DNA from: Amycolatopsis sp. 2-15
Lineage (GTDB): Bacteria > Actinomycetota > Actinomycetes > Mycobacteriales > Pseudonocardiaceae
Reading direction: 5' to 3'
DNA length: 64,000 bases
NCBI RefSeq assembly: GCF_030285625.1
Contig: NZ_CP127294.1
Coordinates: 9,370,001 to 9,434,000, forward strand
This document shows positions 1 through 64,000 of this stretch, piece after piece (the stretch's first letter is position 1; each line of letters begins with the position of its first letter). The notes under the pieces are model-generated. The model was not told where the DNA came from and did no database searches. It worked only from the letters and a program-made list of their open reading frames with translations. The translations under genes and the position numbers were made by a program.

Positions 1-188
1 ATCGACCCATCCCCGGTCGATCGATCGAAATGCCACTGTAGGTAGCCAAAGTGTCGTGCTGAAGGCTCCATAAGGTCTACCCGGTTGCTCTGAGTAGCAC
101 CAGGGTCAAACGTAGCGTGTCACTCGGATGGAGCAGCACCGAACAGTTGAAATTAGTTCACCAAAACTGCTGAGTGAGCGTGATCATC

Positions 189-1664
189 TCACAGTCTGTG
201 AACGGCCGCGGCGCGCTCGGCCGCCTCGTGCTCCTCGCCGCGAGCCGTCCGGACGCGCCGTGCGCGCAGCTCCAGGATCGCCAGCAGCAGCGCGACGCAC
301 GTCAGCGCCGCCGAGCAGCACATCGCGATGGTGAGCGCGAGGGAGTAGTTCCGGTCCGACGCCAGCACCGCCGATTCGAACACCGAAGCCAGCACCGCCG
401 TGCCGATCGCCGTGCCGATGCGCTGCCCCGTCTGCAACGCACCGCCAGCGGCGCCCGCCATGGTCGTGGGCACGCACTCCAGCGTCAGCGTGGTGTTCGG
501 CGAGATCACCATGCCGCCACCGATTCCGCCGAGCAGCAACGGCAGCGCGACCGCCCAGCCCGCGGCCGACGGTGGCACGAACTCCACCACCGCCGCGACG
601 ACCAGTAACGCGAAGGCCACGAGGCTCAAGCCCGTGACGGACAGCCGCCTCCCGAACCGGGGCACCAGCCGCCCCGCGACGGCGGCCGACACGGCCGAGC
701 CGATCGCGAACGGAGTGACCGACAGCCCGGACTGCAACGGCGTGTACCCGAGGCCCTGCTGAAAAAACAGCGCGAAGACCAGCCAGACGCCGGCGAACCC
801 GCAGAAGTACAGCGCCCCCACCGCGACGCCGGGCGCGTACCCCGGCGTGCCCGTGAAAAGCCGGATGTCGAGCAACGGCGACCGGCCGCGCGTCACCACC
901 CGGCGCTCCCACCACACGAACCCGGCGAAGCACACCGCCGCGATCGGGAAGAGCCACCACAGGCGTCGCAGGCCGCCCTGCTGCGATTCGACGAGCGGCA
1001 GCAGCACACCCAGCACCGCGATCGCCAGGAGCAGAATTCCTGCGACGTCGATCTCGGACCGCAGCCGGACCCCGCGTCCCTCGGTCTTCGGCAAGAGCCG
1101 CAGCGCGAGCCCGAACGCCAGCGCGCCGACGGGCACGTTCACGTAGAACACCCACCGCCAGCCGCCCGGATCGCCGAACACGGCCAGGAGCACACCGCCG
1201 AGCACCGGCCCGATGGCCGTGGAGATCCCGACCACCGCGCCGAACAGGCCGAACGCGCGAGCGCGTTCGGCGCCGCGGAAGAGGTCCTGGATCAGGCCGG
1301 TGTTCTGCGGAGTCAGGAAACCCGCGGCGCAGCCCTGGGCGAGCCGCGCGATCACCAGCGTGGTCGGGTCCTGAGCCGCGCCGGCCACCGCGCTCGTGGC
1401 GACGAACGCGGCCAGCGCGACGAGGAACACCCGCCGCCGGCCGAGCGCGTCGCCGAGCCGCCCGCCCGTGACGAGCACCAGGCCGAACGTGAGCGCGTAG
1501 CCGGACACCACCCACTGGATCGTGCCGCTGCCGGTGTTCAGGCCCCGCTGCATCGCGGGCAGGGCCGTGTTGACGATGCTGACGTCGAGCAGGGTCATGA
1601 ACCCGGCCGTCAACGTGACAGCGAGGGCACGCCACCGGAGCGGGTCCGGAACGTACTCCGTCAT
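189..1664 (-). CDS. MFS drug/solute exporter, DHA2 (EmrB/QacA) type
   Basis: 491 aa polytopic membrane protein of the proton-driven DHA2 exporter type, which usually has 14 membrane helices. The N-terminus carries the motif-A signature G-G-R-L-G-D-A-L-G-R-R-R between helices 2 and 3 (near residue 70), and hydrophobic segments run to about residue 465. The family exports drugs, dyes or metabolites; the substrate here cannot be read from sequence. The ATG shares one base with the dnaE stop (TGATG), so it is probably translated by coupling from dnaE. The function call is solid at family level only. Confidence 0.9.
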   Translation of the reverse strand: MTEYVPDPLRWRALAVTLTAGFMTLLDVSIVNTALPAMQRGLNTGSGTIQWVVSGYALTFGLVLVTGGRLGDALGRRRVFLVALAAFVATSAVAGAAQDPTTLVIARLAQGCAAGFLTPQNTGLIQDLFRGAERARAFGLFGAVVGISTAIGPVLGGVLLAVFGDPGGWRWVFYVNVPVGALAFGLALRLLPKTEGRGVRLRSEIDVAGILLLAIAVLGVLLPLVESQQGGLRRLWWLFPIAAVCFAGFVWWERRVVTRGRSPLLDIRLFTGTPGYAPGVAVGALYFCGFAGVWLVFALFFQQGLGYTPLQSGLSVTPFAIGSAVSAAVAGRLVPRFGRRLSVTGLSLVAFALLVVAAVVEFVPPSAAGWAVALPLLLGGIGGGMVISPNTTLTLECVPTTMAGAAGGALQTGQRIGTAIGTAVLASVFESAVLASDRNYSLALTIAMCCSAALTCVALLLAILELRARRVRTARGEEHEAAERAAAVHRL

Positions 1665-4600
1665 CAGGTGTTGGCGGTGATCCCGGGGATGCCCTTGAGT
1701 TCACCGATGAGCATCGAGCTGACCTTCACCGGGTAATCGTAAAGCGCGAACACGGTCTGGTTCTTGCCGACGAGTTTCAGGTGCACCGGGGTCTCGCCCT
1801 TGTGCGCCAGCAGCGTCGACTTGAGCTCGCTCACCACCGACTGGTCGATCTTCTCGGCCGCGGCCAGCAGCATCAGCGGTGGTTCCTCGTCGCCGTTGCC
1901 GATCTCGGACAGGTCCAGCGGCACGAGCCCGCCGCCGAACACCGACATCTTGTCCTCGCGCCAGTTGACCCGGCCCTTGACCAGCACCGCGTTGTCCTCG
2001 ACCAGGTCCGCGGCGAACATCGAGTACGCCTTGGCGAAGAACAGCACCTCGATCGCGGCGTCCATGTCCTCGACCGTGCAGATCGCCCAGGGCTCGCCCT
2101 TCTTGTTCACGCGCCGCTCCAGCGAGGTGAGCAGACCCGAGATCACGACCTCGCCCTCCCTCGGCGGATCGGCGAGCAGGCCCGCGATCGGCTTGGGCGC
2201 GTGCTTGCGCAGGATGCGCTCGGCACCGTCGAGCGGGTGCGCGGACACGTACAGGCCCAGCATCTCCCGCTCGTAGGCGAGCAGCTGCTTGCGCGGGTAC
2301 TCCTCTTCACCGAACTTCAGGTGCGCGAGCGGCGACGAGGACGGCGTGGCCTCGGCCGAGTCGTCGTCCCCGCCGAAGGAGCCGAACAGGTCGAACTGGC
2401 CCATGGCCTCCTGGCGCTTGAGCGGCACGACGGCTTCCACCGCGTCCTCGTGCACCTGGATCATCGACAGGCGGGTGTGGCCCATCGTGTCGAACCCGCC
2501 GGCCTTGATCAGCGATTCCATGACCCGCTTGTTGCAGGCCACCAGCTCCGACTTGTCGAGGAAGTCGGTGAACGAGGAGTACTTGCCCTTCTCCTCGCGC
2601 GTCTTGATGACCGACTCCACCACGTTGGCGCCGACGTTGCGCACGGCGCCCAGCCCGAAGCGGATGTCGTTCCCGACGGCCGCGAAGCGCAGGGCCGACT
2701 CGTTGACGTCCGGCGGCAGCACCTTGATGCCGAGGCGACGGCACTCCGACAGGTAGATGGCCGACTTGTCCTTGTTGTCACCCACGGACGTGAGCAGCGC
2801 GGCCATGTACTCCGGCGTGTAGTTCGCCTTGAGGTAGGCCGTCCAGTACGCGATCAGGCCGTAGGCGGCCGCGTGGCTCTTGTTGAACGCGTAGCCGGCG
2901 AACGGGAGGATCGTGTCCCATAGCGCCTTGACCGCTTCGGGCGAGAAGCCGCCGGGCAGCAGGGGGCTGGCCTTCATGCCCTCTTCGAAGCCCTCGTACT
3001 CCTTCTCGAGGACTTCCTTCTTCTTCTTGCCCATCGCTCGCCGCAGCGTGTCCGCTCGGCCCATCGTGTAGCCCGCGACCTTCTGCGCGATCTGCATGAT
3101 CTGCTCTTGGTACACGATCAGGCCGTAGGTCTCGGACAGGATCTCGCGCAGCGGCTCTTCGAGCTGCGGGTGGATCGGCGTGACCTTCTGCCGGTTGTTC
3201 TTGCGGTCGGCGTAGTCGTTGTGCGCGTTCATGCCCATCGGGCCGGGCCGGTACAGCGCGAGCACCGCGACGATGTCCTCGAACCCGGTCGGCAGCATGC
3301 GGCGCAGCAGGTCGCGCATCGCGCCACCGTCGAGCTGGAACACGCCGAGCGTGTCACCGCGGCCCAGGAGCTTGTAGGCCTCGGGATCGTCGAAGCCGAG
3401 GCGGTCGAGGTCGATCTCCTCGCCGCGGTTGGCCTTGATGTTGGCCAGCGCGTCGCCGATCACCGTGAGGTTGCGCAGGCCCAGGAAGTCCATCTTCAGC
3501 AGGCCGATGTTTTCACACGACGGGTAGTCCCAGCCGGTGATGATCGACCCGTCGTCGCGCTGCCACACGGGGATCGCTTCGGTGAGCGGCTCGCTGGACA
3601 TGATGACCGCGCAGGCGTGCACGCCGGCGTTGCGGATCAGGCCCTCGAGCCCGCGGGCGGTGTCGAAGATCGTCTTGCACTCTTCGTCGGTCTCGACGAG
3701 GGTCCGGACCTCCGCGGCTTCGGCGTAGCGCTCGTGCTTCGAGTCGACAATGCCCGACAGCGGAATGTCCTTGGCCATGATCGGCGGAGGCAGCGCCTTG
3801 GAGATCTTGTCGGCGATCGAGTAGCCCGGCTGCCCGAAGTGCACGCGGGCCGAGTCCTTGATCGCGGCCTTGGTCTTAATGGTGCCGAAGGTGATCACCT
3901 GGGCGACGCGGTCGGCACCGTACTTGTCGGTGGCGTAGCGGATCATCTCGCCGCGGCGGCGGTCGTCGAAGTCGATGTCGATGTCGGGCATCGACATGCG
4001 CTCGGGGTTGAGGAACCGCTCGAACAGCAGCTTCTGCGGGATCGGGTCGAGGTTCGTGATGCCCAGCGCGTACGCGACGAGCGCGCCGGCGGCGGAACCA
4101 CGGCCGGGGCCGACCAGGATGCCGACCTCGCGCGCGTGCTGGATGAGGTCGGCGACGATGAGGAAGTAGGCCGGGAAGCCCTTCTGCTCGATGACGCCGA
4201 GTTCGTAGTCGCAGCGCTCCTCGTAGCCGTCGGGCACGCCCTCCGGGAACCGCCACTTCAGGCCGTCGGCCACCTGGTGACGCAGCCACGTCGCCTCGGT
4301 GTGACCCTCGGGCACCTCGAAGACCGGCATGCGGTCCTTGTGCGAGTAGACGTCCTCGTAGGACTGCACGCGCTCGGCGATCAGCAGCGTGCTGTCGGCC
4401 GCGCCCGGAACCTCCTTGTCCCAGTACTGGCGCATCTCCTCGGCCGACTTGAGGAAGTAGCCGTCGCCGTCGAACTTGAACCGGGTCGGGTCGTTGAGCG
4501 TCTTGCCCGCCTGCACGCACAGCAGCGCCGAGTGCGTGTCGGCCTGGTCCTTGGTGACGTAGTGCGAGTCGTTGGTCGCGAGCGGCTTGAGGTCGAGCAG

Positions 4601-5251
4601 CTTGCCGACCTCGAGCAGGCCCTCGCGCACGGACCGCTCGATCGGCAGGCCGTGGTCCATCAGCTCGAGGAAGAAGTTGTCGGCGCCGAAGATGTCCTTG
4701 TAGTCCGACGCGGCCTGGATCGCGGCCTCGCGCTGGCCCAGCCGCAGGCGGGTCTGCACCTCGCCCGACGGGCAGCCGGTGGTGGCGATGATGCCTTCGT
4801 GGTTCTCCGCGATCAGCTCGCGGTCCATGCGCGGCTTGCGGTAGTAGCCCTGGATCGAGGCGATCGACGAGAGCTTGAACAGGTTCCGCAGCCCGGTGGC
4901 GTTCTCCGCCAGCATCGTCATGTGGGTGTAGGCACCGGCGCCGGAGACGTCGCCGCCTTCACCCAACTCGTCCGAGCCGCGCTGGCTGGCCTGTCCCCAG
5001 AACACCGGCTTCTTGTGGAAGCGGCTCTCCGGCGCGATGTAGGCCTCGATGCCGATGATCGGCTTCAGGCCGTGCTTCTTGGAGGTCTGGTAGAACTCGT
5101 CGCCGCCGTACATGTTGCCGTGGTCGGTCATGCCCACCGCGGGCATGCCCAGCCGCGCCGCCTCGGCGAAGAGGGGTCCGATCTTCGCCGCACCGTCGAG
5201 CATCGAGTACTCGGTGTGGACGTGCAGGTGGACGAAGGAATCGTTCGACAC
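1664..5251 (-). CDS. dnaE: DNA polymerase III alpha subunit, DnaE1
   Basis: 1195 aa, the normal length for actinobacterial DnaE1, the catalytic subunit of the cytoplasmic replicative polymerase. It has an N-terminal PHP domain (H-L-H-V-H-T-E-Y near residue 10, T-D-H-G-N near 42). The polymerase core has P-D-I-D-I-D-F-D near residue 424, supplying two metal-binding aspartates, and K-M-D-F-L-G-L near 586, supplying the third. An OB-fold region lies near residues 1030-1100. The start is ATG, and the intergenic region to the divergent FadR-type gene is about 320 bp. The downstream MFS gene overlaps its stop codon. Confidence 0.97.
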
Positions 5252-5571
5252 CAGCGAAAACCTCCCCTAGGCAGACGGCTTCCCGGTTGTTGCTGCGGCG
5301 CGGCCCGGGGTCCTCCACCCTAGTCCGCGCTCGCGCTGTGCGGCTCGGTAGGGATCCTCTCTCCTCACCCGCCCGCCGCGCCCGCCGACATGCCGCCCGG
5401 GGCCCGACGAAACCTTCGCGGGTGACGCCACGGCGACACCCTCGCACGCCCCACCGACAGGACCGGCGCGAGTGAACCGGCCCACACGATTCCGGTGATT
5501 CCCCCAGTCCTTGTGTGGGAGGCCCGCACCTGACTTGACACCGGTTCGGCTGAACTTCACGATCTCGTTCC
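5252..5571. promoter_or_regulatory. divergent promoter region dnaE / FadR-type regulator
   Basis: This 320 bp stretch separates dnaE (minus) from the regulator gene (plus). A consensus -35 hexamer TTGACA lies at 5535-5540, and CACGAT at 5558-5563 would be a weak -10 at 17 bp spacing. It sits about 8 bases before the regulator ATG, so a leaderless transcript is possible. I see no RNA gene or ORF of its own here. Confidence 0.4.
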
Positions 5572-6297
5572 ATGAACCTGTCTGACAGCCAGACAGCCGG
5601 ACAAGGCCCCCGTCGCGTGAGCGCCATGGAGGCCGTGCTGGCCTACCTGCGCCGCGCCATCGAACGCGGCGAGTACGCCGTGGGCGACAAGCTGCCGTCC
5701 GAAGCCGCGCTGAGCAAGGAGTTCGAGGTCAGCCGCTCGGTGATCCGCGAGGCGCTGCGCGGGCTGCAGGCGCTCGGGCTGACCGTCTCCCGCACCGGCA
5801 AGGGCACGTTCGTCACCGCGACCGGCCCGGCCGAGAACCCCACTTTCGGTGACTACTCGGCGCGCGACCTCATCGAGGTGCGCCGCCACGTCGAAATCCC
5901 CGTGGCGGGGTACGCGGCCCTGCGCCGCGACGCCGACCACCTCGACCTGCTCGGTCACCTCGCCGAGCGGATGGAGCTCGAGACCGACAACACGGCGTGG
6001 GTGGCGCTCGACTCGCTGTTCCACATCACCATCGCGCAGGCCTCGGGCAACCCGGTGTTCGCCAAGGTGATCGAGGAGATCCGCGACGCGCTGGCCCGCC
6101 AGTCGGCGTTCCTCAACCGGCTGGGCGACCGGCGAGCGGAGTCGAACGTGGAGCATCGGCGGATCGTCACGGCGATCGCCGACGGCTCGGAAGAGGCGGC
6201 CGTGGCCGCGATGACGGCGCACCTCGCGCACGTCGAGCAGGCGCTGACCACCATCGTGCGGCCGGACCGCACGGCGAAGCAGAACAGGACCGACTGA
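5572..6297 (+). CDS. GntR-family (FadR/FCD) transcriptional regulator
   Basis: 241 aa. An N-terminal winged HTH (residues about 18-85, with [11 protein letters not shown] and [10 protein letters not shown]) is followed by an all-helical FCD ligand-binding domain (H-V-E-I-P-V-A-G near 105, H-I-T-I-A-Q-A near 153, E-H-R-R-I near 200). It ends 4 bases before the L-asparagine permease gene, so it likely controls the permease/asparaginase operon. The first ATG is used. An in-frame GTG at 5617 or ATG at 5626 is also possible and would place the palindrome at 5578 in the leader rather than the coding region. Confidence 0.88.
5578..5596. promoter_or_regulatory. candidate autoregulatory operator palindrome
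   Basis: CTGTCTG-ACAGC-CAGACAG is a perfect 7-bp inverted repeat, and the first 11 bases also form the nearly perfect palindrome CTGTC-T-GACAG. FadR-family dimers bind short palindromes with GT..AC cores, so this is a reasonable autoregulatory site. It overlaps the first codons of the annotated start, hence the doubt about that start. Confidence 0.35.
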
Positions 6298-6301
6298 AAA
6301 C

Positions 6302-7738
6302 GTGAGTGAACAGACCCTTTCGTCGTCCGGCGAAACGGAGAAGCACGCCGACGCCGGTGACGCCGGCTACAACAAGGCGCTGAAGTCCCGCCACATCTCC
6401 ATGATCGCGATCGGCGGCGCCATCGGCACCGGCCTGTTTCTCGGCGCGGGCGGACGGCTCGCGCAGGCCGGGCCGGCGCTGGCGATCGTGTACGCCGTGT
6501 GCGGGCTCTTCGCGTTCTTCGTGGTGCGCGCGCTGGGCGAGCTGATCCTGCACCGTCCGTCCTCAGGTGCCTTCGTGTCCTACGCGCGGGAGTTCATGGG
6601 CGAGAAGGGCGCGTACGTCGCGGGCTGGATGCACTTCGTCAACTGGTCCACGACCGGCATCGCCGACATCACCGCGATCGCACTGTATGCGCACTTCTGG
6701 TCGTTCTTCGCGCCGATCCCGCAGTGGGTGCTGGCCCTGATCGCGCTGGCCGTGGTGCTGACGCTGAACCTCGTTTCGGTGAAGCTGTTCGGCGAGATGG
6801 AATTCTGGTTCGCGATCGTCAAGGTCGCCGCGCTCGTGCTGTTCATGATCATCGGCATCGTGCTGCTCGTCACGCAGCACCCGGTCGACGGCCTCGCGCC
6901 CGGCCCGCAGCTGATCGCCGACCACGGCGGGATCTTCCCGGCCGGCGTGCTGCCGATGATCCTCATCGTGCAGGGCGTGGTGTTCGCGTACGCGTCGGTG
7001 GAGCTGGTCGGCGTTGCGGCGGGCGAGACGGAGAACCCGCAGAAGATCATGCCCAAGGCGATCAACTCGATCATGTGGCGCATCGCGGTGTTCTACGTCG
7101 GTTCCGTGGTGCTGCTGGCGATGCTCATGCCGTGGAACTCCTACACCGGTGACGAGAGCCCGTTCGTGACGGTGCTCTCGCACCTCGGGGTGCCGGCGGC
7201 GGGCAGCGTGATGAACCTCGTGGTGCTCACCGCCGCGATGTCGAGCCTCAACTCGGGCCTGTACTCCACCGGCCGCATCCTGCGGTCGATGTCGGTCGCC
7301 GGCTCGGCGCCGAAGTTCACCGGCGTGATGAACCGCAACCAGGTGCCCTACGGCGGCATCCTGCTCACCGCGTCGGTCTGCGTGCTCGGCGTGGGGCTCA
7401 ACTACGTCGTGCCGAAGGACGCGTTCGAGATCGTGCTGAACTTCGCCGCGATCGGCATCCTCGCCACGTGGGCGATCATCGTGCTGTGCCACCTGCTGTT
7501 CGTGCGCAAAGCCAACCGCGGTGAGCTCACGCGGCCGTCGTTCCGGCTGCCGGGCTCGCCGTGGACCGAGCTGACGACGCTGGTGTTCCTCGCCGCCGTG
7601 GTGGTGCTGATGGCGTTCGACAAGACCGGCCGGATCACGCTGCTCGCGTTGCCGGCGATCGTCGTGGCGCTGGTGATCGGCTGGTTCTGCGTGCGCAAGC
7701 GCATCGACATGAGCGCGTTCGAGAAGGCCGAACAGTGA
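6302..7738 (+). CDS. ansP: L-asparagine / amino acid permease (APC family)
   Basis: 478 aa, about 12 membrane helices, amino acid-polyamine-organocation superfamily. The signature [20 protein letters not shown] begins near residue 29 and is typical of the GabP/AnsP/CycA group. The next gene encodes an asparaginase that overlaps its stop, so L-asparagine is the best substrate guess, giving uptake followed by hydrolysis. It lies 4 bases after the FadR-type regulator gene, implying co-transcription. Related permeases for Phe, Lys or GABA cannot be excluded from sequence alone. Confidence 0.85.
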
Positions 7739-8697
7739 GCGCCCCCGAACAGCGCGTGCCGGGGCACGTCCCCTTGGTCCACCTCCTGCGCGACGGCATG
7801 GTCGAAGGCGTGCACCACGGTTCGGTGATCGCGCTCGCACCGGACGGGTCCACGCTCTTCTCCGCCGGCGACCCGGACGCCGCGATGTACCCGCGCTCCA
7901 CGGCGAAGCCGCTTCAGGCCACGGCGATGGCCCGGCTGGGCCTGCGGCTGCCGCCGGCGGGGTTCGCGATCGCCGCGGCCAGCCACTCGGGCGAACGCCG
8001 GCACCTCGACGCCGCGGCCGCCGTGCTGGCCGGCCACGGCTTCACCCCCGAAGACCTCGGGAACCCGGCCGACTACCCGTTCGACCCGGTCGAGCGGGAC
8101 GCGTGGGTCGCCGAGGGCCGGCCGCCCGCGCGGCTGGCGCACAACTGCTCCGGCAAGCACGCCGCGATGCTCGCCACCTGCCGGGAGCAGGGCTGGGACC
8201 CGCGCACGTACCTCGATCCCGGACACCCGTTGCAGCTCTCGATCCGGGCGACCGTCGAGGACCTCACGGGGCAGGCCGTGCCGCGCGTGGCCGTGGACGG
8301 GTGCGGTGCGCCGCTGTTCGCGCTGTCGCTGCGCGGGCTCGCCCGGGCGGCCTCGCGGCTGGCCACCGCGGCGCCGGGCACGCCGGAAAGCCTGGTGGCC
8401 CAAGGCATCCGGCAGCACCCGGACCTCGTGGGTGGCACCCGTCGTGACGTCACCGCGGTGATGCGCGCGGTGCCCGGGCTCCTCGCGAAGGACGGGTTCG
8501 AGGCCGTGCAGCTCGCCGCGCTGCCCGATGGCACGGCCGTGGCGCTGAAGATCGCCGACGGCGGCGACCGCGCGCGGCCCGCCGTGCTCGCGGCCGCGCT
8601 GGAGCTGTGCGGGGTCGACGCCGGCGTGCTCGAACCGTTCACGAGTCCGGCGCTGCGGGTCACCGCGGAACTCGAAGGCCGCCCGCGCGCTGCGTGA
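7735..8697 (+). CDS. L-asparaginase, type II (Rhizobium etli AnsA-like)
   Basis: 320 aa using the GTG at 7735, which overlaps the permease stop as GTGA. It belongs to the Asparaginase_II family (pfam06089), related to the R. etli enzyme and unlike E. coli asparaginase. Visible family motifs are R-S-T-A-K-P (the S-x-x-K pair), A-S-H-S-G-E, N-C-S-G-K-H (C-x-x-K, zinc ligands in the R. etli enzyme) and D-G-C-G-A-P (third ligand). It hydrolyses L-asparagine to aspartate and ammonia in the cytoplasm. It forms an operon with the permease and FadR-type regulator, suggesting inducible asparagine use. Confidence 0.88.
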
Positions 8698-8757
8698 CCC
8701 CGCTCACGCGTGACGGGTAGCGTCGAACGCGTCCGGCTTGGTGAAAGGGGTAAACCT

Positions 8758-10383
8758 GTGCTGCAGCGCGTCGCCGACCTCCTGCTCGGTCTCCCGAAAG
8801 CGGAGGGCCCGGCGCCCGTCGCCACCAAGGGCCTGCGGATACCCATGCCCGACGGGGTCCACCTCGTGGCCGACCGGTACACGCCGGCGGGCCAGCGTTC
8901 GGGGCCGGTGGTGCTCGTGCGCACGCCGTACGGGCGCACCGGGCCGATCGCGGCGCTCTTCGGCAGCGTCTTCGCACGCCACGGCCTGCAGACGGTGGTC
9001 CAGAGCACCCGCGGCACGTTCGGCTCCGAAGGCGAGTTCCGCCCGTTCCACCTCGAACGCGAGGACGGCATCGCGACCGCCGAGTGGCTGCGCGCGCAGC
9101 CGTGGTGCGACGGGCGGCTGGCGACGGCGGGCCTGAGCTACCTCGGGCACACGCAGTGGGCGATGGGGCCCTACCTCGACCCGCCGCTCGAAGCCATGGC
9201 ACTGGGCGTGACGGCTTCGGAGTTCGTGAGCACGTTCTACCCGGGCGGGGTGCTCGCGGCCGACAACATGGTGTCGTGGTCGGCCATGATCGGCCGGCAG
9301 GAGGAACGGTTCGCGGGCCTGCCGAACCCCGTGCAGAAGCGCAGGACGCGCCGCGCGATGACGCACCTGCCGCTGAACGCCGCCGACGTGGCCGCGATCG
9401 GCAAGCAGGTGCTGTTCCTGCGCGACGTGACCACCCACGCCGAACCGGACGACGGCTACTGGGCCATGTCCGACCACAGCGCGGGGGTCGCCGGGCTCGC
9501 CGTGCCCGTCAGCATGGTCACCGGGTGGTACGACCTGTTCATCCAGGGCCAGCTGCGTGACTTCCGGACGCTGCAGGACGCGGGGCGCGCGCCGCGGATC
9601 ACGATCGGGCCGTGGGCCCACGGCGACCCGGCCAGCCTGCGGATCTCCGTGCAGGACCAGGTCGGGTTCCTGCGCGCGCACCTGCTCGACGACCGCGCGC
9701 AGCTGCAGCGCTCACCCGTGCGGCTGTACCTGCAGCAGGCGGCGACCTGGCTCGACTTCGACGCGTGGCCGCCCGAGTCCACGGCCACCGACTCGCACCT
9801 GCGGCCGATCGGCGGCCTCGGCGAGGTGGTCGACGGCGAAGCCCGGCCCACCGCGTTCACCTACGACCCCGCCGACCCGACACCCGCGGTCGGCGGTCCG
9901 CTGCTGACGGGCACCAACAAGCAGCAGGACAACAACGACGTCGAGGCACGCGACGACGTGCTCGTGTTCACCGGCGAACCGCTGATCGCCGACCTCGACG
10001 TGATCGGTGAGGTGAGCTCGACCGTGTTCGTGCGCACCGAACTGGGCCACGCCGACGTGTACGTGCGGCTGTGCGACGTCGACCAGGACGGGCGCTCGCT
10101 GAACGTCACCGACGGCATCCTGCGGCTGCGGCCCGGCGCGCCCGAGGCGGACGCCGACGGGATCGTGACCGCGCAGGTCCGGCTCGACCCCACGGCCTAC
10201 CGGTTCCGCCGCGGCCATCGGCTGCGCGTGCAGGTGGCGGGCGGCGCGTTCCCGCGCTTCGCCCGCAACCACGGCACGGGCGAACCGGTGGCGAGCGCGG
10301 TCGACGGCAAGGCGAACCGGTTCGAGATCTTCCACGACGCGGCGCGCCCGTCGCGGGTCACGCTGCCCGTCTTCAGCCGCTGA
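8758..10383 (+). CDS. CocE/NonD family alpha/beta hydrolase
   Basis: 541 aa from the GTG at 8758, chosen because GAAAGGGG lies 7 bases upstream; an in-frame GTG at 8710 has no such site. An alpha/beta hydrolase N-terminal part carries the nucleophile elbow G-L-S-Y-L-G-H (near residue 125), then an Asp in G-W-Y-D-L-F and a His in G-P-W-A-H-G. It ends in a jelly-roll X-Pro dipeptidyl-peptidase C-terminal domain. The family includes cocaine esterase, glutaryl-acylases and X-Pro peptidases, so the substrate is unknown. No signal peptide is visible. It overlaps the convergent phosphoesterase by 11 bp. Confidence 0.87.
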   Translation: MLQRVADLLLGLPKAEGPAPVATKGLRIPMPDGVHLVADRYTPAGQRSGPVVLVRTPYGRTGPIAALFGSVFARHGLQTVVQSTRGTFGSEGEFRPFHLEREDGIATAEWLRAQPWCDGRLATAGLSYLGHTQWAMGPYLDPPLEAMALGVTASEFVSTFYPGGVLAADNMVSWSAMIGRQEERFAGLPNPVQKRRTRRAMTHLPLNAADVAAIGKQVLFLRDVTTHAEPDDGYWAMSDHSAGVAGLAVPVSMVTGWYDLFIQGQLRDFRTLQDAGRAPRITIGPWAHGDPASLRISVQDQVGFLRAHLLDDRAQLQRSPVRLYLQQAATWLDFDAWPPESTATDSHLRPIGGLGEVVDGEARPTAFTYDPADPTPAVGGPLLTGTNKQQDNNDVEARDDVLVFTGEPLIADLDVIGEVSSTVFVRTELGHADVYVRLCDVDQDGRSLNVTDGILRLRPGAPEADADGIVTAQVRLDPTAYRFRRGHRLRVQVAGGAFPRFARNHGTGEPVASAVDGKANRFEIFHDAARPSRVTLPVFSR

Positions 10384-11134
10384 ACGCCACCACTCGCTGG
10401 TGGGTGGTGAGCCGGCCGTCGTCGAGCAGCACGTGCAGCAGCAGCGACGGCGGCCGCTCGAAGTCGATCGGGCCGCCCTCGGCCCACGAGCGGTCGGCGC
10501 CGGGCTCGACGGGCAGCAGACCACCGGAGACAACGCCGGGGGCGACGCGCACCGGCACGCCCGCGAACGTCGTGGCGGCGCCGGTGTGGACGTGGCCGCA
10601 GAGCAGCGCGAGCACCCGCGGGTGGCGCCGCAGGACCTCGGCGAGTCGGTCTTCGCCGGTCTGGCGGATGGCGTCCACGAGCGGGATGCCGACCTCGACC
10701 GGTGGGTGGTGGAAACCGACGAACGCGGGGCCGTCGTGGGCGGTGAGCGCTTCGTCGAGCCACGCGAGCGTCGCGTCTTCGAGGTAACCCGCGCCCTGGC
10801 CGGGGATCGTCGAGTCGCACATCGCCACGAGGACACCGTTCACGTCGGTGGCGACGTTGACCGGGCCGGCGCTCGCCGGCTCGCCGAGCAGGACCTCGCG
10901 GAAGGCCTCGCGCACGTCGTGGTTACCGGGACACGTGAGCACGGGCGCGGGGTGCTTGAGCAGCTCGGTCGCGCGGCGGTACTCCTCGGGCAGGCCGTGG
11001 TCGGCGACGTCGCCCGTGACGAACACGGCCTCGACCGCGAGCGCGCGCAGGTAGTCGAACACCGCGGCGGTGCGCGCTTCGGCGCGGTCACCGCCGTCCA
11101 GGTGGATGTCCGACAGGTGTGCGAAGACCTTCAT
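10373..11134 (-). CDS. calcineurin-type metallophosphoesterase (CpdA-like)
   Basis: 253 aa. The full metallophosphoesterase motif set is present: S-D-I-H-L-D-G near residue 7, G-D-V-A-D-H near 42, G-N-H-D near 72, H-H-P-P near 147 and G-H-V-H-T near 185. Order and spacing fit class III cyclic nucleotide phosphodiesterases and related phosphatases binding two metals. ATG at 11134 is chosen because the DxH motif starts a few residues later; the longer frame upstream has no family features. It is cytoplasmic by sequence and probably cotranscribed with the GntR gene 4 bases upstream. Confidence 0.85.
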   Translation of the reverse strand: MKVFAHLSDIHLDGGDRAEARTAAVFDYLRALAVEAVFVTGDVADHGLPEEYRRATELLKHPAPVLTCPGNHDVREAFREVLLGEPASAGPVNVATDVNGVLVAMCDSTIPGQGAGYLEDATLAWLDEALTAHDGPAFVGFHHPPVEVGIPLVDAIRQTGEDRLAEVLRRHPRVLALLCGHVHTGAATTFAGVPVRVAPGVVSGGLLPVEPGADRSWAEGGPIDFERPPSLLLHVLLDDGRLTTHQRVVAFSG

Positions 11135-11138
11135 GCGG

Positions 11139-11756
11139 TCAGCTCCGTTCGAGGTACGCCAGTGCCTTGACCCAGTTGCGGACGAGCAGCGCCGTCGCGC
11201 CGGGCACGTCGCCGGACCGCAGTGCGTCGGCGATCCCCCGGTGCTCGGTGATGCTCTCGGCAACCCGCTCGGGGCCACCGAAGTACACGGATTCGTAGCG
11301 TTTGAGCAGGGGTTTGGTCTGCTCGATCAAGCGCAGCAGGTGCGGGTTGCCGCAGCGGGAGAGCAACAGCTCGTGCCAGCGATCGTCCACAGCGGACAGA
11401 TCGGCGCCGGCGGGCAGGACCGCCATCTCGTCGGCGACGGCGTCGAGCGCGTCCGGCAGCAGGGTCAGGTCCAGCGGTGAGGTCCAGCGCAGGGCGAGCG
11501 ACTCCAGCTCGGCGACCAGCGGGTAAAGCCGCCGGGCCTCCTCCGGGTCGAGCGGCGCGACGAGGAACCCGCGGCCGGGCGCGGCGACGAGCAGCCCGCG
11601 GTCGGCGAGCCCGATCAGCGCTTCCCGAAGCGGCGTGCGGCTCACGCCGAGCTCGCGAGCGAGGTGCACCTCGTTGATCCGGGCGTCCAGCCGGCCGTCG
11701 AGCACGCGGGTGGTGATCTCCTCGATGAGCTCACCTCGCAGGGGTCGCTTGGTCAT
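11139..11756 (-). CDS. GntR-family (FCD) transcriptional regulator
   Basis: 205 aa from the ATG at 11756. A winged HTH at residues about 8-70 (S-R-T-P-L-R-E-A-L-I-G-L-A-D-R-G-L) precedes an FCD effector domain with the usual His/Asp/Arg positions (W-H-E-L-L-L-S-R-C-G, E-H-R-G-I). It is divergent from the class V aminotransferase with only 62 bases between starts. An ATACAG-N10-CTGTAT inverted repeat lies in that gap, so autoregulation and control of the aminotransferase are likely. The effector is unknown. Confidence 0.87.
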   Translation of the reverse strand: MTKRPLRGELIEEITTRVLDGRLDARINEVHLARELGVSRTPLREALIGLADRGLLVAAPGRGFLVAPLDPEEARRLYPLVAELESLALRWTSPLDLTLLPDALDAVADEMAVLPAGADLSAVDDRWHELLLSRCGNPHLLRLIEQTKPLLKRYESVYFGGPERVAESITEHRGIADALRSGDVPGATALLVRNWVKALAYLERS

Positions 11757-11787
11757 CCGCGCAGCATTACACACCAACCGGCATTGC

Positions 11788-11809
11788 ATACAGACTGGCC
11801 CTACTGTAT
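11788..11809. promoter_or_regulatory. candidate GntR operator, ATACAG-N10-CTGTAT
   Basis: Perfect 6-bp inverted repeat with a 10-bp spacer, in the 62-bp gap between the divergent GntR and aminotransferase genes. The right arm overlaps a -10-like TACTGT (11802-11807) that lies just upstream of the aminotransferase ATG at 11819. No Shine-Dalgarno sequence is seen there, so a leaderless mRNA repressed by the regulator is plausible. Confidence 0.45.
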
Positions 11810-11818
11810 TCAGTTCAC

Positions 11819-13018
11819 ATGGTCAGCATCCAACCCGCCGACGTGGCCCGCGCCCGCGCCGAGACGCCCGGCTGCACCGGCGTCGTCCACTTCAACAACG
11901 CCGGTTCGGCGCTCCCGCCGGCCCGCGTCACCGACACGATGGTCGACTACCTGCGAGCCGAAGCGCTGGTCGGCGGCTACGAGGCCGCCGCGGCGGCGGC
12001 CGAGCGCACCGAAGCCGTCTACACGTCCCTGGCTCGGCTGATCAACGCCGCACCCGAGGACATCGCGATCACCGACAACGCGACGCGCTCATGGCAGGCG
12101 GTCTTCTACGCGCTGCGCTTCGGCCCGGGCGAGAAGATCCTGACCTCCCGTGCCGAATACGCGAGCAACGCGATCGCCTACCTCCAGGTGGCGCGCCGCA
12201 CCGGGGCGCGGGTGGAGGTGGTCGCCGACGACGAGACCGGCCAGCTCGACGTGGCCGACCTGCGCCGCCTGATCGACGACGACGTGAAGCTCATCGCCGT
12301 GAGCCACGTACCGACGCAGTGCGGCCTGGTGAACCCGGCCGAGGACATCGGCAAGGTCGCGCGCGAGGCCGGGATCCCGTTCCTGCTCGACGCCTGCCAG
12401 TCGGCCGGGCAGCTCGACCTCGACGTCGAACTCCTGCAGTGCGACGCGCTGTCGGCCACCGGCCGCAAGTACCTGCGCGGGCCGCGCGGCACCGGCTTCC
12501 TCTACGTGCACCCGCGGCTGCGCGAGCGGCTCGAGCCGGCGACGCTCGACCTGCACTCGGCCAGCTGGGAGTCGCCCGACGAGTTCGTGGTGGACCCGAC
12601 GGCGAAGCGGTTCGAGGTGTGGGAACGCGACTACGCGGCCGTGCTGGGGCTCGGCGCGGCCGTCGACTACGCGCTGGAATGGGGCCTGCCGGCGATCGAG
12701 CAACGCGTGGCCGAGCTGGGCGCGACGCTGCGCGGCCGGCTCGGTGAGCTCGACGGCGTGCGGGTGCACGACGTCGGCGCGCGCAAGTGCGGGCTCGTCG
12801 CGTTCAGCCTCGACGGCTTGGGCGCGGAGCAGGTGAAGGTGCGGCTTTCGGCCGCGAAGATCAACACGAGCGTGACCCACGCGACCTCGGCGCAGTACGA
12901 CTTCACCGCCCGGGGCCTGCCCGAACTCGTCCGCGCGTCGGTGCACTACTACAACACCGAGGGCGAGATCGACCTGCTGACGAGCGAAGTGGCGAAACTG
13001 GCCCAGGAGTCGCGCTAG
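11819..13018 (+). CDS. class V aminotransferase (PLP enzyme, NifS/isopenicillin-N-epimerase-like fold)
   Basis: 399 aa fold-type I PLP enzyme. The likely PLP lysine is in S-A-T-G-R-K-Y-L-R-G near residue 217. Upstream are F-N-N-A-G-S near the N-terminus and the PLP-binding D-A-C-Q-S-A-G near residue 190. There is no obvious desulfurase active-site Cys loop, so a lyase, aminotransferase or epimerase is as likely as a desulfurase. The ATG is preceded by a -10-like element with no ribosome site. It is divergent from a GntR regulator, which suggests an inducible catabolic enzyme. It overlaps the convergent MarR gene by 4 bp. Confidence 0.85.
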   Translation: MVSIQPADVARARAETPGCTGVVHFNNAGSALPPARVTDTMVDYLRAEALVGGYEAAAAAAERTEAVYTSLARLINAAPEDIAITDNATRSWQAVFYALRFGPGEKILTSRAEYASNAIAYLQVARRTGARVEVVADDETGQLDVADLRRLIDDDVKLIAVSHVPTQCGLVNPAEDIGKVAREAGIPFLLDACQSAGQLDLDVELLQCDALSATGRKYLRGPRGTGFLYVHPRLRERLEPATLDLHSASWESPDEFVVDPTAKRFEVWERDYAAVLGLGAAVDYALEWGLPAIEQRVAELGATLRGRLGELDGVRVHDVGARKCGLVAFSLDGLGAEQVKVRLSAAKINTSVTHATSAQYDFTARGLPELVRASVHYYNTEGEIDLLTSEVAKLAQESR

Positions 13019-13476
13019 CCGGCGAACCAGCCCGCGACGTCGAGCCGGAAGCCGCCGCCGGTCATGGTGCGCAGGTCGGCTTCGAGGGCGCGGACGCGGT
13101 CGGCCCCGAGCTCGGCCACCCAGTTCGCGCGCAGCGTTTCGAAGATGGCGGCGGAGCGGGCGAGGGAGTCGATGCCGCGCGGGGTGAGCCGCACGAGCTT
13201 GCGGCGGGCGTCTTCGGGATCGTCGGCGCGCTCGGCGTACCCGAGTTGCTCCAGGCGGTCGACGGTCTTGCCCGCGGCCTGCTTCGAGACGCCGAGCCGC
13301 TTGCCCAGTTCCGACGCGGTGGCCCCGCGCGGCCCGATGGCCTGCATCGCGAAGCCGAACGCGGGCCGCACGTCGGGGTGACCCTGGCGGGCGAGCTCGG
13401 CGTGCAGGTCGTCGATGAGCGTGCGGAAGCCGGAGAACAGCAGCAACGGCAGCTCGAAGCCGGGCGCGTCAGCCAT
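13015..13476 (-). CDS. MarR-family transcriptional regulator
   Basis: 153 aa from the ATG at 13476; an in-frame TTG seven codons upstream lies inside the direct repeats and is less likely. A winged HTH is evident (T-A-S-E-L-G-K-R-L-G-V-S-K-Q-A-A-G-K-T-V-D-R-L near residues 50-75, then the wing D-P-E-D-A-R-R-K-L-V). It is divergent from the AhpD-like gene, and the 80-bp gap holds two 14-bp direct repeats. It probably represses itself and that gene. The ligand is unknown. Confidence 0.86.
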   Translation of the reverse strand: MADAPGFELPLLLFSGFRTLIDDLHAELARQGHPDVRPAFGFAMQAIGPRGATASELGKRLGVSKQAAGKTVDRLEQLGYAERADDPEDARRKLVRLTPRGIDSLARSAAIFETLRANWVAELGADRVRALEADLRTMTGGGFRLDVAGWFAG

Positions 13477-13486
13477 GCCGCTTGCC

Positions 13487-13527
13487 AAATTCGACAACCA
13501 GGTTTACCTTCTGAAATTCGACAACCA
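13487..13527. promoter_or_regulatory. two 14-bp direct repeats between marR-like and ahpD-like genes
   Basis: AAATTCGACAACCA occurs exactly at 13487-13500 and 13514-13527, a 27-bp repeat period in an AT-richer island. Both copies lie between the divergent starts, so they are good candidates for the MarR binding sites, although MarR proteins more often use inverted repeats. Confidence 0.45.
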
Positions 13528-13556
13528 CGTTGACGACTTTACCCCAGGAGGGTTCC

Positions 13557-14108
13557 GTGCCGCATTTTCCTGAGCACACCGCCGAGACCGCCCCGCCGGC
13601 CGCCCGCCGCGCCCTGGCGGCGACTGAGGCCCAGTTCGGCTCGCTGCCCGCCGCCGTCGCGCGGCTGGCGACGTCGCCGGAGCTGCTGAACGGGTTCCTC
13701 AAGCTGAGCGCGCTGTTCGAGACCACCACGCTGTCGCCGCTGGAGCGCGAGACGCTGATCCTGGTGGTGTCCACGCGCAACAGCTGCCACTTCTGCGTCG
13801 CGATGCATACCGCGAAGCTGGTACAGCTCGACGCGCCGGCTTCGCTGATCGCGGCGTTGCGCGCGGCGGAGCCACTGCCGATTCCGAGACTGGAGGCGTT
13901 GCGCCGCTTCGCGTTGACCACGTTCGCGACGACCGGTGCCGTGCCTGCCGCCGACCTCGACGCGTTCCTCGCCGCCGGCTTCACCCCGCGGCAGGCGCTC
14001 GAGGTGGTGCTGGGCATCGGCGCGTACACGCTTTCGACGTTCGCCAACCGGCTCGTGGCCGCTCCGCTGCACCCGAGCCTGGCCGAGCACGAGTGGACCG
14101 CCGCCTGA
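13557..14108 (+). CDS. AhpD-like / carboxymuconolactone decarboxylase family protein
   Basis: 183 aa from the GTG at 13557, with AGGAGG ending five bases before it. All-helical CMD/AhpD-type protein; the redox motif C-H-F-C with following M-H-T lies near residue 80 (S-C-H-F-C-V-A-M-H). Proteins of this kind are peroxidase-like or thiol redox proteins, and many are induced by electrophiles through MarR repressors. The divergent MarR gene fits that pattern. No membrane or secretion signal is visible. The substrate cannot be assigned. Confidence 0.82.
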   Translation: MPHFPEHTAETAPPAARRALAATEAQFGSLPAAVARLATSPELLNGFLKLSALFETTTLSPLERETLILVVSTRNSCHFCVAMHTAKLVQLDAPASLIAALRAAEPLPIPRLEALRRFALTTFATTGAVPAADLDAFLAAGFTPRQALEVVLGIGAYTLSTFANRLVAAPLHPSLAEHEWTAA

Positions 14109-14351
14109 AGTTTCACCCGTTTGCCGCAGTGCTCGACGTATCCACCGGCTCCCGCCGGGCCTCCTACTCCACGTTCGCCCGCGACGCGCACCACGCGGTC
14201 GGGCCTGTCGAGGGGGCAGGCCCGGCCCCGGGCGCCGGCCTCGGATCGGCGGCGGCTCCACCGCGGTCCACTCCCGGTAGTGCTTGATCCCCTCGCGAAT
14301 CGCGCAGGCCGCAGCCGCGATGATCCAGCCGGTGACGCCTTGCGGGAGGAC

Positions 14352-14618
14352 TTAGTCGCCGTTCGGGGCGGCGAGGTAGCCGTAGACGTAGTTGCCGGCG
14401 AGGTACACCAGGCCTATCCACGGCTGGGCGCCGCGGGTCATGATGTTCAGACAGGTGGCGGAGCCGAGCAGCACGAGGCCGATGGCCGCCAGCGACAACG
14501 CTGAAGCCCCCATGGCGAGCTCGCCCCAGGTCGGGCGGTTGTCGTCGGACAACAGCCGGGGCACGATCGCGCCTGCGAAGAGCAGCGCGTCGACGAGCCA
14601 CATCCGGGTGACCTTCAT
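14352..14618 (-). CDS. small membrane protein of unknown function
   Basis: 88 aa with three or four hydrophobic stretches (near residues 6-22, 35-55, 66-82), ending in A-A-P-N-G-D. I do not recognise a family. Two starts are possible: the ATG at 14618, or the ATG at 14603, which has GAAGG eight bases upstream inside the first codons. After the TAA the same frame stays open and reads a hydrophobic segment (G-W-I-I-A-A-A-A-C-A-I) followed by a basic tail, so the protein may once have been longer. It lies just outside the element's left attachment site. Confidence 0.5.
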   Translation of the reverse strand: MKVTRMWLVDALLFAGAIVPRLLSDDNRPTWGELAMGASALSLAAIGLVLLGSATCLNIMTRGAQPWIGLVYLAGNYVYGYLAAPNGD

Positions 14619-14951
14619 CGCCCGCGCGGCCCCGGCCCGACCACGACCGCGATCCCCGCCGCCTGCCCGCCACCGAGCTTCCGAGGGAGCCAAACCACCC
14701 AAGACGACCACCACCGACCGTGCGGCGGGGCGAGACCACCCAAGGCGACCACCGCGGGGGGACAGGGAGGCGAAACCACCCGAGGCGACCACCGCCGGCG
14801 GTCCGGCGGGGGGCGGAATCACCCAAGGCGACCACCGCGGGGGTCCGGGGGCGAAGCCCGCCGGGCGGGTTTTGGGGGTTGCACCCCCAAAAGACACCGC
14901 GGGGCGACCTGGTCCGCGCGTTCCGCGGACACACCCCACCCAGAGAACCGC
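14619..14951. repeat. non-coding tract with four ~41-bp tandem repeats
   Basis: No convincing gene. A 19-bp core close to ACCACCCAAGGCGACCACC recurs at 14694, 14735, 14775 and 14818 (steps of 41, 40 and 43 bp), separated by G-rich spacers. A strong hairpin follows at 14870. The tract sits on the chromosomal side of the attachment site and would be read as G-rich RNA from the minus strand. Confidence 0.7.
14870..14892. terminator. bidirectional hairpin terminator
   Basis: TTTTGGGGGT and ACCCCCAAAA form a perfect 10-bp stem around the 3-base loop TGC. The stem starts with T4 and ends with A4, so it can work as an intrinsic terminator in either direction. Confidence 0.6.
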
Positions 14952-14994
14952 GTGGGCGCAGCAGGGTTCGAACCTGCGACCGCTCGGGTGTAAG
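14952..14994 (-). repeat. left attachment site: displaced 3' half of tRNA-Val
   Basis: 43 bp identical to 27765-27807, covering the tRNA-Val(TAC) 3' half from the anticodon arm through the T arm to the acceptor end. The sequence stops matching after the anticodon loop, so this is not a tRNA gene. This is the scar expected when an element recombines into the 3' half of a tRNA gene. Confidence 0.92.
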
Positions 14995-15090
14995 TCAGGT
15001 GGTTCCTGTGGCTGACCTGGGAGTACGCCGTTCACCTTTGTCTGCAGGCGCCGGGTTGAACCAGGTCAGTTCATAGCTGTTCACAGCCAT

Positions 15091-15110
15091 TGATGTCGCC
15101 GACTGATGTC
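15091..15110 (+). promoter_or_regulatory. left pair of TGATGTC boxes (candidate integrase/Xis arm sites)
   Basis: TGATGTC at 15091-15097 and again at 15104-15110, a 13-bp step. The same pair with the same step occurs at the right end (27705 and 27718). Lambda-type integrases bind short arm-type repeats flanking the core, which makes this a good candidate. Confidence 0.5.
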
Positions 15111-15122
15111 ACCGCTTGATCT

Positions 15123-15347
15123 CTAGCCAGCCGCCAGCAGCCCGCCCGCGTAGCGAGTGCCACTCCTCGGACCATGCAGCGGTTGCCAGCTGCGCTCTTC
15201 TTTGGGTGGTGGCCTGACCAGGCAGACACAGGCGGTTGACATAGCGAAGGGCTCCCCGACCTGCACCGGCTCGTCTTCGGAGCCGGTGCCCAGCGCGCAG
15301 GCGAGTGCCGAGTCGAGGTCGGCCACGGCGGCTCTGCGTTCGCACAC
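15123..15347 (-). CDS. possible small hypothetical protein
   Basis: 74 aa frame from a GTG start. The first half has strong third-position G/C and an ordinary acidic composition, while the C-terminal half is Pro/Arg rich. I recognise no family and see no good ribosome site. It lies between the left attachment site and the DoxX-like gene and could be spurious. The rest of 14995-15429 shows only the TGATGTC boxes. Confidence 0.25.
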   Translation of the reverse strand: MCERRAAVADLDSALACALGTGSEDEPVQVGEPFAMSTACVCLVRPPPKEERSWQPLHGPRSGTRYAGGLLAAG

Positions 15348-15429
15348 CGGCCGGCACCGCGCCCAGCGCCGAGGAGACGCCGACGCTACAAACCTCGTGC
15401 GCGGTGATCAACCGGTCTCGGGGCGAAGC

Positions 15430-16047
15430 TCAATCGCCGCACAGCCAGCCGTACTTGCCGAGTCGTGGCCGGAGGGCGCGGTCGACGCTCCACAGGGCGT
15501 TGCCCGGCGCGGCCAGCAGGGCCAGGGCAGCGATGATGTACCCGATCGACGGGCCGATGTCGGTAGCGCCCGCCGCGAACCACGGGAGGCCGAACGCTTC
15601 CGCCGCGGACCAGATCCCGAACGAGTACACGGCGCTCCCGACATAGACCACATTGGACAGTGTGCCGGTGAGGAGGCCGACCGCGATGAGCGTTTCGACA
15701 ATGGCCGTCCCGACGCCCAGCCCCGCGGGCGCCACCGCCCCGATGTACTGCCACAGGTCGATCCACTGGCGGATGACGGGAGTGGTGACCTGGTCGTGGA
15801 TGCCGAACTGGTGCGCGAACACCTGGCCCCGCAGGAACTCAGGCCGCCACTTGAACGAGGCGTCGATCGCCCACACCACCCCGAACACGATCCGCAGCAC
15901 GCAGGCCAGCCGGCGACGCCCGGAGGACGCAGCCGCGGGCTGGTGCAGCTTCTGGTACTCCTGGGCCACCGCGTCCGTTCTGGTTTCTTCCGCGAAACCC
16001 CGACGACCGGCTCCGCCGTCGCGGGCGTGCGGTTCTTCGTGCGTCAC
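15430..16047 (-). CDS. DoxX-like integral membrane protein
   Basis: 205 aa. A charged cytoplasmic N-terminus (about 45 residues) is followed by R-I-V-F-G-V-V-W-A-I-D-A-S-F-K-W and three further hydrophobic segments (about 105-125, 130-150, 165-185). This matches the four-helix DoxX/DoxD-like fold. Related proteins are linked to quinone or thiol redox and oxidative stress, but no reaction can be assigned. It sits alone at the left end of the element, transcribed toward the attachment site. Confidence 0.72.
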   Translation of the reverse strand: MTHEEPHARDGGAGRRGFAEETRTDAVAQEYQKLHQPAAASSGRRRLACVLRIVFGVVWAIDASFKWRPEFLRGQVFAHQFGIHDQVTTPVIRQWIDLWQYIGAVAPAGLGVGTAIVETLIAVGLLTGTLSNVVYVGSAVYSFGIWSAAEAFGLPWFAAGATDIGPSIGYIIAALALLAAPGNALWSVDRALRPRLGKYGWLCGD

Positions 16048-16385
16048 TGCCGCTCACCCTCTCGACGCCCGCACCACACCCCCGCCGGTATGCCGAAGGA
16101 CCACCTCAGCGACGGGTGGGCCCGTTTTGACGAGAAAGATGTGTTCGAAAGGCCGCATCCTCGCCATCCTCCATGGCCGCCATCCCGGTGTGTAGCGCCG
16201 TGACGCCGGGCGCGGCTCCGGCGGGGACCGATCGGTGCGCTCCGGCAAGAGGCTCGATGTGGCCGAGCAGGTGGTCAGCGGCGACACAAGGCCACTCGGC
16301 AGCGGTCAGGGCAGTGTTGAAAAAGGCGAGAAACGACCAACGCCTTACCGCGGTGATGGGCGCGCTCCGGACAGCAAGCAGATCC
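16048..16385. other. gene-poor stretch upstream of the integrase remnant
   Basis: 338 bp between the DoxX-like start and the recognisable integrase fragment. A frame open on the plus strand joins the fragment from 16173 but has no family features before about 16386. No promoter or RNA gene stands out. Confidence 0.5.
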
Positions 16386-16650
16386 GGGCCGTGGAAGGCA
16401 CTGCTTCGCCTCGCCGAGGTGCGGGACGCGCGGCTGCACGATCTCCGCCACACGTCCGCGACGGTCCTGCTCGAGCTCAAGGTCCCACTTCCCGCCGTGA
16501 TGGAGCTGATGGGCTGGTCGAACGCTGCTATCGCGAAGCGGTACATGCACGTCACGAGCGAGCTGACAGCCGCGATCGCAGACCAGGTCGGCAACCACGT
16601 TTGGTACGCCGACGACGAGCGAGAGGACGAAGACGAGGACGAAGAACGGC
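16386..16650 (+). pseudogene. C-terminal remnant of a second tyrosine integrase
   Basis: About 80 residues align by eye with the catalytic C-terminus of phage-type integrases: R-L-H-D-L-R-H-T (the H-x-x-R box), M-G-W-S-N (the His/Trp position) and K-R-Y-M-H-V, which holds the nucleophilic Tyr. The N-terminal SAM-like and arm-binding domains and the first catalytic Arg are absent. The frame runs past the expected end through the hairpin at 16648. It is followed by a terminator and a tRNA-Ser 3' half, the same order as the intact int/terminator/tRNA-Val module at the right end. It differs from the intact integrase in sequence, so it comes from another element. Confidence 0.82.
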
Positions 16651-16692
16651 AGAACGCCGGGTGTCCCGTCGCGGGTCACCCGGCGTTCTGCC
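16648..16692 (+). terminator. intrinsic terminator after the integrase remnant
   Basis: A 16-bp perfect stem (GGCAGAACGCCGGGTG with its complement) encloses a 13-base loop that itself has a CCCG/CGGG core, followed by TGTT. It is placed like the terminator after the intact integrase. Confidence 0.7.
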
Positions 16693-16700
16693 TGTTAAGA

Positions 16701-16756
16701 GCGGGGGCGGTGGGATTCGAACCCACGGACGGGATTGACCGTCACACGATTTCGAG
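16701..16756 (-). pseudogene. orphan 3' half of tRNA-Ser(CGA)
   Basis: Read on the minus strand: anticodon loop C-T-CGA-A-A (16750-16756), a long class-II variable arm with GACGG/CCGTC stem, a perfect T arm (GTGGG TTCGAAT CCCAC) and the acceptor strand CGCCCCC. Upstream of the anticodon loop nothing pairs with the anticodon-stem strand, so the 5' half is missing. It is most likely a relic attachment site of the element that owned the adjacent integrase remnant. Confidence 0.8.
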
Positions 16757-16878
16757 TTCCATTCCCGGTCGTTCGGGCTGGTCCAACGCGCTTGTATGGC
16801 CTGCTCAGCCAGCTTCGTTGACTCAGGGCAACGAAAGAGGGGCGTCCACTCTACTGTCGGTGGCCCTTGAGCTGCGGC

Positions 16879-16919
16879 GGAGCTGAGGGGAATCGAACCC
16901 CTGACCTTCTCGATGCGAA
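16879..16919 (-). pseudogene. orphan 3' half of tRNA-Ala(CGC)
   Basis: On the minus strand: anticodon loop T-T-CGC-A-T (16913-16919), anticodon-stem strand CGAGA, variable AGGTC, T arm AGGGG TTCGATT CCCCT and acceptor strand CAGCTCC. The 5' half is absent. It is cut at the same place (anticodon loop) as the Val and Ser copies, as expected of tRNA-targeting integrases. No integrase remnant was found directly beside it. Confidence 0.75.
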
Positions 16920-17259
16920 CTATCAGCACGAAAGCCATTGCCGGTCTTTGCCGAGGTCAGAGGGTCGTCGCTGGTCGATCTCGGGTGCTGAGCGTCGGTG
17001 TGGTTGCTGTACTTCGCTGCTGTACGGCAACGAACCGACCCGGGAAGCAACTCGGGGTCGGACGCAGGTAGATGGGCGAGCTGCCCTGGTGACGCGGGTG
17101 GCCGGCAGGGTTCGAGCCATGGCGGGCCGAGTCACCGCCGCGCTGCTCGCCGTGTCGCCGGTCTGAGAAGCCCGGTGAACAACCGGGGATGTGGACAAGG
17201 CGTCGGTGATCACGACTACCCTCGGTGTGGCTGTGGCCACTCGAGGAGGAAGGCACGAC
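16920..17259. other. intergenic region upstream of the SAM methyltransferase
   Basis: 340 bp without a supportable gene. It contains an imperfect local duplication around 17008-17029 (GCTGTACTTC and GCTGTACGGC). The ribosome site of the next gene (GAGGAGGAAGG) is at its right edge. Confidence 0.5.
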
Positions 17260-18093
17260 ATGCCGGCAGACGCTGCTGACTTGAACGCTCCGGTCGGGGT
17301 CGATCCGCATCGGGCCAGCGTTGCGCGGATGTACGACTACGCAATGGGTGGTAAAGACTGGTACGAGGTCGACCGGGTCGAGCTCGAGCGGCTCAAGGCG
17401 GTCATGCCGGAAGCGGTGGACCTCGCGTTGGAGAACCGGCGGTTCCTGATCCGGATGTGCCGGTTCCTCGCGGAGCAGGCGGGGCTCACGCAGTACCTGG
17501 ACCTGGGGTCCGGTCTACCCACGGCGGAGAACGTGCACCAGGTGGTGCAGCGGGTCGACCCGCTGTCGAAGGTCGTCTACGTCGACCACGACCCGGTCGT
17601 GACCGCGCATGGCCGAGCGCTGCTCGAGGAGAACGAGAACACCCGCTACATCGCCGGCGACATCTTCGATCCGCGCGGCATCCTCGAGGACGAGACCGTG
17701 TGCAGCCACCTCGACTGGAGCCGGCCGATCGGGCTGCTGTTCATCGCGAGCTTGCACCACTTCAAGGGTGACCGGGCGCGCCCGGCCGAAGTCACGGCCG
17801 AGTTCATCGATGCGCTGCCTTCGGGTTCGTATGTGGCGATCTCGCATGCCTTCGACCCCGGTAAGGGTGCGGACAGCGAAGCGATGCGGGCGTTCGAAGC
17901 GGCCGTCGCCCGCGGCTCGCTCGGTGGCGTCACGGCACGGACCGCGGAGGAGATCGTCGAGCTGTTCCACGGGCTCGAACTCGTCGAACCCGGGCTGGTC
18001 GAGCTGGTCAACTGGTGGCCCTCTGGGCCGCGCCTGAAGCCGTTGAACGTCGCCCAACGACTGATGGCCGGAGCCGTCGCCCGCAAGGCCTGA
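17260..18093 (+). CDS. SAM-dependent methyltransferase, DUF574 (Methyltransf_19) family
   Basis: 277 aa from the ATG at 17260, preceded by the strong site GAGGAGGAAGG. A Rossmann methyltransferase: N-terminal A-R-M-Y-D-Y-A-M-G-G-K-D is the hallmark of this actinobacterial family; the SAM loop is Y-L-D-L-G-S-G-L-P-T near residue 82, followed by V-Y-V-D-H-D-P-V and S-L-H-H-F. The family is abundant in Actinobacteria, and the substrates are mostly unknown. It lies inside the element between relic tRNA fragments and the IS remnant and may be older cargo. Confidence 0.88.
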   Translation: MPADAADLNAPVGVDPHRASVARMYDYAMGGKDWYEVDRVELERLKAVMPEAVDLALENRRFLIRMCRFLAEQAGLTQYLDLGSGLPTAENVHQVVQRVDPLSKVVYVDHDPVVTAHGRALLEENENTRYIAGDIFDPRGILEDETVCSHLDWSRPIGLLFIASLHHFKGDRARPAEVTAEFIDALPSGSYVAISHAFDPGKGADSEAMRAFEAAVARGSLGGVTARTAEEIVELFHGLELVEPGLVELVNWWPSGPRLKPLNVAQRLMAGAVARKA

Positions 18094-18394
18094 TCGGCTC
18101 CATGCCTGCTCTCTGCAAATTACGCCGCAGTCGGTCGAGGTGGTCGCACACTTTTGGTAGCCACCCTGAGACTTGATTTGCAGGGAGAGTGCCTCAGTGC
18201 GATGACCAGCGCATCGCAGCACATCCCCCTCGGTGCGGCCACACAAACGCAAACGCTTGTCATAGATGGTCGTCTTCGGGTAGTTGGAATCGAATTGCGG
18301 GGGTAAAGCGGTAATGGTCTCAGTCTGAATACGACGACCTGACCCTGCGCGGCGCGATGACCCGCACGGCCGGAAGGCGCGCACACTGGGGTCC
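18094..18394. other. low-GC intergenic stretch, possible gene relic
   Basis: 300 bp of clearly lower GC than the flanks. On the minus strand one frame reads about 65 residues of normal-looking composition (for example Q-F-D-S-N-Y-P-K-T-T-I-Y-D-K-R-L-R-L-C-G) before merging into the shadow of the methyltransferase. It has no start and no family I recognise, so it may be a fragment of a lost gene. Confidence 0.35.
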
Positions 18395-18874
18395 ATGGCA
18401 TGGGAGTGGGTCGCCCCCGCAGCTACAGTCCTCGTCGGCGCCACAGCTACATGGGGGACCACAAGGGTCGCGGTCAGCGGGCGAAAGCACGCAGAGCAAA
18501 TCGCCCGGACGTCGACTGAGGCCAGCATGCGCATTAGCTATCAAGAACGGCTATCAACATTCTTAATTGAAGCCTCAGAGACGATGGTTCTCGGGGTGCC
18601 GTCAATCGGCCGCCCTACTTCGCTGACGGTGCCCTTGGAGTCACGGCCAAGCTACGTGGAGCTCCAGCGCACATACGCTCGCCTGTTGGTTTACGCACCG
18701 CCGGAACTTGCGCAGGCGTACTGGGACTGGAAGTCGCTCTACCTCGCGTTGAGCGGATCGAGCGGAGCGACCGCTGAAGAGTGGTTTGCAGAGGCGGAGC
18801 GCCTGTCCGGCTTGCGACAAGTTTTCATTGGCCTAGCCAACGACCTACTGTCACCCAACTCCACAACCGACTGA
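18395..18874 (+). CDS. hypothetical protein with N-terminal membrane segment
   Basis: 159 aa. A hydrophobic segment at residues 5-24 (W-V-A-P-A-A-T-V-L-V-G-A) is followed by a short basic stretch and a soluble, mainly helical domain of about 130 residues rich in E, Y and L. The topology looks like a single-pass anchor with a cytoplasmic domain. I do not recognise the family. Codon use is less GC-rich than chromosomal neighbours, fitting element cargo. Confidence 0.65.
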   Translation: MAWEWVAPAATVLVGATATWGTTRVAVSGRKHAEQIARTSTEASMRISYQERLSTFLIEASETMVLGVPSIGRPTSLTVPLESRPSYVELQRTYARLLVYAPPELAQAYWDWKSLYLALSGSSGATAEEWFAEAERLSGLRQVFIGLANDLLSPNSTTD

Positions 18875-19244
18875 CGAGCGGTCCGATGACAGGCTGATCT
18901 GCCAGATGATTTCCGCCAGCACTCTCAAGTGCGGCCGTAGAGGCAGCGCTCACGTCGTTATGGAGTATGGCTCGCCGCAGTCAATCGGTCGTTGCTGGAT
19001 CCAAGTCGTCCCCATAGTCCCTATCGCGGACACACTCCTGCGCTGCTGACATCGCAATCCGTCGCGTTGCGTGAGCTGTGCTCAACGACGATGCGGTAGT
19101 CGCCTGCGGAAGGCGGTCCGATGTCGCACATCAGGCCTGGACGAGGCGTCGGGGCCCACCCGCCCCTTGACTACTGTTCTGGTTTCGCAGCTGGCGTAGT
19201 GCACTTATTCGAACCGAGCGGTATTCCTTGGTTCTGAACGGCTG
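18875..19244. other. gene-free low-GC stretch before the transposase remnant
   Basis: 370 bp without an ORF of real appearance on either strand, probably degraded IS or element DNA. No inverted-repeat IS end could be identified with confidence. Confidence 0.45.
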
Positions 19245-19528
19245 TCCACGCTGCTGGCGTTCTATAACTAGCCGGCCGAACACTGGATCACCTGCGCACG
19301 ACCAATCCGATCGAGGCGACCTTCGCACCGTGCGCCACCGCACCAGACTTCCCAAAGGGGGCCCGGCTCCCGCGGGCCGGGCTGGCCATGGCGTTTAAGC
19401 TCATCGAGTCCGCCCAGGCCCGCTGGCGCGCAGTGAACGCATCTCACCTCGTACGCTCTTCTCCGCGCAGGCGTTACTTCAACAACGGCCAGCTCGTCGA
19501 GCGGCTGGGAGAGGCGGTGGCCTCGTGA
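19245..19528 (+). pseudogene. IS256-family (Mutator-type) transposase C-terminal remnant
   Basis: From 19289 the frame reads H-L-R-T-T-N-P-I-E-A-T-F, then G-L-A-M-A-F-K-L-I-E-S-A-Q-A-R-W-R-A-V-N-A and F-N-N-G-Q-L-V-E-R, the classic C-terminus of IS256-type DDE transposases. Immediately upstream another frame gives L-L-A-F-Y and P-A-E-H-W-I, also from this family but separated by a TAG (19266-19268) and a 1-base deletion near 19288. The N-terminal catalytic domain is gone. It cannot move by itself. The stop overlaps the next start (GTGA). Confidence 0.85.
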
Positions 19529-19914
19529 GCACGCCATCCCACCCGACCAGCAGCACGCGTCAGTGGCCGACCGACAAGCTAACCGCGCTGCGACTCGGCC
19601 AGCGACTGGTCGCCGAGCGGCCAGTCTCTCGACCGGGCCGGCGAGCATTCATCGACATCACACCGCTCATCACCGCAGCGGACACGGAAGCCCGCCGCCA
19701 AGGCTGGAAACGAGCCGACCACGCCCGCACCTTCACACTCCAGCACTGGGACTACGCCGCTGACCGCCTCGACAGCTTCGACTACGACGTCGGCGCAATC
19801 CTGATCAAGACCGCGACCGTCGTCGGTGAACCGGACCTGACCTCCACCCTCGAAGCGTGGCACCTACACCCGGAACAATTCCTCTACCCCTGGCAGACCG
19901 GCGACCCACAGTAG
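19525..19914 (+). CDS. hypothetical protein
   Basis: 129 aa from a GTG overlapping the transposase stop. Soluble, Arg/Thr-rich N-terminus, then a compact C-terminal part with several aromatic residues (L-Q-H-W-D-Y-A-A-D, F-L-Y-P-W-Q). No family recognised. Coding bias is good, so it is probably real. Its start inside the IS relic suggests that the original 5' end may have been replaced. Confidence 0.55.
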   Translation: MSTPSHPTSSTRQWPTDKLTALRLGQRLVAERPVSRPGRRAFIDITPLITAADTEARRQGWKRADHARTFTLQHWDYAADRLDSFDYDVGAILIKTATVVGEPDLTSTLEAWHLHPEQFLYPWQTGDPQ

Positions 19915-20188
19915 CCACACGGGCCACCGGAATGTCGGGTCGGACAAACTCGCGCCCGATTGTCGCCCTGGATTCGTGTCGCAGGTCAGTGGCCTGTCCA
20001 GCTGGAGGGGACAACCGGGCGGGATCGGTTACGCTCCGCGGCGTTGCATCTAACACAACATCGATTCATCTAGTACAGGCAGGGGTGCTGACCAGCATCG
20101 CAGTCCGCTGCGGCCAACCGGCGGCACTGCCTGGTACGTTCCTTGACCAGCGAAGACCCGGTGGAAACCGAGTGCATCAATGTTGCAT

Positions 20189-21106
20189 CTACTCGAATAA
20201 ATCGTGAACGCGCACGACGGCCACTCGATGCCGGTATCGGCCCAGTTCGAAGGCTCGGTCCGCGCGTGCTTCGACCACCACGCCGGGTTCGACTGGCCAG
20301 TACGTGAAGTCCTCGGAACCGAGGCGGCCGGCGAGAATCCCGGAGGCTCGCTGCGGTCCGCTCTCGGTGAGCCGAAGCCGACCGGCCAGCGACGCAAGCG
20401 CTGTCCGTGACAGCGGCCCCGACAGACCGACCGCACGCACCCGCCCGCGCCGGTCGGTCTGGCCGAGCACCAGCGCGGTTGGCCGGGCGGGGCTGCCGGT
20501 CACGCCGAGCACAACGGCGTCGATGTCGTCGTAGTGGCGCACCTTCACCCACCCGGCGCGGCCACCGCGCAGCGGGTACCGGCTGGCCAGTGGCTTCGCC
20601 ACGGCCCCCTCGATACCGACGGCCGCCTGGTCTGCACTGATCCACTCCCGACCCTGGGCGACATCAAGCGTTGAGATCATCAGCTGCACGCCGGCGTTGC
20701 CCGCGCCAACCACTGCGGCCAGCCGCTCACGCCGGCGCGACAGCGGCCACAACCGCAGGTCACGGCCGCGAGCACCGAGCAAGTCGAACGCCACGAACAC
20801 GACGGCGATGCCCTCGGCGCGGCGCCGGCCCGGGCCGTACCCGAGCGCTGCGAACTCCAGCCGACCCTGCCGGTATGCGCACAACTCGCCGTCGAACACC
20901 ACCCGGCCCAGCGCAGCCGCCGACTCGAGAATCCCCGGGAACCGGTCCGTCAGGTCACCGCCAGTGCGGGACTGCAGCACCCAACCCGGCACGTGCACCA
21001 CACACCGCCACCCATCCAGCTTCGGCGAGTACTCAAACGCGCCCGTGGGCAGCACCGCGGCCGGTTCGACCACAGCGAGCCTCAGCGGCAGTTCCGGCAC
21101 GGGCAT
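20189..21106 (-). CDS. ATP-dependent DNA ligase (LigC/LigD-like adenylation plus OB domains)
   Basis: 305 aa. Nucleotidyltransferase motifs in order: motif I K-L-D-G-W-R (adenylated Lys) near residue 32, motif III F-D-G-E-L near 75, motif IV V-A-F-D-L-L near 108, motif V E-G-A-V-A-K-P near 175 and W-V-K-V-R near 195, then an OB-fold tail. It seals nicks with ATP; such stand-alone ligases act in bacterial end-joining and repair, and here it may serve the element. No Ku gene is nearby. ATG at 21106 is chosen because longer starts run into the divergent gene at 21159. Confidence 0.85.
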   Translation of the reverse strand: MPVPELPLRLAVVEPAAVLPTGAFEYSPKLDGWRCVVHVPGWVLQSRTGGDLTDRFPGILESAAALGRVVFDGELCAYRQGRLEFAALGYGPGRRRAEGIAVVFVAFDLLGARGRDLRLWPLSRRRERLAAVVGAGNAGVQLMISTLDVAQGREWISADQAAVGIEGAVAKPLASRYPLRGGRAGWVKVRHYDDIDAVVLGVTGSPARPTALVLGQTDRRGRVRAVGLSGPLSRTALASLAGRLRLTESGPQRASGILAGRLGSEDFTYWPVEPGVVVEARADRAFELGRYRHRVAVVRVHDLFE

Positions 21107-21158
21107 GTGTCCATCGTGAACCCCGTTGACCAGCGGCGCAGCCCGTAGCATCGCACGC

Positions 21159-21521
21159 ATGTTCGAAGCTCGGCGACCTAGCAGTGAGTTCGGCAGCACG
21201 GACCTCCCGGTGCGGCCGGCGCTGCGGCACGAGCTGAACCCCGACGGGTCGCTCACCATCCACCCACCCCGGCACTGCCCGCGCCAGCACCCCGTGCCCG
21301 ACTCGGGCTCGTTCTCGTGGATCGTGGCACTGCACCTGCACGCGCTCGACTGCCACCGTTGCCGCGACGAGGGCAACACCGAGCACCAGTGGGCCCTCAT
21401 CGACCCCGCCTACGAACAGGCCGACGTGGAGGAGGCCACGAGGGCGGGGTTAGAACTCCTCGTCGTGCCCCCAGACGAGGGAGCCAGACCCGGCCGGATC
21501 GAACTGCACCTGGACGGCTAA
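21159..21521 (+). CDS. hypothetical protein with Cys/His cluster
   Basis: 120 aa from the ATG at 21159. Central part has H-C-P near residue 39, then H-L-H-A-L-D-C-H-R-C-R near residues 58-68, a spacing that could bind a metal. The C-terminus is acidic. It begins 53 bp from the divergent ligase start, so the two share a promoter region, and no ribosome site is visible upstream (possibly leaderless). No family recognised. Confidence 0.6.
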   Translation: MFEARRPSSEFGSTDLPVRPALRHELNPDGSLTIHPPRHCPRQHPVPDSGSFSWIVALHLHALDCHRCRDEGNTEHQWALIDPAYEQADVEEATRAGLELLVVPPDEGARPGRIELHLDG

Positions 21522-21632
21522 GCGATCGGTGCAGCCACCCTCGCCGTGTGTCCCCGCCGACGAGCACACCGCACTCGACCACGCCCGCCTCGGGCAGAAC
21601 GAGAACCCCGGATGGACACAGGAGATCGCCGC

Positions 21633-21842
21633 ATGAGCACACGACTGAACCTCCACGCCCGCGAGCAGCTGCGCGCCGCCGGGATCAGCCAAGCCCAATG
21701 GGCACGGCAGTACTTCGGGGACGGCCGGTGGCACGGCGACGAGTGCGGATGCCCCGACGATCGCTGCATCGGCTTCCACCACGACGCCGAAGACGACTGC
21801 GGATGCCTGCCCGCGTTGCTGGACGAGAACGGAGGCCGCTGA
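21633..21842 (+). CDS. small Cys-rich protein coupled to the C5 methyltransferase
   Basis: 69 aa from the ATG at 21633 with AGGAGA upstream. N-terminal half resembles a short helix-turn-helix-like stretch (A-A-G-I-S-Q-A-Q-W-A-R-Q-Y); the C-terminal half has C-G-C-P-D-D-R-C, F-H-H-D and D-C-G-C, a likely zinc site. The stop overlaps the methyltransferase start (TGATG), so the two are translationally coupled. Function unknown; a partner or regulator of the methyltransferase is possible. Confidence 0.65.
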   Translation: MSTRLNLHAREQLRAAGISQAQWARQYFGDGRWHGDECGCPDDRCIGFHHDAEDDCGCLPALLDENGGR

Positions 21843-23493
21843 TGTACACGATGACCGACCTGTTCTGCGGCGCCGGCGGCTCCGGGCTCGGGGCCACGTC
21901 GGTGCCTGGGGTGGAGCTGCGGATGGCGGCGAACCACAGCCCGCGCGCGATCGAGACCCACGAGACGAACTTCCCCGACTGCAAGCACGACTGCGCGGAT
22001 ATCTCGCAGGTGGTGCCGCGGCGTTACGAGCGGACCAACATCTTGTGGGCCTCCCCGGAGTGCACGAACCACTCGATCGCCAAGGGCCGCCGCCGCGCCG
22101 CGCCGGGGCAGGCGTCGCTGTTCGACGACGAGGTGCCCGATCACGTGGCCGAGCGGTCACGGGCGACGATGTGGGACGTGCCGCGCTTCGCCGAGGCCCA
22201 CCGCTACGACGTAGTGATCGTGGAGAACGTGGTCGACGCGGTGAAGTGGGAGCCGTTCCGGGCGTGGCTGCTGGCGATGGACTCCTACGGCTACGACCAC
22301 CACATCGTGTCGCTGAACTCGATGCACGCCCCCGCGATCGCCGCGCCGCGGGCGCCTCAGAGCCGGGACCGGATGTACGTGGTGTTCTGGCGCAAGGGAA
22401 ACCCGCGCCCGAACCTCGACATCCGCCCGCAGGCCTACTGCCCGGCCTGCGACATGGTCGTCGAGGCGGTGCAGTCGTTCAAACCGGGCCGCGAGGTCGG
22501 CCGCTACCGGCAGCAGTACGTGTACCGGTGCCCGCGCTTCGCCAAGTGCAAGACCGTGGTTGAGCCGTTCGCGCTGCCGGCGGCGGCGGTGATCGACTGG
22601 TCCAACCAGGGCCAGAGGATCGGGGACCGCGACAAGCCGCTGTCGGACAAGACCCTTGCGCGCATCGAGGCCGGGCTGGCCCGCTACGGCCGGCCGATGA
22701 CGTTCGAGGCCACCGGCAACACCTTCGTGCGCCCGGGCTCCGGGTACGCGCGGGCGTGGCCGGCGGACTGGCCCACCGCGACGCTGACGACCTCACACAC
22801 CCGGGCGCTGCTCGTGCCCAGCGGCGGCACCCGCAACGAAGACGCCCGCCCGGTGGGCGAGCCGTTCCGCACCCGCACCACCAGCGAGTGGGAGGCCTGC
22901 TGGTGCCGCTGGAGGGCCGCGAGGGCAAACAGGCCGCGTCCACCGGGATGCCGATGCGCACGCAGACCGCACGGCACGAGACGGCGCTGGTGGTGCCCTA
23001 CTACTCGACCGGCGTCGCGCACCCCGCCGACGTGCGGGCGATGCCGACGATGACCACAGTGGACACCGCCGGGCTGGCGTTCGTGGCCGAGCTGCGCGGC
23101 GGCGGCTCGACCGCGCGCGACGTGCGCGAGCCGCTGGCGACGGTGTGCGCGTCGGGCAATCACCACATGCTTGTGCGCCACAACTCCAGCCGCGGCCCGG
23201 GCGGAGAGATGTGCACCCCGGTCGCCGAACCCGCCCGCAAACTCACCACCACCGGGCACCAGTCCCTCGTCGGCTGGCCCGCAGCGGCGCCGGCGGTGGA
23301 GGACTGCTCGTTCCGGATGCTCACCGTTCCCGAGGTCCAGGCCGCCATGGCCTTCACCCCCGACTACGTCATCACCGGGAACAAGCGCGAAGCCATCCGC
23401 CAGCTCGGCAACGGCGTCACCCCGCCCGCCGCCGAATGGCTCGTCACCGCCGCCGTCGACTCGCTCGAACGCACCACCCGCCGCGCCGCCTGA
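21842..23493 (+). pseudogene. C5 cytosine-specific DNA methyltransferase, frameshifted
   Basis: Motif I is D-L-F-C-G-A-G-G-S-G-L-G at the N-terminus, the catalytic motif IV reads S-P-E-C-T-N-H-S (P-E-C in place of the common P-C-Q, still with the nucleophilic Cys), motif VI is E-N-V and motif VIII is Q-S-R-D-R. The frame from 21842 runs to 23053, but family features continue in another frame (22756-23493) ending with motif X G-N-G-V-T-P-P-A-A. Restoring one missing base near 22885-22900 gives one protein of about 550 aa. The region between holds roughly six degenerate 33-35-residue repeats, probably the target-recognition domain. No restriction endonuclease gene is adjacent. Confidence 0.85.
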
Positions 23494-23627
23494 CACCGCA
23501 CCCGTTGCGGTCGCTGTCGTCGCGCTTGCTCGATGGGAGATCCCCATTGTTCGTCTCGGACACCCGGCTGTGTCATCGCAAGACGTTGCCGCGGGCGATC
23601 GCGCCGGTGACCGGTGTGATCAGAACG

Positions 23628-23984
23628 CTACGGTCGGAGCCGTTCGAGCTGAGGATCGTAGCAAACCAATCCGTGGTCCGCAGCGAGTTGAGCAGCCCAG
23701 GCGGAGACCTCCTCACACCTGCTCCACACCATCGGGAAGTAGATCAACGGTCCGACTGCCTCGGTAAGCAGCGGCGAGGTCGACCAAGGGCTGTCTTCGC
23801 CGTCTTGCTCGCTGATATCCGGGTAGCGATCGAGCAGCGCCGAGACGAAAGCACGGATGCGGTCCGAGGGTGGTTCCTGAACGTCGGACTCGATGTGGCG
23901 CTCATACAGCAAACCAAAAGCGTCGCCGGCCGCCTGGTCACTGGGCGGACGGTCGCCCTCCCACACCGCCAAGTCATAACTCAT
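23628..23984 (-). CDS. conserved hypothetical protein (M-S-Y-D-L-A-V-W-E type)
   Basis: 118 aa from the ATG at 23984. Begins M-S-Y-D-L-A-V-W-E-G, contains D-R-Y-P-D-I near residue 55 and ends with H-G-L-V-C-Y-D-P-Q. I recall this as a common actinobacterial small-protein type without assigned function. It is acidic, soluble and opposite in orientation to its neighbours. An immunity-like role is only a guess. Confidence 0.7.
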   Translation of the reverse strand: MSYDLAVWEGDRPPSDQAAGDAFGLLYERHIESDVQEPPSDRIRAFVSALLDRYPDISEQDGEDSPWSTSPLLTEAVGPLIYFPMVWSRCEEVSAWAAQLAADHGLVCYDPQLERLRP

Positions 23985-24175
23985 ACGTGGAGCATGCCAG
24001 CGGCACCGCGCACATTCATCAGCACCCACGCGAGCACCTGCACTGCCTACTCAGCTGGTGAGCCGCGCTCGCCGCGATGCTGCCCCGCCGTCAGGCCGAG
24101 CAACTCACGCTCTTGGACGACACGGCGGCCTGACCACCTCGCGCGCTCCGCTGCACTGCTCGATTGGAGATCCTC

Positions 24176-25759
24176 ATGTCCAGCCAGCCGAATCCAGGCC
24201 GCCCGCTGTGGGCGGTGAATGCCGAAGGGCGTCCGCGCGTGCGGGTCGGGGAGGACCCCGAGGCGATCCGCGTGCTCACCGACGCGGTGAACCGCCGGAT
24301 CATCCCCGAGACCTACGTCTCGGACGGGGCTCCGGTGGTGGTCGAGGAGATTTCCGGGGCCGCCGACCCCGCCACCGCCGAAGACGACGTCGCACTGCCG
24401 ATCGTCGCCTCGGTGCTCAAGCCGCCCCTGCTGGCCGGGTTGCTGGCCGAGCATGCGGAGGTGTTCCGGCCGAAGAAGGTCGGCGAGAACTGGGTGGACA
24501 CCGAGGTGACCCCGCCCGGGCCCGTGCTGGGAGCCGTTTTGGCGCGCCAGTCCTGGCCCGGGCTGCCGGTCTTGCGACGCATCATCTCCACCCCCGTGCT
24601 GCGCCCGGACGGCACCCTGCTGCAGGAACCCGGCTACGACCCGGCGACCGGGTTCTACCTCGCCGGCAACCACCACCTCGCCCCGATCCCGGACCACCCG
24701 ACACCACAGGAAGTCGCGCAGGCCCGCGAGTTCCTGTTCGAACGGTTCCTGCGCGACTTCCCGTGGCGCACCGACGCCGACCGCGCGAACTACCTCGCCC
24801 TGCTGGTCACACCGCTGATCCGGCCGTTCACCCGCGCGCTGTCCCCGTTCGGGATGATCGAGGCCTCCATGCCCGGCTCCGGCAAGACCATCCTCGCCGG
24901 CTGCGTCGGACTCCTGGTCGGACAGCGGGTGCTGACCTGGACCGACTCCGAAGACGAACTCCGGAAATCGATCACAACGGTGCTGTCCGACGCCGTCGGG
25001 GTGATCGTGTTCGACAACCTCGCCGAAGGCGCCGTCGTCGACTCCGCCGTGCTCGCCCGCCTGGTCACCGAACGGACCTGGTCCGACCGCAAGCTCGGCA
25101 CCAACGCCGCCGCGACGTTCCCGAACGACCGGCTGTGGCTCGCGACCGGGAACAACCTGCGCACCGGCGGCGACATGGCGTCCCGGTCGGTGTGGGTGCG
25201 GCTCGACCCGAACTGCCCCCGCCCCGAAACCCGCACCGGGTTCACCATCCCCAACCTCGACACCTGGATCCTCGACCCCGCCAACCGCGCCACCGTGCTA
25301 CGCCACGTCCTGATCCTGATCCTCGACTGGACCGCCCACGGCGCTTCACCGGCCACCGCGGTCCCGCAGATGCGCCAGTTCACCCCCTGGGCCCGACACC
25401 TCGGCGGGTTCCTCGAACACCACGGCGTGCGCGGGTTCCTCACCAACGCCGACGCCACCCGCGACCTCGACGACGAAGACGCCGAATGGCGATCGTTCTT
25501 CCTCACCTGGGAGGAGCTCCACGGCGACCGACACATGACCGCACAGGACCTGCGGATCAGCGGCGAACCCACCGCCGGCACCGACCCCTGGGCCGGGACA
25601 TTCCCGGTCACGCCCTCCGGAAAGCCGCTCACCACCAAGAGCCTCGGCAGGAAGCTGGCAGGGCAGGTGGACCGCTGGCACACCGACGTCGTGTTACGCA
25701 GCGAAGTCGACAGCCACCGCAACTGCAAAACCTACTGGGTAGTACGCAACGACTCCTAG
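24176..25759 (+). CDS. P-loop ATPase, probable replication protein of the element
   Basis: 527 aa from the ATG at 24176 with GGAGA upstream. The N-terminal 200 residues are unrecognised. An ATPase core follows: Walker A S-M-P-G-S-G-K-T near residue 233, Walker B-like V-I-V-F-D-N-L near 278 and sensor-like A-T-G-N-N-L near 322. This pattern fits phage/plasmid helicase-like ATPases that load on origins. It lies immediately before an iteron array and ahead of xis and int, the usual place of a Rep gene in actinobacterial integrative elements. No primase domain is visible. The replication role is inferred from context. Confidence 0.7.
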   Translation: MSSQPNPGRPLWAVNAEGRPRVRVGEDPEAIRVLTDAVNRRIIPETYVSDGAPVVVEEISGAADPATAEDDVALPIVASVLKPPLLAGLLAEHAEVFRPKKVGENWVDTEVTPPGPVLGAVLARQSWPGLPVLRRIISTPVLRPDGTLLQEPGYDPATGFYLAGNHHLAPIPDHPTPQEVAQAREFLFERFLRDFPWRTDADRANYLALLVTPLIRPFTRALSPFGMIEASMPGSGKTILAGCVGLLVGQRVLTWTDSEDELRKSITTVLSDAVGVIVFDNLAEGAVVDSAVLARLVTERTWSDRKLGTNAAATFPNDRLWLATGNNLRTGGDMASRSVWVRLDPNCPRPETRTGFTIPNLDTWILDPANRATVLRHVLILILDWTAHGASPATAVPQMRQFTPWARHLGGFLEHHGVRGFLTNADATRDLDDEDAEWRSFFLTWEELHGDRHMTAQDLRISGEPTAGTDPWAGTFPVTPSGKPLTTKSLGRKLAGQVDRWHTDVVLRSEVDSHRNCKTYWVVRNDS

Positions 25760-25774
25760 AGCAACCGCCAAAAG

Positions 25775-25982
25775 AAACCCGCAAACCCGCAAAAGATCTT
25801 GTTGTAACTCTCTCACCAGGGAAAACAAGGTCTGACAGGGTTGCGGGTTTGTTCGATCATGAATCCCTCCAAACCCGCAAACCCGCGGGTTTGCGGGTTT
25901 CTCCCACCACCCCCGGATGAGAAACCCGCAAGCAAAACCCCAGGTCAACGGCCACTTTGCGGGTTTGCGGGTTTGCGGGTTT
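25775..25982. repeat. iteron array with a 30-bp palindrome, candidate element origin
   Basis: Octamer AAACCCGC (or its complement GCGGGTTT) occurs 11 times: forward at 25775, 25783, 25871, 25879, 25922; reverse at 25843, 25885, 25893, 25959, 25967, 25975. Several copies are directly tandem (8-bp period). Positions 25871-25900 form a perfect 30-bp palindrome made of two forward and two reverse octamers. Location right after the Rep-like ATPase gene fits a replication origin or an autoregulatory Rep-binding region. Confidence 0.7.
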
Positions 25983-26340
25983 CTCCACGGCCCCGACGCC
26001 CCAGACCCGCCAAAGCCGCACCCCCCACCTGCCAGCACACAGCCGCCACGACCACGCACCGTGAGCAGAAAGGAACATCAGTTCGGACGAGACAGCAGAA
26101 GCCGCCGAGGTCGTCACGCTCGTTCCGCGACCTGCACTCAACCCCCAACCACGAATCCTGCTGACGGTCGAACAAGCCGCAGAACGACTGCCCGGTGGAG
26201 TCGCTCGGATGGCGGCTGTGCCCACCCCTCTCTGCCAGCCTGCCAGCCCGGCAGGCATCCAACGTAACCGCCCTGTCGTCTCGCAGCCGGCGCCGCCCGG
26301 CCATCTCGTCATGCCCGCTCGATCCGAAAGGTTCACCACC
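25983..26340 (+). other. intergenic region with a decayed excisionase-like start
   Basis: In the frame that later becomes xis, 26080-26205 reads T-L-V-P-R-P-A-L-N-P-Q-P-R and R-I-L-L-T-V-E-Q-A-A-E-R-L, which resembles the start of an HTH_17 excisionase. The following sequence has lost the helix-turn-helix. AGAAAGGAAC precedes it, but no standard start codon is in frame. Probably a relic of a second xis-like gene. Confidence 0.4.
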
Positions 26341-26547
26341 ATGAGCACCGCTCCCACCGAGCATGAACCGCTGCTGTTGCGAGTCGAAGAGGCCGCCCGC
26401 TTGCTCAGCATCGGCCGAACTCGCGTCTACGACCTGGTCCGCAGTGGAGCGCTGAAGTCCGTGAAGGTCTTCGGCGCCCGGCGGATCCCGCGCGTCTCGA
26501 TCGACAGCTACATCGCCACCCTGATGCAGGAATCGGAGGCCGCCTGA
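26341..26547 (+). CDS. xis: excisionase / HTH_17 DNA-binding protein
   Basis: 68 aa from the ATG at 26341 with AAAGG upstream. Single MerR-like winged HTH: L-L-R-V-E-E-A-A-R-L-L-S-I-G-R-T-R-V-Y followed by the wing R-R-I-P-R-V-S. These small proteins bend attachment-site DNA and turn the integrase toward excision. The stop overlaps the integrase start (TGATG), so they are translated together. Confidence 0.85.
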   Translation: MSTAPTEHEPLLLRVEEAARLLSIGRTRVYDLVRSGALKSVKVFGARRIPRVSIDSYIATLMQESEAA

Positions 26548-27707
26548 TGCCACGCCGCGCCGCGAACGGCCTGGGAACCATCGTCAAGCGGGCGGACGGC
26601 CGCTACCAGGCCGCCGTCTACGTGCTCACCACGACCGGTGAGCGCAAACGCAAGTTCGTCTACGGGAAGACCTGGGAGGAGGTCAACGACAAGCGAGTCG
26701 AGATGCTCGACAACAACCGCAAGGGCGTCCCGTCGATCTCCTCGAACATGAAGCTCGGGGACTACCTCGACTATTGGCTGGAGGAGATCATCAAGGTCGA
26801 CCGCGGGCCGTCGACCTACTCCGGCTACGAGATCGTCGTCCGCCGCTACATCAAGAAGCATCTGGGGACCAAACGGCTCAATGCGCTGACCCCCGCGCAC
26901 GTCCGGGCGTTCGTGGCGAAGCTGCGGAAGGAAAAGACGGTCCTGGGCAAGCCTCTTTCGGACCGGTACGTGCAGAACGTGTTCGAAACGCTGCGCAGCG
27001 CGCTTAGCGCCGCGATGCGCGAGGAGCTGATCGGCCGCAACGTGGCCCGGCTGGTCGAGACGCCCTCGCGCGGTTCCTTCGAGGTGGAGCCGCTTTCGGA
27101 GGTGCAGGCCAGGGCGTTCGTGAAGGTGGCAGCCGAGCACTGGCTGTACGCCCTCTGGCTGATCCTGATCACCAGCGGCCTGCGCAAGGGCGAGGTCCTG
27201 GGCCTCGCCTGGTCCGACATCGACATGGAAACCGGCGCGTTCCGTGTCCGGCGGACCGTCCAGCGGGTGCGCGGCCGGCTGGAGTTCGGGAAGACGAAGA
27301 CGAAGAAGTCCACCCGTTCGCTCTACCTCGGCCGCGTCTGCCTCGCCGCGCTGGCCCGGCACCGGGAGGAGACCGCAAAGCGCCTGAGTTCGACGCTGAA
27401 CCCCGCGCCGGGTCAGCCGGATGACCTGATCTTCGTGACCAGCTCGGGGCGGGTGTTCGAGCCGAGGAACGTCAACACGATGCTCCAGCGGCTGCTACGC
27501 CACGCTGGGCTCGATCCAGCACGCGTGCATGACTTGCGTCACACCGCAGCCACGCTGCTGCTGATGGACGGCGCCACGATCCGGGAGGTGATGGAGCAGC
27601 TGGGCCACGCGTCGATCGCGACGACCGCCAACATCTACGGGCACGTCTTGGACGACGCCAAGCGCAGGATGGCAGCCCGGATGGACCGGCTGGCGGACGA
27701 CGACTGA
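26547..27707 (+). CDS. int: tyrosine-type site-specific integrase
   Basis: 386 aa, full-length phage/AICE type. Arm-binding AP2-like N-terminus (G-L-G-T-I-V-K-R-A-D-G-R-Y, residues 8-55), SAM-like core-binding domain (about 65-165) and a C-terminal catalytic domain with the first Arg in T-S-G-L-R-K-G-E (near 214), H-D-L-R-H-T (near 329), G-H-A-S (near 353) and nucleophile Tyr in N-I-Y-G-H (near 363). It recombines the element into the 3' half of tRNA-Val. All catalytic residues are present, so it looks functional. A strong terminator and the tRNA follow. Confidence 0.96.
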   Translation: MPRRAANGLGTIVKRADGRYQAAVYVLTTTGERKRKFVYGKTWEEVNDKRVEMLDNNRKGVPSISSNMKLGDYLDYWLEEIIKVDRGPSTYSGYEIVVRRYIKKHLGTKRLNALTPAHVRAFVAKLRKEKTVLGKPLSDRYVQNVFETLRSALSAAMREELIGRNVARLVETPSRGSFEVEPLSEVQARAFVKVAAEHWLYALWLILITSGLRKGEVLGLAWSDIDMETGAFRVRRTVQRVRGRLEFGKTKTKKSTRSLYLGRVCLAALARHREETAKRLSSTLNPAPGQPDDLIFVTSSGRVFEPRNVNTMLQRLLRHAGLDPARVHDLRHTAATLLLMDGATIREVMEQLGHASIATTANIYGHVLDDAKRRMAARMDRLADDD

Positions 27708-27724
27708 TGTCAATCGGTGATGTC
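27705..27724 (+). promoter_or_regulatory. right pair of TGATGTC boxes (candidate arm sites)
   Basis: TGATGTC at 27705-27711 and 27718-27724, the same 13-bp step and orientation as the left pair at 15091/15104. The first box overlaps the int stop codon. Confidence 0.5.
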
Positions 27725-27726
27725 AG

Positions 27727-27758
27727 CAGGGCCCCCAATGATCTTGGGGGCCCTGTTT
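27727..27758. terminator. terminator between int and tRNA-Val
   Basis: CAGGGCCCCCAA and TTGGGGGCCCTG form a perfect 12-bp stem with a 5-base loop, followed by TTT. It terminates int and, from the other strand, the tRNA-Val transcript. Confidence 0.85.
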
Positions 27759-27762
27759 CCGC

Positions 27763-27837
27763 TGGTGGGCGCAGCAGGGTTCGAACCTGCGACCGCTCGG
27801 GTGTAAGCCGAGTGCTCTTCCGCTGAGCTATGCGCCC
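27763..27837 (-). tRNA. tRNA-Val(TAC), intact, with encoded CCA
   Basis: Cloverleaf folds fully on the minus strand: acceptor GGGCGCA/TGCGCCC, D stem GCTC/GAGC, anticodon stem CTCGG/CCGAG with loop CT-TAC-AC, T arm GCAGG TTCGAAC CCTGC, discriminator A and encoded CCA. Its 3' half (27765-27807) is supplied by the element and restores a functional gene, so integration is not harmful. Confidence 0.97.
27765..27807 (-). repeat. right attachment site (43-bp direct repeat)
   Basis: Identical to 14952-14994. The crossover must lie within these 43 bp, most likely in the anticodon arm as for other tRNA-targeting tyrosine integrases. Confidence 0.92.
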
Positions 27838-27885
27838 GGCGGCGGAACCCGGCGTCGGAGGCCGAGGCGGGGTTCCGCCGGAGGG

Positions 27886-28347
27886 TCAGGCCAGTTCGGC
27901 GACGGCCTTCTTCCACGCCGACTGGTCGCGGGCTTCGCCGGGCTGGTTGACCTCGGCGAAGCGGACGATGCCGTCGGTGTCGATGAGGAACGTGCCGCGC
28001 AGCGCCATACCGGCCTTGTCGTTGAAGACGCCGTAGGCCTGGGCGACCGCGCCGTGCGGCCAGAAGTCCGAGAGCAGCGGGAACTGGTAGTTCTGCTGCT
28101 CGGCCCACACCTTCAGCGAGAAGACCGCGTCGACGGAGACGCCCAGGATCTGGACGCCCTGGGTGTCGTAGTCGGCGAACTCGTCGCGCAGCTGGCAGAG
28201 CTCGCCGGTGCAGGTCCCGCTGAACGCGAACGGGAAGAAGACCAGCAGCACCGGCTTGTCACCCTTGAACGACGACAGCGTGACGGGCTGCTTGTTGTAG
28301 TCGTTGAGCGTGAAGTCCGGGGCTGGCGTACCGACCTCGACGGCCAT
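27886..28347 (-). CDS. ahpE: peroxiredoxin, AhpE type (1-Cys)
   Basis: 153 aa, the typical AhpE length. Thioredoxin fold with the peroxidatic motif P-F-A-F-S-G-T-C-T-G-E-L-C near residue 40; the first Cys is the peroxidatic residue. It reduces peroxides and peroxynitrite in the cytoplasm. As in mycobacteria (Rv2238c-Rv2239c-aceE), it is next to the DUF3052 gene and aceE, supporting orthology. Confidence 0.93.
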   Translation of the reverse strand: MAVEVGTPAPDFTLNDYNKQPVTLSSFKGDKPVLLVFFPFAFSGTCTGELCQLRDEFADYDTQGVQILGVSVDAVFSLKVWAEQQNYQFPLLSDFWPHGAVAQAYGVFNDKAGMALRGTFLIDTDGIVRFAEVNQPGEARDQSAWKKAVAELA

Positions 28348-28422
28348 ACGGCGAATCCTCTCCGAAAGCGATCACGAAACCTGCGCCGACAAGCCTATCG
28401 TGTCAGCCGCGCAGGCCCCGGT

Positions 28423-28857
28423 TCACCGCTGTTTCGCCTTCGAGGACTTCGGCGACACCAGGCGGGTCCCGAGCCAGTCGGCTCCCACGCTGATGTTGGC
28501 GGTCTGCGACAGACCGACCTGCGGCACGGCTTCGGCGATCTCACTGGGCTCGACGTGCCCGGGCTGACCCGTCTTGGGCGTCAGTACCCAGATCACGCCG
28601 TTCTCGTCCAGCGGACCACGGGCGTCGACCAGGGCGTCGCCCAGGTCGCCGTCGTCTTCGCGCCACCAGAGCAGCACGACGTCGATGACTTCGTCGGCGT
28701 CCTCGTCGAGGAGTTCGGCGCCGATCGCCTCCTCGATCGCCGCGCGGACGTCGTCGTCGACGTCCTCGTCCCAGCCGATCTCCTGGACCACCATGTCCGG
28801 CTTGATGCCAAGGCTCTCGGCGACGCCGGCAGTGCCTGCGTCTCCCGCGGCGACCAC
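28423..28857 (-). CDS. DUF3052 family conserved actinobacterial protein
   Basis: 144 aa from the GTG at 28857, with GGAGGAG eight bases upstream. Contains I-G-W-D-E-D-V-D-D-D-V-R, V-I-D-V-V-L-L-W-W-R near residue 65 and a basic C-terminus (P-K-S-S-K-A-K-Q-R). Very acidic middle. Function unknown; it is conserved between ahpE and aceE in actinobacteria. Confidence 0.88.
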   Translation of the reverse strand: MVAAGDAGTAGVAESLGIKPDMVVQEIGWDEDVDDDVRAAIEEAIGAELLDEDADEVIDVVLLWWREDDGDLGDALVDARGPLDENGVIWVLTPKTGQPGHVEPSEIAEAVPQVGLSQTANISVGADWLGTRLVSPKSSKAKQR

Positions 28858-29288
28858 TGCTTCCACTCCTCCAACTACGACGGAGCGCGGTGGTCGGTGA
28901 CGCAGGTGAAGCTGCGCCGGCCACCACACTCGGGTACACGGTTGTCGATAGCGAACACTGGCGCGGCGCTGCGCGCAACCGTCCACACCGGATCTTTGAC
29001 AAGTCGTGTCGCAGCGTGGAGGCCCCCCGGGGTCTTCGGTGCCCCCGGGGCAGGTGTCTGTGGGCAGTGTCGCACGACCGCTCCGGTAACCCCCGGAAAC
29101 CTCTCCTCTAGTGTTGTGGAGAAGAAAACGCGCGCGCGATACACCGCACGCGGGGAGTGGTGCACTCGGGGCGACCCTTGTTACCGGACAGTAAAGGTGA
29201 CGGGAGCCGGGCCGGGGACGACGATGGGAATCGGCGTGCACTCCCGCCCAGCAGCTACAACGGCTACAACCAGCTACAAGGAGACCCC
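28858..29288. promoter_or_regulatory. divergent promoter region DUF3052 / aceE
   Basis: 430 bp between divergent genes. GCTACAA is repeated three times at 29254, 29263 and 29273 directly upstream of the aceE ribosome site (AAGGAG). No RNA gene seen and no strong -35/-10 pair could be fixed. Confidence 0.5.
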
Positions 29289-32084
29289 TTGGCCCCGCAG
29301 AACGACGGCGCCTCCGGCAAGGAGACCCCGGCACGCGTACGCGTCATCCGTGACGGACTCGCGGCGCACCTGCCCGACATCGACCCGGAGGAGACCGCCG
29401 AATGGCTGGACTCCTTCGACGAGGCGCTGGCCAGGGGTGGTCAGCAGCGCGCGCGTTACCTGATGCTGCGCATCCTGGAGCGTGCCCGCGAGCGCAACGT
29501 CGGCGTGCCCGCGCTCACGTCCACGGACTACGTGAACACCATCCCCACGGAAAACGAGCCGTGGTTCCCCGGCGACGAGGAGATCGAGCGCCGCTACCGC
29601 CGCTACATCCGCTGGAACGCCGCGATCATGGTGCACCGCGCGCAGCGGCCGGGCGTCGGCGTCGGCGGGCACATCTCGACCTACGCCTCGTCCGCGGCGC
29701 TGTACGAAGTGGGCTTCAACCACTTCTTCCGCGGCAAGGACCACTCCGGCGGCGGTGACCAGGTCTACTTCCAGGGCCACGCCTCCCCGGGCATGTACGC
29801 GCGGGCGTTCCTCGAGGGCCGCCTGTCCGCGGAGCAGCTCGACGGGTTCCGCCAGGAGTACAGCCACGCCGGCGAGGGCGGCGGCCTGCCGTCGTACCCG
29901 CACCCGCGGCTGATGCCGGACTTCTGGGAGAACCCCACGGTGTCCATGGGCCTCGGCCCGATGAACGCCATCTACCAGGCGCGATTCAACCGCTACCTGC
30001 GCGATCGCGGCATCAAGGACACCAACGACCAGCACGTCTGGGCGTTCCTCGGCGACGGCGAGATGGACGAGCCGGAGTCGCGCGGCCTCATCCACGTGGC
30101 CGCGGGCGAGGGCCTCGACAACCTGACCTTCGTGATCAACTGCAACCTGCAGCGGCTCGACGGCCCGGTGCGCGGCAACGGCAAGATCATCCAGGAGCTC
30201 GAGTCGTACTTCCGCGGCGCGGGCTGGAACGTGATCAAGGTCATCTGGGGCCGCGAGTGGGACTCGCTGCTGCACGCCGACCGCGACGGCGCCCTGGTCA
30301 ACCTGATGAACGTGACGCCGGACGGCGACTACCAGACGTACAAGGCCAATGACGGCGCGTACGTGCGCGAGCACTTCTTCGGCCGCGACCCGCGGACGAA
30401 GGACCTGGTCAAGGACCTCTCCGACGGCGACATCTGGAACCTCAAGCGCGGTGGCCACGACTACCGCAAGGTGTACGCCGCGTACAAGGCGGCCATGGAG
30501 CACCACGGCCAGCCCACGGTGATCCTCGCCCACACGATCAAGGGCTACGGCCTCGGACCGGCGTTCGAGGGTCGCAACGCCACGCACCAGATGAAGAAGC
30601 TCACGCTCGACGACCTCAAGCTGTTCCGCGACGCCCAGCGCATCCCGATCAGCGACGCCGAGCTCGAGCGCGACCCGAAGCTGCCGCCGTACTTCCACCC
30701 GGGCCCCGACTCGCCCGAGATCGAGTACATGATCGGCCGCCGCAAGGCGCTGGGCGGCTACCTGCCCGAGCGCCGGCCGAAGCACGCCAAGGCGCTCGTG
30801 CTGCCGGGCGACAAGGTCTACGAGGGCATCCGGAAGGGTTCGGGCAAGCAGGAGGTCGCCACCACGATGGCGTTCGTCCGGCTCGTGCGCGAGCTCGCGA
30901 AGGACTCGGAGATCGGCAAGCGCGTCGTCCCGATCATCCCGGACGAGGCCCGCACGTTCGGTCTCGACTCGATGTTCCCGACGGCCAAGATCTACAACCC
31001 GCACGGCCAGACGTACACGTCGGTCGACGCGAGCCTGATGCTGGCCTACAAGGAGTCCGAGAAGGGCCAGCTGCTGCACGAGGGCATCAACGAGGCGGGT
31101 TCCACCGCGTCGTTCACGGCCGTCGGCACCTCGTACGCCACCCACGGCGAGCCGATGATCCCGATCTACATCTTCTACTCGATGTTCGGGTTCCAGCGGA
31201 CCGGCGACGGCCTGTACGCGGCGGCGGACCAGATGGCGCGCGGCTTCGTGCTCGGCGCCACCGCGGGCCGCACCACGCTGACCGGTGAGGGCCTGCAGCA
31301 CGCCGACGGGCACTCGCTGCTGCTGTCGGCGACCAACCCGGCGGTCGTGGCCTACGACCCGGCCTACTCGTTCGAGATCGCCCACATCGTCCGCGACGGT
31401 CTGCGGCGCATGTACGGCGAGACCGGGCCTCACGGCAACGGCGAGAACGTCTTCTACTACCTGACGATCTACAACGAGCCCTACCAGCAGCCCGCCGAGC
31501 CGGAGAACCTCGACGTCGACGGCCTGCTCAAGGGGCTCTACAAGTACGCCGACGCCCCAGCGGGCGACGGCCCGGAGGCGCACATCCTGGTCTCCGGCGT
31601 CACGATGCCCGACGCGCTCAAGGCCCAGCAGCTGCTGGCCGAGGAGTGGGGCGTGCGCGCGGCGGTGTGGTCGGCCACGTCGTGGACCGAGCTGCGCCGC
31701 GAGGCCGTGGAGATCGACCACGACAACCTGCTCCACCCGGCCGACAGCCCCCGCGTGCCGTACGTGACGCAGGCGCTCTCTGGCGTCAACGGGCCGGTCG
31801 TGGCGGTGTCGGACTGGATGCGCGCGGTGCCGGACCTGATCCGCCCGTGGGTGCCCACCGACATGCTCACGCTCGGCACCGACGGGTTCGGCTTCTCCGA
31901 CACCCGCCCGGCCGCGCGCCGCAAGTTCCTCGTGGACGCGCAGTCGATCGTGGTCGGCGCCCTCACGGCGCTCGCCAAGCGCGGCGAGGTCGCGCACGAC
32001 AAGGTGACCGAAGCGGTGCGCCGCTACCGCCTCGACGACGTGTCGGCCGCCGGCCCGCAGACGTCGGACTCGGGCAACGCGTAA
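29289..32084 (+). CDS. aceE: pyruvate dehydrogenase E1 component, homodimeric AceE
   Basis: 931 aa from the TTG at 29289 (AAGGAG upstream); a GTG frame start at 29157 would add unrelated residues. Thiamine-diphosphate enzyme with [18 protein letters not shown] (start of the ThDP/Mg motif) and N-C-N-L-Q-R-L-D, then [10 protein letters not shown] and a C-terminal transketolase domain. It decarboxylates pyruvate and passes the acetyl group to lipoyl-E2. Located beside ahpE/DUF3052 as in mycobacteria. A terminator follows. Confidence 0.96.
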
Positions 32085-32097
32085 GCACTGGTCGCCG

Positions 32098-32136
32098 CAA
32101 GACCCTCCGGGCCGCACAATGGCCTGGAGGGTCTTG
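32098..32136 (+). terminator. aceE terminator
   Basis: CAAGACCCTCC pairs with GGAGGGTCTTG (11 bp) and an inner GGCC/GGCC extends the stem. It lies 14 bases after the aceE stop. Confidence 0.75.
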
Positions 32137-32222
32137 CTGTCTCCAGGCCCCAGCCCACTAAAGTAGACATCGGATGTATCTAAGCCTTGAGGTACCCAGC
32201 GCCTGAGGAAGGGTGATCGAGC

Positions 32223-33434
32223 GTGACCCAGCGTCGTCTGCCGCGGCCGAGCGAACTGAAGCAGATCCTGCGGCCGAAGCCGATCGTGCTCAACCCGACC
32301 GAGCGGCGCCTGTCGAGCGCGCACACGATCGCCGATCTGCGGATGATCGGGCGCAAGCGCACGCCGCGCGCCGCGTTCGACTACACCGACGGCGCGGCCG
32401 AGCTCGAAGACAGCCTGCTGCGCGCCCGGCAGGCCTACCGGCGCGTGGAGTTCCACCCCAACGTGCTGCGCGGAGTGTCCGATGTGGACACCACGCGGAC
32501 CGTGCTCGGCAAGACCTCGGCGCTGCCGTTCGGCTTCGCGCCCACCGGGTTCACGCGCATGATGCAGCACGAGGGCGAGAGCGCCGTGGCCCGCGTGGCG
32601 CAGCGCAACGGGATCCCGATGAGCCTCTCGACCATGGCGACCACCTCCATCGAGGACCTCGCCGCGGCGGCCCCGGAGGCGCGCAAGTGGTTCCAGCTCT
32701 ACGTGTGGCGCGACCACGGCGCCGGCGAAGATCTGATGAATCGCGCGTGGGAGAACGGCTACGACACGCTCCTGCTCACCGTCGACACCCCGGTGGCCGG
32801 CGCGCGCATGCGCGACGTGCGCAACGGGCTCACCATTCCGCCGGCGCTCACGCTCAAGACGTTCGCCGACGGCGCGATGCACCCCGCGTGGTGGTTCAAC
32901 CTGCTCACCACCGAGCCGCTGAACTTCGCTTCGCTGAACCACTTCGACGGCACCGTGGCCGAGCTGCTGGCCCAGCTCTTCGACCCGACGCTCGACTTCG
33001 ACGACCTCGACTGGGTGCGCCGCACCTGGCCCGGCAAGCTCGTGGTCAAGGGCGTGCAGAACGTGACCGATGCGCGGGACGTGGTGAAACACGGCGCCGA
33101 CGGCGTGGTCCTGTCCAACCACGGCGGCCGCCAGCTCGACCGCGCGCCGACGCCGCTCGAGCTGCTGCCCGCGGTGCTCGACGAGATCCAGGGCAGCGCC
33201 GAGGTGTGGGTCGACACCGGCATCCTCTCCGGCGGCGACATCGTGGCCGCGATCGCGCGCGGCGCCGACTTCGTGCTCGTCGGCCGCGCGTTCCTCTACG
33301 GCCTGATGGCCGGCGGCGAGCGCGGCGTGCAGCGTTGCGTGGACATCCTGCGCACCGAGATGATCCGGACCATGCAGCTGCTGGGCGTGCGCCGCGTCGA
33401 CGACCTGCGGCCTTCGCACGTGACCCTGCGCTAG
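32223..33434 (+). CDS. lldD: FMN-dependent L-lactate dehydrogenase / alpha-hydroxyacid oxidoreductase
   Basis: 403 aa from the GTG at 32223. TIM-barrel alpha-hydroxyacid oxidase family: A-A-F-D-Y-T-D-G-A-A-E near residue 48, phosphate/FMN site T-G-F-T-R-M-M near 105, catalytic base in L-S-N-H-G-G-R-Q-L-D near 298 and C-terminal D-T-G-I-L-S-G-G-D-I. It oxidises L-lactate to pyruvate, probably donating to the quinone pool at the membrane. It lies before a lactate permease gene and after aceE, giving a lactate-to-acetyl-CoA route. Confidence 0.92.
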   Translation: MTQRRLPRPSELKQILRPKPIVLNPTERRLSSAHTIADLRMIGRKRTPRAAFDYTDGAAELEDSLLRARQAYRRVEFHPNVLRGVSDVDTTRTVLGKTSALPFGFAPTGFTRMMQHEGESAVARVAQRNGIPMSLSTMATTSIEDLAAAAPEARKWFQLYVWRDHGAGEDLMNRAWENGYDTLLLTVDTPVAGARMRDVRNGLTIPPALTLKTFADGAMHPAWWFNLLTTEPLNFASLNHFDGTVAELLAQLFDPTLDFDDLDWVRRTWPGKLVVKGVQNVTDARDVVKHGADGVVLSNHGGRQLDRAPTPLELLPAVLDEIQGSAEVWVDTGILSGGDIVAAIARGADFVLVGRAFLYGLMAGGERGVQRCVDILRTEMIRTMQLLGVRRVDDLRPSHVTLR

Positions 33435-33454
33435 CGCCCGCCCACCTCCGCCCC

Positions 33455-33485
33455 CCAATGCCCCAATGCCGCACTGGGGCATTGG
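33455..33485 (+). terminator. hairpin between lldD and lldP
   Basis: CCAATGCCCCA and TGGGGCATTGG form an 11-bp stem with a 9-base loop. No T-run follows, so it may attenuate rather than end transcription. Confidence 0.5.
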
Positions 33486-33598
33486 TCCAGACGTGCGACA
33501 CCGGGTTGACGTACCAGTGGGTCTGTGACGAGTATCTCAGCCACCTCGTGAAAGGCTGTTTCCGCGATCCGGAAACGGCGGTCCCCCCGGAGGTCGGC

Positions 33599-35212
33599 GT
33601 GTTCGTGCAGGAACTGGCTCCGCTCGGTGCTCTCGGGCTTTCGGCGCTCGTCGCGGTGGTGCCACTGGCCGTGGTGCTGGTGCTGCTGGGGGTGGTCCGG
33701 ACCAAGGCCCACCACGCCGCGTTGATCGGGCTCGTCGTGGCGCTCGTGGTCGGTATCGCCGTGTACGGAATGCCCGTGGGGCAAGCGATTTCCGGGGCCC
33801 TGCAAGGGGCGGCGTTCGGGCTGTTCCCGATCCTGTGGATCGTTGTCAACGCGCTGTGGATCTACCGCGTCACCGTGCACACGGGTCACTTCGACGTGCT
33901 GCGCCGCTCGTTCGGGCGGATCTCCGACGACCCTCGACTGCAGGCGCTGATCATCGCCTTCTGCTTCGGCGCGCTGATGGAGGCGCTGGCGGGCTTCGGC
34001 GCGCCCGTGGCGATCAGCGCGGTGATGCTCGTGGCCGTCGGGTTCGGCCCGGGCAAGGCCGCCGTGGTGGCGCTGGTCGCGAACACCGCTCCGGTGGCCT
34101 TCGGCGCGATGGGCACGCCGGTGGTCACGCTCGCGCAGGTGACCGGGCTGCCGCTGGAGCAGGTGTCGTCGATCGTCGGGCGGCAGACGCCGTTGCTGGC
34201 GCTGTTCGTGCCGCTGCTGCTGGTGATCATCGTCGACGGGAAGCGCGGCCTGCGTGAGACGTGGGTGCCGGCGCTGGTGTGCGGTGTCGCGTTCGGCGTG
34301 GTGCAGTTCCTCGCGTCCAACTTCGTCTCGCCGCAGCTGGCGGACATCGGCGCGGCGCTGGCCGGCGCCGCCGCGCTCGTGGCGCTGCCGATGACGCGCC
34401 GCGCGGTGCCCGCCGAGGTCCGCGAGCAGGTGCTCACCGGCTCCCACACCGCGACACTCGACCGGCCCGACGAGCGGGGCGAGGTCGTGCGCGCCTACCT
34501 GCCGTATGCGTTGATCATCGTGATCTTCTCGCTCGCGCAGGTGCCGCCGATCAAGAAGCTGCTCGACACGGCCACGTGGAAGTTCCACTGGCCGGGCCTC
34601 GACGTGCACGGCCCGGACGGCAAAGCCGTGTCCGGCAATACGTTCTCGCTGCCGTTCCTCAACACCGGCGGCACGCTCGTGCTCATCGCGGGGCTGCTCA
34701 CGCTCGTGGCGCTCAAGGTCGCCGCGGGCACGGCCGGGCGGGAGTGGCTGGCGACGGTGAAGGAGCTGCGGTTCGCGATCGTCACCGTGACCGGGGTGCT
34801 CGCGCTGGCCTACGTGATGAACCTGTCGGGCCAGACGACCACCATCGGCACGTTCATCGCCGCGGCCGGCGCCGGGCTCGCGTTCCTCTCCCCCGTGCTC
34901 GGCTGGTTCGGCGTCGCCGTCTCTGGCTCCGACACCTCGGCCAACGCGTTGTTCGGCGCACTGCAGGTCACGGCCGCGCACCAGACGGGCCTGCGCGCGG
35001 ACCTGCTGGCCGCGGCGAACAGCTCCGGCGGTGTGCTGGGCAAGATGATCTCGCCGCAGAACCTGACCATCGCGTGCGTCGCGGCCAACCTGCCGGGCGA
35101 AGAGGGCAAGCTATTGCGCAAGGTGCTGCCGTGGAGCGTGGGGCTGCTGCTGGTGATGTGCCTGATCGTGTTCGGGCAGAGCACCCCGGTGCTCAGCTGG
35201 ATGCTGCCGTGA
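33599..35212 (+). CDS. lldP: L-lactate permease, LctP/LldP family
   Basis: 537 aa from the GTG at 33599 (GGAGG five bases upstream; a second GTG lies two codons later). About 13-14 hydrophobic segments and the family signature F-C-F-G-A-L-M-E-A-L-A-G-F-G-A-P-V near residue 125. Proton-linked lactate/glycolate uptake at the cytoplasmic membrane. Downstream of lldD, convergent with and overlapping pnuC by 20 bp. Confidence 0.92.
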   Translation: MFVQELAPLGALGLSALVAVVPLAVVLVLLGVVRTKAHHAALIGLVVALVVGIAVYGMPVGQAISGALQGAAFGLFPILWIVVNALWIYRVTVHTGHFDVLRRSFGRISDDPRLQALIIAFCFGALMEALAGFGAPVAISAVMLVAVGFGPGKAAVVALVANTAPVAFGAMGTPVVTLAQVTGLPLEQVSSIVGRQTPLLALFVPLLLVIIVDGKRGLRETWVPALVCGVAFGVVQFLASNFVSPQLADIGAALAGAAALVALPMTRRAVPAEVREQVLTGSHTATLDRPDERGEVVRAYLPYALIIVIFSLAQVPPIKKLLDTATWKFHWPGLDVHGPDGKAVSGNTFSLPFLNTGGTLVLIAGLLTLVALKVAAGTAGREWLATVKELRFAIVTVTGVLALAYVMNLSGQTTTIGTFIAAAGAGLAFLSPVLGWFGVAVSGSDTSANALFGALQVTAAHQTGLRADLLAAANSSGGVLGKMISPQNLTIACVAANLPGEEGKLLRKVLPWSVGLLLVMCLIVFGQSTPVLSWMLP

Positions 35213-35831
35213 CCGCCCGGTGCACGGCCACGCGCTTGGCCGAACGGTTCCAGTTCCACCAGCCGTGCACGACCAGCACCGCGAAGACGAGGTAGATCGC
35301 GGCGGAGAAGTACAGGCCCGAGGAGATCTGCAGCGGCACCCCGATCGCGTCGACCACCAGCCACACGCCCCAGAACTCCACCAGTCCCGCACCCTGCGCA
35401 CCGAAGGCGACGAGCGTGCCGACGAAGATCGCGGCGTCGGGCCACGGCGCCCACGACGCGTTGAGCGCCTGGAGCACCAGCGCCATCGCAACGGTGCCGA
35501 CGGCGAACGCGCCGGCCATCGCCCAGCGCTCGGCGGGCCGGCCCGTGCGCACGACCACGCCGTTGACGGGGTCGGTGCGGCGGCGCCACGCCCACCAGCC
35601 GTAGAGCGAGATCGCGAGGATGGCGACCTGCCGGCTCGCCAGGCCGCCGAGGTGCGCGGAAACGTAGACGGAGAACAGCAGGATCGTCGCACCGACCTGC
35701 ACGGGCCAGGTCCACAGCGTCCGCCGGTCGGCGAGGAACACGACCGCGAGCGCGAGCACCTGCCCCGCGAGCTCCGCGATCGAGATCCACTGGCCGAACA
35801 CCGTGACACCGTGCTGCAACAGGAAGTCCAC
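35193..35831 (-). CDS. pnuC: PnuC-family nicotinamide mononucleotide/riboside transporter
   Basis: 212 aa from the GTG at 35831 (GAAAGGG upstream; the ATG at 35856 is out of frame). Seven or so hydrophobic helices with family-like W-I-S-I-A-E-L-A-G-Q, Y-G-W-W-A-W and L-V-E-F-W-G-V-W. PnuC proteins are facilitators for nicotinamide riboside or thiamine/riboflavin relatives. I looked for FMN and TPP riboswitch consensus upstream and saw neither, so the vitamin is uncertain. Confidence 0.85.
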   Translation of the reverse strand: MDFLLQHGVTVFGQWISIAELAGQVLALAVVFLADRRTLWTWPVQVGATILLFSVYVSAHLGGLASRQVAILAISLYGWWAWRRRTDPVNGVVVRTGRPAERWAMAGAFAVGTVAMALVLQALNASWAPWPDAAIFVGTLVAFGAQGAGLVEFWGVWLVVDAIGVPLQISSGLYFSAAIYLVFAVLVVHGWWNWNRSAKRVAVHRAVTAASS

Positions 35832-35985
35832 GTCCGCACCCTTTCTCGTCCCCCATGTAACTCTGGCGCCAACACCCGGGGCGGTCGCGGGATTCCCCGG
35901 AGTGTGAGGCGGGCGACACCGTCTCGGCACGCGGACAGGCCCGGTGCCCTCCCGATGCACCGGGCCTGTCCGAACCGCAACGGGA

Positions 35986-36846
35986 TCAGCGATCGACGCG
36001 GTTGAACCCGACCGGCGGGGTCGGGGTGTCGTTCGCGGCCTGGTGGCCGTCTCCCGGCTGAACCGGCTGCGTGCGGGTCTGCGCGGTCTGCGGCTGCGCC
36101 GCCTGGGTGGTCTGGGCCTGGGCCTGAGTGGTCTGGGCCTGCGTTTGACCGCCGACCTGGCGCTGACCACCACCGTTGCCCGGGCTCAGCTGGCCCTGCA
36201 GGTTGGTGAGCCAGCCGCCCCAGCGGTCCTGGGCGGGCTTGATGAGACCGCCACCGAAGCCGACCACGATCACGCCGCCGATGGTCGCCAGCACCGTGAT
36301 GAGCACCGGGCCGGTGATGGCGGTGGCGATGTTGACCTGGCCCAGCGCGGCGATGATGCCGAACGCCATGATCAGCCAGTAGGCGACGGTGCCGAGCAGC
36401 CGGCCCGCCGGCCGCGTGGACATCGCCGAGTTCACGACGTCCCGCACGACCTTCGCGATGGCCGCCGCCACGACGATGAGCACCAGCGCCACCACGATCC
36501 GCGGCAGGAACGCGATGATGTCGTTGAGCAGCTGGCTGACCGGATTCGACTCACCGAACACGCCGAACGCCAGCTGGAGCGCGATCAGCAGAATGAAGTA
36601 GTAGACCAGTTTCACGAGGATGCCGGTGGCGTCGACATTCGCCTGCTTCATCATTCCGGTCAGCCCCGTCTTCTCGACGAGCCGGGAGAATCCGAGTTTT
36701 CCGAGCACCAGTGACAGCGCTTTGGACACCGCTTTCGCGATCAGCCAGCCGATCAGCAGGATGATCAGAAAACCGACGAGTTTCGGGACGAACGTGGCCA
36801 CCAGATTCCAGGCCTGTCCGAGTCCGTCCTTGAGTTGCTCACCCAC
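35986..36846 (-). CDS. TM-helix/mechanosensitive channel-like membrane protein with Gln-rich tail
   Basis: 286 aa from the GTG at 36846 with GAAGGGAG upstream. Five hydrophobic helices: L-V-G-F-L-I-I-L-L-I-G-W-L-I near residue 24, then near 80, 115, 150 and 180. Matches TM_helix (CmpX-like) repeats related to MscS. The last 70 residues are a low-complexity Q/T/A tail (Q-A-Q-T-T-Q-A-Q), probably cytoplasmic and disordered. It would gate ions or sense membrane tension; no direct evidence here. Confidence 0.8.
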   Translation of the reverse strand: MGEQLKDGLGQAWNLVATFVPKLVGFLIILLIGWLIAKAVSKALSLVLGKLGFSRLVEKTGLTGMMKQANVDATGILVKLVYYFILLIALQLAFGVFGESNPVSQLLNDIIAFLPRIVVALVLIVVAAAIAKVVRDVVNSAMSTRPAGRLLGTVAYWLIMAFGIIAALGQVNIATAITGPVLITVLATIGGVIVVGFGGGLIKPAQDRWGGWLTNLQGQLSPGNGGGQRQVGGQTQAQTTQAQAQTTQAAQPQTAQTRTQPVQPGDGHQAANDTPTPPVGFNRVDR

Positions 36847-37219
36847 GCTGGCTCCCTTCGTCGTGGATTCCCGGCTGCGGGCCGTTGCAGCGGGTCGATG
36901 ATCAGGTACCCAGCCAGCGGGAGTGCGTTGCACCACGATCGAGTGAGACGACTGGCGCCGGAAGATCAATCGCGGCCATACTTGTACTACCGGTGGGGAC
37001 CGGGGAGACGAGGCCGTCCGGCGCAGCGTAAACCGCAAGCGCCGGGCGGCCTCGAGCATTTGCGGGTATTACCACCGGGCGTATTCAGCGGGTGTTCGTG
37101 TCGTCGCCCTGCGAATACGCTTCAGGTTTCGCCGGATCCTTCGGGGCTTTCAGCGCCCTTCGAGGTTTCGGCGTCCTTCGGTTTCACAGGGCGACGACAC
37201 GCGTTCACCGAACGGACAC
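36847..37219. other. intergenic region with 14-bp inverted repeat
   Basis: 373 bp without a supportable gene. GTGTCGTCGCCCTG (37098-37111) and its complement (37187-37200) bracket 75 bases in which TCCTTCGG recurs. On the minus strand it follows the ABC permease stop (37220) and could act as its 3' structure. Confidence 0.5.
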
Positions 37220-38434
37220 TCAGGCCGCGCGGAGCGCGTCGCGCAGTTTCACCTTCGCCCCGGTGCGCATCACGGCGTTGCGGTAGATCCGCGCGGCCAG
37301 CCAGATCAAAAGCGGAATCAGCAGCACCACGAGTCCCACCGACACCACGGCTTCCCACACGGGCACCCCGCCCATGGCCAGCCGCATCGGCATCAGCGTC
37401 GGCGCGAAGACCGGGATCACGGAAAGGACCTCGGCGAACTTGTTCGACGGGTCCGAGGGCAGCACCGAGATGCCCACGACGTACCCGGCGATCACCAGCA
37501 TCAACGCCGGCGACACGGCACCGCTCACGTCCTCCTGCCGCGACACGAGCGCGCCGAGCGCGGCGAACACGATCGAATACATGAAGAACCCGAGCAAGTA
37601 CCAGACGACCAGCCAGACGACGGTGCCGATGGCCGCGGACGCCGAGATGGTGAGCACCCCCGTCCCCAGGCCGGCGGCGATCCCGACGATCCCGATCACG
37701 AGCATCTGGATCAACCCGACCGTGCCGATGCCGAGCACCTTGCCCGCCATCAGCTGCCACGGCTTGATGGTGGACAGCAGCAGCTCGACCACGCGCGACG
37801 TCTTCTCCTCGACCACGCCCTGCGCCACGCTCTGGCCGTTGAGCAGGAGCGACATGTAGATGAGGATGCCCGCGATGATGCCGAGCACGAGCTGCTGGCC
37901 GTCGTAGTCGTACGGCTTCTCCAGTGGCGGCAGCTCGTCGATGCTCGCACTCGCGACGGCGGCATCCACCTTCGCCGGATCACCGTTCTGCGCGAGGATC
38001 TCCGAGTTCTGCGCGACGCGGCCCGCGAGCACGGTGAGCACGTTCTTGAGGTTGCCGTCGAGGTCCTTCTCGACCTGCACGTGCACCCGGTCCGCGCCCT
38101 GGGCCAGCAGCGCGTCGATCGAGCCGTCCTTCAGCTTCGCGATCCCGGCCTGCTCGTCGGCGACGGGCTGCGTGGCGATGTCCTGCCCCACCGACTTCCC
38201 GATCGCCGCGAGCGGCGCCGACAGCGGTGCCGCGGCCGGCACGTAGCCGACGGTCGAATCGGGACCGCTGCTGCCGCCGACCAGCTTCAGCACCACGACC
38301 GCGGCCACGATGAGGATCAGCAGCACGAGCGTGCTGATCCGGTAGGCCTTGGACTTCAGCCGCGTGCTGATCTCGCGCGAGGCGACCAGGCCGACTCCGG
38401 ACAGCGGGCTCATGCGGACGTCGGGGGTGCTCAT
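37220..38434 (-). CDS. ABC-2 type exporter permease (NatB-like)
   Basis: 404 aa. First helix near residues 30-52, a large extracytoplasmic domain to about 180, then five or six helices. This is the NatB/DUF-type ABC-2 permease topology. The start overlaps the ATP-binding protein stop (ATGA), so both are one operon. The substrate (sodium, drug or lipid) is unknown. Confidence 0.88.
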   Translation of the reverse strand: MSTPDVRMSPLSGVGLVASREISTRLKSKAYRISTLVLLILIVAAVVVLKLVGGSSGPDSTVGYVPAAAPLSAPLAAIGKSVGQDIATQPVADEQAGIAKLKDGSIDALLAQGADRVHVQVEKDLDGNLKNVLTVLAGRVAQNSEILAQNGDPAKVDAAVASASIDELPPLEKPYDYDGQQLVLGIIAGILIYMSLLLNGQSVAQGVVEEKTSRVVELLLSTIKPWQLMAGKVLGIGTVGLIQMLVIGIVGIAAGLGTGVLTISASAAIGTVVWLVVWYLLGFFMYSIVFAALGALVSRQEDVSGAVSPALMLVIAGYVVGISVLPSDPSNKFAEVLSVIPVFAPTLMPMRLAMGGVPVWEAVVSVGLVVLLIPLLIWLAARIYRNAVMRTGAKVKLRDALRAA

Positions 38435-39354
38435 GCCGCCGCCTCCTCGTGGTGGTGCTCGGTGACGGCGGTCCGGAACAGGTCGGTCAGCGACGGGAGC
38501 TTCCGCGCGAACTCGCGCACCGGCCCGGTCGCCAGCGCCGCGCGCAGCACGACCTGGTCGTCGGCACCGTCGGCCAGCTCGAGCTCGGTCACCGAACCGT
38601 CGCGGCCCAGCACCGTGACACCGGGCAGGTTCGCCGCCCAGCCCTCGGCCGCCTGCGGCGCGTCGACGAGCAGCCGCACGGTGCCGCCGGCCCGCAGCTG
38701 CGAGACGGTGCCCATCGCCTCCATCCGTCCACTCCGGACGATCCCGATGCGGTCGCAGAGGCGCTCCACCAGATCGAGCTGGTGGCTCGAGAACACCACC
38801 GGCACACCGTCGGCCGCCTTCTCCTTGAGCACCTTGCTCATCACGTCGACCGCGACCGGGTCCAGGCCAGAGAACGGCTCGTCCAGCACGAGGATGCGGG
38901 GCTCGTGCACCAGGGCGGCCGCGAGCTGCACACGCTGCTGGTTGCCGAGGCTGAGCTTCTCCACCTCGTCGCCTCGGCGCGCGGCCACGCCGAGGCGTTC
39001 GGTCCAGCGCTCGGTCGACGCCTTCGCGTCGGCCGCCGACATCCCGTGCAGCCGCGCGAGGTACGTCAGCTGCTCACCCACCTTCATCTTCGGGTACAAA
39101 CCACGCTCTTCCGGCATGTACCCGATGTGCCGCCGGGTTTCGTGCGTGATCGGCGAACCCGCGAAGCGGACTTCGCCCGCGTCCGCGCTCAGCACCCCGA
39201 GCGCGATGCGCATCGTGGTGGTCTTGCCCGCGCCGTTGCTGCCGACGAAGCCGAACAGCTCGCCGGGCCGCACGTCGAAAGTCATCTTCTCCAGTGCCAC
39301 GACGGTGCCGTAGCGTTTGGAGACCGCGTCGATCTCCAGTCCGGGCTCTGGCAT
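38431..39354 (-). CDS. ABC transporter ATP-binding protein (NatA-like)
   Basis: 307 aa. Walker A G-S-N-G-A-G-K-T-T near residue 38, signature L-S-L-G-N-Q-Q-R near 131, Walker B I-L-V-L-D-E-P near 151 and the switch His in S-S-H-Q near 184, plus a C-terminal DUF4162-like extension. It energises the permease encoded immediately downstream. Family-level function secure. Confidence 0.93.
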   Translation of the reverse strand: MPEPGLEIDAVSKRYGTVVALEKMTFDVRPGELFGFVGSNGAGKTTTMRIALGVLSADAGEVRFAGSPITHETRRHIGYMPEERGLYPKMKVGEQLTYLARLHGMSAADAKASTERWTERLGVAARRGDEVEKLSLGNQQRVQLAAALVHEPRILVLDEPFSGLDPVAVDVMSKVLKEKAADGVPVVFSSHQLDLVERLCDRIGIVRSGRMEAMGTVSQLRAGGTVRLLVDAPQAAEGWAANLPGVTVLGRDGSVTELELADGADDQVVLRAALATGPVREFARKLPSLTDLFRTAVTEHHHEEAAA

Positions 39355-39513
39355 CGGCCCTTTCCCCCTTGTTGTCGGATTTGGTGACGTACATCACCGG
39401 TTACGGATCGTAGAGATCCCGCTTGACGGTGCCTAGCGCCCCGGGTTGCGTGTCCGCGGCCGAAAGTTGCCGATCGAATGTCCAACTAGGATTCCAGCGG
39501 AGGATCGGAACGA

Positions 39514-40725
39514 ATGGCAGAGACGACGGGGCGCCGAGTCCCGAAGCACCACGGGCTGTCGGCGAAGACGCTGCGCTCGCTCGACCACGCCTCGGGGCGG
39601 CTCGCGAGCGCGAGCGTCGCAGTGATGGAACGCCGGCTGGTGTGGTTCGGGCGGCTGCCCGCCGACCAGCGCGCCAGCGTGCTGCTGATCACGCAGGCGG
39701 GCGCGGCGGGGTTCGTCGACTGGCTGCGCGACTCGAAGGAAGCGCTCAAGCTCACCACCGAGGCGTTCCGCGACGCGCCGGCCGAGCTGTCGCGCTACAT
39801 CAGCCTGCGCCAGGCCGTGAGCATGGTGCGGCTCGCGATCGAGCAGTTCGAGGAACAGCTGCCGGAGTTCGCCGCGAGCGAGGCCGAGCGCGCGGCCCTG
39901 ATCGAGGGAATCCTGCGCTACGGCAGGGAGATCGCGTTCGCCGCGGCCAACTCCTACGCGGCGGCGGCCGAGGCGCGCGGCGCGTGGGACGCGCGGCTGG
40001 AGGCGCTGGTCGTCGACGGCATCGTGCGCGGCGACGCCGAAGAGGCCGTGCTCTCGCGCGCGGCCGCGCTCGGCTGGGACCCCGCGTCGGCGGCGACCGT
40101 GATCGTGGGCAACCCGCCTTCGGAGGACCCGCCGACGGTCGTGTTCGAGGTCCGCAGCCGCGCCGCGCGCGTCGGCCGGCCCGTGCTGCTGTCGGTGCAG
40201 GGCTCACGGCTGGTGATCGTGATCGGCGGCCCGACCGAAGGCGGCGTGAAGGAACGCGAAACGCTCTCGCGGATGTCCGCGGTGTTCGCCGACGGTCCCG
40301 TGGTCGCCGGCCCGACCGTGCCGTCGCTCGCCGAGGCGCACCACAGCGCGGCCGAAGCGCTTTCGGGCCTGCGCGCGGTGGTCGGCTGGCCGGGCGCGCC
40401 GCGGCCCGTCCGCTCCGACGACCTGCTGCCCGAGCGCGCGCTCTCAGGTGATCCCGAGGCCGAGCGCCTGCTGGTGGAGCTCGTGGCGCGGCCACTGGAG
40501 GAGGCGGGCCCCGCGTTGCAGCGCACGGTGGAGACCTACCTCGAAAGCGGCGGCGTGCTCGAACGCTGCGCGCAGACGTTGTTCGTGCACCCCAATACCG
40601 TGCGGTACCGGCTGCGCAAAGCGGCCGAGCTCACCGGCCGCAACCCCACCGAACCGCGTGACGCGTTCGTGCTCCGGGCCGCGCTCACCGTCGGCCGGCT
40701 CGCCCGTGGCCGCGGCCTGTGGTGA
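39514..40725 (+). CDS. fasR: PucR-family regulator FasR of fatty acid synthesis
   Basis: 403 aa, ATG with GGAGG upstream. N-terminal helical region L-D-H-A-S-G-R-L-A-S-A-S-V (residues 25-40), long GGDEF-like central region and C-terminal HTH_30 (E-S-G-G-V-L-E-R-C-A-Q, then H-P-N-T-V-R-Y-R-L-R near 360). In Streptomyces and mycobacteria the homologous gene sits before fabD and activates the FAS operon. Here it is likewise directly upstream of fabD-fabH-acpP-fabF. Confidence 0.88.
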   Translation: MAETTGRRVPKHHGLSAKTLRSLDHASGRLASASVAVMERRLVWFGRLPADQRASVLLITQAGAAGFVDWLRDSKEALKLTTEAFRDAPAELSRYISLRQAVSMVRLAIEQFEEQLPEFAASEAERAALIEGILRYGREIAFAAANSYAAAAEARGAWDARLEALVVDGIVRGDAEEAVLSRAAALGWDPASAATVIVGNPPSEDPPTVVFEVRSRAARVGRPVLLSVQGSRLVIVIGGPTEGGVKERETLSRMSAVFADGPVVAGPTVPSLAEAHHSAAEALSGLRAVVGWPGAPRPVRSDDLLPERALSGDPEAERLLVELVARPLEEAGPALQRTVETYLESGGVLERCAQTLFVHPNTVRYRLRKAAELTGRNPTEPRDAFVLRAALTVGRLARGRGLW

Positions 40726-40860
40726 CGCTCGCGGCAGACTCAGCGGTGACGCGGCGTGACGCGCCGGCGTGCGACACCGGTCCCGTGACAGACTTCACGA
40801 CAAGCGATGGTTGAATCCCACAAGGCATCTGGGTTAAGGGCAAGGTTCTCTCGCGGGTCT

Positions 40861-40877
40861 TTGGAGGTTTCCTCCAA
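40861..40877. promoter_or_regulatory. candidate FasR operator upstream of fabD
   Basis: TTGGAGG-TTT-CCTCCAA is a perfect 7-bp inverted repeat with a 3-base centre, 70 bases before the fabD start and downstream of a TTGAAT-N17-TTAAGG promoter-like pair (40811-40839). Location fits regulator binding, but the hairpin could also act in the mRNA. Confidence 0.45.
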
Positions 40878-40946
40878 TAACCCCGCACGGACTTGGTGAC
40901 CGCCCGCATCTGGGTGCGCACCCCCGCCCGTGGTGTCATAGACGAC

Positions 40947-41870
40947 GTGACAGCAGCAGTCCTCTCCCCCGGCCAGGGCTCACAGGCCCCCGGCATGCTT
41001 TCCCCGTGGCTCGAGACCGACGGCGCACGCGCGCGCGTCGAGGAGTGGTCCGCCCGCGCCGGGCTCGACCTCGTCCGCCTCGGCACGGAAGGCGACGCCG
41101 AGGAGATCCAGGACACCGCGGTCACGCAGCCGCTGATCGTCACGCTCTCGCTGCTCTCGTTCGAGCGCCTGCAGCAGGTGGCACCGGTGGCCGACGACGC
41201 ACCGGTGGCCGGCCACTCCGTGGGCGAGCTCGCCGCCGCCGCGATCGCCGGGGTGCTGACCCCGGCCGACGCCGTGGCGCTGGCCGCGGTGCGCGGCGCC
41301 GAGATGGCCAAGGCCTGCGCGCTGGAGCCGACGTCGATGGCGGCCGTGATGCTCGGTGACCCCGAGCAGGTCGTCGCGTGGCTCGAAGGTCAGGGCCTGA
41401 CCGCGGCCAACCGCAACGGCGCCGGCCAGATCGTCGCCTCGGGCCCGGCCGACGCCATCGAGCGGATCGTCGCCGAACCCCTGGAGGGCACGAAGATCCG
41501 TGCGCTCAAGGTCGCGGGAGCCTTCCACACGCCGTACATGGCGCCGGCGGAAGACGCCCTTCGCGAGCACGCCGCCGGCCTCACCCCGGCCGACCCCACG
41601 CGCCCGCTGCTGTCGAACGCCGACGGCACCGTGGTCACCAGCGGCACCGAGTACCTGCGCCGGCTCATCGCGCAGGTCACCCGGCCCGTGCGCTGGGACC
41701 TCACGATGGACGGCCTCGTGTCGCTCGGCGTGAACAGCACCGTCGAACTCGCGCCCGCGGGCACGCTGACCGGCCTGGTCAAGCGGCAGCTCAAGGGTGT
41801 CGTCACCACAACCACCGCGCTGAAGACGCCGGCCGAGCTGGCGAAGCTGCGCGAGGAGGACGCCCAGTGA
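40947..41870 (+). CDS. fabD: malonyl-CoA:ACP transacylase
   Basis: 307 aa from the GTG at 40947. G-Q-G-S-Q at the N-terminus, nucleophile in G-H-S-V-G-E near residue 91 and catalytic His in A-F-H-T-P near 194. It loads malonyl groups on ACP to start fatty acid elongation. First gene of the fabD-fabH-acpP-fabF operon. Confidence 0.95.
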   Translation: MTAAVLSPGQGSQAPGMLSPWLETDGARARVEEWSARAGLDLVRLGTEGDAEEIQDTAVTQPLIVTLSLLSFERLQQVAPVADDAPVAGHSVGELAAAAIAGVLTPADAVALAAVRGAEMAKACALEPTSMAAVMLGDPEQVVAWLEGQGLTAANRNGAGQIVASGPADAIERIVAEPLEGTKIRALKVAGAFHTPYMAPAEDALREHAAGLTPADPTRPLLSNADGTVVTSGTEYLRRLIAQVTRPVRWDLTMDGLVSLGVNSTVELAPAGTLTGLVKRQLKGVVTTTTALKTPAELAKLREEDAQ

Positions 41871-42850
41871 CCGACCGTCCCAGCCTGCGCCTGACCGCGG
41901 GCCCCAGCAGCACCCGCATCCTCGGCGTCGGCAGCCACCAGCCCGAGCGCGTCGTGACCAACGACGACCTGTCCGAACTCATGGACACCAACGACCAGTG
42001 GATCCGCGAGCGCGTGGGCATCATCGAGCGCCGCTTCGGGAACAAGGACGAGCTACTCGTCGACTTCGCCGTCGCCGCGGGTCAAGCCGCGCTGGCCGAC
42101 GCGGGCGTCGATCCGTCCGAAGTGGACACGGTCATCCTGCCGAACTGCACGATGCCCTCGCAGATCCCGAACGCCGCCGCGCAGGTGGCGGCGCGGATCG
42201 GCATCCCGAGCCCCGGCGCCTTCGACCTCAACGCCGCGTGCGCCGGCTTCTGCTACGGCCTCGGCGTGGCCTCGGACCTGATCCGCGCCGGCTCCGCGAA
42301 GAAGGTGCTCGTGATCGGCGCCGAGAAGCTCACCGACGTGGTGGACCCGACCGACCGCGCCAACGCGATCATCTTCGCCGACGGCGCGGGCGCCGCGGTG
42401 GTCGGCGGCTCCGACGAGCCGGGCATCGGCCCGGTCGTGTGGGGCAGCGCGGGTGACCTCGTGGACCTGATCTCCATGCGCGACGAGAAGTGGATCTACC
42501 AGGAGGGCCAGTCGGTCTTCCGCTGGGCGACCACGAAGATCGCGCCGATCGCGATGCGCGCGCTGGAAGCCGCGGGACTTCAGCCGTCCGATGTGGACGT
42601 GCTGATCCCGCACCAGGCCAACCTGCGCATCGTCGAATCGATCGCGAAGAAGCTGCGCGCCGCCGGCGCGCGCGAGGACATGGTCGTGGCCGACGACATC
42701 AAGTACTCCGGCAACACCTCGTCGGCGTCGATTCCCTTGGCACTGGACCACATGCGCAAGGCGGGCACCGCGAAGCCGGGTGACGTCGTGCTGGCGATCG
42801 GTTTCGGCGCCGGGCTCTCGTATGCCGGACAGGCCTTCGTCTGCCCCTGA
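41867..42850 (+). CDS. fabH: 3-oxoacyl-ACP synthase III
   Basis: 327 aa from the GTG at 41867, overlapping the fabD stop (GTGA). Catalytic Cys in N-A-A-C-A-G-F near residue 126, His in P-H-Q-A-N near 250 and Asn in K-Y-S-G-N-T near 280. It condenses the acyl-CoA starter with malonyl-ACP and so sets the branched or straight chain type. Confidence 0.95.
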   Translation: MTDRPSLRLTAGPSSTRILGVGSHQPERVVTNDDLSELMDTNDQWIRERVGIIERRFGNKDELLVDFAVAAGQAALADAGVDPSEVDTVILPNCTMPSQIPNAAAQVAARIGIPSPGAFDLNAACAGFCYGLGVASDLIRAGSAKKVLVIGAEKLTDVVDPTDRANAIIFADGAGAAVVGGSDEPGIGPVVWGSAGDLVDLISMRDEKWIYQEGQSVFRWATTKIAPIAMRALEAAGLQPSDVDVLIPHQANLRIVESIAKKLRAAGAREDMVVADDIKYSGNTSSASIPLALDHMRKAGTAKPGDVVLAIGFGAGLSYAGQAFVCP

Positions 42851-42921
42851 TGGATACTTCCCTCGCGGGCGCTGTGCCCGCGAGGTGGACCTGTAGAAGA
42901 ACCGAGAAGGGAACAACTCCA

Positions 42922-43167
42922 ATGGCTGACAACGCTGAGATCCTCGCCGGCCTCGCCGAGATCGTCGAAGAGGTGGCCGGTGTGGCTCAGGACGACGTCA
43001 CCGCCGAGAAGTCGTTCGTGGACGACCTGGACATCGACTCGCTGTCGATGGTCGAGATCGCCGTGCAGGCCGAGGACAAGTTCGGCGTCAAGATCCCGGA
43101 CGACGAGCTCGCCAACCTGAAGACCGTCGGCGACGCGGTGAACTACGTGTCCGCCAACTCGAAGTAA
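42922..43167 (+). CDS. acpP: acyl carrier protein
   Basis: 81 aa, ATG with AAGGGA upstream. The 4'-phosphopantetheine attachment Ser is in D-I-D-S-L-S-M-V-E near residue 42; very acidic four-helix protein. Carries growing acyl chains for FabD, FabH and FabF encoded around it. Confidence 0.96.
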   Translation: MADNAEILAGLAEIVEEVAGVAQDDVTAEKSFVDDLDIDSLSMVEIAVQAEDKFGVKIPDDELANLKTVGDAVNYVSANSK

Positions 43168-43231
43168 GTCCTCTTCGTACCCGGGCCGGGGATGCTCCCC
43201 GGTCCGGAGCCGACACCTTGGGGAGACTCCC

Positions 43232-44482
43232 ATGAGCAACATCGACGTCGTGATCACCGGTATGGGGGCGACCACGCCCCTCGGCGGGGACGTCGCGTCC
43301 ACCTGGGACGGCCTGCTGTCCGGCCGCAGCGGCATCCGCCCGCTGACCGCGGACTGGGTCGAGGAGCTCGGCCTGCCCGTGAAGATCGGGGCGACGCTGG
43401 CCGTCGATCCGTCCGAGGTCCTGCCGCGGGTCCAGGCCCGCCGGCTGGACCGGTGCGAGCAGGTGGCGATCATCGCCGCCCGCCAGGCCTGGGCCGACGC
43501 GGGGTTCGCCGAGCAGACCGACGAGCACACCGACGTCGAGCCGGAACGCCTCGGCGTGTCGATCGGCACCGGTGTCGGTGGCCCGATGACGCTGCTGAGC
43601 CAGAACGACCTGTTGCACCAGCAGGGGCTCCGCAAGGTGTCGCCGCTCACCGTGCCGATGCTGATGCCCAACGGGCCGGCGGCACACGTGAGCATCGACC
43701 TCAAGGCGCGGGCGGGGGTCCACTCCCCCGCTTCGGCCTGCGCCTCCGGCGCCGAGGGCATCGCCACCGGCTACGAGATGATCCGGTCCGGCCGGGCCGA
43801 CGTCGTGGTCGCCGGCGGGACCGAGGCGTGCATCCACCCGATCACCCTCGCGGGCTTCGCCCAGGCGCGCACGGTGTCGACCCGCAACGACGACCCGGCG
43901 GCCGCGTCTCGGCCGTTCGACGCCGGCCGCGACGGCTTCGTGCTCGGCGAAGGCGCCGGGGTGGTCGTGCTGGAGCGGGCCGACCTCGCCAAGGAGCGCG
44001 GCGCGCGGATCTACGCGACGCTCGCCGGCTACGGCATCACGTCCGACGCCTACCACATCACGGGCAACCACCCGGAAGGCATCGGGCAGATCGCGGCGAT
44101 GCGGGCGGCCATGAGCATGGCCGGCCTGTCCCCGGCGGACATCGGTCACGTCAACGCGCACGCAACGTCCACTGTGGTCGGTGACATCGGCGAGGCGGCG
44201 GCGATCCGCAAGGCCGTGGGCGACCACGCCGTGGTCACCGCTCCGAAGGGCGCGCTCGGCCACCTCGTCGGCGGTGCCGGCGCGGTCGAGGGCATCGCCA
44301 CGATCCTCGCGCTCTACGAAGGCGTGGTGCCCGCCACGCTGAACCTCACCGATCCCGACCCGAAGGTGCAGCTCGACGTGGTGTCGGGCGAGAACCGCAA
44401 GGTCGAGCTCACCGCGGCGCTCAGCAACTCGTTCGGCTTCGGCGGGCACAACACCGCCCTGCTGTTCACGCCGGCCGCCTGA
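43232..44482 (+). CDS. fabF: 3-oxoacyl-ACP synthase II (KasA/FabF type)
   Basis: 416 aa, ATG with GGGAGA upstream. Catalytic triad visible: Cys in A-S-A-C-A-S-G-A near residue 169, His in V-N-A-H-A-T near 308 and His in A-L-G-H-L-V near 345. It elongates acyl-ACP by two carbons. Last gene of the operon, followed by a very strong terminator. Confidence 0.95.
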   Translation: MSNIDVVITGMGATTPLGGDVASTWDGLLSGRSGIRPLTADWVEELGLPVKIGATLAVDPSEVLPRVQARRLDRCEQVAIIAARQAWADAGFAEQTDEHTDVEPERLGVSIGTGVGGPMTLLSQNDLLHQQGLRKVSPLTVPMLMPNGPAAHVSIDLKARAGVHSPASACASGAEGIATGYEMIRSGRADVVVAGGTEACIHPITLAGFAQARTVSTRNDDPAAASRPFDAGRDGFVLGEGAGVVVLERADLAKERGARIYATLAGYGITSDAYHITGNHPEGIGQIAAMRAAMSMAGLSPADIGHVNAHATSTVVGDIGEAAAIRKAVGDHAVVTAPKGALGHLVGGAGAVEGIATILALYEGVVPATLNLTDPDPKVQLDVVSGENRKVELTAALSNSFGFGGHNTALLFTPAA

Positions 44483-44493
44483 TCGGTTCCACC

Positions 44494-44540
44494 GCAACGA
44501 ATCAGGGCCCCTCCCGGCGTGGGAGGGGCCCTGATTCGTT
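44494..44540. terminator. strong bidirectional terminator after fabF
   Basis: A perfect 21-bp stem (CAACGAATCAGGGCCCC at its base) with a 5-base GGCGT loop, between the convergent fabF and the following minus-strand gene. Confidence 0.85.
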
Positions 44541-44556
44541 GTCCGGGCGGGCAGGT

Positions 44557-45150
44557 TCAGCACTTCTCCTGTTCGGGCAGGGTCCCGGCGGTGACGGTGT
44601 CGATCTTGTACCCGCCGCCTTCGAAGATCATCGGCAGCACCAGGCGCCAGCGGATGCAGCCCTCCTTGAGCCCTTCCGGTGCCTCGTGGGACGACTGCGT
44701 GCTGGTGAAGCCCACGAGCACCCGCAGCGACGTGCCGGCGCCGGGTTCGATGCGGTACAGCAGGATGCTGCCGTCCTTCGTGGACCGGTAGTCATTGGTC
44801 CACGTCGTGCGGGGGTTCTCCGCGATGCGCGCCTTGCTGACCGAGCGCGCCCATTGGTCGTAATCGTGGTGGTTGATACCGTCGAAGTAGTCCTGCAGCA
44901 CGGCGCGCACGGCGTCGTAGTCGGGGTGCCGGGCGCCGTCCTCGGTGACCTTGACGTCACCGGGGCCGGGCTGGTCGTCCTTGTCCACCGGTGTCGGCGT
45001 CGTGAGGGCGATGGGGTCGGCGGCGTCGACGACTGGGCGGCGGTACAGCTCGCGCGCGAGCAGGCCGCCGCCGACGGTGATCGACAACACCACGACGAGG
45101 ACGGGTACCAGCCACCGCTGGCGAGCGGGCGCGGGCGGACGAGCGGTCAC
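44557..45150 (-). CDS. hypothetical membrane-anchored protein
   Basis: 197 aa from the GTG at 45150. One N-terminal helix near residues 12-32 (L-V-P-V-L-V-V-V-L-S-I), then an exported domain with D-Y-F-D-G-I-N-H-H-D-Y-D-Q-W near residue 85, ending in the Cys of E-Q-E-K-C. It resembles extracellular NTF2-like lipoprotein-type domains of actinomycetes, but I do not assign a family. Confidence 0.75.
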   Translation of the reverse strand: MTARPPAPARQRWLVPVLVVVLSITVGGGLLARELYRRPVVDAADPIALTTPTPVDKDDQPGPGDVKVTEDGARHPDYDAVRAVLQDYFDGINHHDYDQWARSVSKARIAENPRTTWTNDYRSTKDGSILLYRIEPGAGTSLRVLVGFTSTQSSHEAPEGLKEGCIRWRLVLPMIFEGGGYKIDTVTAGTLPEQEKC

Positions 45151-45181
45151 CCCCGAGAGGGTACCCACCCGCCCACGGGTG

Positions 45182-45685
45182 TCACCCGACCTGGTGCAGC
45201 CACGTGACGGGAGCGCCGTCGCCGGCGTGGCGGTAGGGTTCGAGCGCCTCGTCCCAGCTCGCCGCGAGCAGCTCGTCCAGTTTGTGCGCCAGTGACTCGC
45301 CGCCACGGGTCATGCTCACGAGGGCGCGCAGCTGGTCCTCGCCCACCACGATGTCGCCGTTGGCGCTGGTACGGCCGTGCCACAGGCCTAGTCCGGGCGC
45401 GAAACAGAACCGTTCGCCGTCGACGCCGGCGCTGGGTTCCTCGGTGACCTCGAAGCGCAGCATCGGCCACGCCTTGAGCGCCGAGGCCAGCTTGCCCGCG
45501 GTACCGGAAGGCGCGCGCCAGCCGCACTCGGCACGCAACTGTCCGGGACTGGCGGGCTGCGCCGTCCACTTCAGCTCGACTCGGGCTCCGAGGGTGCCCG
45601 AAATAGCCCACTCGACGTGCGGACACACCGCAGACGGCGACGAGTGGACGTACACCACACCTCGGGTGTTGCCACGGGTGCTCAC
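45182..45685 (-). CDS. DUF3145 family conserved actinobacterial protein
   Basis: 167 aa. S-T-R-G-N-T-R-G-V-V-Y-V-H-S-S-P near the N-terminus and W-A-I-S-G-T-L-G; G-L-W-H-G-R-T near residue 105. Conserved next to the fab operon in many actinobacteria (as beside S. coelicolor fabF), function unknown. No membrane segment. Confidence 0.9.
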   Translation of the reverse strand: MSTRGNTRGVVYVHSSPSAVCPHVEWAISGTLGARVELKWTAQPASPGQLRAECGWRAPSGTAGKLASALKAWPMLRFEVTEEPSAGVDGERFCFAPGLGLWHGRTSANGDIVVGEDQLRALVSMTRGGESLAHKLDELLAASWDEALEPYRHAGDGAPVTWLHQVG

Positions 45686-45994
45686 TGCTGACCTCCGCTT
45701 GCTCGACGAGGGACGTCTTCCCCTACGACCTCTCGAGCTTCGCTTCGGCTGGTGGGCTCCGTATCACTTCCCGCTGTGTCGTTCTTGCTGTGTCACTTCT
45801 CTTGCTGCGCCACTTCCCGAACTGTGTAGCACATTCTGCACCCCAACCGTGCCGTTTGGCCACACGAACACCACAAGTCGCACGGGAATCCCCCTTGAGG
45901 AGGGAGGCTCGCCGACGCGTCCGCGTGTAGCACGGATCTGCGGGGTCGGCACGCTAGCGTGGGCCGCGAAACGGACGAGGTGAGGAGGGTTTCG
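45686..45994. promoter_or_regulatory. divergent promoter region with imperfect direct repeats
   Basis: 309 bp. Around 45767-45830 the elements CACTTCCCG, GCTGTGTC and CTTGCTG recur imperfectly (TCACTTCCCGCTGTGTCG, then GCTGTGTCACTTC, then GCCACTTCCCG). They could be regulator sites for the DUF3145 gene. The ribosome site GAGGAGGG of the next gene is at the right edge. Confidence 0.4.
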
Positions 45995-48454
45995 GTGCGA
46001 TTGGTCCGCCTCGGGCAGCAGCCGTCGCGCGTCGCCGAGGATGTGCGGGCGGCGCTGGCCTCCCTCGGCCGCGGCAGCACCGTGATCGGTGGCGTGGCGC
46101 TGATCGGCGCCCGCCCGGCCGGCGGCGACCGCGCCGTCGAGGCCGTGGTGGTGCTGCCGAAGGGCGTGCTCATCGTGATCGGCGTCGACCTCCCCGACCC
46201 CGCGCTGCGCCTCGAAGCGCCGCTCGGCGGCCCGTGGAAGGCCGACGGCTGGCCACTGGTCCACGGTGACGACGCCGTCAACCCCGCCACGGAAGCCCTC
46301 GACCTCTCGGCCGAGTGCGAACGCCGCATCGCCGAACTGGCGCCGGGTTCCGGCCCGGTGGGCACGATCGTGGCGGTGGGTCCGTACGTCGAGACGGTCG
46401 ACCAGCCACCCGCGGACCTCGCCGGGCCCGTGCGCGTGCTGCACCCGACGCCGACCACCATGCTGGCCGCGACGGTATCCCTGGCGACGGCGCGGAGCCC
46501 GCGGTCGCTGGACCAGGCGCGGGCGCTGATCGGCGCGCTGGCTCCGGATGCGCCGGCGATGTCGGACGAGGTGCTGCTGGGTGAGGGGTTCGTCCGGTAC
46601 ACGGATGATCCGCCGGTTCCTGTGCCTGTGCCTGCTCCCGCTGCTGTCGCTCCTCCGGTTTCTGGTGTGTCGAAGCCTGCGCAGCGTGCCCGCATCACGT
46701 CGGTGCCGCCGCCACCTCCGGTCATCCCGACCACCCGGCCGGTGCCGCACGTCGCGGCGCCTTCCCTGGCGGGCGTCCCGGCCGAAGCGCCGGCTTTCCC
46801 GGGTTCGTCCACTTCGGCCACTTCCCCGGCCGCTGCTCCCGAACCGGAAGACCACCTCGCCACGGCACCCACCGAGTCGACGGCGGCACCGGGTTCGTCC
46901 ACTTCGGCCACTTCCCCAGCCGCTGTGCCTTTCCCGGCGGCCGTTCCCCCGGCCGTCGGGGAGGCCCACGGCACCGAGCAGGACCAGGCGATTCACCTCG
47001 CCGATGCCCCGACGGAGTCCACCGCCGCACCGACCTTCCCCGGTGCCGAGGGTGCGGGTGCTTCGCCGGGCAACCCGCTCTTCCCCAGCACGGCGGGTGC
47101 GGCTGCTTCCCCGGCCGCCGCGGACTCGGCCACCGAGTCTGAGCAGGCGATTCCCCTCGCCGACGGGCCGACCGAGTCGACTGCCGCGCCGAGCTTCCCC
47201 GGTGCGCAGGAAGACGGTCCGTCCACTTCGGGCGGTGGCCGGGGTGGTGCGCTGGAGTCGGCGGTGACGGAGAAGATGACGTCGCCGAACCAGGGTGGGC
47301 CGAAGCAGAGTGGGCAGCGGCCGGCCGGGCAGCGGGCGATGCCTGCGCCGAGGCCGGGTGCGCCAGGGAATGGCAACGGCAGGCCAAGTGGTACCACCAA
47401 TGCCACGCGCGGCGGAAAGCCGTCTGTCGCTCCTGCCGGAAACCCGCCTGTCGCCGCTGGTGGAACGCCTCCTGCCGCTGCTGGTGGTATTCCGCTTGTC
47501 GCTCCGGCCGGGCAATCTCCTGCCGCTGTTGGCGGAAAGCCCGCGGGTGGTCCTGGCGGCAATCCCACCGCAGCCGGCGCCAGCGCCGGACCAGGCAGCA
47601 AACCCACCACAGCCGGTCCCAACGCCGGACCAGGCAGCAAACCCACCACAGCCGGTCCCAACGCCGGACCGGGTGGCAAGCCGCCCGTGCCGGCGGCCCG
47701 GCAGGGTGCTGCGGCGACCGCGGCCGGAGCGACTCCGCCGCGGGCCGTGTCGTCGGCGTCGTCGGCTCCGTCGGCTTCCGGGTCGGTGGGAGTGCCCGCG
47801 GGTGGTGGTGCGCCGCCGCGAGCGAAGGAGCAGTCGCGGACCGTGCGGTGGGTGCCGGTGGCCGCGATCGGGCTGCTGGCGATCTTGCTGGTGACGGCGA
47901 TCGTCGTGGCGGCGACCGGGGGCGGTGGGGGCGGCGAGGCTGCCCCGGCGCCGAGTTCGAGCGCACGCCCGGTGCCGCCGCCCGCGGCCGTGAGCAGTGC
48001 GCCGGCCGGTAGCGCGGCGCCGAGCCTGTCGTTCGAACCGCGGGCGAGCAGTTCCGACCAGCGCTGCGCGTCGCACGCGTTCGGCGACGTGCAGGCCAGC
48101 CTGCAGCAGACGAGCTGCTCCGCCGTCAGCCGCGCCAGCTACACGGCCCTCGTCGACGGGCGCGCCGCCGCGGTGACGATGGCCGTGGTCCAGTTCCCCG
48201 ACGCCGCCCAGGCCACGCACTTCAAACAGGTCGCCGACACCCCGGGCGGCGGCGGCATCCTCGACGTCGCCACCGAGACCGGCAAGTGGCCGGGCCCACC
48301 GCCGCAGTTCGACAGCGCCGCCTACGCCAGCAAACTCGACGGCACCGGCGTGCGGCTGGTGCAGGTCGTGTGGCAGTCCGGTCCGTCCACTCCGGACGAC
48401 CCCGGCCTCAGCCGCGCCGCCCAGGGCGCCCTCGCGCTCGCCATGCCCGCCTGA
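45995..48454 (+). CDS. large Pro/Ala-rich single-pass membrane protein
   Basis: 819 aa from the GTG at 45995 (GGAGGG upstream). Folded N-terminal cytoplasmic domain (about 1-205: V-V-V-L-P-K-G-V-L-I-V-I-G-V, vaguely nuclease-related in shape but unassigned), then roughly 400 residues of Pro/Ala/Ser/Gly linker with internal repeats, one helix at about 618-641 and an extracytoplasmic domain of 175 residues with two Cys (Q-R-C-A-S-H and T-S-C-S-A-V). Architecture suggests a sensor, wall-spanning or secretion-linked protein. Function unknown. Confidence 0.8.
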   Translation: MRLVRLGQQPSRVAEDVRAALASLGRGSTVIGGVALIGARPAGGDRAVEAVVVLPKGVLIVIGVDLPDPALRLEAPLGGPWKADGWPLVHGDDAVNPATEALDLSAECERRIAELAPGSGPVGTIVAVGPYVETVDQPPADLAGPVRVLHPTPTTMLAATVSLATARSPRSLDQARALIGALAPDAPAMSDEVLLGEGFVRYTDDPPVPVPVPAPAAVAPPVSGVSKPAQRARITSVPPPPPVIPTTRPVPHVAAPSLAGVPAEAPAFPGSSTSATSPAAAPEPEDHLATAPTESTAAPGSSTSATSPAAVPFPAAVPPAVGEAHGTEQDQAIHLADAPTESTAAPTFPGAEGAGASPGNPLFPSTAGAAASPAAADSATESEQAIPLADGPTESTAAPSFPGAQEDGPSTSGGGRGGALESAVTEKMTSPNQGGPKQSGQRPAGQRAMPAPRPGAPGNGNGRPSGTTNATRGGKPSVAPAGNPPVAAGGTPPAAAGGIPLVAPAGQSPAAVGGKPAGGPGGNPTAAGASAGPGSKPTTAGPNAGPGSKPTTAGPNAGPGGKPPVPAARQGAAATAAGATPPRAVSSASSAPSASGSVGVPAGGGAPPRAKEQSRTVRWVPVAAIGLLAILLVTAIVVAATGGGGGGEAAPAPSSSARPVPPPAAVSSAPAGSAAPSLSFEPRASSSDQRCASHAFGDVQASLQQTSCSAVSRASYTALVDGRAAAVTMAVVQFPDAAQATHFKQVADTPGGGGILDVATETGKWPGPPPQFDSAAYASKLDGTGVRLVQVVWQSGPSTPDDPGLSRAAQGALALAMPA
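47585..47662 (+). repeat. 39-bp tandem repeat within the Pro-rich linker
   Basis: Two identical 39-bp units (47585-47623, 47624-47662), each encoding 13 residues A-G-P-G-S-K-P-T-T-A-G-P-N, plus a partial third copy with changes. In-frame, so copy number can vary without breaking the protein. Confidence 0.85.
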
Positions 48455-48469
48455 CCGCAACCGAACCCC

Positions 48470-48515
48470 GACGAGAAATGCCTGGCACACCGCGATGTGC
48501 CAGGCATTTCTCGTC
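48470..48515. terminator. strong terminator after the large membrane protein
   Basis: A perfect 20-bp stem (begins GACGAGAAATGCCTGG) with a 6-base loop CCGCGA, 16 bases after the stop codon. Confidence 0.85.
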
Positions 48516-49435
48516 CGCCTGACCGCTGAAGCCCGCGGCGCCGTCGCGTTGACCGTGCCAGCGACCCACCACCCGAACCCCGCACGCAGGGCCATCGCAC
48601 AGCCGGGCGCCGACACACCGCGACCCCGCCGGGCAACCGCGCGCTGCGGGCCCTGCACGGCAGACCAGGGAAACCCGCGACACTCTCGCGGGTCCAGACC
48701 TGTCCTGCCCCGCCGCCGAGCCCCGCCCCCGCCGCAAGCGGATGGTGAACCGCCGATACACCGTGGTGCCACCGGGCAGTCGCGCCGCGGCCGCCGGCAG
48801 GCAAGTCCGCGAAGCTCGCGGCGCCCTCTCGCTCGCCTGACCGCGACGGGCTGCGGAAACCGGCCGCATCGTCGCGTTGAACGAGCCTGCCGCCCCAACA
48901 CCGAGCCCTGCAGGCAGCGCCGTCACAGCCGGGCGCCGACACACCGCGGCGCCGCCGGGCAACCGCGCGCGGCCGCAGGAGCTCGCCAGGCCGATGAATC
49001 CCGCGGCGCCGTCGCGTTGAACGAGCCTGCCGCCCCAACACCGAACCCCGCACGCAGCGCCATCGCACAGCCGGGCGCCGACACACCGCGGCGCCGCCGG
49101 GCAACCGCGCGCGGCCGCAGGAGCACGCCAGGCCGATGAATCCCGCGGCGCCGTCGCGTTGAACGAACCTGCCGCCCCAACACCGAACCCCGCACGCAGC
49201 GCCATCGCACAGCCGGGCGCCGACACACCACGGCGCCGCCGCGCAACCGCGCGCGGCCGCAGGAGCTCGCCAGGCCGATGAATCCCGCGGCGCCGTCGCG
49301 TTGAACGAACCTGCCGCCCCAACACCGAACCCCGCACGCACCGCCATCGCACAGCCGGGCGCCGACACACCGTGGCGCCGCTGGGCAATCGCGTTCGCCT
49401 GCCGGACCCGAGCTGCGGAAACCCGCGGCCGCCGC
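48516..49435. repeat. non-coding array of 142-bp repeats
   Basis: About 0.9 kb without a gene. GTCGCGTTGA marks repeat units at 48871, 49011, 49153 and 49295 (steps 140, 142, 142), with an older diverged copy at 48543 and a degenerate stretch between. Because 142 is not a multiple of three, the open frames across it are not genes. Units contain GGCGCC palindromes. The array lies between two strong terminators. Confidence 0.85.
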
Positions 49436-49472
49436 AAAAAAAGCGGGTCCCCGGCAAGAGCCGAGGACCCGC
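49436..49472 (-). terminator. intrinsic terminator of the flavin disulfide reductase gene
   Basis: On the minus strand GCGGGTCC-T-CGGC pairs with GCCG-G-GGACCCGC (one mismatch, 4-base loop), followed by seven T. Confidence 0.9.
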
Positions 49473-49488
49473 CGCCGCCAAAACCTTC

Positions 49489-50898
49489 CTACAGGCCGTA
49501 TGCCTCCAACAGCCGCAGCCAGACCTCGCTGATGGTCGGGAACGCGGGGACCGCGTGCCACAGGCGGTCGAGGGGGACTTCGCCCACGACGGCGATCGTG
49601 GCGGAGTGCAGCATTTCCGCGACGTCCTGGCCGGCGAAGGTGACGCCCAGGATCACGCCGCGGTCGGTGTCGACGACCATGCGGGCCTTGCCGGTGTAGC
49701 CGTCGGCGAACAGGGCCGAGCCGGCGACCGCGATGTCGATGTCGACGACGCGGTCGGCCGAGCCCTCGCGGGCCTCGCTGAGACCGACGCACGCCACCTC
49801 CGGGTCGGTGAAGATGACCTGCGGCACGGCATGGTGGTCGGCGGTCGCGCTGTAGCGGCTCCACGGCGCGGTGGAGATGTCCTCGCCGCGCCCGCGCGCG
49901 GCGATGCTGTCGCCGGCCACGCGGGCACCGTATTTGCCCTGATGGGTCAGCAGCGCGCGACCCGTGACGTCGCCCGCGGCGTAGAGCCAGCCACCGTCCA
50001 CGGCGGACACGCGGCCGCTCTCGTCGACCTCGAGCGGGCCTTCCGTGGGCAGGCCGAGGACCTCGAGCCCGACGCTGCCGGTCGCCGGCACGCGGCCCGT
50101 GGCCAGCAGCAGCTCGTCGACCACCAGGTCCTCGCCGCCGGTGAGCTTGAGCGAGGCGCCGCCGCCGTCCACAGCGGACACCTCGTCGATGCCCGAGCCG
50201 GTGTGCACGATCACGCCGTCGGCGCGCAGGCCCGCGAGCACCAGGTCGCCTGCGAACTCCGGCAGCCGCGGCAGCGGGCGCTTGCCCGTGATGATCAGGT
50301 GCACCTGCGCACCCAGGCGCGCCCACGCCTGCGCCATCTCCACACCGACGACGCCACCGCCCAGCACGCCGAGCCGCGCCGGCACGGCCGACGAGGACGT
50401 CGCGTCACGCGAGCCCCACGGCTTGATCGTGTCGAGGCCGGGGATCGGCGGGGTGAGCGGCACACTGCCGGTGCAGACGATCACGCCGTGGCGCGCGGTG
50501 AGCACCTGCCCGTCGGACAACGTCACCTCCCGTTCACCGGAAATCCGCCCGTGGCCGCGGATCGGCTCGACGCCGACCCCGCGCGCCCAGTCCACCTGGC
50601 CGTGGTCCTGCCCCTGCGGGTCACCGCGGCCGGTGAACGAGTCCCGTCGGGCGAGCACCTGCGCCGGGTCGAGCGCGTCGCCGACCACCACTCCTGGCAT
50701 GCGCTTGGCCGCGGCGAGCAGGTTCCCGGGGCGCAGCAACGCCTTGCTCGGGACGCACGCCCAGTACGAGCACTCACCGCCGAACAACTCGTGCTCGATG
50801 AGCGCCACTTTGAACCCGCCCATGGCGGCGCGTTCCGCGGCCACTTCACCGACCGGGCCGCCCCCGATCACCACGACGTCGAAAGTCTGTCCTGACAT
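49489..50898 (-). CDS. FAD-dependent pyridine nucleotide-disulfide oxidoreductase
   Basis: 469 aa from the ATG at 50898. FAD site V-V-I-G-G-G-P-V-G near residue 8, redox pair C-S-Y-W-A-C-V-P-S-K (C-x4-C) near 43, NAD(P) site L-G-G-G-V-V-G near 178 and C-terminal dimerisation domain. Where lipoamide dehydrogenase and mycothione reductase have H-P-T, this protein reads A-F-P-T-I-S-E, so the usual proton-shuttling His is Phe. Possibly a quinone or low-molecular-thiol reductase, not a classic Lpd. Confidence 0.85.
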   Translation of the reverse strand: MSGQTFDVVVIGGGPVGEVAAERAAMGGFKVALIEHELFGGECSYWACVPSKALLRPGNLLAAAKRMPGVVVGDALDPAQVLARRDSFTGRGDPQGQDHGQVDWARGVGVEPIRGHGRISGEREVTLSDGQVLTARHGVIVCTGSVPLTPPIPGLDTIKPWGSRDATSSSAVPARLGVLGGGVVGVEMAQAWARLGAQVHLIITGKRPLPRLPEFAGDLVLAGLRADGVIVHTGSGIDEVSAVDGGGASLKLTGGEDLVVDELLLATGRVPATGSVGLEVLGLPTEGPLEVDESGRVSAVDGGWLYAAGDVTGRALLTHQGKYGARVAGDSIAARGRGEDISTAPWSRYSATADHHAVPQVIFTDPEVACVGLSEAREGSADRVVDIDIAVAGSALFADGYTGKARMVVDTDRGVILGVTFAGQDVAEMLHSATIAVVGEVPLDRLWHAVPAFPTISEVWLRLLEAYGL

Positions 50899-51044
50899 GG
50901 GTTCAGCGCACACCACCGCGCGGCTTCACGCAAGCCAGCCGATACTCTCTGCCGCGAGCTGCAAGATATCGGCGACACCGGGTGACCGGGTCGTCGCCGT
51001 GCCGATTGCACGCACGACCACGATCGAGCACGGAGGGCTTTCGC

Positions 51045-51491
51045 ATGGCCAAGAACACCGCCGTCCACGTGTTGGACGACCTCACCGGCGAACCCGCCGC
51101 CGAGACGGTGGGCTTCGGCCTCGACGGGCTCGACTACGAGATCGACCTCTCCGTGCACAACGCCGCGGCACTTCGGCAAATCTTCGACCCGTACGTGACG
51201 AACGGCCGCCGCACGGGTGGCCGCAAGCAGCGGCCGCGGATGGTGGCGGGGGCGAAAGCCGTGGAACCACAGGAAGTTCCGGCGAAGGCCAAGCCCGCCA
51301 AGCGCACCGCGGCGGCGAAGACCCCGGCCCGCCCGGCCGAACCGGCGCCGAAGACCACGCGGGCCAAGAAAACTCAACCGGTGAAAAACGCGGCCGCGGA
51401 GCCGAAAACCGTGGTGAAGACCACTGAGCCGAAGCCGGCCCGACGTCCGGTGAAGAAGATCCCCGCCGTCACCTTCTCCGCGAGCGAGTAG
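51045..51491 (+). CDS. Lsr2-type protein with Lys/Ala/Pro-rich tail
   Basis: 148 aa, ATG with GGAGGG upstream. N-terminal 50 residues match the Lsr2 dimerisation domain (D-D-L-T-G-E-P-A-A-E-T-V-G-F-G-L-D-G, Y-E-I-D-L-S). The normal Lsr2 C-terminal DNA-binding helix with its R-G-R hook is missing; instead there are 80 residues of K, A, P and T (like histone H1 tails). It likely oligomerises with Lsr2 and binds DNA nonspecifically. See findings. Confidence 0.82.
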   Translation: MAKNTAVHVLDDLTGEPAAETVGFGLDGLDYEIDLSVHNAAALRQIFDPYVTNGRRTGGRKQRPRMVAGAKAVEPQEVPAKAKPAKRTAAAKTPARPAEPAPKTTRAKKTQPVKNAAAEPKTVVKTTEPKPARRPVKKIPAVTFSASE

Positions 51492-51494
51492 CGC

Positions 51495-52223
51495 TCACCG
51501 GCGCTGTTTCCCGTCGGCGTGCCAGCCGTCGTAGTGGTAGCGCGTGTCCAGCAGCACGCGCTGCCGCTCGAGCTCCGCGTCCGTCGGCGGCCTCGGCACG
51601 AGCGGGCCGAGCAGCCCCGCGGCGGCGGCGCGCACCACGGACTCCACCTCGCCCTCCGGCGGGCGCACGCCGTGGTCGGCCAGCGACGCGACCTCGCTGC
51701 GGTGCGAGTCGAGCGGCTTCGGGTCCTGCGGCGGCCCGGTGAGGTAGGCGCCGACGCGCGCGGCGTCGGTGTCGATCAGCAGCGTCGAGTGCGCCAGCAG
51801 CCCGTTCTTGGTCCGGAACACCGCGAACCCGCACAGCTTTGCGTCGCCCACGAACAGGCCGCGCTCACCGAGCCGCGGCGGCAGGCCGAGTTTCTCGACG
51901 GCCGCCGACATCACCAGCCCGAGCATCTCCAGCGGCCGGTCGGCGGGGCCAGGCAGCACGAGCGTGACGTTGAGGTTGCCCGGATCGTGGAACACCGTGC
52001 CGCCACCGCTGGCCCGGCGCAGCACCGGCACACCGTCGCGCTCGCACTCGGCCACGCGCACCTCGCGCGCCACCTTCTGCCCGCGGCCGACGACCACGCT
52101 CACCGGGTTGCGCCACAGCCAAAGCACCGGCGCGGCCGGGCCTTCCCGCAGCAGCGCCTCGTCGAACGCCAGGTTCTCCGCCGGGTCGCTGAACTCCGCA
52201 CGCACGTCCGACCCGGTGTCCAC
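51495..52223 (-). CDS. lplA: lipoate-protein ligase A family
   Basis: 242 aa. The biotin/lipoate ligase core shows R-R-A-S-G-G-G-T-V-F-H-D near residue 70, the lipoyl-AMP loop, and D-A-K-L-C-G near 127 with the conserved Lys. It attaches lipoate to E2 or GcvH domains. No C-terminal accessory domain is evident. It ends 4 bp from the Lsr2-like stop (convergent). Confidence 0.86.
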   Translation of the reverse strand: MDTGSDVRAEFSDPAENLAFDEALLREGPAAPVLWLWRNPVSVVVGRGQKVAREVRVAECERDGVPVLRRASGGGTVFHDPGNLNVTLVLPGPADRPLEMLGLVMSAAVEKLGLPPRLGERGLFVGDAKLCGFAVFRTKNGLLAHSTLLIDTDAARVGAYLTGPPQDPKPLDSHRSEVASLADHGVRPPEGEVESVVRAAAAGLLGPLVPRPPTDAELERQRVLLDTRYHYDGWHADGKQRR

Positions 52224-52316
52224 AGCGCTCCTCCACGACCTCGCCCGCCGAAGATCCGGCGTCTCCGAAGAACAGGCTGGTCAAGGAAATCGTAGCTCTT
52301 GGGCGCCGGCCCGCGG

Positions 52317-52997
52317 CTAGGCGGACGGGCGCCAGTGGGGCACGCCGACGAGGATCATCCGCAGGCGCTTGCGGGCCAGCGCCAACGTGCGTTCGTCGGC
52401 TTCGCGGTCGCCGTGGCGGACCTCGAGCAGGTCGACGACCGTGGCGAGCATGGCCGTGACGATGAGATCGGCCAGGGCGTGGAGGTCTTCGGTGGGCCAC
52501 TCGCGCAGGTCGTCGAAGCGGGCGAGGTCGATCGCCAGGTCGCTGGAGAACAGCCGCAGCTCCACGCCGATGGCGCGCGCCACCGGGCCGGTGCCGGCGT
52601 AGCGCTCGCGCGTGACGAAGCGGAAGTGGTCCTCGTGGGCGCGCACGTGTTCATACAGCGTGCGCACGGACGCGTCGATCATGCCGCGGTGACTCGCGGG
52701 CTCGGTCCGCGCGGTGCGGATCATCCCGCGCAACGTGCGTGTGGTCTCCTCGACCAGTGCGACGCCGAGCTCGTCCATCGAGGTGAAGTGCCGGTAGAAC
52801 GCGGTGGGCACGATGCCCGCGCGCTTGGTGACCTCGCGCAGGGACAGGCTGCCGAACCCGCGGTCGGCGAGCAGCTCCAGTGCCGCGTCGAGCAGCGCCT
52901 GGCGGGTGCGCTGCTTGCGCTCCTGCCGGCTCACCGACGCCGGCATCTCCGCTTCGGACACGTCCGGCAGCGTACTGACGCCTTCGGCATGGTCCAC
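52317..52997 (-). CDS. TetR-family regulator of the desaturase operon
   Basis: 226 aa from the GTG at 52997 (GAGGTG upstream; a later ATG at residue 18 is possible). HTH near residues 45-65 (G-S-L-S-L-R-E-V-T-K-R-A-G-I-V-P-T-A-F-Y). Divergent from a ferredoxin reductase/acyl desaturase pair, with a near-perfect 20-bp palindrome between them. Equivalent TetR regulators sense acyl-CoA saturation and repress desaturase genes in mycobacteria and Pseudomonas. Confidence 0.88.
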   Translation of the reverse strand: MDHAEGVSTLPDVSEAEMPASVSRQERKQRTRQALLDAALELLADRGFGSLSLREVTKRAGIVPTAFYRHFTSMDELGVALVEETTRTLRGMIRTARTEPASHRGMIDASVRTLYEHVRAHEDHFRFVTRERYAGTGPVARAIGVELRLFSSDLAIDLARFDDLREWPTEDLHALADLIVTAMLATVVDLLEVRHGDREADERTLALARKRLRMILVGVPHWRPSA

Positions 52998-53053
52998 GTC
53001 ACATCACCTCGCTCCCGCGTTGACAGCCACCTGGGCCGTGCCCCCACACTAGT

Positions 53054-53073
53054 GAGTGTACAGATGTGCACTC
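53054..53073. promoter_or_regulatory. 20-bp operator palindrome before the desaturase operon
   Basis: GAGTGTACAGATGTGCACTC: arms GAGTGTACAG and CTGTACACTC-type match at 8 of 10 positions. It lies 16 bases upstream of the ferredoxin reductase start in the divergent TetR promoter region, a typical TetR site. Confidence 0.7.
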
Positions 53074-53089
53074 AAATCCGGAGGGCGTG

Positions 53090-54175
53090 ATGACAGCACT
53101 GCTCCAGCAGCGCCTGCGCGGGCTCGCCTCGCTCGCCGAGGCCCTGCTCACCCCGCACGGCGCCGACCGCTACCTGGAACTGCTCGACCCGATGCTGGTC
53201 CGCCGCGAGATCCGCGGCCGCGTCGTCGCCGTCCGGCACCAGACGCCGGACACGGTCACGTTCACCGTCCGGCCGAGCCGCGCGTGGCGGGGCTTCGAGG
53301 CCGGGCAGTACGTGCGCCTGACCGCGGAGATCGACGGCGTCCGGCGCACCCGCTGCTACTCACCGTGCGGGCCGGGCAGCGGCGACCTCGAGTTCACCGT
53401 GAAGGCCGACCCGCACGGCCTGGTGTCGCGCCACCTGCACGCCACCACCCGCGTCGGCACCGTCTTCGGGCTCTCCGCCGCGGACGGGGAGTTCACGCTG
53501 CCCTCGCCGCGACCGGAGCGGATCGTGCTGGTCAGCGGCGGTAGCGGCATCACGCCGGTGCTCGCGATGGCGCGCCGGCTCGTCGTCGAAGGCCACCGCG
53601 GCGAGGTCGTGTTCCTGCACTACGCCAACTCCGCCGACGACGTGCTCTACCGCACCGAGCTGGCCGCGCTCGCCGAGCGCCACCGCGGGTTCCGGGTGGT
53701 CCACGCGCACACCCACGGCCGGGGCGGCGACCTGAGCGGGTTTTTCTCGAAGCAGCACCTCGCCCACGCCGCGCCGTGGTTCCGCGACGCCGAGACGTTC
53801 GTCTGCGGCCCGAAACCGCTCATGGACTCGGTGCGCGAACTGTTCGAGGCCGAAGGACTCGGTGAACGACTGCACACCGAAGAGTTCACGGCACCGCCGC
53901 TGAACTTCGACACGGAGGCAGCCGAAGGGACCGTGCGGTTCGCGCGCAGCGGCCGCGAATGCGCCAACTCGGGCAAGCCGCTGCTGGAGCAGGCCGAAGA
54001 CGCCGGCCTGTCGCCGGAGCACGGGTGCCGCATGGGCATCTGCTTCTCCTGCACCCAGGTGAAGACCGCCGGGCGCGTGCGCAACGCCCGCACCGGTGAG
54101 GTCTCCGGCGAAGAGGACGAAGAGATCCAGCTCTGCATCAGCGTCCCGGTCGGGGACGTCGAGATCAACGCTTGA
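53090..54175 (+). CDS. ferredoxin reductase with fused 2Fe-2S ferredoxin domain
   Basis: 361 aa from the ATG at 53090 (GGAGGG upstream). FAD domain with R-C-Y-S-P-C near residue 95 (FAD binding), NAD(P) domain G-G-S-G-I-T near 153 and a C-terminal 2Fe-2S domain with Cys in S-G-R-E-C, C-R-M-G-I-C-F-S-C and the fourth Cys in Q-L-C-I-S. It supplies electrons to the desaturase encoded next, as in DesA3-oxidoreductase pairs of mycobacteria. Confidence 0.92.
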   Translation: MTALLQQRLRGLASLAEALLTPHGADRYLELLDPMLVRREIRGRVVAVRHQTPDTVTFTVRPSRAWRGFEAGQYVRLTAEIDGVRRTRCYSPCGPGSGDLEFTVKADPHGLVSRHLHATTRVGTVFGLSAADGEFTLPSPRPERIVLVSGGSGITPVLAMARRLVVEGHRGEVVFLHYANSADDVLYRTELAALAERHRGFRVVHAHTHGRGGDLSGFFSKQHLAHAAPWFRDAETFVCGPKPLMDSVRELFEAEGLGERLHTEEFTAPPLNFDTEAAEGTVRFARSGRECANSGKPLLEQAEDAGLSPEHGCRMGICFSCTQVKTAGRVRNARTGEVSGEEDEEIQLCISVPVGDVEINA

Positions 54176-54257
54176 GAGGCGTCGTGAGCACACCATGCCC
54201 CGCCCGATCGCGACGCCGACCGGGTGCGGGTGTCCCGCAAGACACAGGAGGTACGCC

Positions 54258-55373
54258 ATGACAGGACTTCAGGACCGCCTCACGCCCGAACAGATCGAGG
54301 AGTTCGGCCGCGAGCTCGACGCACTGCGCCAACGCGTCGTCGACGACCTCGGCGAGGCCGACGTCGAGTACATCCGCACGATCATCAAGACCCAGCGAGG
54401 GCTGGAGGTCGCCGGACGCGGGCTGTTGTTCGCCGGTTTCCTGCCGCCGGCGTGGGTCGCCGGCGTGGCGGCGCTGTCACTGGCCAAGATCCTCGACAAC
54501 ATGGAGATCGGCCACAACGTGATGCACGGCCAGTACGACTGGACGCGCATCCCGGAGCTGAGCTCGCAGCGGTTCGAGTGGGACAACGTCGCGCCGGCCG
54601 AGAACTGGCGGCACTCCCACAACTACCTGCACCACACGTTCACGAACATCCTCGACAAGGACCGCGACATCGGTTACGGCATCCTGCGGATGGACGCGGC
54701 CCAGAAGTGGCACCCGTACTACCTCGGCAACCCCGTGTACGCGACGCTGCTCGCCCTGCTGTTCCAGTGGGGCGTGATGCTGCACGACCTCGAAATCGAG
54801 CGGGTTTTCAAGGGTGAGCGCACGTGGGCCGAGAACGTGCCGGTGCTGCGCAAGATCATGCGCAAGGCCGCGCGCCAGATCGGCAAGGACTACGTGCTCT
54901 TCCCGCTGCTGACCGGTCCGCTCGCGCCGCTGACACTGGTGGGCAACGCGAGCGCGAACCTCGTGCGCAACCTGTGGGCGTTTTCGATCATCTTCTGCGG
55001 CCACTTCCCGGCCGACGTGGAGAGCTTCACCCAGGAAGAGACCGACGAAGAGTCGCGCGGCCAGTGGTACCTGCGCCAGATCCTGGGGTCCGCCAACATC
55101 ACCGGCGGTCCGCTGTTCCACATCCTTTCGGGCAACCTCTCGCACCAGATCGAGCACCACCTGTTCCCGGACATCCCGGCGCGGCGCTACCCGCAGATCG
55201 CGGCCGAAGTGCGCGAGATCTGCGAGCGCTACGGCCTGCCCTACAACACCGGGCCGCTGCGCAAACAGCTGTGGTCGGTGGCCAAGAAGATCGTGAAGCT
55301 GGCGCTTCCCGGAACGCCTTCAGGCGGCCCGGAGGTTACGGTGGATCCCGACCGGCAACTCCGAGCAGCCTGA
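54258..55373 (+). CDS. membrane acyl-CoA fatty acid desaturase
   Basis: 371 aa, ATG with CAGGAGGT upstream. All three His boxes: H-N-V-M-H near residue 87, H-S-H-N-Y-L-H-H near 118 and H-Q-I-E-H-H near 297, plus membrane helices at 50-75 and 215-245. Di-iron enzyme inserting a double bond (probably delta-9) into acyl-CoA at the membrane. Regulated with the reductase by the divergent TetR protein. Confidence 0.93.
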   Translation: MTGLQDRLTPEQIEEFGRELDALRQRVVDDLGEADVEYIRTIIKTQRGLEVAGRGLLFAGFLPPAWVAGVAALSLAKILDNMEIGHNVMHGQYDWTRIPELSSQRFEWDNVAPAENWRHSHNYLHHTFTNILDKDRDIGYGILRMDAAQKWHPYYLGNPVYATLLALLFQWGVMLHDLEIERVFKGERTWAENVPVLRKIMRKAARQIGKDYVLFPLLTGPLAPLTLVGNASANLVRNLWAFSIIFCGHFPADVESFTQEETDEESRGQWYLRQILGSANITGGPLFHILSGNLSHQIEHHLFPDIPARRYPQIAAEVREICERYGLPYNTGPLRKQLWSVAKKIVKLALPGTPSGGPEVTVDPDRQLRAA

Positions 55374-55383
55374 GGAACCTCAC

Positions 55384-55620
55384 ATGGTGGGTCAGTTCGA
55401 AAGCGGCAAGGACACGGTGCAGGAGCTCACGGAATCCGCGGCCACTCACATCGGGGCGATCGCGACGATCATCACCGGCGCCGTGCGCGACATCGCGCGC
55501 GAAACCGGCAGCTGGCTCACCGACGTGATCGAGATGCGGGAAGCGTCGCAGCGCGCTCGGGAAGACAGCGTCCGTGAGCACCGCGCTCCCGATCCTGCGC
55601 AGCGCCCCGAAGAAGACTGA
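55384..55620 (+). CDS. small hypothetical protein after the desaturase
   Basis: 78 aa, ATG with GAGGAA upstream, 10 bases after the desaturase stop, so in the same operon. Helical with a hydrophobic patch H-I-G-A-I-A-T-I-I-T-G-A and a charged C-terminus. No family recognised; likely membrane-peripheral. Confidence 0.68.
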   Translation: MVGQFESGKDTVQELTESAATHIGAIATIITGAVRDIARETGSWLTDVIEMREASQRAREDSVREHRAPDPAQRPEED

Positions 55621-55707
55621 CGCTCCGGGCCGGGCGGGGGAAATCCCCCACCCGGTCCAGGGCGAACCCGGTGGTCGGCCGGCCGTGCGGCGGGCAGACT
55701 TCGGGGC

Positions 55708-56979
55708 ATGACTTCTCGGGCCGCGGACGCAGGCGCGCCGCGGCGCGCGTGGTGGCCTGGGCCGCTGCGCCAGACGCGGGTGGAAACGGCGTGGCTGGTG
55801 GTGGCCGGGGTGCTGTCGCCGGTCGCGCTCGTCGTCGTGCTCGCCGGGCTCGCGATCGGCGTCGCCTTGAGCCCGCTCGGGCTGGGGCTGCTGGTGCTCG
55901 CGGGGGTCGTACGGGGGATGCGGCTGCTCGGCGGCCTGCACCGGCGGCTGGCGGGCGTGCTGCTCGACGCGCCGCTGCGCGCGCCGGCGCCGGTGGCGCT
56001 GCGGCCCGGGCTGTGGCACTGGCTGGTCGCGCGGCTCGGCGACCGGCACGCGTGGCGCGCGGGCGCGTACCTCGTGCTCCGCGTCCCGATCTCGTTCGCC
56101 GGGTTCGCCGTGGCCGGGTCGGTCCTGGTGTTCGGCGTCGCGGGGGCGAGCTACCCGGTGCTGTGGTTCTTCACGCGCGACGTGCTGCCGGTCTACAACA
56201 TCGTGAGCCGCACGTGGCCGGGCACGGTGCTGTGGGCGATCGGCGGCGTGATCGCACTGGCCGCGGTGCCGTGGGTCGTGCACGCGCTGGCCGTCCTCGA
56301 CCGGCAGCTCGGGCGGCTGCTGCTGTCCGGTCCCGGGTTGCTGCAACGCCTGCGGTTCCTGGAGGAGACGCGGACGACGGCGCTCGAAGACGCGGCGCAG
56401 CGGTTGCGCCGCATCGAACGCGACCTGCACGACGGGGCCCAGGCGCAGCTCGTCGCGATGGCGATGAAACTGGGGCTGGCCAAGGAAGAACTGGCCACGG
56501 ACACCGTCGACCTCGACCAGGTGCGCACGCTCGTCGAGGCCGCGCACGGCAACGCCAAGCAGGCACTGGTCGAGCTGCGTGACCTCGCCTGCGGCATCCA
56601 CCCGGCGGCGCTGGACAAGGGACTCGACGTGGCACTGTCCACTGTGGCCACTTCCGTCGGGATGGTCGCGACGGTGTCGGTGCGGCTGGGCCGTCGGCCA
56701 CCGCCGTCGTTGGAGGCCGTGGTGTACTTCGCCGCCGCGGAGCTGATGACGAACGTGGCGAAGCACTCCGGAAAGCCTTGCACCGTCCGGATCGACGAGC
56801 ACGACAGCGGGCTGCGCCTGACCGTGGCCGACCCCGGCCCCGGCGGCGCGGCGGTGGTGCCCGGCGGCGGGCTGGCCGGGATCGCGGAGCGGCTGCGGCC
56901 GGTGGACGGCGAGCTGGCCGTGGTGAGCCCGCCCGGCGGCCCGACCGTGGTCACGGCCGAAGTCCCGCTGCCTCGCTAG
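55708..56979 (+). CDS. two-component sensor histidine kinase (HisKA_3, NarL type)
   Basis: 423 aa. N-terminal Pfam 'putative sensor' module with about four helices (residues 30-200), phospho-acceptor in R-D-L-H-D-G-A-Q near residue 239 and an HATPase_c domain with E-L-M-T-N-V-A-K-H and G-G-G-L-A-G-I. Cytoplasmic kinase with membrane sensor. Next gene is its response regulator. Confidence 0.92.
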   Translation: MTSRAADAGAPRRAWWPGPLRQTRVETAWLVVAGVLSPVALVVVLAGLAIGVALSPLGLGLLVLAGVVRGMRLLGGLHRRLAGVLLDAPLRAPAPVALRPGLWHWLVARLGDRHAWRAGAYLVLRVPISFAGFAVAGSVLVFGVAGASYPVLWFFTRDVLPVYNIVSRTWPGTVLWAIGGVIALAAVPWVVHALAVLDRQLGRLLLSGPGLLQRLRFLEETRTTALEDAAQRLRRIERDLHDGAQAQLVAMAMKLGLAKEELATDTVDLDQVRTLVEAAHGNAKQALVELRDLACGIHPAALDKGLDVALSTVATSVGMVATVSVRLGRRPPPSLEAVVYFAAAELMTNVAKHSGKPCTVRIDEHDSGLRLTVADPGPGGAAVVPGGGLAGIAERLRPVDGELAVVSPPGGPTVVTAEVPLPR

Positions 56980-57001
56980 GCTGGCGACGAGGGGGGAACG
57001 C

Positions 57002-57646
57002 ATGCGGATCGTGATCGCCGAGGACTCGACCATCCTGCGCCAGGGCCTGGTCGAGCTGCTGGGGCTGCGGGGCCACGACGTCGTCGCGGCGGCGAAGGAC
57101 GCCGAGGAGCTGCGGGCGGCCGTGCGCGCGCACCGGCCCGACGTGTCCGTGGTCGACATCCGCATGCCGCCTTCGCACACCGACGAGGGCCTGCGCGCGG
57201 CGATCGAGCTGCGCGAGGAGCTGGCGGGCTGCGCGATCCTGCTGTTCTCGCAGTACGTGGAGACGAAGTACGCCAAGCAGCTGCTCGCCGACCAGGCCGG
57301 CGCGGTCGGTTACCTGCTCAAGGACCGCGTCGCCGAGGTCTCCGACTTCCTCGACGCGCTGCGCCGGGTCGCGGCCGGCGAGACGGTGCTGGACCCCGAA
57401 GTCGTGCGCCAGCTCTTCGCCGCCACCGGCCGGTCGGGCCCGCTCACGGAGCTGACCGCCCGCGAACGCGAGGTGCTCGACCTGATGGCGCAGGGCCGGT
57501 CCAACTCCGCGATCGCCGCGGACCTGTTCCTGTCGGCGGGATCGGTGGAGAAGTACGTGACGAGCATCTTCGCCAAGCTCGGCCTGCCGCCGTCGGAAGG
57601 CCACAACCGCCGGGTGCTCGCGGTGCTGCGCTACCTGGGCATTTGA
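57002..57646 (+). CDS. LuxR/NarL-type response regulator
   Basis: 214 aa. Receiver with acidic pocket E-D near residue 7, phosphorylated Asp in V-V-D-I-R-M-P near 53 and Lys near 103; C-terminal GerE HTH (L-T-A-R-E-R-E-V-L-D near 155, K-Y-V-T-S-I-F-A-K-L-G). Partner of the histidine kinase 22 bp upstream. Its targets are unknown. Confidence 0.93.
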   Translation: MRIVIAEDSTILRQGLVELLGLRGHDVVAAAKDAEELRAAVRAHRPDVSVVDIRMPPSHTDEGLRAAIELREELAGCAILLFSQYVETKYAKQLLADQAGAVGYLLKDRVAEVSDFLDALRRVAAGETVLDPEVVRQLFAATGRSGPLTELTAREREVLDLMAQGRSNSAIAADLFLSAGSVEKYVTSIFAKLGLPPSEGHNRRVLAVLRYLGI

Positions 57647-57702
57647 CACCTGAGTGGTTGTTCGCGCTCTCGGTCCCACCTGGTTACCCACGCGAGATCG
57701 CG

Positions 57703-57768
57703 CCGGTTTCCGGATTGTGCGGTGCGATCGGCCGCCAGGCCGGTCCGGCCGCGCAATCCGGAAGCCGG
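57703..57768. repeat. imperfect 20-bp inverted repeat (hairpin)
   Basis: 57703-57722 (CCGGTTTCCGGATTGTGCGG) pairs with 57749-57768 apart from two mismatches, around a GC-rich 26-base interior that itself pairs. It lies downstream of the response regulator gene and could end its transcript. Confidence 0.6.
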
Positions 57769-57771
57769 CTC

Positions 57772-57806
57772 AAAGGCGATCTCGCACGCCCCGGCGGAGC
57801 CGGGGC
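57772..57806. repeat. left arm of a 35-bp inverted repeat flanking yjbQ
   Basis: 35 bp, exact complement of 58247-58281. Contains an internal GCCCCGGC/GCCGGGGC hairpin. See findings. Confidence 0.85.
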
Positions 57807-57830
57807 AGACAACACTGAGACGCTGGCGGT

Positions 57831-58241
57831 ATGTACTCCACCGAGCTCGAAGTGCACACCGGGAACACCGCCGTGGTCCACGACCTCACCCACGAGGCCG
57901 AGAAGTTCCTGCGCGACGCCGACGCCACCGACGGTCTGCTGCACGTCTGGGTCCCACACGCCACGGCCGGACTGGCGATCCTCGAGACCGGCGCCGGCAG
58001 CGACGATGACCTGCTCGCCGCCCTCGAGGAGATCCTCCCCCGTGACGCGCGCTGGCGGCACCGCCACGGCAGCCCGGGCCACGGCCGCGACCACGTGCTG
58101 CCCGCGCTGGTGCCGCCGTACGCGACGATCCCCGTGCTGGGCGGGGTACTCGCGCTGGGGACGTGGCAGTCGATCTGCCTGGTCGACACCAACGTCGACA
58201 ACCCTGTGCGCAAGATCCGCTTCAGTTTCTTGTGTAGCTGA
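57831..58241 (+). CDS. YjbQ/UPF0047 family protein
   Basis: 136 aa, the usual length. Contains V-W-V-P-H-A-T-A-G-L near residue 45, H-R-H-G-S-P-G-H-G-R-D-H near 88 and G-T-W-Q-S-I-C-L-V-D. The family (secondary thiamine-phosphate synthase activity reported for members) is widespread but poorly understood. Flanked by 35-bp inverted repeats, as a possible mobile or regulatory cassette. Confidence 0.9.
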   Translation: MYSTELEVHTGNTAVVHDLTHEAEKFLRDADATDGLLHVWVPHATAGLAILETGAGSDDDLLAALEEILPRDARWRHRHGSPGHGRDHVLPALVPPYATIPVLGGVLALGTWQSICLVDTNVDNPVRKIRFSFLCS

Positions 58242-58246
58242 GTTTG

Positions 58247-58281
58247 GCCCCGGCTCCGCCGGGGCGTGCGAGATCGCCTTT
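58247..58281. repeat. right arm of the 35-bp inverted repeat
   Basis: Exact inverted copy of 57772-57806, six bases after the yjbQ stop; ends in TTTT, so it may also serve as a terminator. Confidence 0.85.
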
Positions 58282-58354
58282 TGCCGGTCTCGCGCTGTGG
58301 TCGCCCTCGGCGGGGTGGGTTGGGAGGGTAGGCGCGGGGTGAGCGGCGCCGACC

Positions 58355-59032
58355 TCAGGCGGCCGCGACCTCGATGGGTGAGGCCGTGGGCTGCGGTTCG
58401 GGCGGCTCGGGTCGTGAACGGCGCGGCCAGAGCGCCAGGGCCAGGCCGACCACGAGCAGCCCGGTCAGGACCCAGATGCCCGTCGTCACGTCCGGGGCGT
58501 CCGGTAGGCCCTGCAGGAGGCTGCGCAGGCCTTCGGTCGAGAAGCGGAACGGTGTCCACGACCACAGCAGCGCGCGGTAGGCCGGGTTGAGCAGCTCGGG
58601 CACCTGCCCGGCCACCGCGGGCGCCACGAGGTACAGCGGCGCCAGGATGGCCAGCGCCCACAGGCCGAGCAGCCGCAGCAGACCGGCTTGCAGCGCGGCG
58701 AACGCGGTGACCGTGAGGAACAAGTAGGCGAGCACGTCCCAGGTCAGCGGCAGCGTCAAGTCCCACAGGGCGGCGAAGCCCACGAGCACACCCGTCACCA
58801 GCACGCCGCTGCCCAGCACCTGCGCGAGGCGGATCGGAACGCTCACCCGACAGCCGGCGCTGAGCCGCACCAGCACGGCACCGGCGACGAGCGAGCCCAG
58901 CCAGGCGAGCGCGCTGGCGGCCAGGGGCACGACCCGGCCCGCGGCGCTCGCCGGGTGCAGCATCTCGAGGCGCGGCTCACCGGGCAACGCCTGGGCCGCC
59001 CCCGCGAGCACCTGCGTGCCCGCCGGGTTCAC
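58355..59032 (-). CDS. ABC-2-like membrane protein (C-terminal part)
   Basis: 225 aa from a GTG overlapping the upstream gene stop (GTGA). Begins N-P-A-G-T-Q-V-L-A-G-A-A, then six hydrophobic segments (P-L-A-A-S-A-L-A-W-L-G-S-L near residue 36 onward). Related full-length proteins carry an extracytoplasmic domain followed by these helices in one chain; here the parts are encoded by two genes, possibly because of a frameshift. Confidence 0.72.
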   Translation of the reverse strand: MNPAGTQVLAGAAQALPGEPRLEMLHPASAAGRVVPLAASALAWLGSLVAGAVLVRLSAGCRVSVPIRLAQVLGSGVLVTGVLVGFAALWDLTLPLTWDVLAYLFLTVTAFAALQAGLLRLLGLWALAILAPLYLVAPAVAGQVPELLNPAYRALLWSWTPFRFSTEGLRSLLQGLPDAPDVTTGIWVLTGLLVVGLALALWPRRSRPEPPEPQPTASPIEVAAA

Positions 59033-59349
59033 CGCGCCGGAGAGCCGACGGTGGCGGCGGGGCCAGGACGAAGCTCCAGCACGTCGTAGACCTCCTTTTC
59101 CGCCAACAGGTTCCGCGCCTCGGCCGGGTCGGCGACGCGCCAGTCGAGCTGCGTGCCGCCATGGGCGGCGACCTGGCGCGCCAGCCCGGCCATCGACGGG
59201 GGTGCCGAAACGGCGACGGGTACGTGGTCAGGCGCGACCGTGGCCTGCGCCCCGAAGGTCAGGAACCCCAGCACCACGGCGGCGAGTGCGCCCGCCAGCA
59301 CCGCGACCAGGTCGAACGCGCCCGCGGGGCGCCGAGCAGCAGCCGGCAT
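59029..59349 (-). CDS. ABC-2-like membrane protein (N-terminal part)
   Basis: 106 aa from the ATG at 59349 with GGGAAG upstream (an in-frame ATG at 59373 and a TTG at 59391 exist). One helix at about residues 14-35 and an extracytoplasmic domain with V-P-V-A-V-S-A-P-P and E-K-E-V-Y-D-V-L near the end. The open frame stops where homologous proteins would continue into the region encoded by the next gene. Confidence 0.68.
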   Translation of the reverse strand: MPAAARRPAGAFDLVAVLAGALAAVVLGFLTFGAQATVAPDHVPVAVSAPPSMAGLARQVAAHGGTQLDWRVADPAEARNLLAEKEVYDVLELRPGPAATVGSPAR

Positions 59350-59451
59350 GACGGCTTCCCAGTTATTCTTCATATATTGAATTACGGCCAAAGTAGGTCG
59401 TCACCGGAAAGTCAACAGACGTTGAATACTTCCGCCGGTACCCTCACGGCC

Positions 59452-60147
59452 GTGACGACGCACGCGCACCGGCTGGTGCTCTGGGACATCGACCACACGC
59501 TCGTGGACCTCACGGGCGTCGGCAGCAGCTGGTACGCCACGGCGCTCACCGCCATGGGCACCGAGCTGCGCACCCACCCCGACTACGGCGGGCGCACCGA
59601 GCGCGCGATCACCGCCGATGTCCTTTCCACGCACGGCATCGAGGCGACCGAGGAGAACATCCAGCGCCTGTGGAGCGAGCTGATCGCCGTGGCCGACGAG
59701 GCCCGCGGCACGCTGCACGAAGCCGGCCGGGCCCTCGACGGCGCGGCGGCGGCGCTGGCCGAGATGGCCGGCCACGGCGCCGTGCAGACCCTCGTGACCG
59801 GCAATCTGCCGGAGATCTCGGTGCACAAGCTCGCCGCGTTCGGCCTCGACGAGCACTTGGAGCTGGAGATCGGCGGCTACGGCTCGCTCTCGGCGCATAG
59901 GCCCGACCTCGTCCCCCACGCCGTGGCCGCGGCGGCCGCCAAGCACGGCACGGCGTTCGCGCCCGGCGACGTCGTGGTGATCGGCGATACCCCCAACGAC
60001 GTGAAGGCGGCCCTCGACAACGGTGCCGTCGCGGTCGCCGTCGCCACCGGGCACTACAGCGCCGAAGAGCTCGCCGCCTCGGGTGCCCACACCGTGCTGC
60101 CCGATCTCGCCGATCTCGACTCGGTGCGCAAGGCAGTGCTCGGCTGA
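59452..60147 (+). CDS. HAD-superfamily hydrolase
   Basis: 231 aa from the GTG at 59452. Motif I L-W-D-I-D-H-T-L near residue 9 (two Asp), motif II T-G-N-L near 114 and motif IV G-D-T-P-N-D near 180. Phosphatase of the phosphoglycolate/5'-nucleotidase type; substrate unknown. An AT-rich patch at 59361-59400 upstream contains the likely promoter shared with the divergent gene. Confidence 0.88.
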   Translation: MTTHAHRLVLWDIDHTLVDLTGVGSSWYATALTAMGTELRTHPDYGGRTERAITADVLSTHGIEATEENIQRLWSELIAVADEARGTLHEAGRALDGAAAALAEMAGHGAVQTLVTGNLPEISVHKLAAFGLDEHLELEIGGYGSLSAHRPDLVPHAVAAAAAKHGTAFAPGDVVVIGDTPNDVKAALDNGAVAVAVATGHYSAEELAASGAHTVLPDLADLDSVRKAVLG

Positions 60148-60358
60148 GCGGTCCACCCCTGTTTTTCGACCCGCACGGCGGTTTCGGCCGCGCGCCGAGG
60201 CCGCCGTGCGCGGTTCACCCCCTGGCCGAGCGGTGTTTCCCTGAGCCCGCATCCGCCTTCGGGTCAGGGTTTTCTCCCTCCGGAGTAGCACTCCCCTAGG
60301 CGGACAAGTCGCTCCCACGAAGGATGTCGGCTTTAGGCCCAGGCGCAAGACTCGGATC

Positions 60359-62568
60359 ATGACGACCGCATCGCCGGCGGCGGGGACCGCCAGCGGTGCC
60401 GGCACGGGGGGACGCGGGCGGGCGGCCGGAAGGCCGAAACGCGAGCGGTTCGCCGTGCTCTGGCGCCGCCTTCCGTTCACCACCACCGTCGTGCTCGCGA
60501 TCCTCGTGGCCGGGTCGCGAGCCGCACGCTCTGGCAAGCCGCCGAGCACCAGCCGTCGTTCGCCTACTACGCCTACGGTTTGCCGTCGCTGGAACACGGC
60601 CGCTGGTGGACGCTGGCGACCGGCCCGTTCTTCGCGCTGCGGCCGCTGTTCTACCTGCCGATGGCCGGGACTTTCGCACTGCTGACCGGGTTCGCGGAGT
60701 GGCAGCTCGGCACGCGCCGCACGATCCTGGTGACCGTCGGCGGGCAGCTGGTCGCGGCCGCGGCGGCGATCCAGTTCCTCGTGCTGTGCCGCCACTCCGG
60801 CTGGACGTGGGCCGCGCACATCGCGACCACGCTCGACGTCGGCTTCTCCGGCGGCACACTCGCAGCCATCGCCGTGGCCAGCGCGACGCTGCGCGCGCCG
60901 TGGCGGCTGCGGCTGCGCGCCGGGTTGTGCGTGTATGCGGGTGTCGCGATCGTGTACGTCGGCACGCTCGCGGATCTCGTGCACTTCTTCGCGCTGGTGC
61001 TGGCGTTGCCGCTCGGCCACCGGCTCGCGGGCAGGGCGCGCCTGGCCGAAGCCGTGCGGCCCAGCGTGCGCGAGTGGCGGCTGCTGGCGTGCGCGGGACT
61101 GCTGCTGCTCACCGTGGCCGAGGTGGTGATGTGGCTCGTCCCGGGTGACGGCCCGTTCGGCCCGTCCGACGCGGTTTCGCTGTCGGCGCCGGAAATCCTC
61201 GTCATGGGTGTGCTCGTGGTGCCGATGCTCAATGGCCTGCGCCGCGGCTCGCGCCTCGCGTGGCGCTGGGCCGTGGGGCTGTGCGTGTTCGCGGTGTCGC
61301 AGATCCTCGTGGTGAGCGGGGTCCTGGCCGTGGCGAAGCTGGTGCGCGCCGAGTACGACAGCCACGGGCTTTCGCTGTTCTTCGTGGACAATCTCTTGTG
61401 GACGGTCGAGCTGGTGCTGCTGATCGCGGCCGGCGGCGCGTTCCGCGTGCCGTCACGCCGGCGTCGCCGCAAGCTGCTGCGCGGCGGACCGGACGGTCAC
61501 TTCGCCCGGCTTCTCTTGGGGCGCAACGGAGGCAGCACGATCTCGTGGATGACGACGTGGCCGCAGAACGCGTACTTCGTCGCCTCCGACGGCGCGTCCT
61601 ACCTCGCGTACCAGCGCCACGCGGGGGTCGCGATCGCGCTCGGCGATCCCGTGGCACCCTGTGGCTCGGCCGCTCGCGCGCTCAGGGAGTTCCGGGAGAT
61701 GTGCGAGAACTCCGGGCTGGTGCCGTGCGTTTTCTCCGCGACGGCCGCGACCGTCGGGGTGACGCGGGAGCTGGGCTGGCAGCACGTGCAGGTCGCGGAG
61801 GACACGCTCGTGGACCTCGAAAACCTGGAGTTCCGCGGAAAAGCCTGACAGGACGTGCGTTCGGCGCTGAACAAGGCGCGCCACGACGGCATCGAGTTCC
61901 ACCTGGTGCGCCTCGCCGAGCAGCCGCCCGCGATCCGCGAGCAGGTGCGCGTGCTGTCGGAGGAGTGGATCGGCGACAAAGGCCTGCCGGAGATGGGATT
62001 CACCCTCGGCGGTGTCGCCGAGGCGATGGACCCGGCGACGCGCGTGGGGCTCGCGATCGACGCGTCGGGCAGCGTCCAGGGCATCACGTCGTGGCTGCCG
62101 GTGCACACGGGCTCGGGCACCGTCGGCGGGTGGACGCTCGACGTGATGCGCCGCCGGCCGGGCGGGTTCCGGCCGGTGATGGAGTTCCTCATCGCGTCGG
62201 CGTGCCTGGCGTTGCGCGAGGAGGGCGCTCGGTTCGTCTCGCTTTCGGGCGCACCGCTCGTGCGCGGCCGCGACACCGCGCCCGCGCGTGCGGTGGACCG
62301 GGTGCTCGACGCGGTGGGCGCGCTGATGGAGCCGTACTACGGGTTCCGCTCGCTGCACGCGTTCAAGGCGAAGTTCCAGCCGCGGCGCGAGCCGCTGTAC
62401 CTGGCCTACCGAGACGAGGCCGATCTGCCGCGCATCGGCCTCGCGCTCGGGCGCGCGTATCTGCAAGGCGCCGGGCTGAAGGACTTCGCGAAGCTGGCGT
62501 TGCGGCGTCAGCGCGTAGTCGGCGGCGGGGTGGTCGTGGACCGGTCGGCGGCCGGCACGCCGCGGTAG
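60359..62568 (+). pseudogene. lysyl-PG synthase-like DUF2156 membrane protein, two lesions
   Basis: Frame from the ATG at 60359 (L-P-F-T-T-T-V-V-L-A-I-L-V-A) shifts at a GGG run near 60512; restoring one G gives a continuous frame. The main body (60580-61848) has about eight helices and the start of a DUF2156 acyltransferase domain, and stops at TGA (61846-61848). The same frame continues (61849-62568). In homologues the conserved sequence there is G-K-x-W-Q-D-V-R, so TGG (Trp) has become TGA. Repaired length would be about 736 aa. MprF-like proteins transfer lysine to phosphatidylglycerol or flip lipids. Confidence 0.8.
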
Positions 62569-63551
62569 CTCCGCAGCAGCCGGACGACGTCGGCGCGGCT
62601 GGTGGTGTCGTCGGTGTAGGCCAGCAGCACCACCGACCGGGTCGCGGTGGCCAAGGCGAGCGCGCCGACGGTGACGTGCTTCTGGATGCACCCGTCGGTG
62701 CCGTCCTGGGTGACGTCGGCGAGCACCAGCCGCGCGGGACGGGTGGTGGTCTCGAGCGGCACGGTCGCGTCCTGCGCCGGCGCGTACGTCACTTTCGCGC
62801 CCGGGGCGTACGCACTGCCGATGAGGTCGCCGACCGCTTTGCGCGCGGCGGCTTCGGCGTTGCCGCCATCTTCCGTCGTGACGCCGGACCCGCCGTGGCG
62901 GCTGTCGCTGCCGCAGTAGCCGCGGCCCGCGGACGCCGTGGTGCTGAGCAGGATCCCCGGCGAGGTCGCGGTGCCGTCCCAGCCGTGGACGACGCCGGGT
63001 TCGGGCGTCCAGCCCGGCGGGACGTCGTAGGCGAAGCTGCCGTCACGCGCGGCCACCGACGACCAGCCGTCGACCACCGCGGGTACGACGACGTGCGGCT
63101 CGGGCTGGAAGGTGACCGGGCCCCGGCTGGGCGTCGACGGGCTCGCCGAGTGGTGGCGGGCGGCGCCGAAGAAGTTCATCGCGGCCACGCCGAGGGCGAT
63201 CACGGCCACGAGGATCCACAGCGCCCGCGACGGCCGCCCCTTCAACCGTGCAGGCGGCCGGCCTGTCGGCCGGATGCGCCGGGGCTCCGCGCGTGGCGCG
63301 TGCCCGGTGACGGCGGGATCTTCGGCGTACCAAGGAGTTCCGCCGGACTTCTCGCCTTGCGCCGACCACGGGCCGGCATCCGGTTCGGCCGGCCCGGCAG
63401 CGGGCTGCCCGGAAACCGGGGAGCCCGTGCCGTAGCCGGCGGCCGGGAAGCCGGGTGCGTCAGCGGGTTCGTACCCGCCGACACCGGTGAGAGCGGCGTT
63501 GTCCTCGTAGCCGCCGTCGTCCTCGCGGCCGGACCGGCCGAAGAGCCCCAC
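62508..63551 (-). CDS. hypothetical membrane protein with long N-terminal linker
   Basis: 347 aa from a GTG. Residues 1-110 are Gly/Pro/Ala-rich and probably disordered, one helix near 113-130 (L-W-I-L-V-A-V-I-A-L-G), then a secreted domain of 200 residues with conserved-looking P-P-G-W-T-P-E, G-R-G-Y-C-G and D-G-C-I-Q. The two Cys may pair. Similar topology is common in actinomycetes, no function known. Its end overlaps the DUF2156 pseudogene by 61 bp. Confidence 0.78.
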   Translation of the reverse strand: MGLFGRSGREDDGGYEDNAALTGVGGYEPADAPGFPAAGYGTGSPVSGQPAAGPAEPDAGPWSAQGEKSGGTPWYAEDPAVTGHAPRAEPRRIRPTGRPPARLKGRPSRALWILVAVIALGVAAMNFFGAARHHSASPSTPSRGPVTFQPEPHVVVPAVVDGWSSVAARDGSFAYDVPPGWTPEPGVVHGWDGTATSPGILLSTTASAGRGYCGSDSRHGGSGVTTEDGGNAEAAARKAVGDLIGSAYAPGAKVTYAPAQDATVPLETTTRPARLVLADVTQDGTDGCIQKHVTVGALALATATRSVVLLAYTDDTTSRADVVRLLRSYRGVPAADRSTTTPPPTTR

Positions 63552-63563
63552 CGGCGGGTGCCG

Positions 63564-64000
63564 TCAGGAGCGGACGAGCTTGACCAGGTGGCCGACCACG
63601 GAGTCGACCGGGATCTCCTCGCGTTCGCCGGTGCGGCGGTCCTTGACCTCGACCAGCCCGTTGGCCAGGCCGCGCCCGACGACCAGGATCGTGGGCACGC
63701 CCACCAGCTCCGCGTCGGCGAACTTCACGCCCGGGGTGGCCTTGCGGTCGTCGAACAGCACGTCGACCCCGGCCGCGTCGAGCTCGGCGACGAGCTTCTC
63801 CGCACCCGCCGCGATGGTGTCGTCCTTGCCCGCGACGACCACGTGCACGTCGTACGGCGACACCTCGCGCGGCCACACCAGACCGGCGGTGTCGTGGTTC
63901 TGCTCGGCGAGCACGGCGACCAGCCGCGAGACACCGACGCCGTAGGAGCCCATGGTGATGCGGATCGGCTTCGAGTCGGGGCCGAGGGCGTCGAGCTCGA
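63564..64000 (-). CDS. proS: prolyl-tRNA synthetase, C-terminal part (5' end beyond window)
   Basis: Runs off the window. Visible residues include [14 protein letters not shown] (motif 3, catalytic core) and the C-terminal anticodon-binding domain ([25 protein letters not shown]). Attaches proline to tRNA-Pro. The start lies beyond 64000 on the other side. Confidence 0.93.

Follow-up and report, generated by a model that had tools for sequence, protein, structure and literature searches.

A probable reduced AICE without Tra and Prim-Pol genes in tRNA-Val(tac) of Amycolatopsis sp. 2-15

AICEs of the Prim-Pol + RepPP class, described with the SLP1-like SCO4617/SCO4618 operon by Ghinet et al. 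2011 (PMC3218068), integrate at a tRNA 3' end with a direct repeat. We compared this and other described systems with an element in the window, the whole 64,000-nucleotide stretch of DNA analyzed here, whose host is a soil actinomycete. The element shares with this class its mode of integration, a tyrosine Int, Xis and a replication gene of the type adjacent to Prim-Pol. However, it has neither an FtsK-like Tra nor Prim-Pol, and the likeness is drawn at the level of gene kind. Remnant or decayed AICEs have in common with it that a tra-less element is integrated in a tRNA gene, and that the site shows relics, accretion and signs of decay. DAICEs as defined in PMC9513070, in contrast, keep traB while lacking another signature, and the window element, having no Tra, falls outside that definition.

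The plasmid pWTY27 (NC_013667) carries a repA-repB-iteron locus in which, according to PMC3583192, none of RepA, RepB (a Prim-Pol) and the iterons can be dispensed with. The window element has a RepA homologue with octamer repeats in both orientations directly 3' of it, as in pWTY27, but it is integrated and lacks RepB, while pWTY27 is a free plasmid. The integrative plasmid pCM32 of Saccharopolyspora endophytica (NZ_KM260754) has the same order of ATPase, array (AAACCCGG, 9 copies), helix-turn-helix gene and integrase. Unlike the window element, pCM32 keeps Prim-Pol, and where tra would be expected it has a large gene with the annotation zonular occludens toxin domain protein. A literature search, outside which most subscription papers lay, returned only PMC3218068 for SCO4618 together with SLP1 and for at least two of AICE, iteron and Prim-Pol (the word "iteron" is absent from it), and pCM32 only as a reference (Chen et al. 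2015) in PMC12701044.

Boundaries and gene content of the element

The tRNA-Val repeat that had been predicted to bound 12.8 kb was confirmed as an exact 43-bp direct repeat with a spacing of 12,813 bp (Table 1). The by-chance expectation for such pairs is ~4e–15 (64 kb, window composition); repeat detection listed the pair as a 50-nt family at 94%. The right copy lies in the single tRNA gene found by ARAGORN in the 64-kb window, and the 12.8-kb element is inserted in the 3' end of this gene. The original prediction also proposed a search for vacant tRNA-Val sites in related genomes. Such sites were found in four congeners (G073, G009, G034 and G028), where both window flanks lie together at tRNA-Val, about 0.1 to 1.4 kb apart, and hence the 12.8-kb element is an insertion. 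Eight integrase queries gave no match at 27/30 tRNA-Val loci (1.5 kb fetched, this genome's locus included); the three loci with a match belong to this genome, G075 and G074.

Table 1. Features of the element and its attachment gene (window positions).
Feature	Coordinates	Strand	Evidence
Distal copy of the attachment site (tRNA-Val(tac) 3' half, 43 bp)	14952..14994	(-)	Exact repeat of 27765-27807
Left-end pair of TGATGTC boxes, candidate arm-type integrase sites	15091..15110	(+)	At 15091 and 15104
Cargo, 205-aa hypothetical protein	15430..16047	(-)	Codon-usage gene call; no Pfam match
Relic of a different tyrosine integrase, C-terminal part	16392..16604	(+)	PF00589 7e-11
Relic, 3' half of tRNA-Ser(cga)	16701..16743	(-)	3 mismatches to 2146021-2146063
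Relic, 3' half of tRNA-Ala(cgc)	16879..16912	(-)	Exact part-copy of the tRNA-Ala(cgc) gene at 2751043
Cargo, SAM-dependent methyltransferase (Methyltransf_19)	17191..18093	(+)	PF04672 1.4e-79
Cargo, ATP-dependent DNA ligase-like protein	20189..21106	(-)	PF01068 6e-14; start from gene call
Small AICE protein, 69 aa	21633..21842	(+)	Relatives 68% (G001 element), 63% (G008 element)
C5-cytosine DNA methylase gene, frameshifted near 22894	21842..23493	(+)	G102 methylase aligns in two frames
RepA-type replication ATPase, P-loop, 527 aa	24176..25759	(+)	40% to pWTY27 RepA; 69% to pCM32 protein
Iteron-like array, 11 octamers AAACCCGC/GCGGGTTT, both orientations	25775..25982	(.)	Directly 3' of ATPase gene
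Excisionase (xis)	26341..26547	(+)	TIGR01764 above cut-off; HTH_17 PF12728 5e-12; 70% in G102
Tyrosine integrase, 386 aa, full length	26547..27707	(+)	PF00589 2.8e-28; 93% in G102
Right-end pair of TGATGTC boxes, candidate arm-type sites	27705..27724	(+)	At 27705 and 27718
tRNA-Val(tac), attachment gene	27763..27837	(-)	ARAGORN; 3' end 27763; direct repeat 27765-27807

The int, xis, repeat array and P-loop ATPase expected at the right end are all present. Int evolves under constraint relative to its G102 counterpart (dN/dS 0.09), although most of that time may predate gene loss; Xis is under weaker constraint (dN/dS 0.59). Given this low ratio for Int, and with neither Int nor RepA truncated, the element is not wholly dead. 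The candidate arm sites at the left end have the same 13-bp spacing and place in G102, and the spacing at the right end is common to G102 and G075. TGATGTC is not unique to the ends: the 64-kb window holds 10 copies on both strands, 4 of them there. With Int, Xis and both attachment ends with their candidate arm sites kept, excision of the element to a circle is plausible.

Two other tRNA-targeted elements left relics inside the 12.8 kb. The integrase relic is 52% identical over 71 aa to the integrase of a tRNA-Phe element in G027, the genomic segment matched by the tRNA-Ser relic falls inside the tRNA-Ser(cga) found in L091, and the tRNA-Ala relic also matches a further copy at 2789389 exactly. 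The G102 methylase aligns with the frameshifted gene at 82% and 81% in the two frames. A comparison of 10 element proteins with PADLOC for defence cargo gave only methylase-domain matches.

Among AICE signatures, tRNA 3'-end integration with direct repeats and the integrase-excisionase pair are present, and the replication module has its RepA-type partner and array without Prim-Pol. For the FtsK/SpoIIIE-like Tra (PF01580), neither Pfam nor tblastn gave a match within the element. Pfam revealed no FtsK/Tra, Prim-Pol or other AICE Rep in 20 ORFs (14 of the element and 6 of the flanks, some in overlapping frames, with three further short element ORFs left out), and no relaxase among its matches. 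In tblastn against the element, the best E value for 4 Tra and 3 Prim-Pol relatives was no lower than 0.015, and a set of 7 Tra and 2 Prim-Pol queries had no match at E ≤ 0.01. The predicted lack of transfer genes is therefore borne out, while the absence of the primase/polymerase partner (Prim-Pol) had been overlooked.

The proposal that the element borrows transfer fared worse. We found no convincing clt-like cluster in the element, although this is a weak test; a hexamer repeat stands out after tra in 3/7 elements (0, 0 and 4 of 300 shuffles; two-letter hexamers omitted). In the window element, no 250-bp stretch has more than one copy of AAGTGC, the hexamer repeated after tra in G102 (6 copies there, 0/300 shuffles), and another cluster, GGTCGA ×6 near 17352, lies inside the Methyltransf_19 gene. 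A related integrase occurs in 10 other genomes of the family, 7 of which were examined for an FtsK-like gene (in G266 and G263 the contig stops too soon towards the element, and in G151 the match is at a contig end). An FtsK-like match was located ~4 kb upstream of the end of int in six of the seven. Transfer, own or borrowed, is not supported: Tra and a convincing clt are missing, and six of the seven relatives examined have an FtsK-like gene of their own.

The ATPase gene and its repeat array

The ATPase aligns with pWTY27 RepA over 441 aa (40%, 7e–94). Its structural model (pLDDT 85) has a predicted D5-like helicase fold with a winged-helix-like C-terminus, and Foldseek retrieved PrimPol-helicases, including that of SaPI5, at TM about 0.3–0.45. 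The predicted fold of the ATPase part is like that of the SaPI5 primase-helicase (PDB 7ola), but at only 10–13% identity and TM about 0.35–0.48. A profile of the ATPase matched no sequence of a solved structure, and neither Pfam nor NCBIfam yielded a model for it. The adjoining array holds 11 octamers versus a maximum of 2 in 30 shuffles, and positions 25760–25999 fold far below shuffles (z –7.4).

A repeat array lies directly 3' of the ATPase gene at 82/87 examined loci from many actinobacterial genera. Prim-Pol was found in 72 and FtsK-Tra in 49 of 85 loci with the ATPase (window included), counts that refer to the fetched stretch, many loci having short flanks. The terms "iteron array" and "replication-like" used in the original prediction look right; by homology to pWTY27, whose array has the same placement, RepA and the array would be an initiator/helicase and an origin. 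Self-replication of the element is unlikely, because RepB is absent here while pWTY27 needs it along with RepA and iterons.

Two other roles of the array were considered. A Tra target (clt) was judged unlikely within Amycolatopsis, where the unit goes with the ATPase and not with Tra: G102 and L015/L016 share the unit and have ATPases 94/93% identical but Tra only 34/28%, whereas L012 and L015/L016 have Tra 94/93% identical but different units. Linkage alone could give such a pattern, as the array adjoins the ATPase gene. For 32 loci with ATPase, Prim-Pol, Tra and Int (window excluded, having no Tra or Prim-Pol; duplicates L095 and L168 removed before building trees, yet counted among the 87), the minimum numbers of unit-class changes are 10, 11, 12 and 15 on the respective trees, and shuffled unit labels on the ATPase tree give a mean of 16.1 and a minimum of 13 (100 shuffles). 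L099, L101, L133, L160 and L165, without an array call, stand outside the unit classes. The AUC of identity versus same unit is 0.845 for ATPase, 0.839 for Prim-Pol, 0.850 for Tra and 0.481 for Int over all 32 loci, and 0.615, 0.568, 0.584 and 0.420 over the 12 AAAC-unit loci. In the other 20, ATPase (0.474) does no better than chance, while Prim-Pol (0.611) and Tra (0.700) do better. Overall, these statistics do not single out the ATPase. Integrase arm sites were also judged an unlikely role for the array, since the arm-like TGATGTC boxes are found at the element ends and the array unit differs in G102 although Int is the same.

Origin of the element

A 28.6-kb AICE occupies the same tRNA-Val in G102, with an FtsK-Tra of 773 aa and a Prim-Pol of 311 aa, both named by homology to relatives. 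It shares with the window the left end (82% over 164 bp), the methylase (82% nt), Int (93% aa), Xis (70%), the right flank and the ATPase-array order; ~6.5 kb in the middle of the window element has no match to it and contains end pieces of other tRNA-targeted elements. ATPase relatives are also found in same-genus AICEs with Tra and Prim-Pol homologues (G001, G008, G017, G035 and one G027 copy; for the second G027 copy the stretch ended before tra), and in G001 these match PF01580 (6e–6) and PF09250 (5e–40). AICE relatives in the genus measure 22–29 kb (22.5–28.5 kb for those with both ends located) versus 12.8 kb here. The element answers to the description of a remnant AICE, one closely related to a complete AICE yet without tra or rep, the same-site AICE of G102 serving as reference. 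The window ATPase is closer to that of G001 (85%) than to that of G102 (74%), and the array behind the G102 ATPase has another unit (AAACACCGC versus AAACCCGC); hence, the ancestor differed from the element now in G102.

We consider it highly probable that the element is a reduced (remnant) AICE, descended from a G102-like ancestor and devoid of Tra and Prim-Pol. This reading, one of two originally offered, is well supported by the fuller same-site relative with its shared integrase, left end, methylase and xis. The ancestor would have entered tRNA-Val(tac) via its own tyrosine integrase, leaving the 43-bp 3'-half copy 12.8 kb away, and would have lost its middle with the FtsK-like Tra, Prim-Pol (RepB) and accessory genes. 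The repeat and the empty sites show the integration and the comparison shows the loss, while the order of events is one that we infer.

The same Int, Xis, paired ends with arm-like boxes, RepA and array might instead belong to a mobilisable satellite that excises by itself and depends for replication and transfer on a complete AICE in the same host, which would lend its Tra (and Prim-Pol); we regard this as unlikely. FtsK-like genes do occur next to further AICE-type genes at four places in the genome (2783, 3705, 4529 and 7476 kb), with an integrase homologue at 2783 and 3705 kb, and the 4529-kb protein is 39% identical over 536 aa to Tra of this element family. Such genes could in principle act as helpers. 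In addition, the same tRNA-Val is occupied in G075 by a second element, of 10.0 kb, that has the same integrase type (75%) and in which no FtsK or Prim-Pol was found (tblastn; Pfam on 10 of 13 called genes), so Tra-less elements at this site are not unique and there is room for a small mobilised kind. However, the weak clt test was negative, the only other Prim-Pol located in this genome (2299 kb) is at most putatively part of an AICE, the methylase is frameshifted, and an FtsK-like gene accompanies this integrase in six of the seven family relatives examined. Our literature search, which most subscription papers lay outside, found nothing on AICE satellites. If true, a resident same-class AICE would supply the primase and carry the element from cell to cell, the element in G075 would have arisen independently as a second example, and tRNA-Val would be a satellite niche analogous to phage-inducible islands. 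Less probable still is accretion, in which the 14952 tRNA fragment would be a scar of earlier date and the intervening DNA the rearranged remains of several elements. The tRNA-Ser, tRNA-Ala and integrase pieces, the GC content varying along the segment (0.63–0.70; flanks 0.70–0.71) and an abutting right-end/left-end junction at tRNA-Val of G074 (tandem elements or a circular form) agree with it, but the left end inside the repeat matches that of G102 with equal arm-box spacing, and therefore both ends are of one element type.

As a reduced AICE, the element could plausibly still form a circle, which without Prim-Pol is predicted not to replicate. Because Tra is absent it would not transfer itself, and its spread would now be vertical or passive. 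It offers a clean case of AICE decay, since a single genus provides the unoccupied sites, a more complete relative and the broken descendant, with tRNA and integrase shared. A side result is perhaps of greater importance: the ATPase that accompanies Prim-Pol in AICEs of this class is a relative of pWTY27 RepA, and the recurrent place of an array directly 3' of its gene predicts the positions of these elements' replication origins.

Boundaries and insertion at tRNA-Val(tac)

The window (G000:C1:9370001-9434000, from the single 10.05-Mb contig of the genome, G000) contains one tRNA gene, tRNA-Val(tac). The original prediction had an exact 43-bp repeat of its 3' half bounding the element, with int, xis, a repeat array and a P-loop ATPase at the right end. 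Both points were confirmed: the left-end copy is exact (∼4e–15 expected by chance), and these four features close the gene order. We found that the flanks of the window element meet, 0.1–1.4 kb apart, at an element-free tRNA-Val(tac) in four related genomes (G073, G009, G034 and G028), which supplies the empty sites proposed as a check. In G028, a single match spans the left flank into and through the attachment sequence. The element is an insertion at tRNA-Val(tac).

Features in and around the element, from left to right
Feature	Position in window	Strand	Remark
41-nt repeat	14686-14850		four copies, immediately outside the element; G075 has several matches to it there (L056)
tRNA-Val(tac) 3'-half copy	14952-14994
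Hypothetical protein			205 aa
Cut integrase piece (C-terminus) with the 3' half of tRNA-Ser(cga), followed by that of tRNA-Ala(cgc)	16392-16912		fused side by side
Methyltransf_19 gene
GGTCGA cluster	17352-17601		six copies in 250 bp, within the Methyltransf_19 gene; sole other 6-mer cluster reaching six in the element
DNA-ligase-like gene
Small AICE protein
C5 methylase			frameshifted
ATPase	24176-25759	+	527 aa
Array	25775-25982
Xis	26341-26547
Int	26547-27707
tRNA-Val(tac)	27763-27837	-

The tRNA-AhpE site is present in all 60 genus genomes searched (G000 included), and 27 of the 30 tRNA-Val sites fetched gave no match to eight integrase queries within 1.5 kb. Integrase matches at E <= 1e–80 are found in only 4 of 80 genus genomes (G000, G074, G102 and G075). 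On a small contig of G074 the right end abuts the left end at one att copy, a junction that represents a tandem or circular form.

The fused fragments inside the element are the ends of two other tRNA-targeted elements. The 3' half of tRNA-Ala(cgc) at G000:C1:2751043 recurs exactly, in opposite orientation, 38 kb from there at 2789389; an FtsK-like gene lies close by, as does a tRNA-Arg(cct) adjoined by an integrase homologue. An inversion may have occurred.

Transfer capacity and relatives of the element

Int and Xis are full length, and both ends carry paired TGATGTC boxes with 13-bp spacing, as in G102; excision is plausible. Prim-Pol (primase/polymerase) is missing from the element, and one Prim-Pol-domain protein is encoded elsewhere in G000, at 2299 kb. 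The absence of transfer genes noted originally was borne out for Tra (the FtsK-like transfer protein), none being found in the element. FtsK-like genes lie beside AICE-type genes at 2783, 3705, 4529 and 7476 kb of G000, with an integrase homologue seen adjoining those at 2783 and 3705 kb; all four are possible transfer helpers.

Of the two types originally considered, the reduced AICE stood, as the element fits 'remnant AICE'; borrowed transfer gained no support, as no convincing clt (cis transfer site) was found in the element by what is a weak test. Having no Tra, the element is not an AICE proper, nor, having no traB, is it a DAICE as defined in PMC9513070.

A 28.6-kb element occupies the same tRNA-Val in G102 (5101-33748 of the oriented stretch). 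It shares with the window element the left end, methylase, Xis and Int, has an ATPase (74%) followed by an array, and in its mid-part holds an FtsK-like Tra (773 aa) and a Prim-Pol (311 aa), named by homology, both absent from the window element. Of the proteins it encodes, only the methylase, ATPase, Xis and Int match anything in the window element at E <= 1e–3, the G102 Int additionally matching the integrase relic. The nearest relative of the window ATPase is that of G001 (85%), whereas the G102 ATPase is 94% identical to that of G035; modules therefore recombine between elements.

Ten other genomes of the family have a related integrase, seven with sufficient sequence for examination. The integrases of these seven (57–74% identity) adjoin tRNA-Asn (five), tRNA-Ala and tRNA-Pro. 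Four tRNA-Asn elements with both att copies span 11.5–13.0 kb; the G137 repeat, which stops short of its tRNA, was left out of the att counts. An FtsK-like match lies ∼4 kb upstream of the end of int in 6/7 (not found in G185), so this integrase lineage is not characterised by absence of Tra. The sole counter-hint is the 10.0-kb element of G075 at the same tRNA-Val, where no Tra was found either; its ATPase is of a different type (AAA_25).

The ATPase matches 7 of 60 relatives searched (G000 included). It is broken in G020 and full length in G001, G008, G017, G027 (two copies) and G035, adjoining tRNA-Val(gac), Arg, Leu, Phe and Arg. Tra and Prim-Pol homologues accompany it in G001 (the only pair checked for Pfam domains), G008, G017, G035 and one of the two tandem G027 copies; the stretch fetched for the other copy stopped short of tra. 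Elements with both att copies measure 24.6 (G001), 22.5 (G008), 28.5 (G017) and 25.4 kb (G027 unit), while no att pair was found in the stretch fetched for G035. The two G027 copies at tRNA-Phe (L012, L013), 99.9% identical over the 10.6 kb compared, are either genuinely in tandem or duplicated in the assembly. G000 itself has a second, broken RepA-family piece (L018, G000:C1:5389469-5389894; 64%, residues 6-147, internal stop), perhaps an older decayed AICE.

The RepA-like ATPase and its array

The ATPase has no match in Pfam or NCBIfam. In PHROGs it falls with a phage DNA polymerase/primase family, C-terminal half (1.4e–64), and it is 40% identical to RepA of plasmid pWTY27 over 441 aa; by sequence, it is RepA-like. 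Its predicted structure (pLDDT 85.4, 37 sequences) matches D5-type primase-helicases, including that of SaPI5, with modest TM-scores (∼0.3–0.45 by query length), and the predicted secondary structure suggests a winged-helix-like domain at the C-terminal end. In pCM32, whose ATPase is 69% identical, the order is Prim-Pol, ATPase, array, helix-turn-helix gene, integrase. The pWTY27 study (PMC3583192) reports that replication depends on each of three parts: repA, repB, which codes for a predicted primase/polymerase, and an iteron region of 300 bp lying just 3' of repA. It also reports in vitro binding of RepA to the iteron.

An 8–9-bp unit, repeated in both orientations, directly follows the ATPase stop in 82 of 87 loci (two being duplicates of others; among the named genome records, 75 of 80), an array being called where the top 8-mer exceeded the maximum of 30 shuffles by more than 1. 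The units are AAACCCGC (9 loci), AAACACCGC (5), AAACCCCGC (5), ATCTCCGCA (48), ATCTCGGCA (6) and nine single types. The window array, taken as a single strand, forms a far more stable fold than shuffled versions of it do (z –7.4), as expected from its inverted repeats. In some Amycolatopsis pairs the unit tracks the ATPase, not Tra or Int, a pairing that linkage could explain; wide-scale statistics set ATPase, Prim-Pol and Tra apart from Int but do not tell the three apart. The label of putative iteron/origin that we give the array therefore rests on homology to pWTY27 and not on covariation.

Most of loci L092-L171, across actinobacterial genera, carry the RepA-plus-array pair, with a unit sequence that differs by group. 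Such a group-specific unit could help to predict origins.
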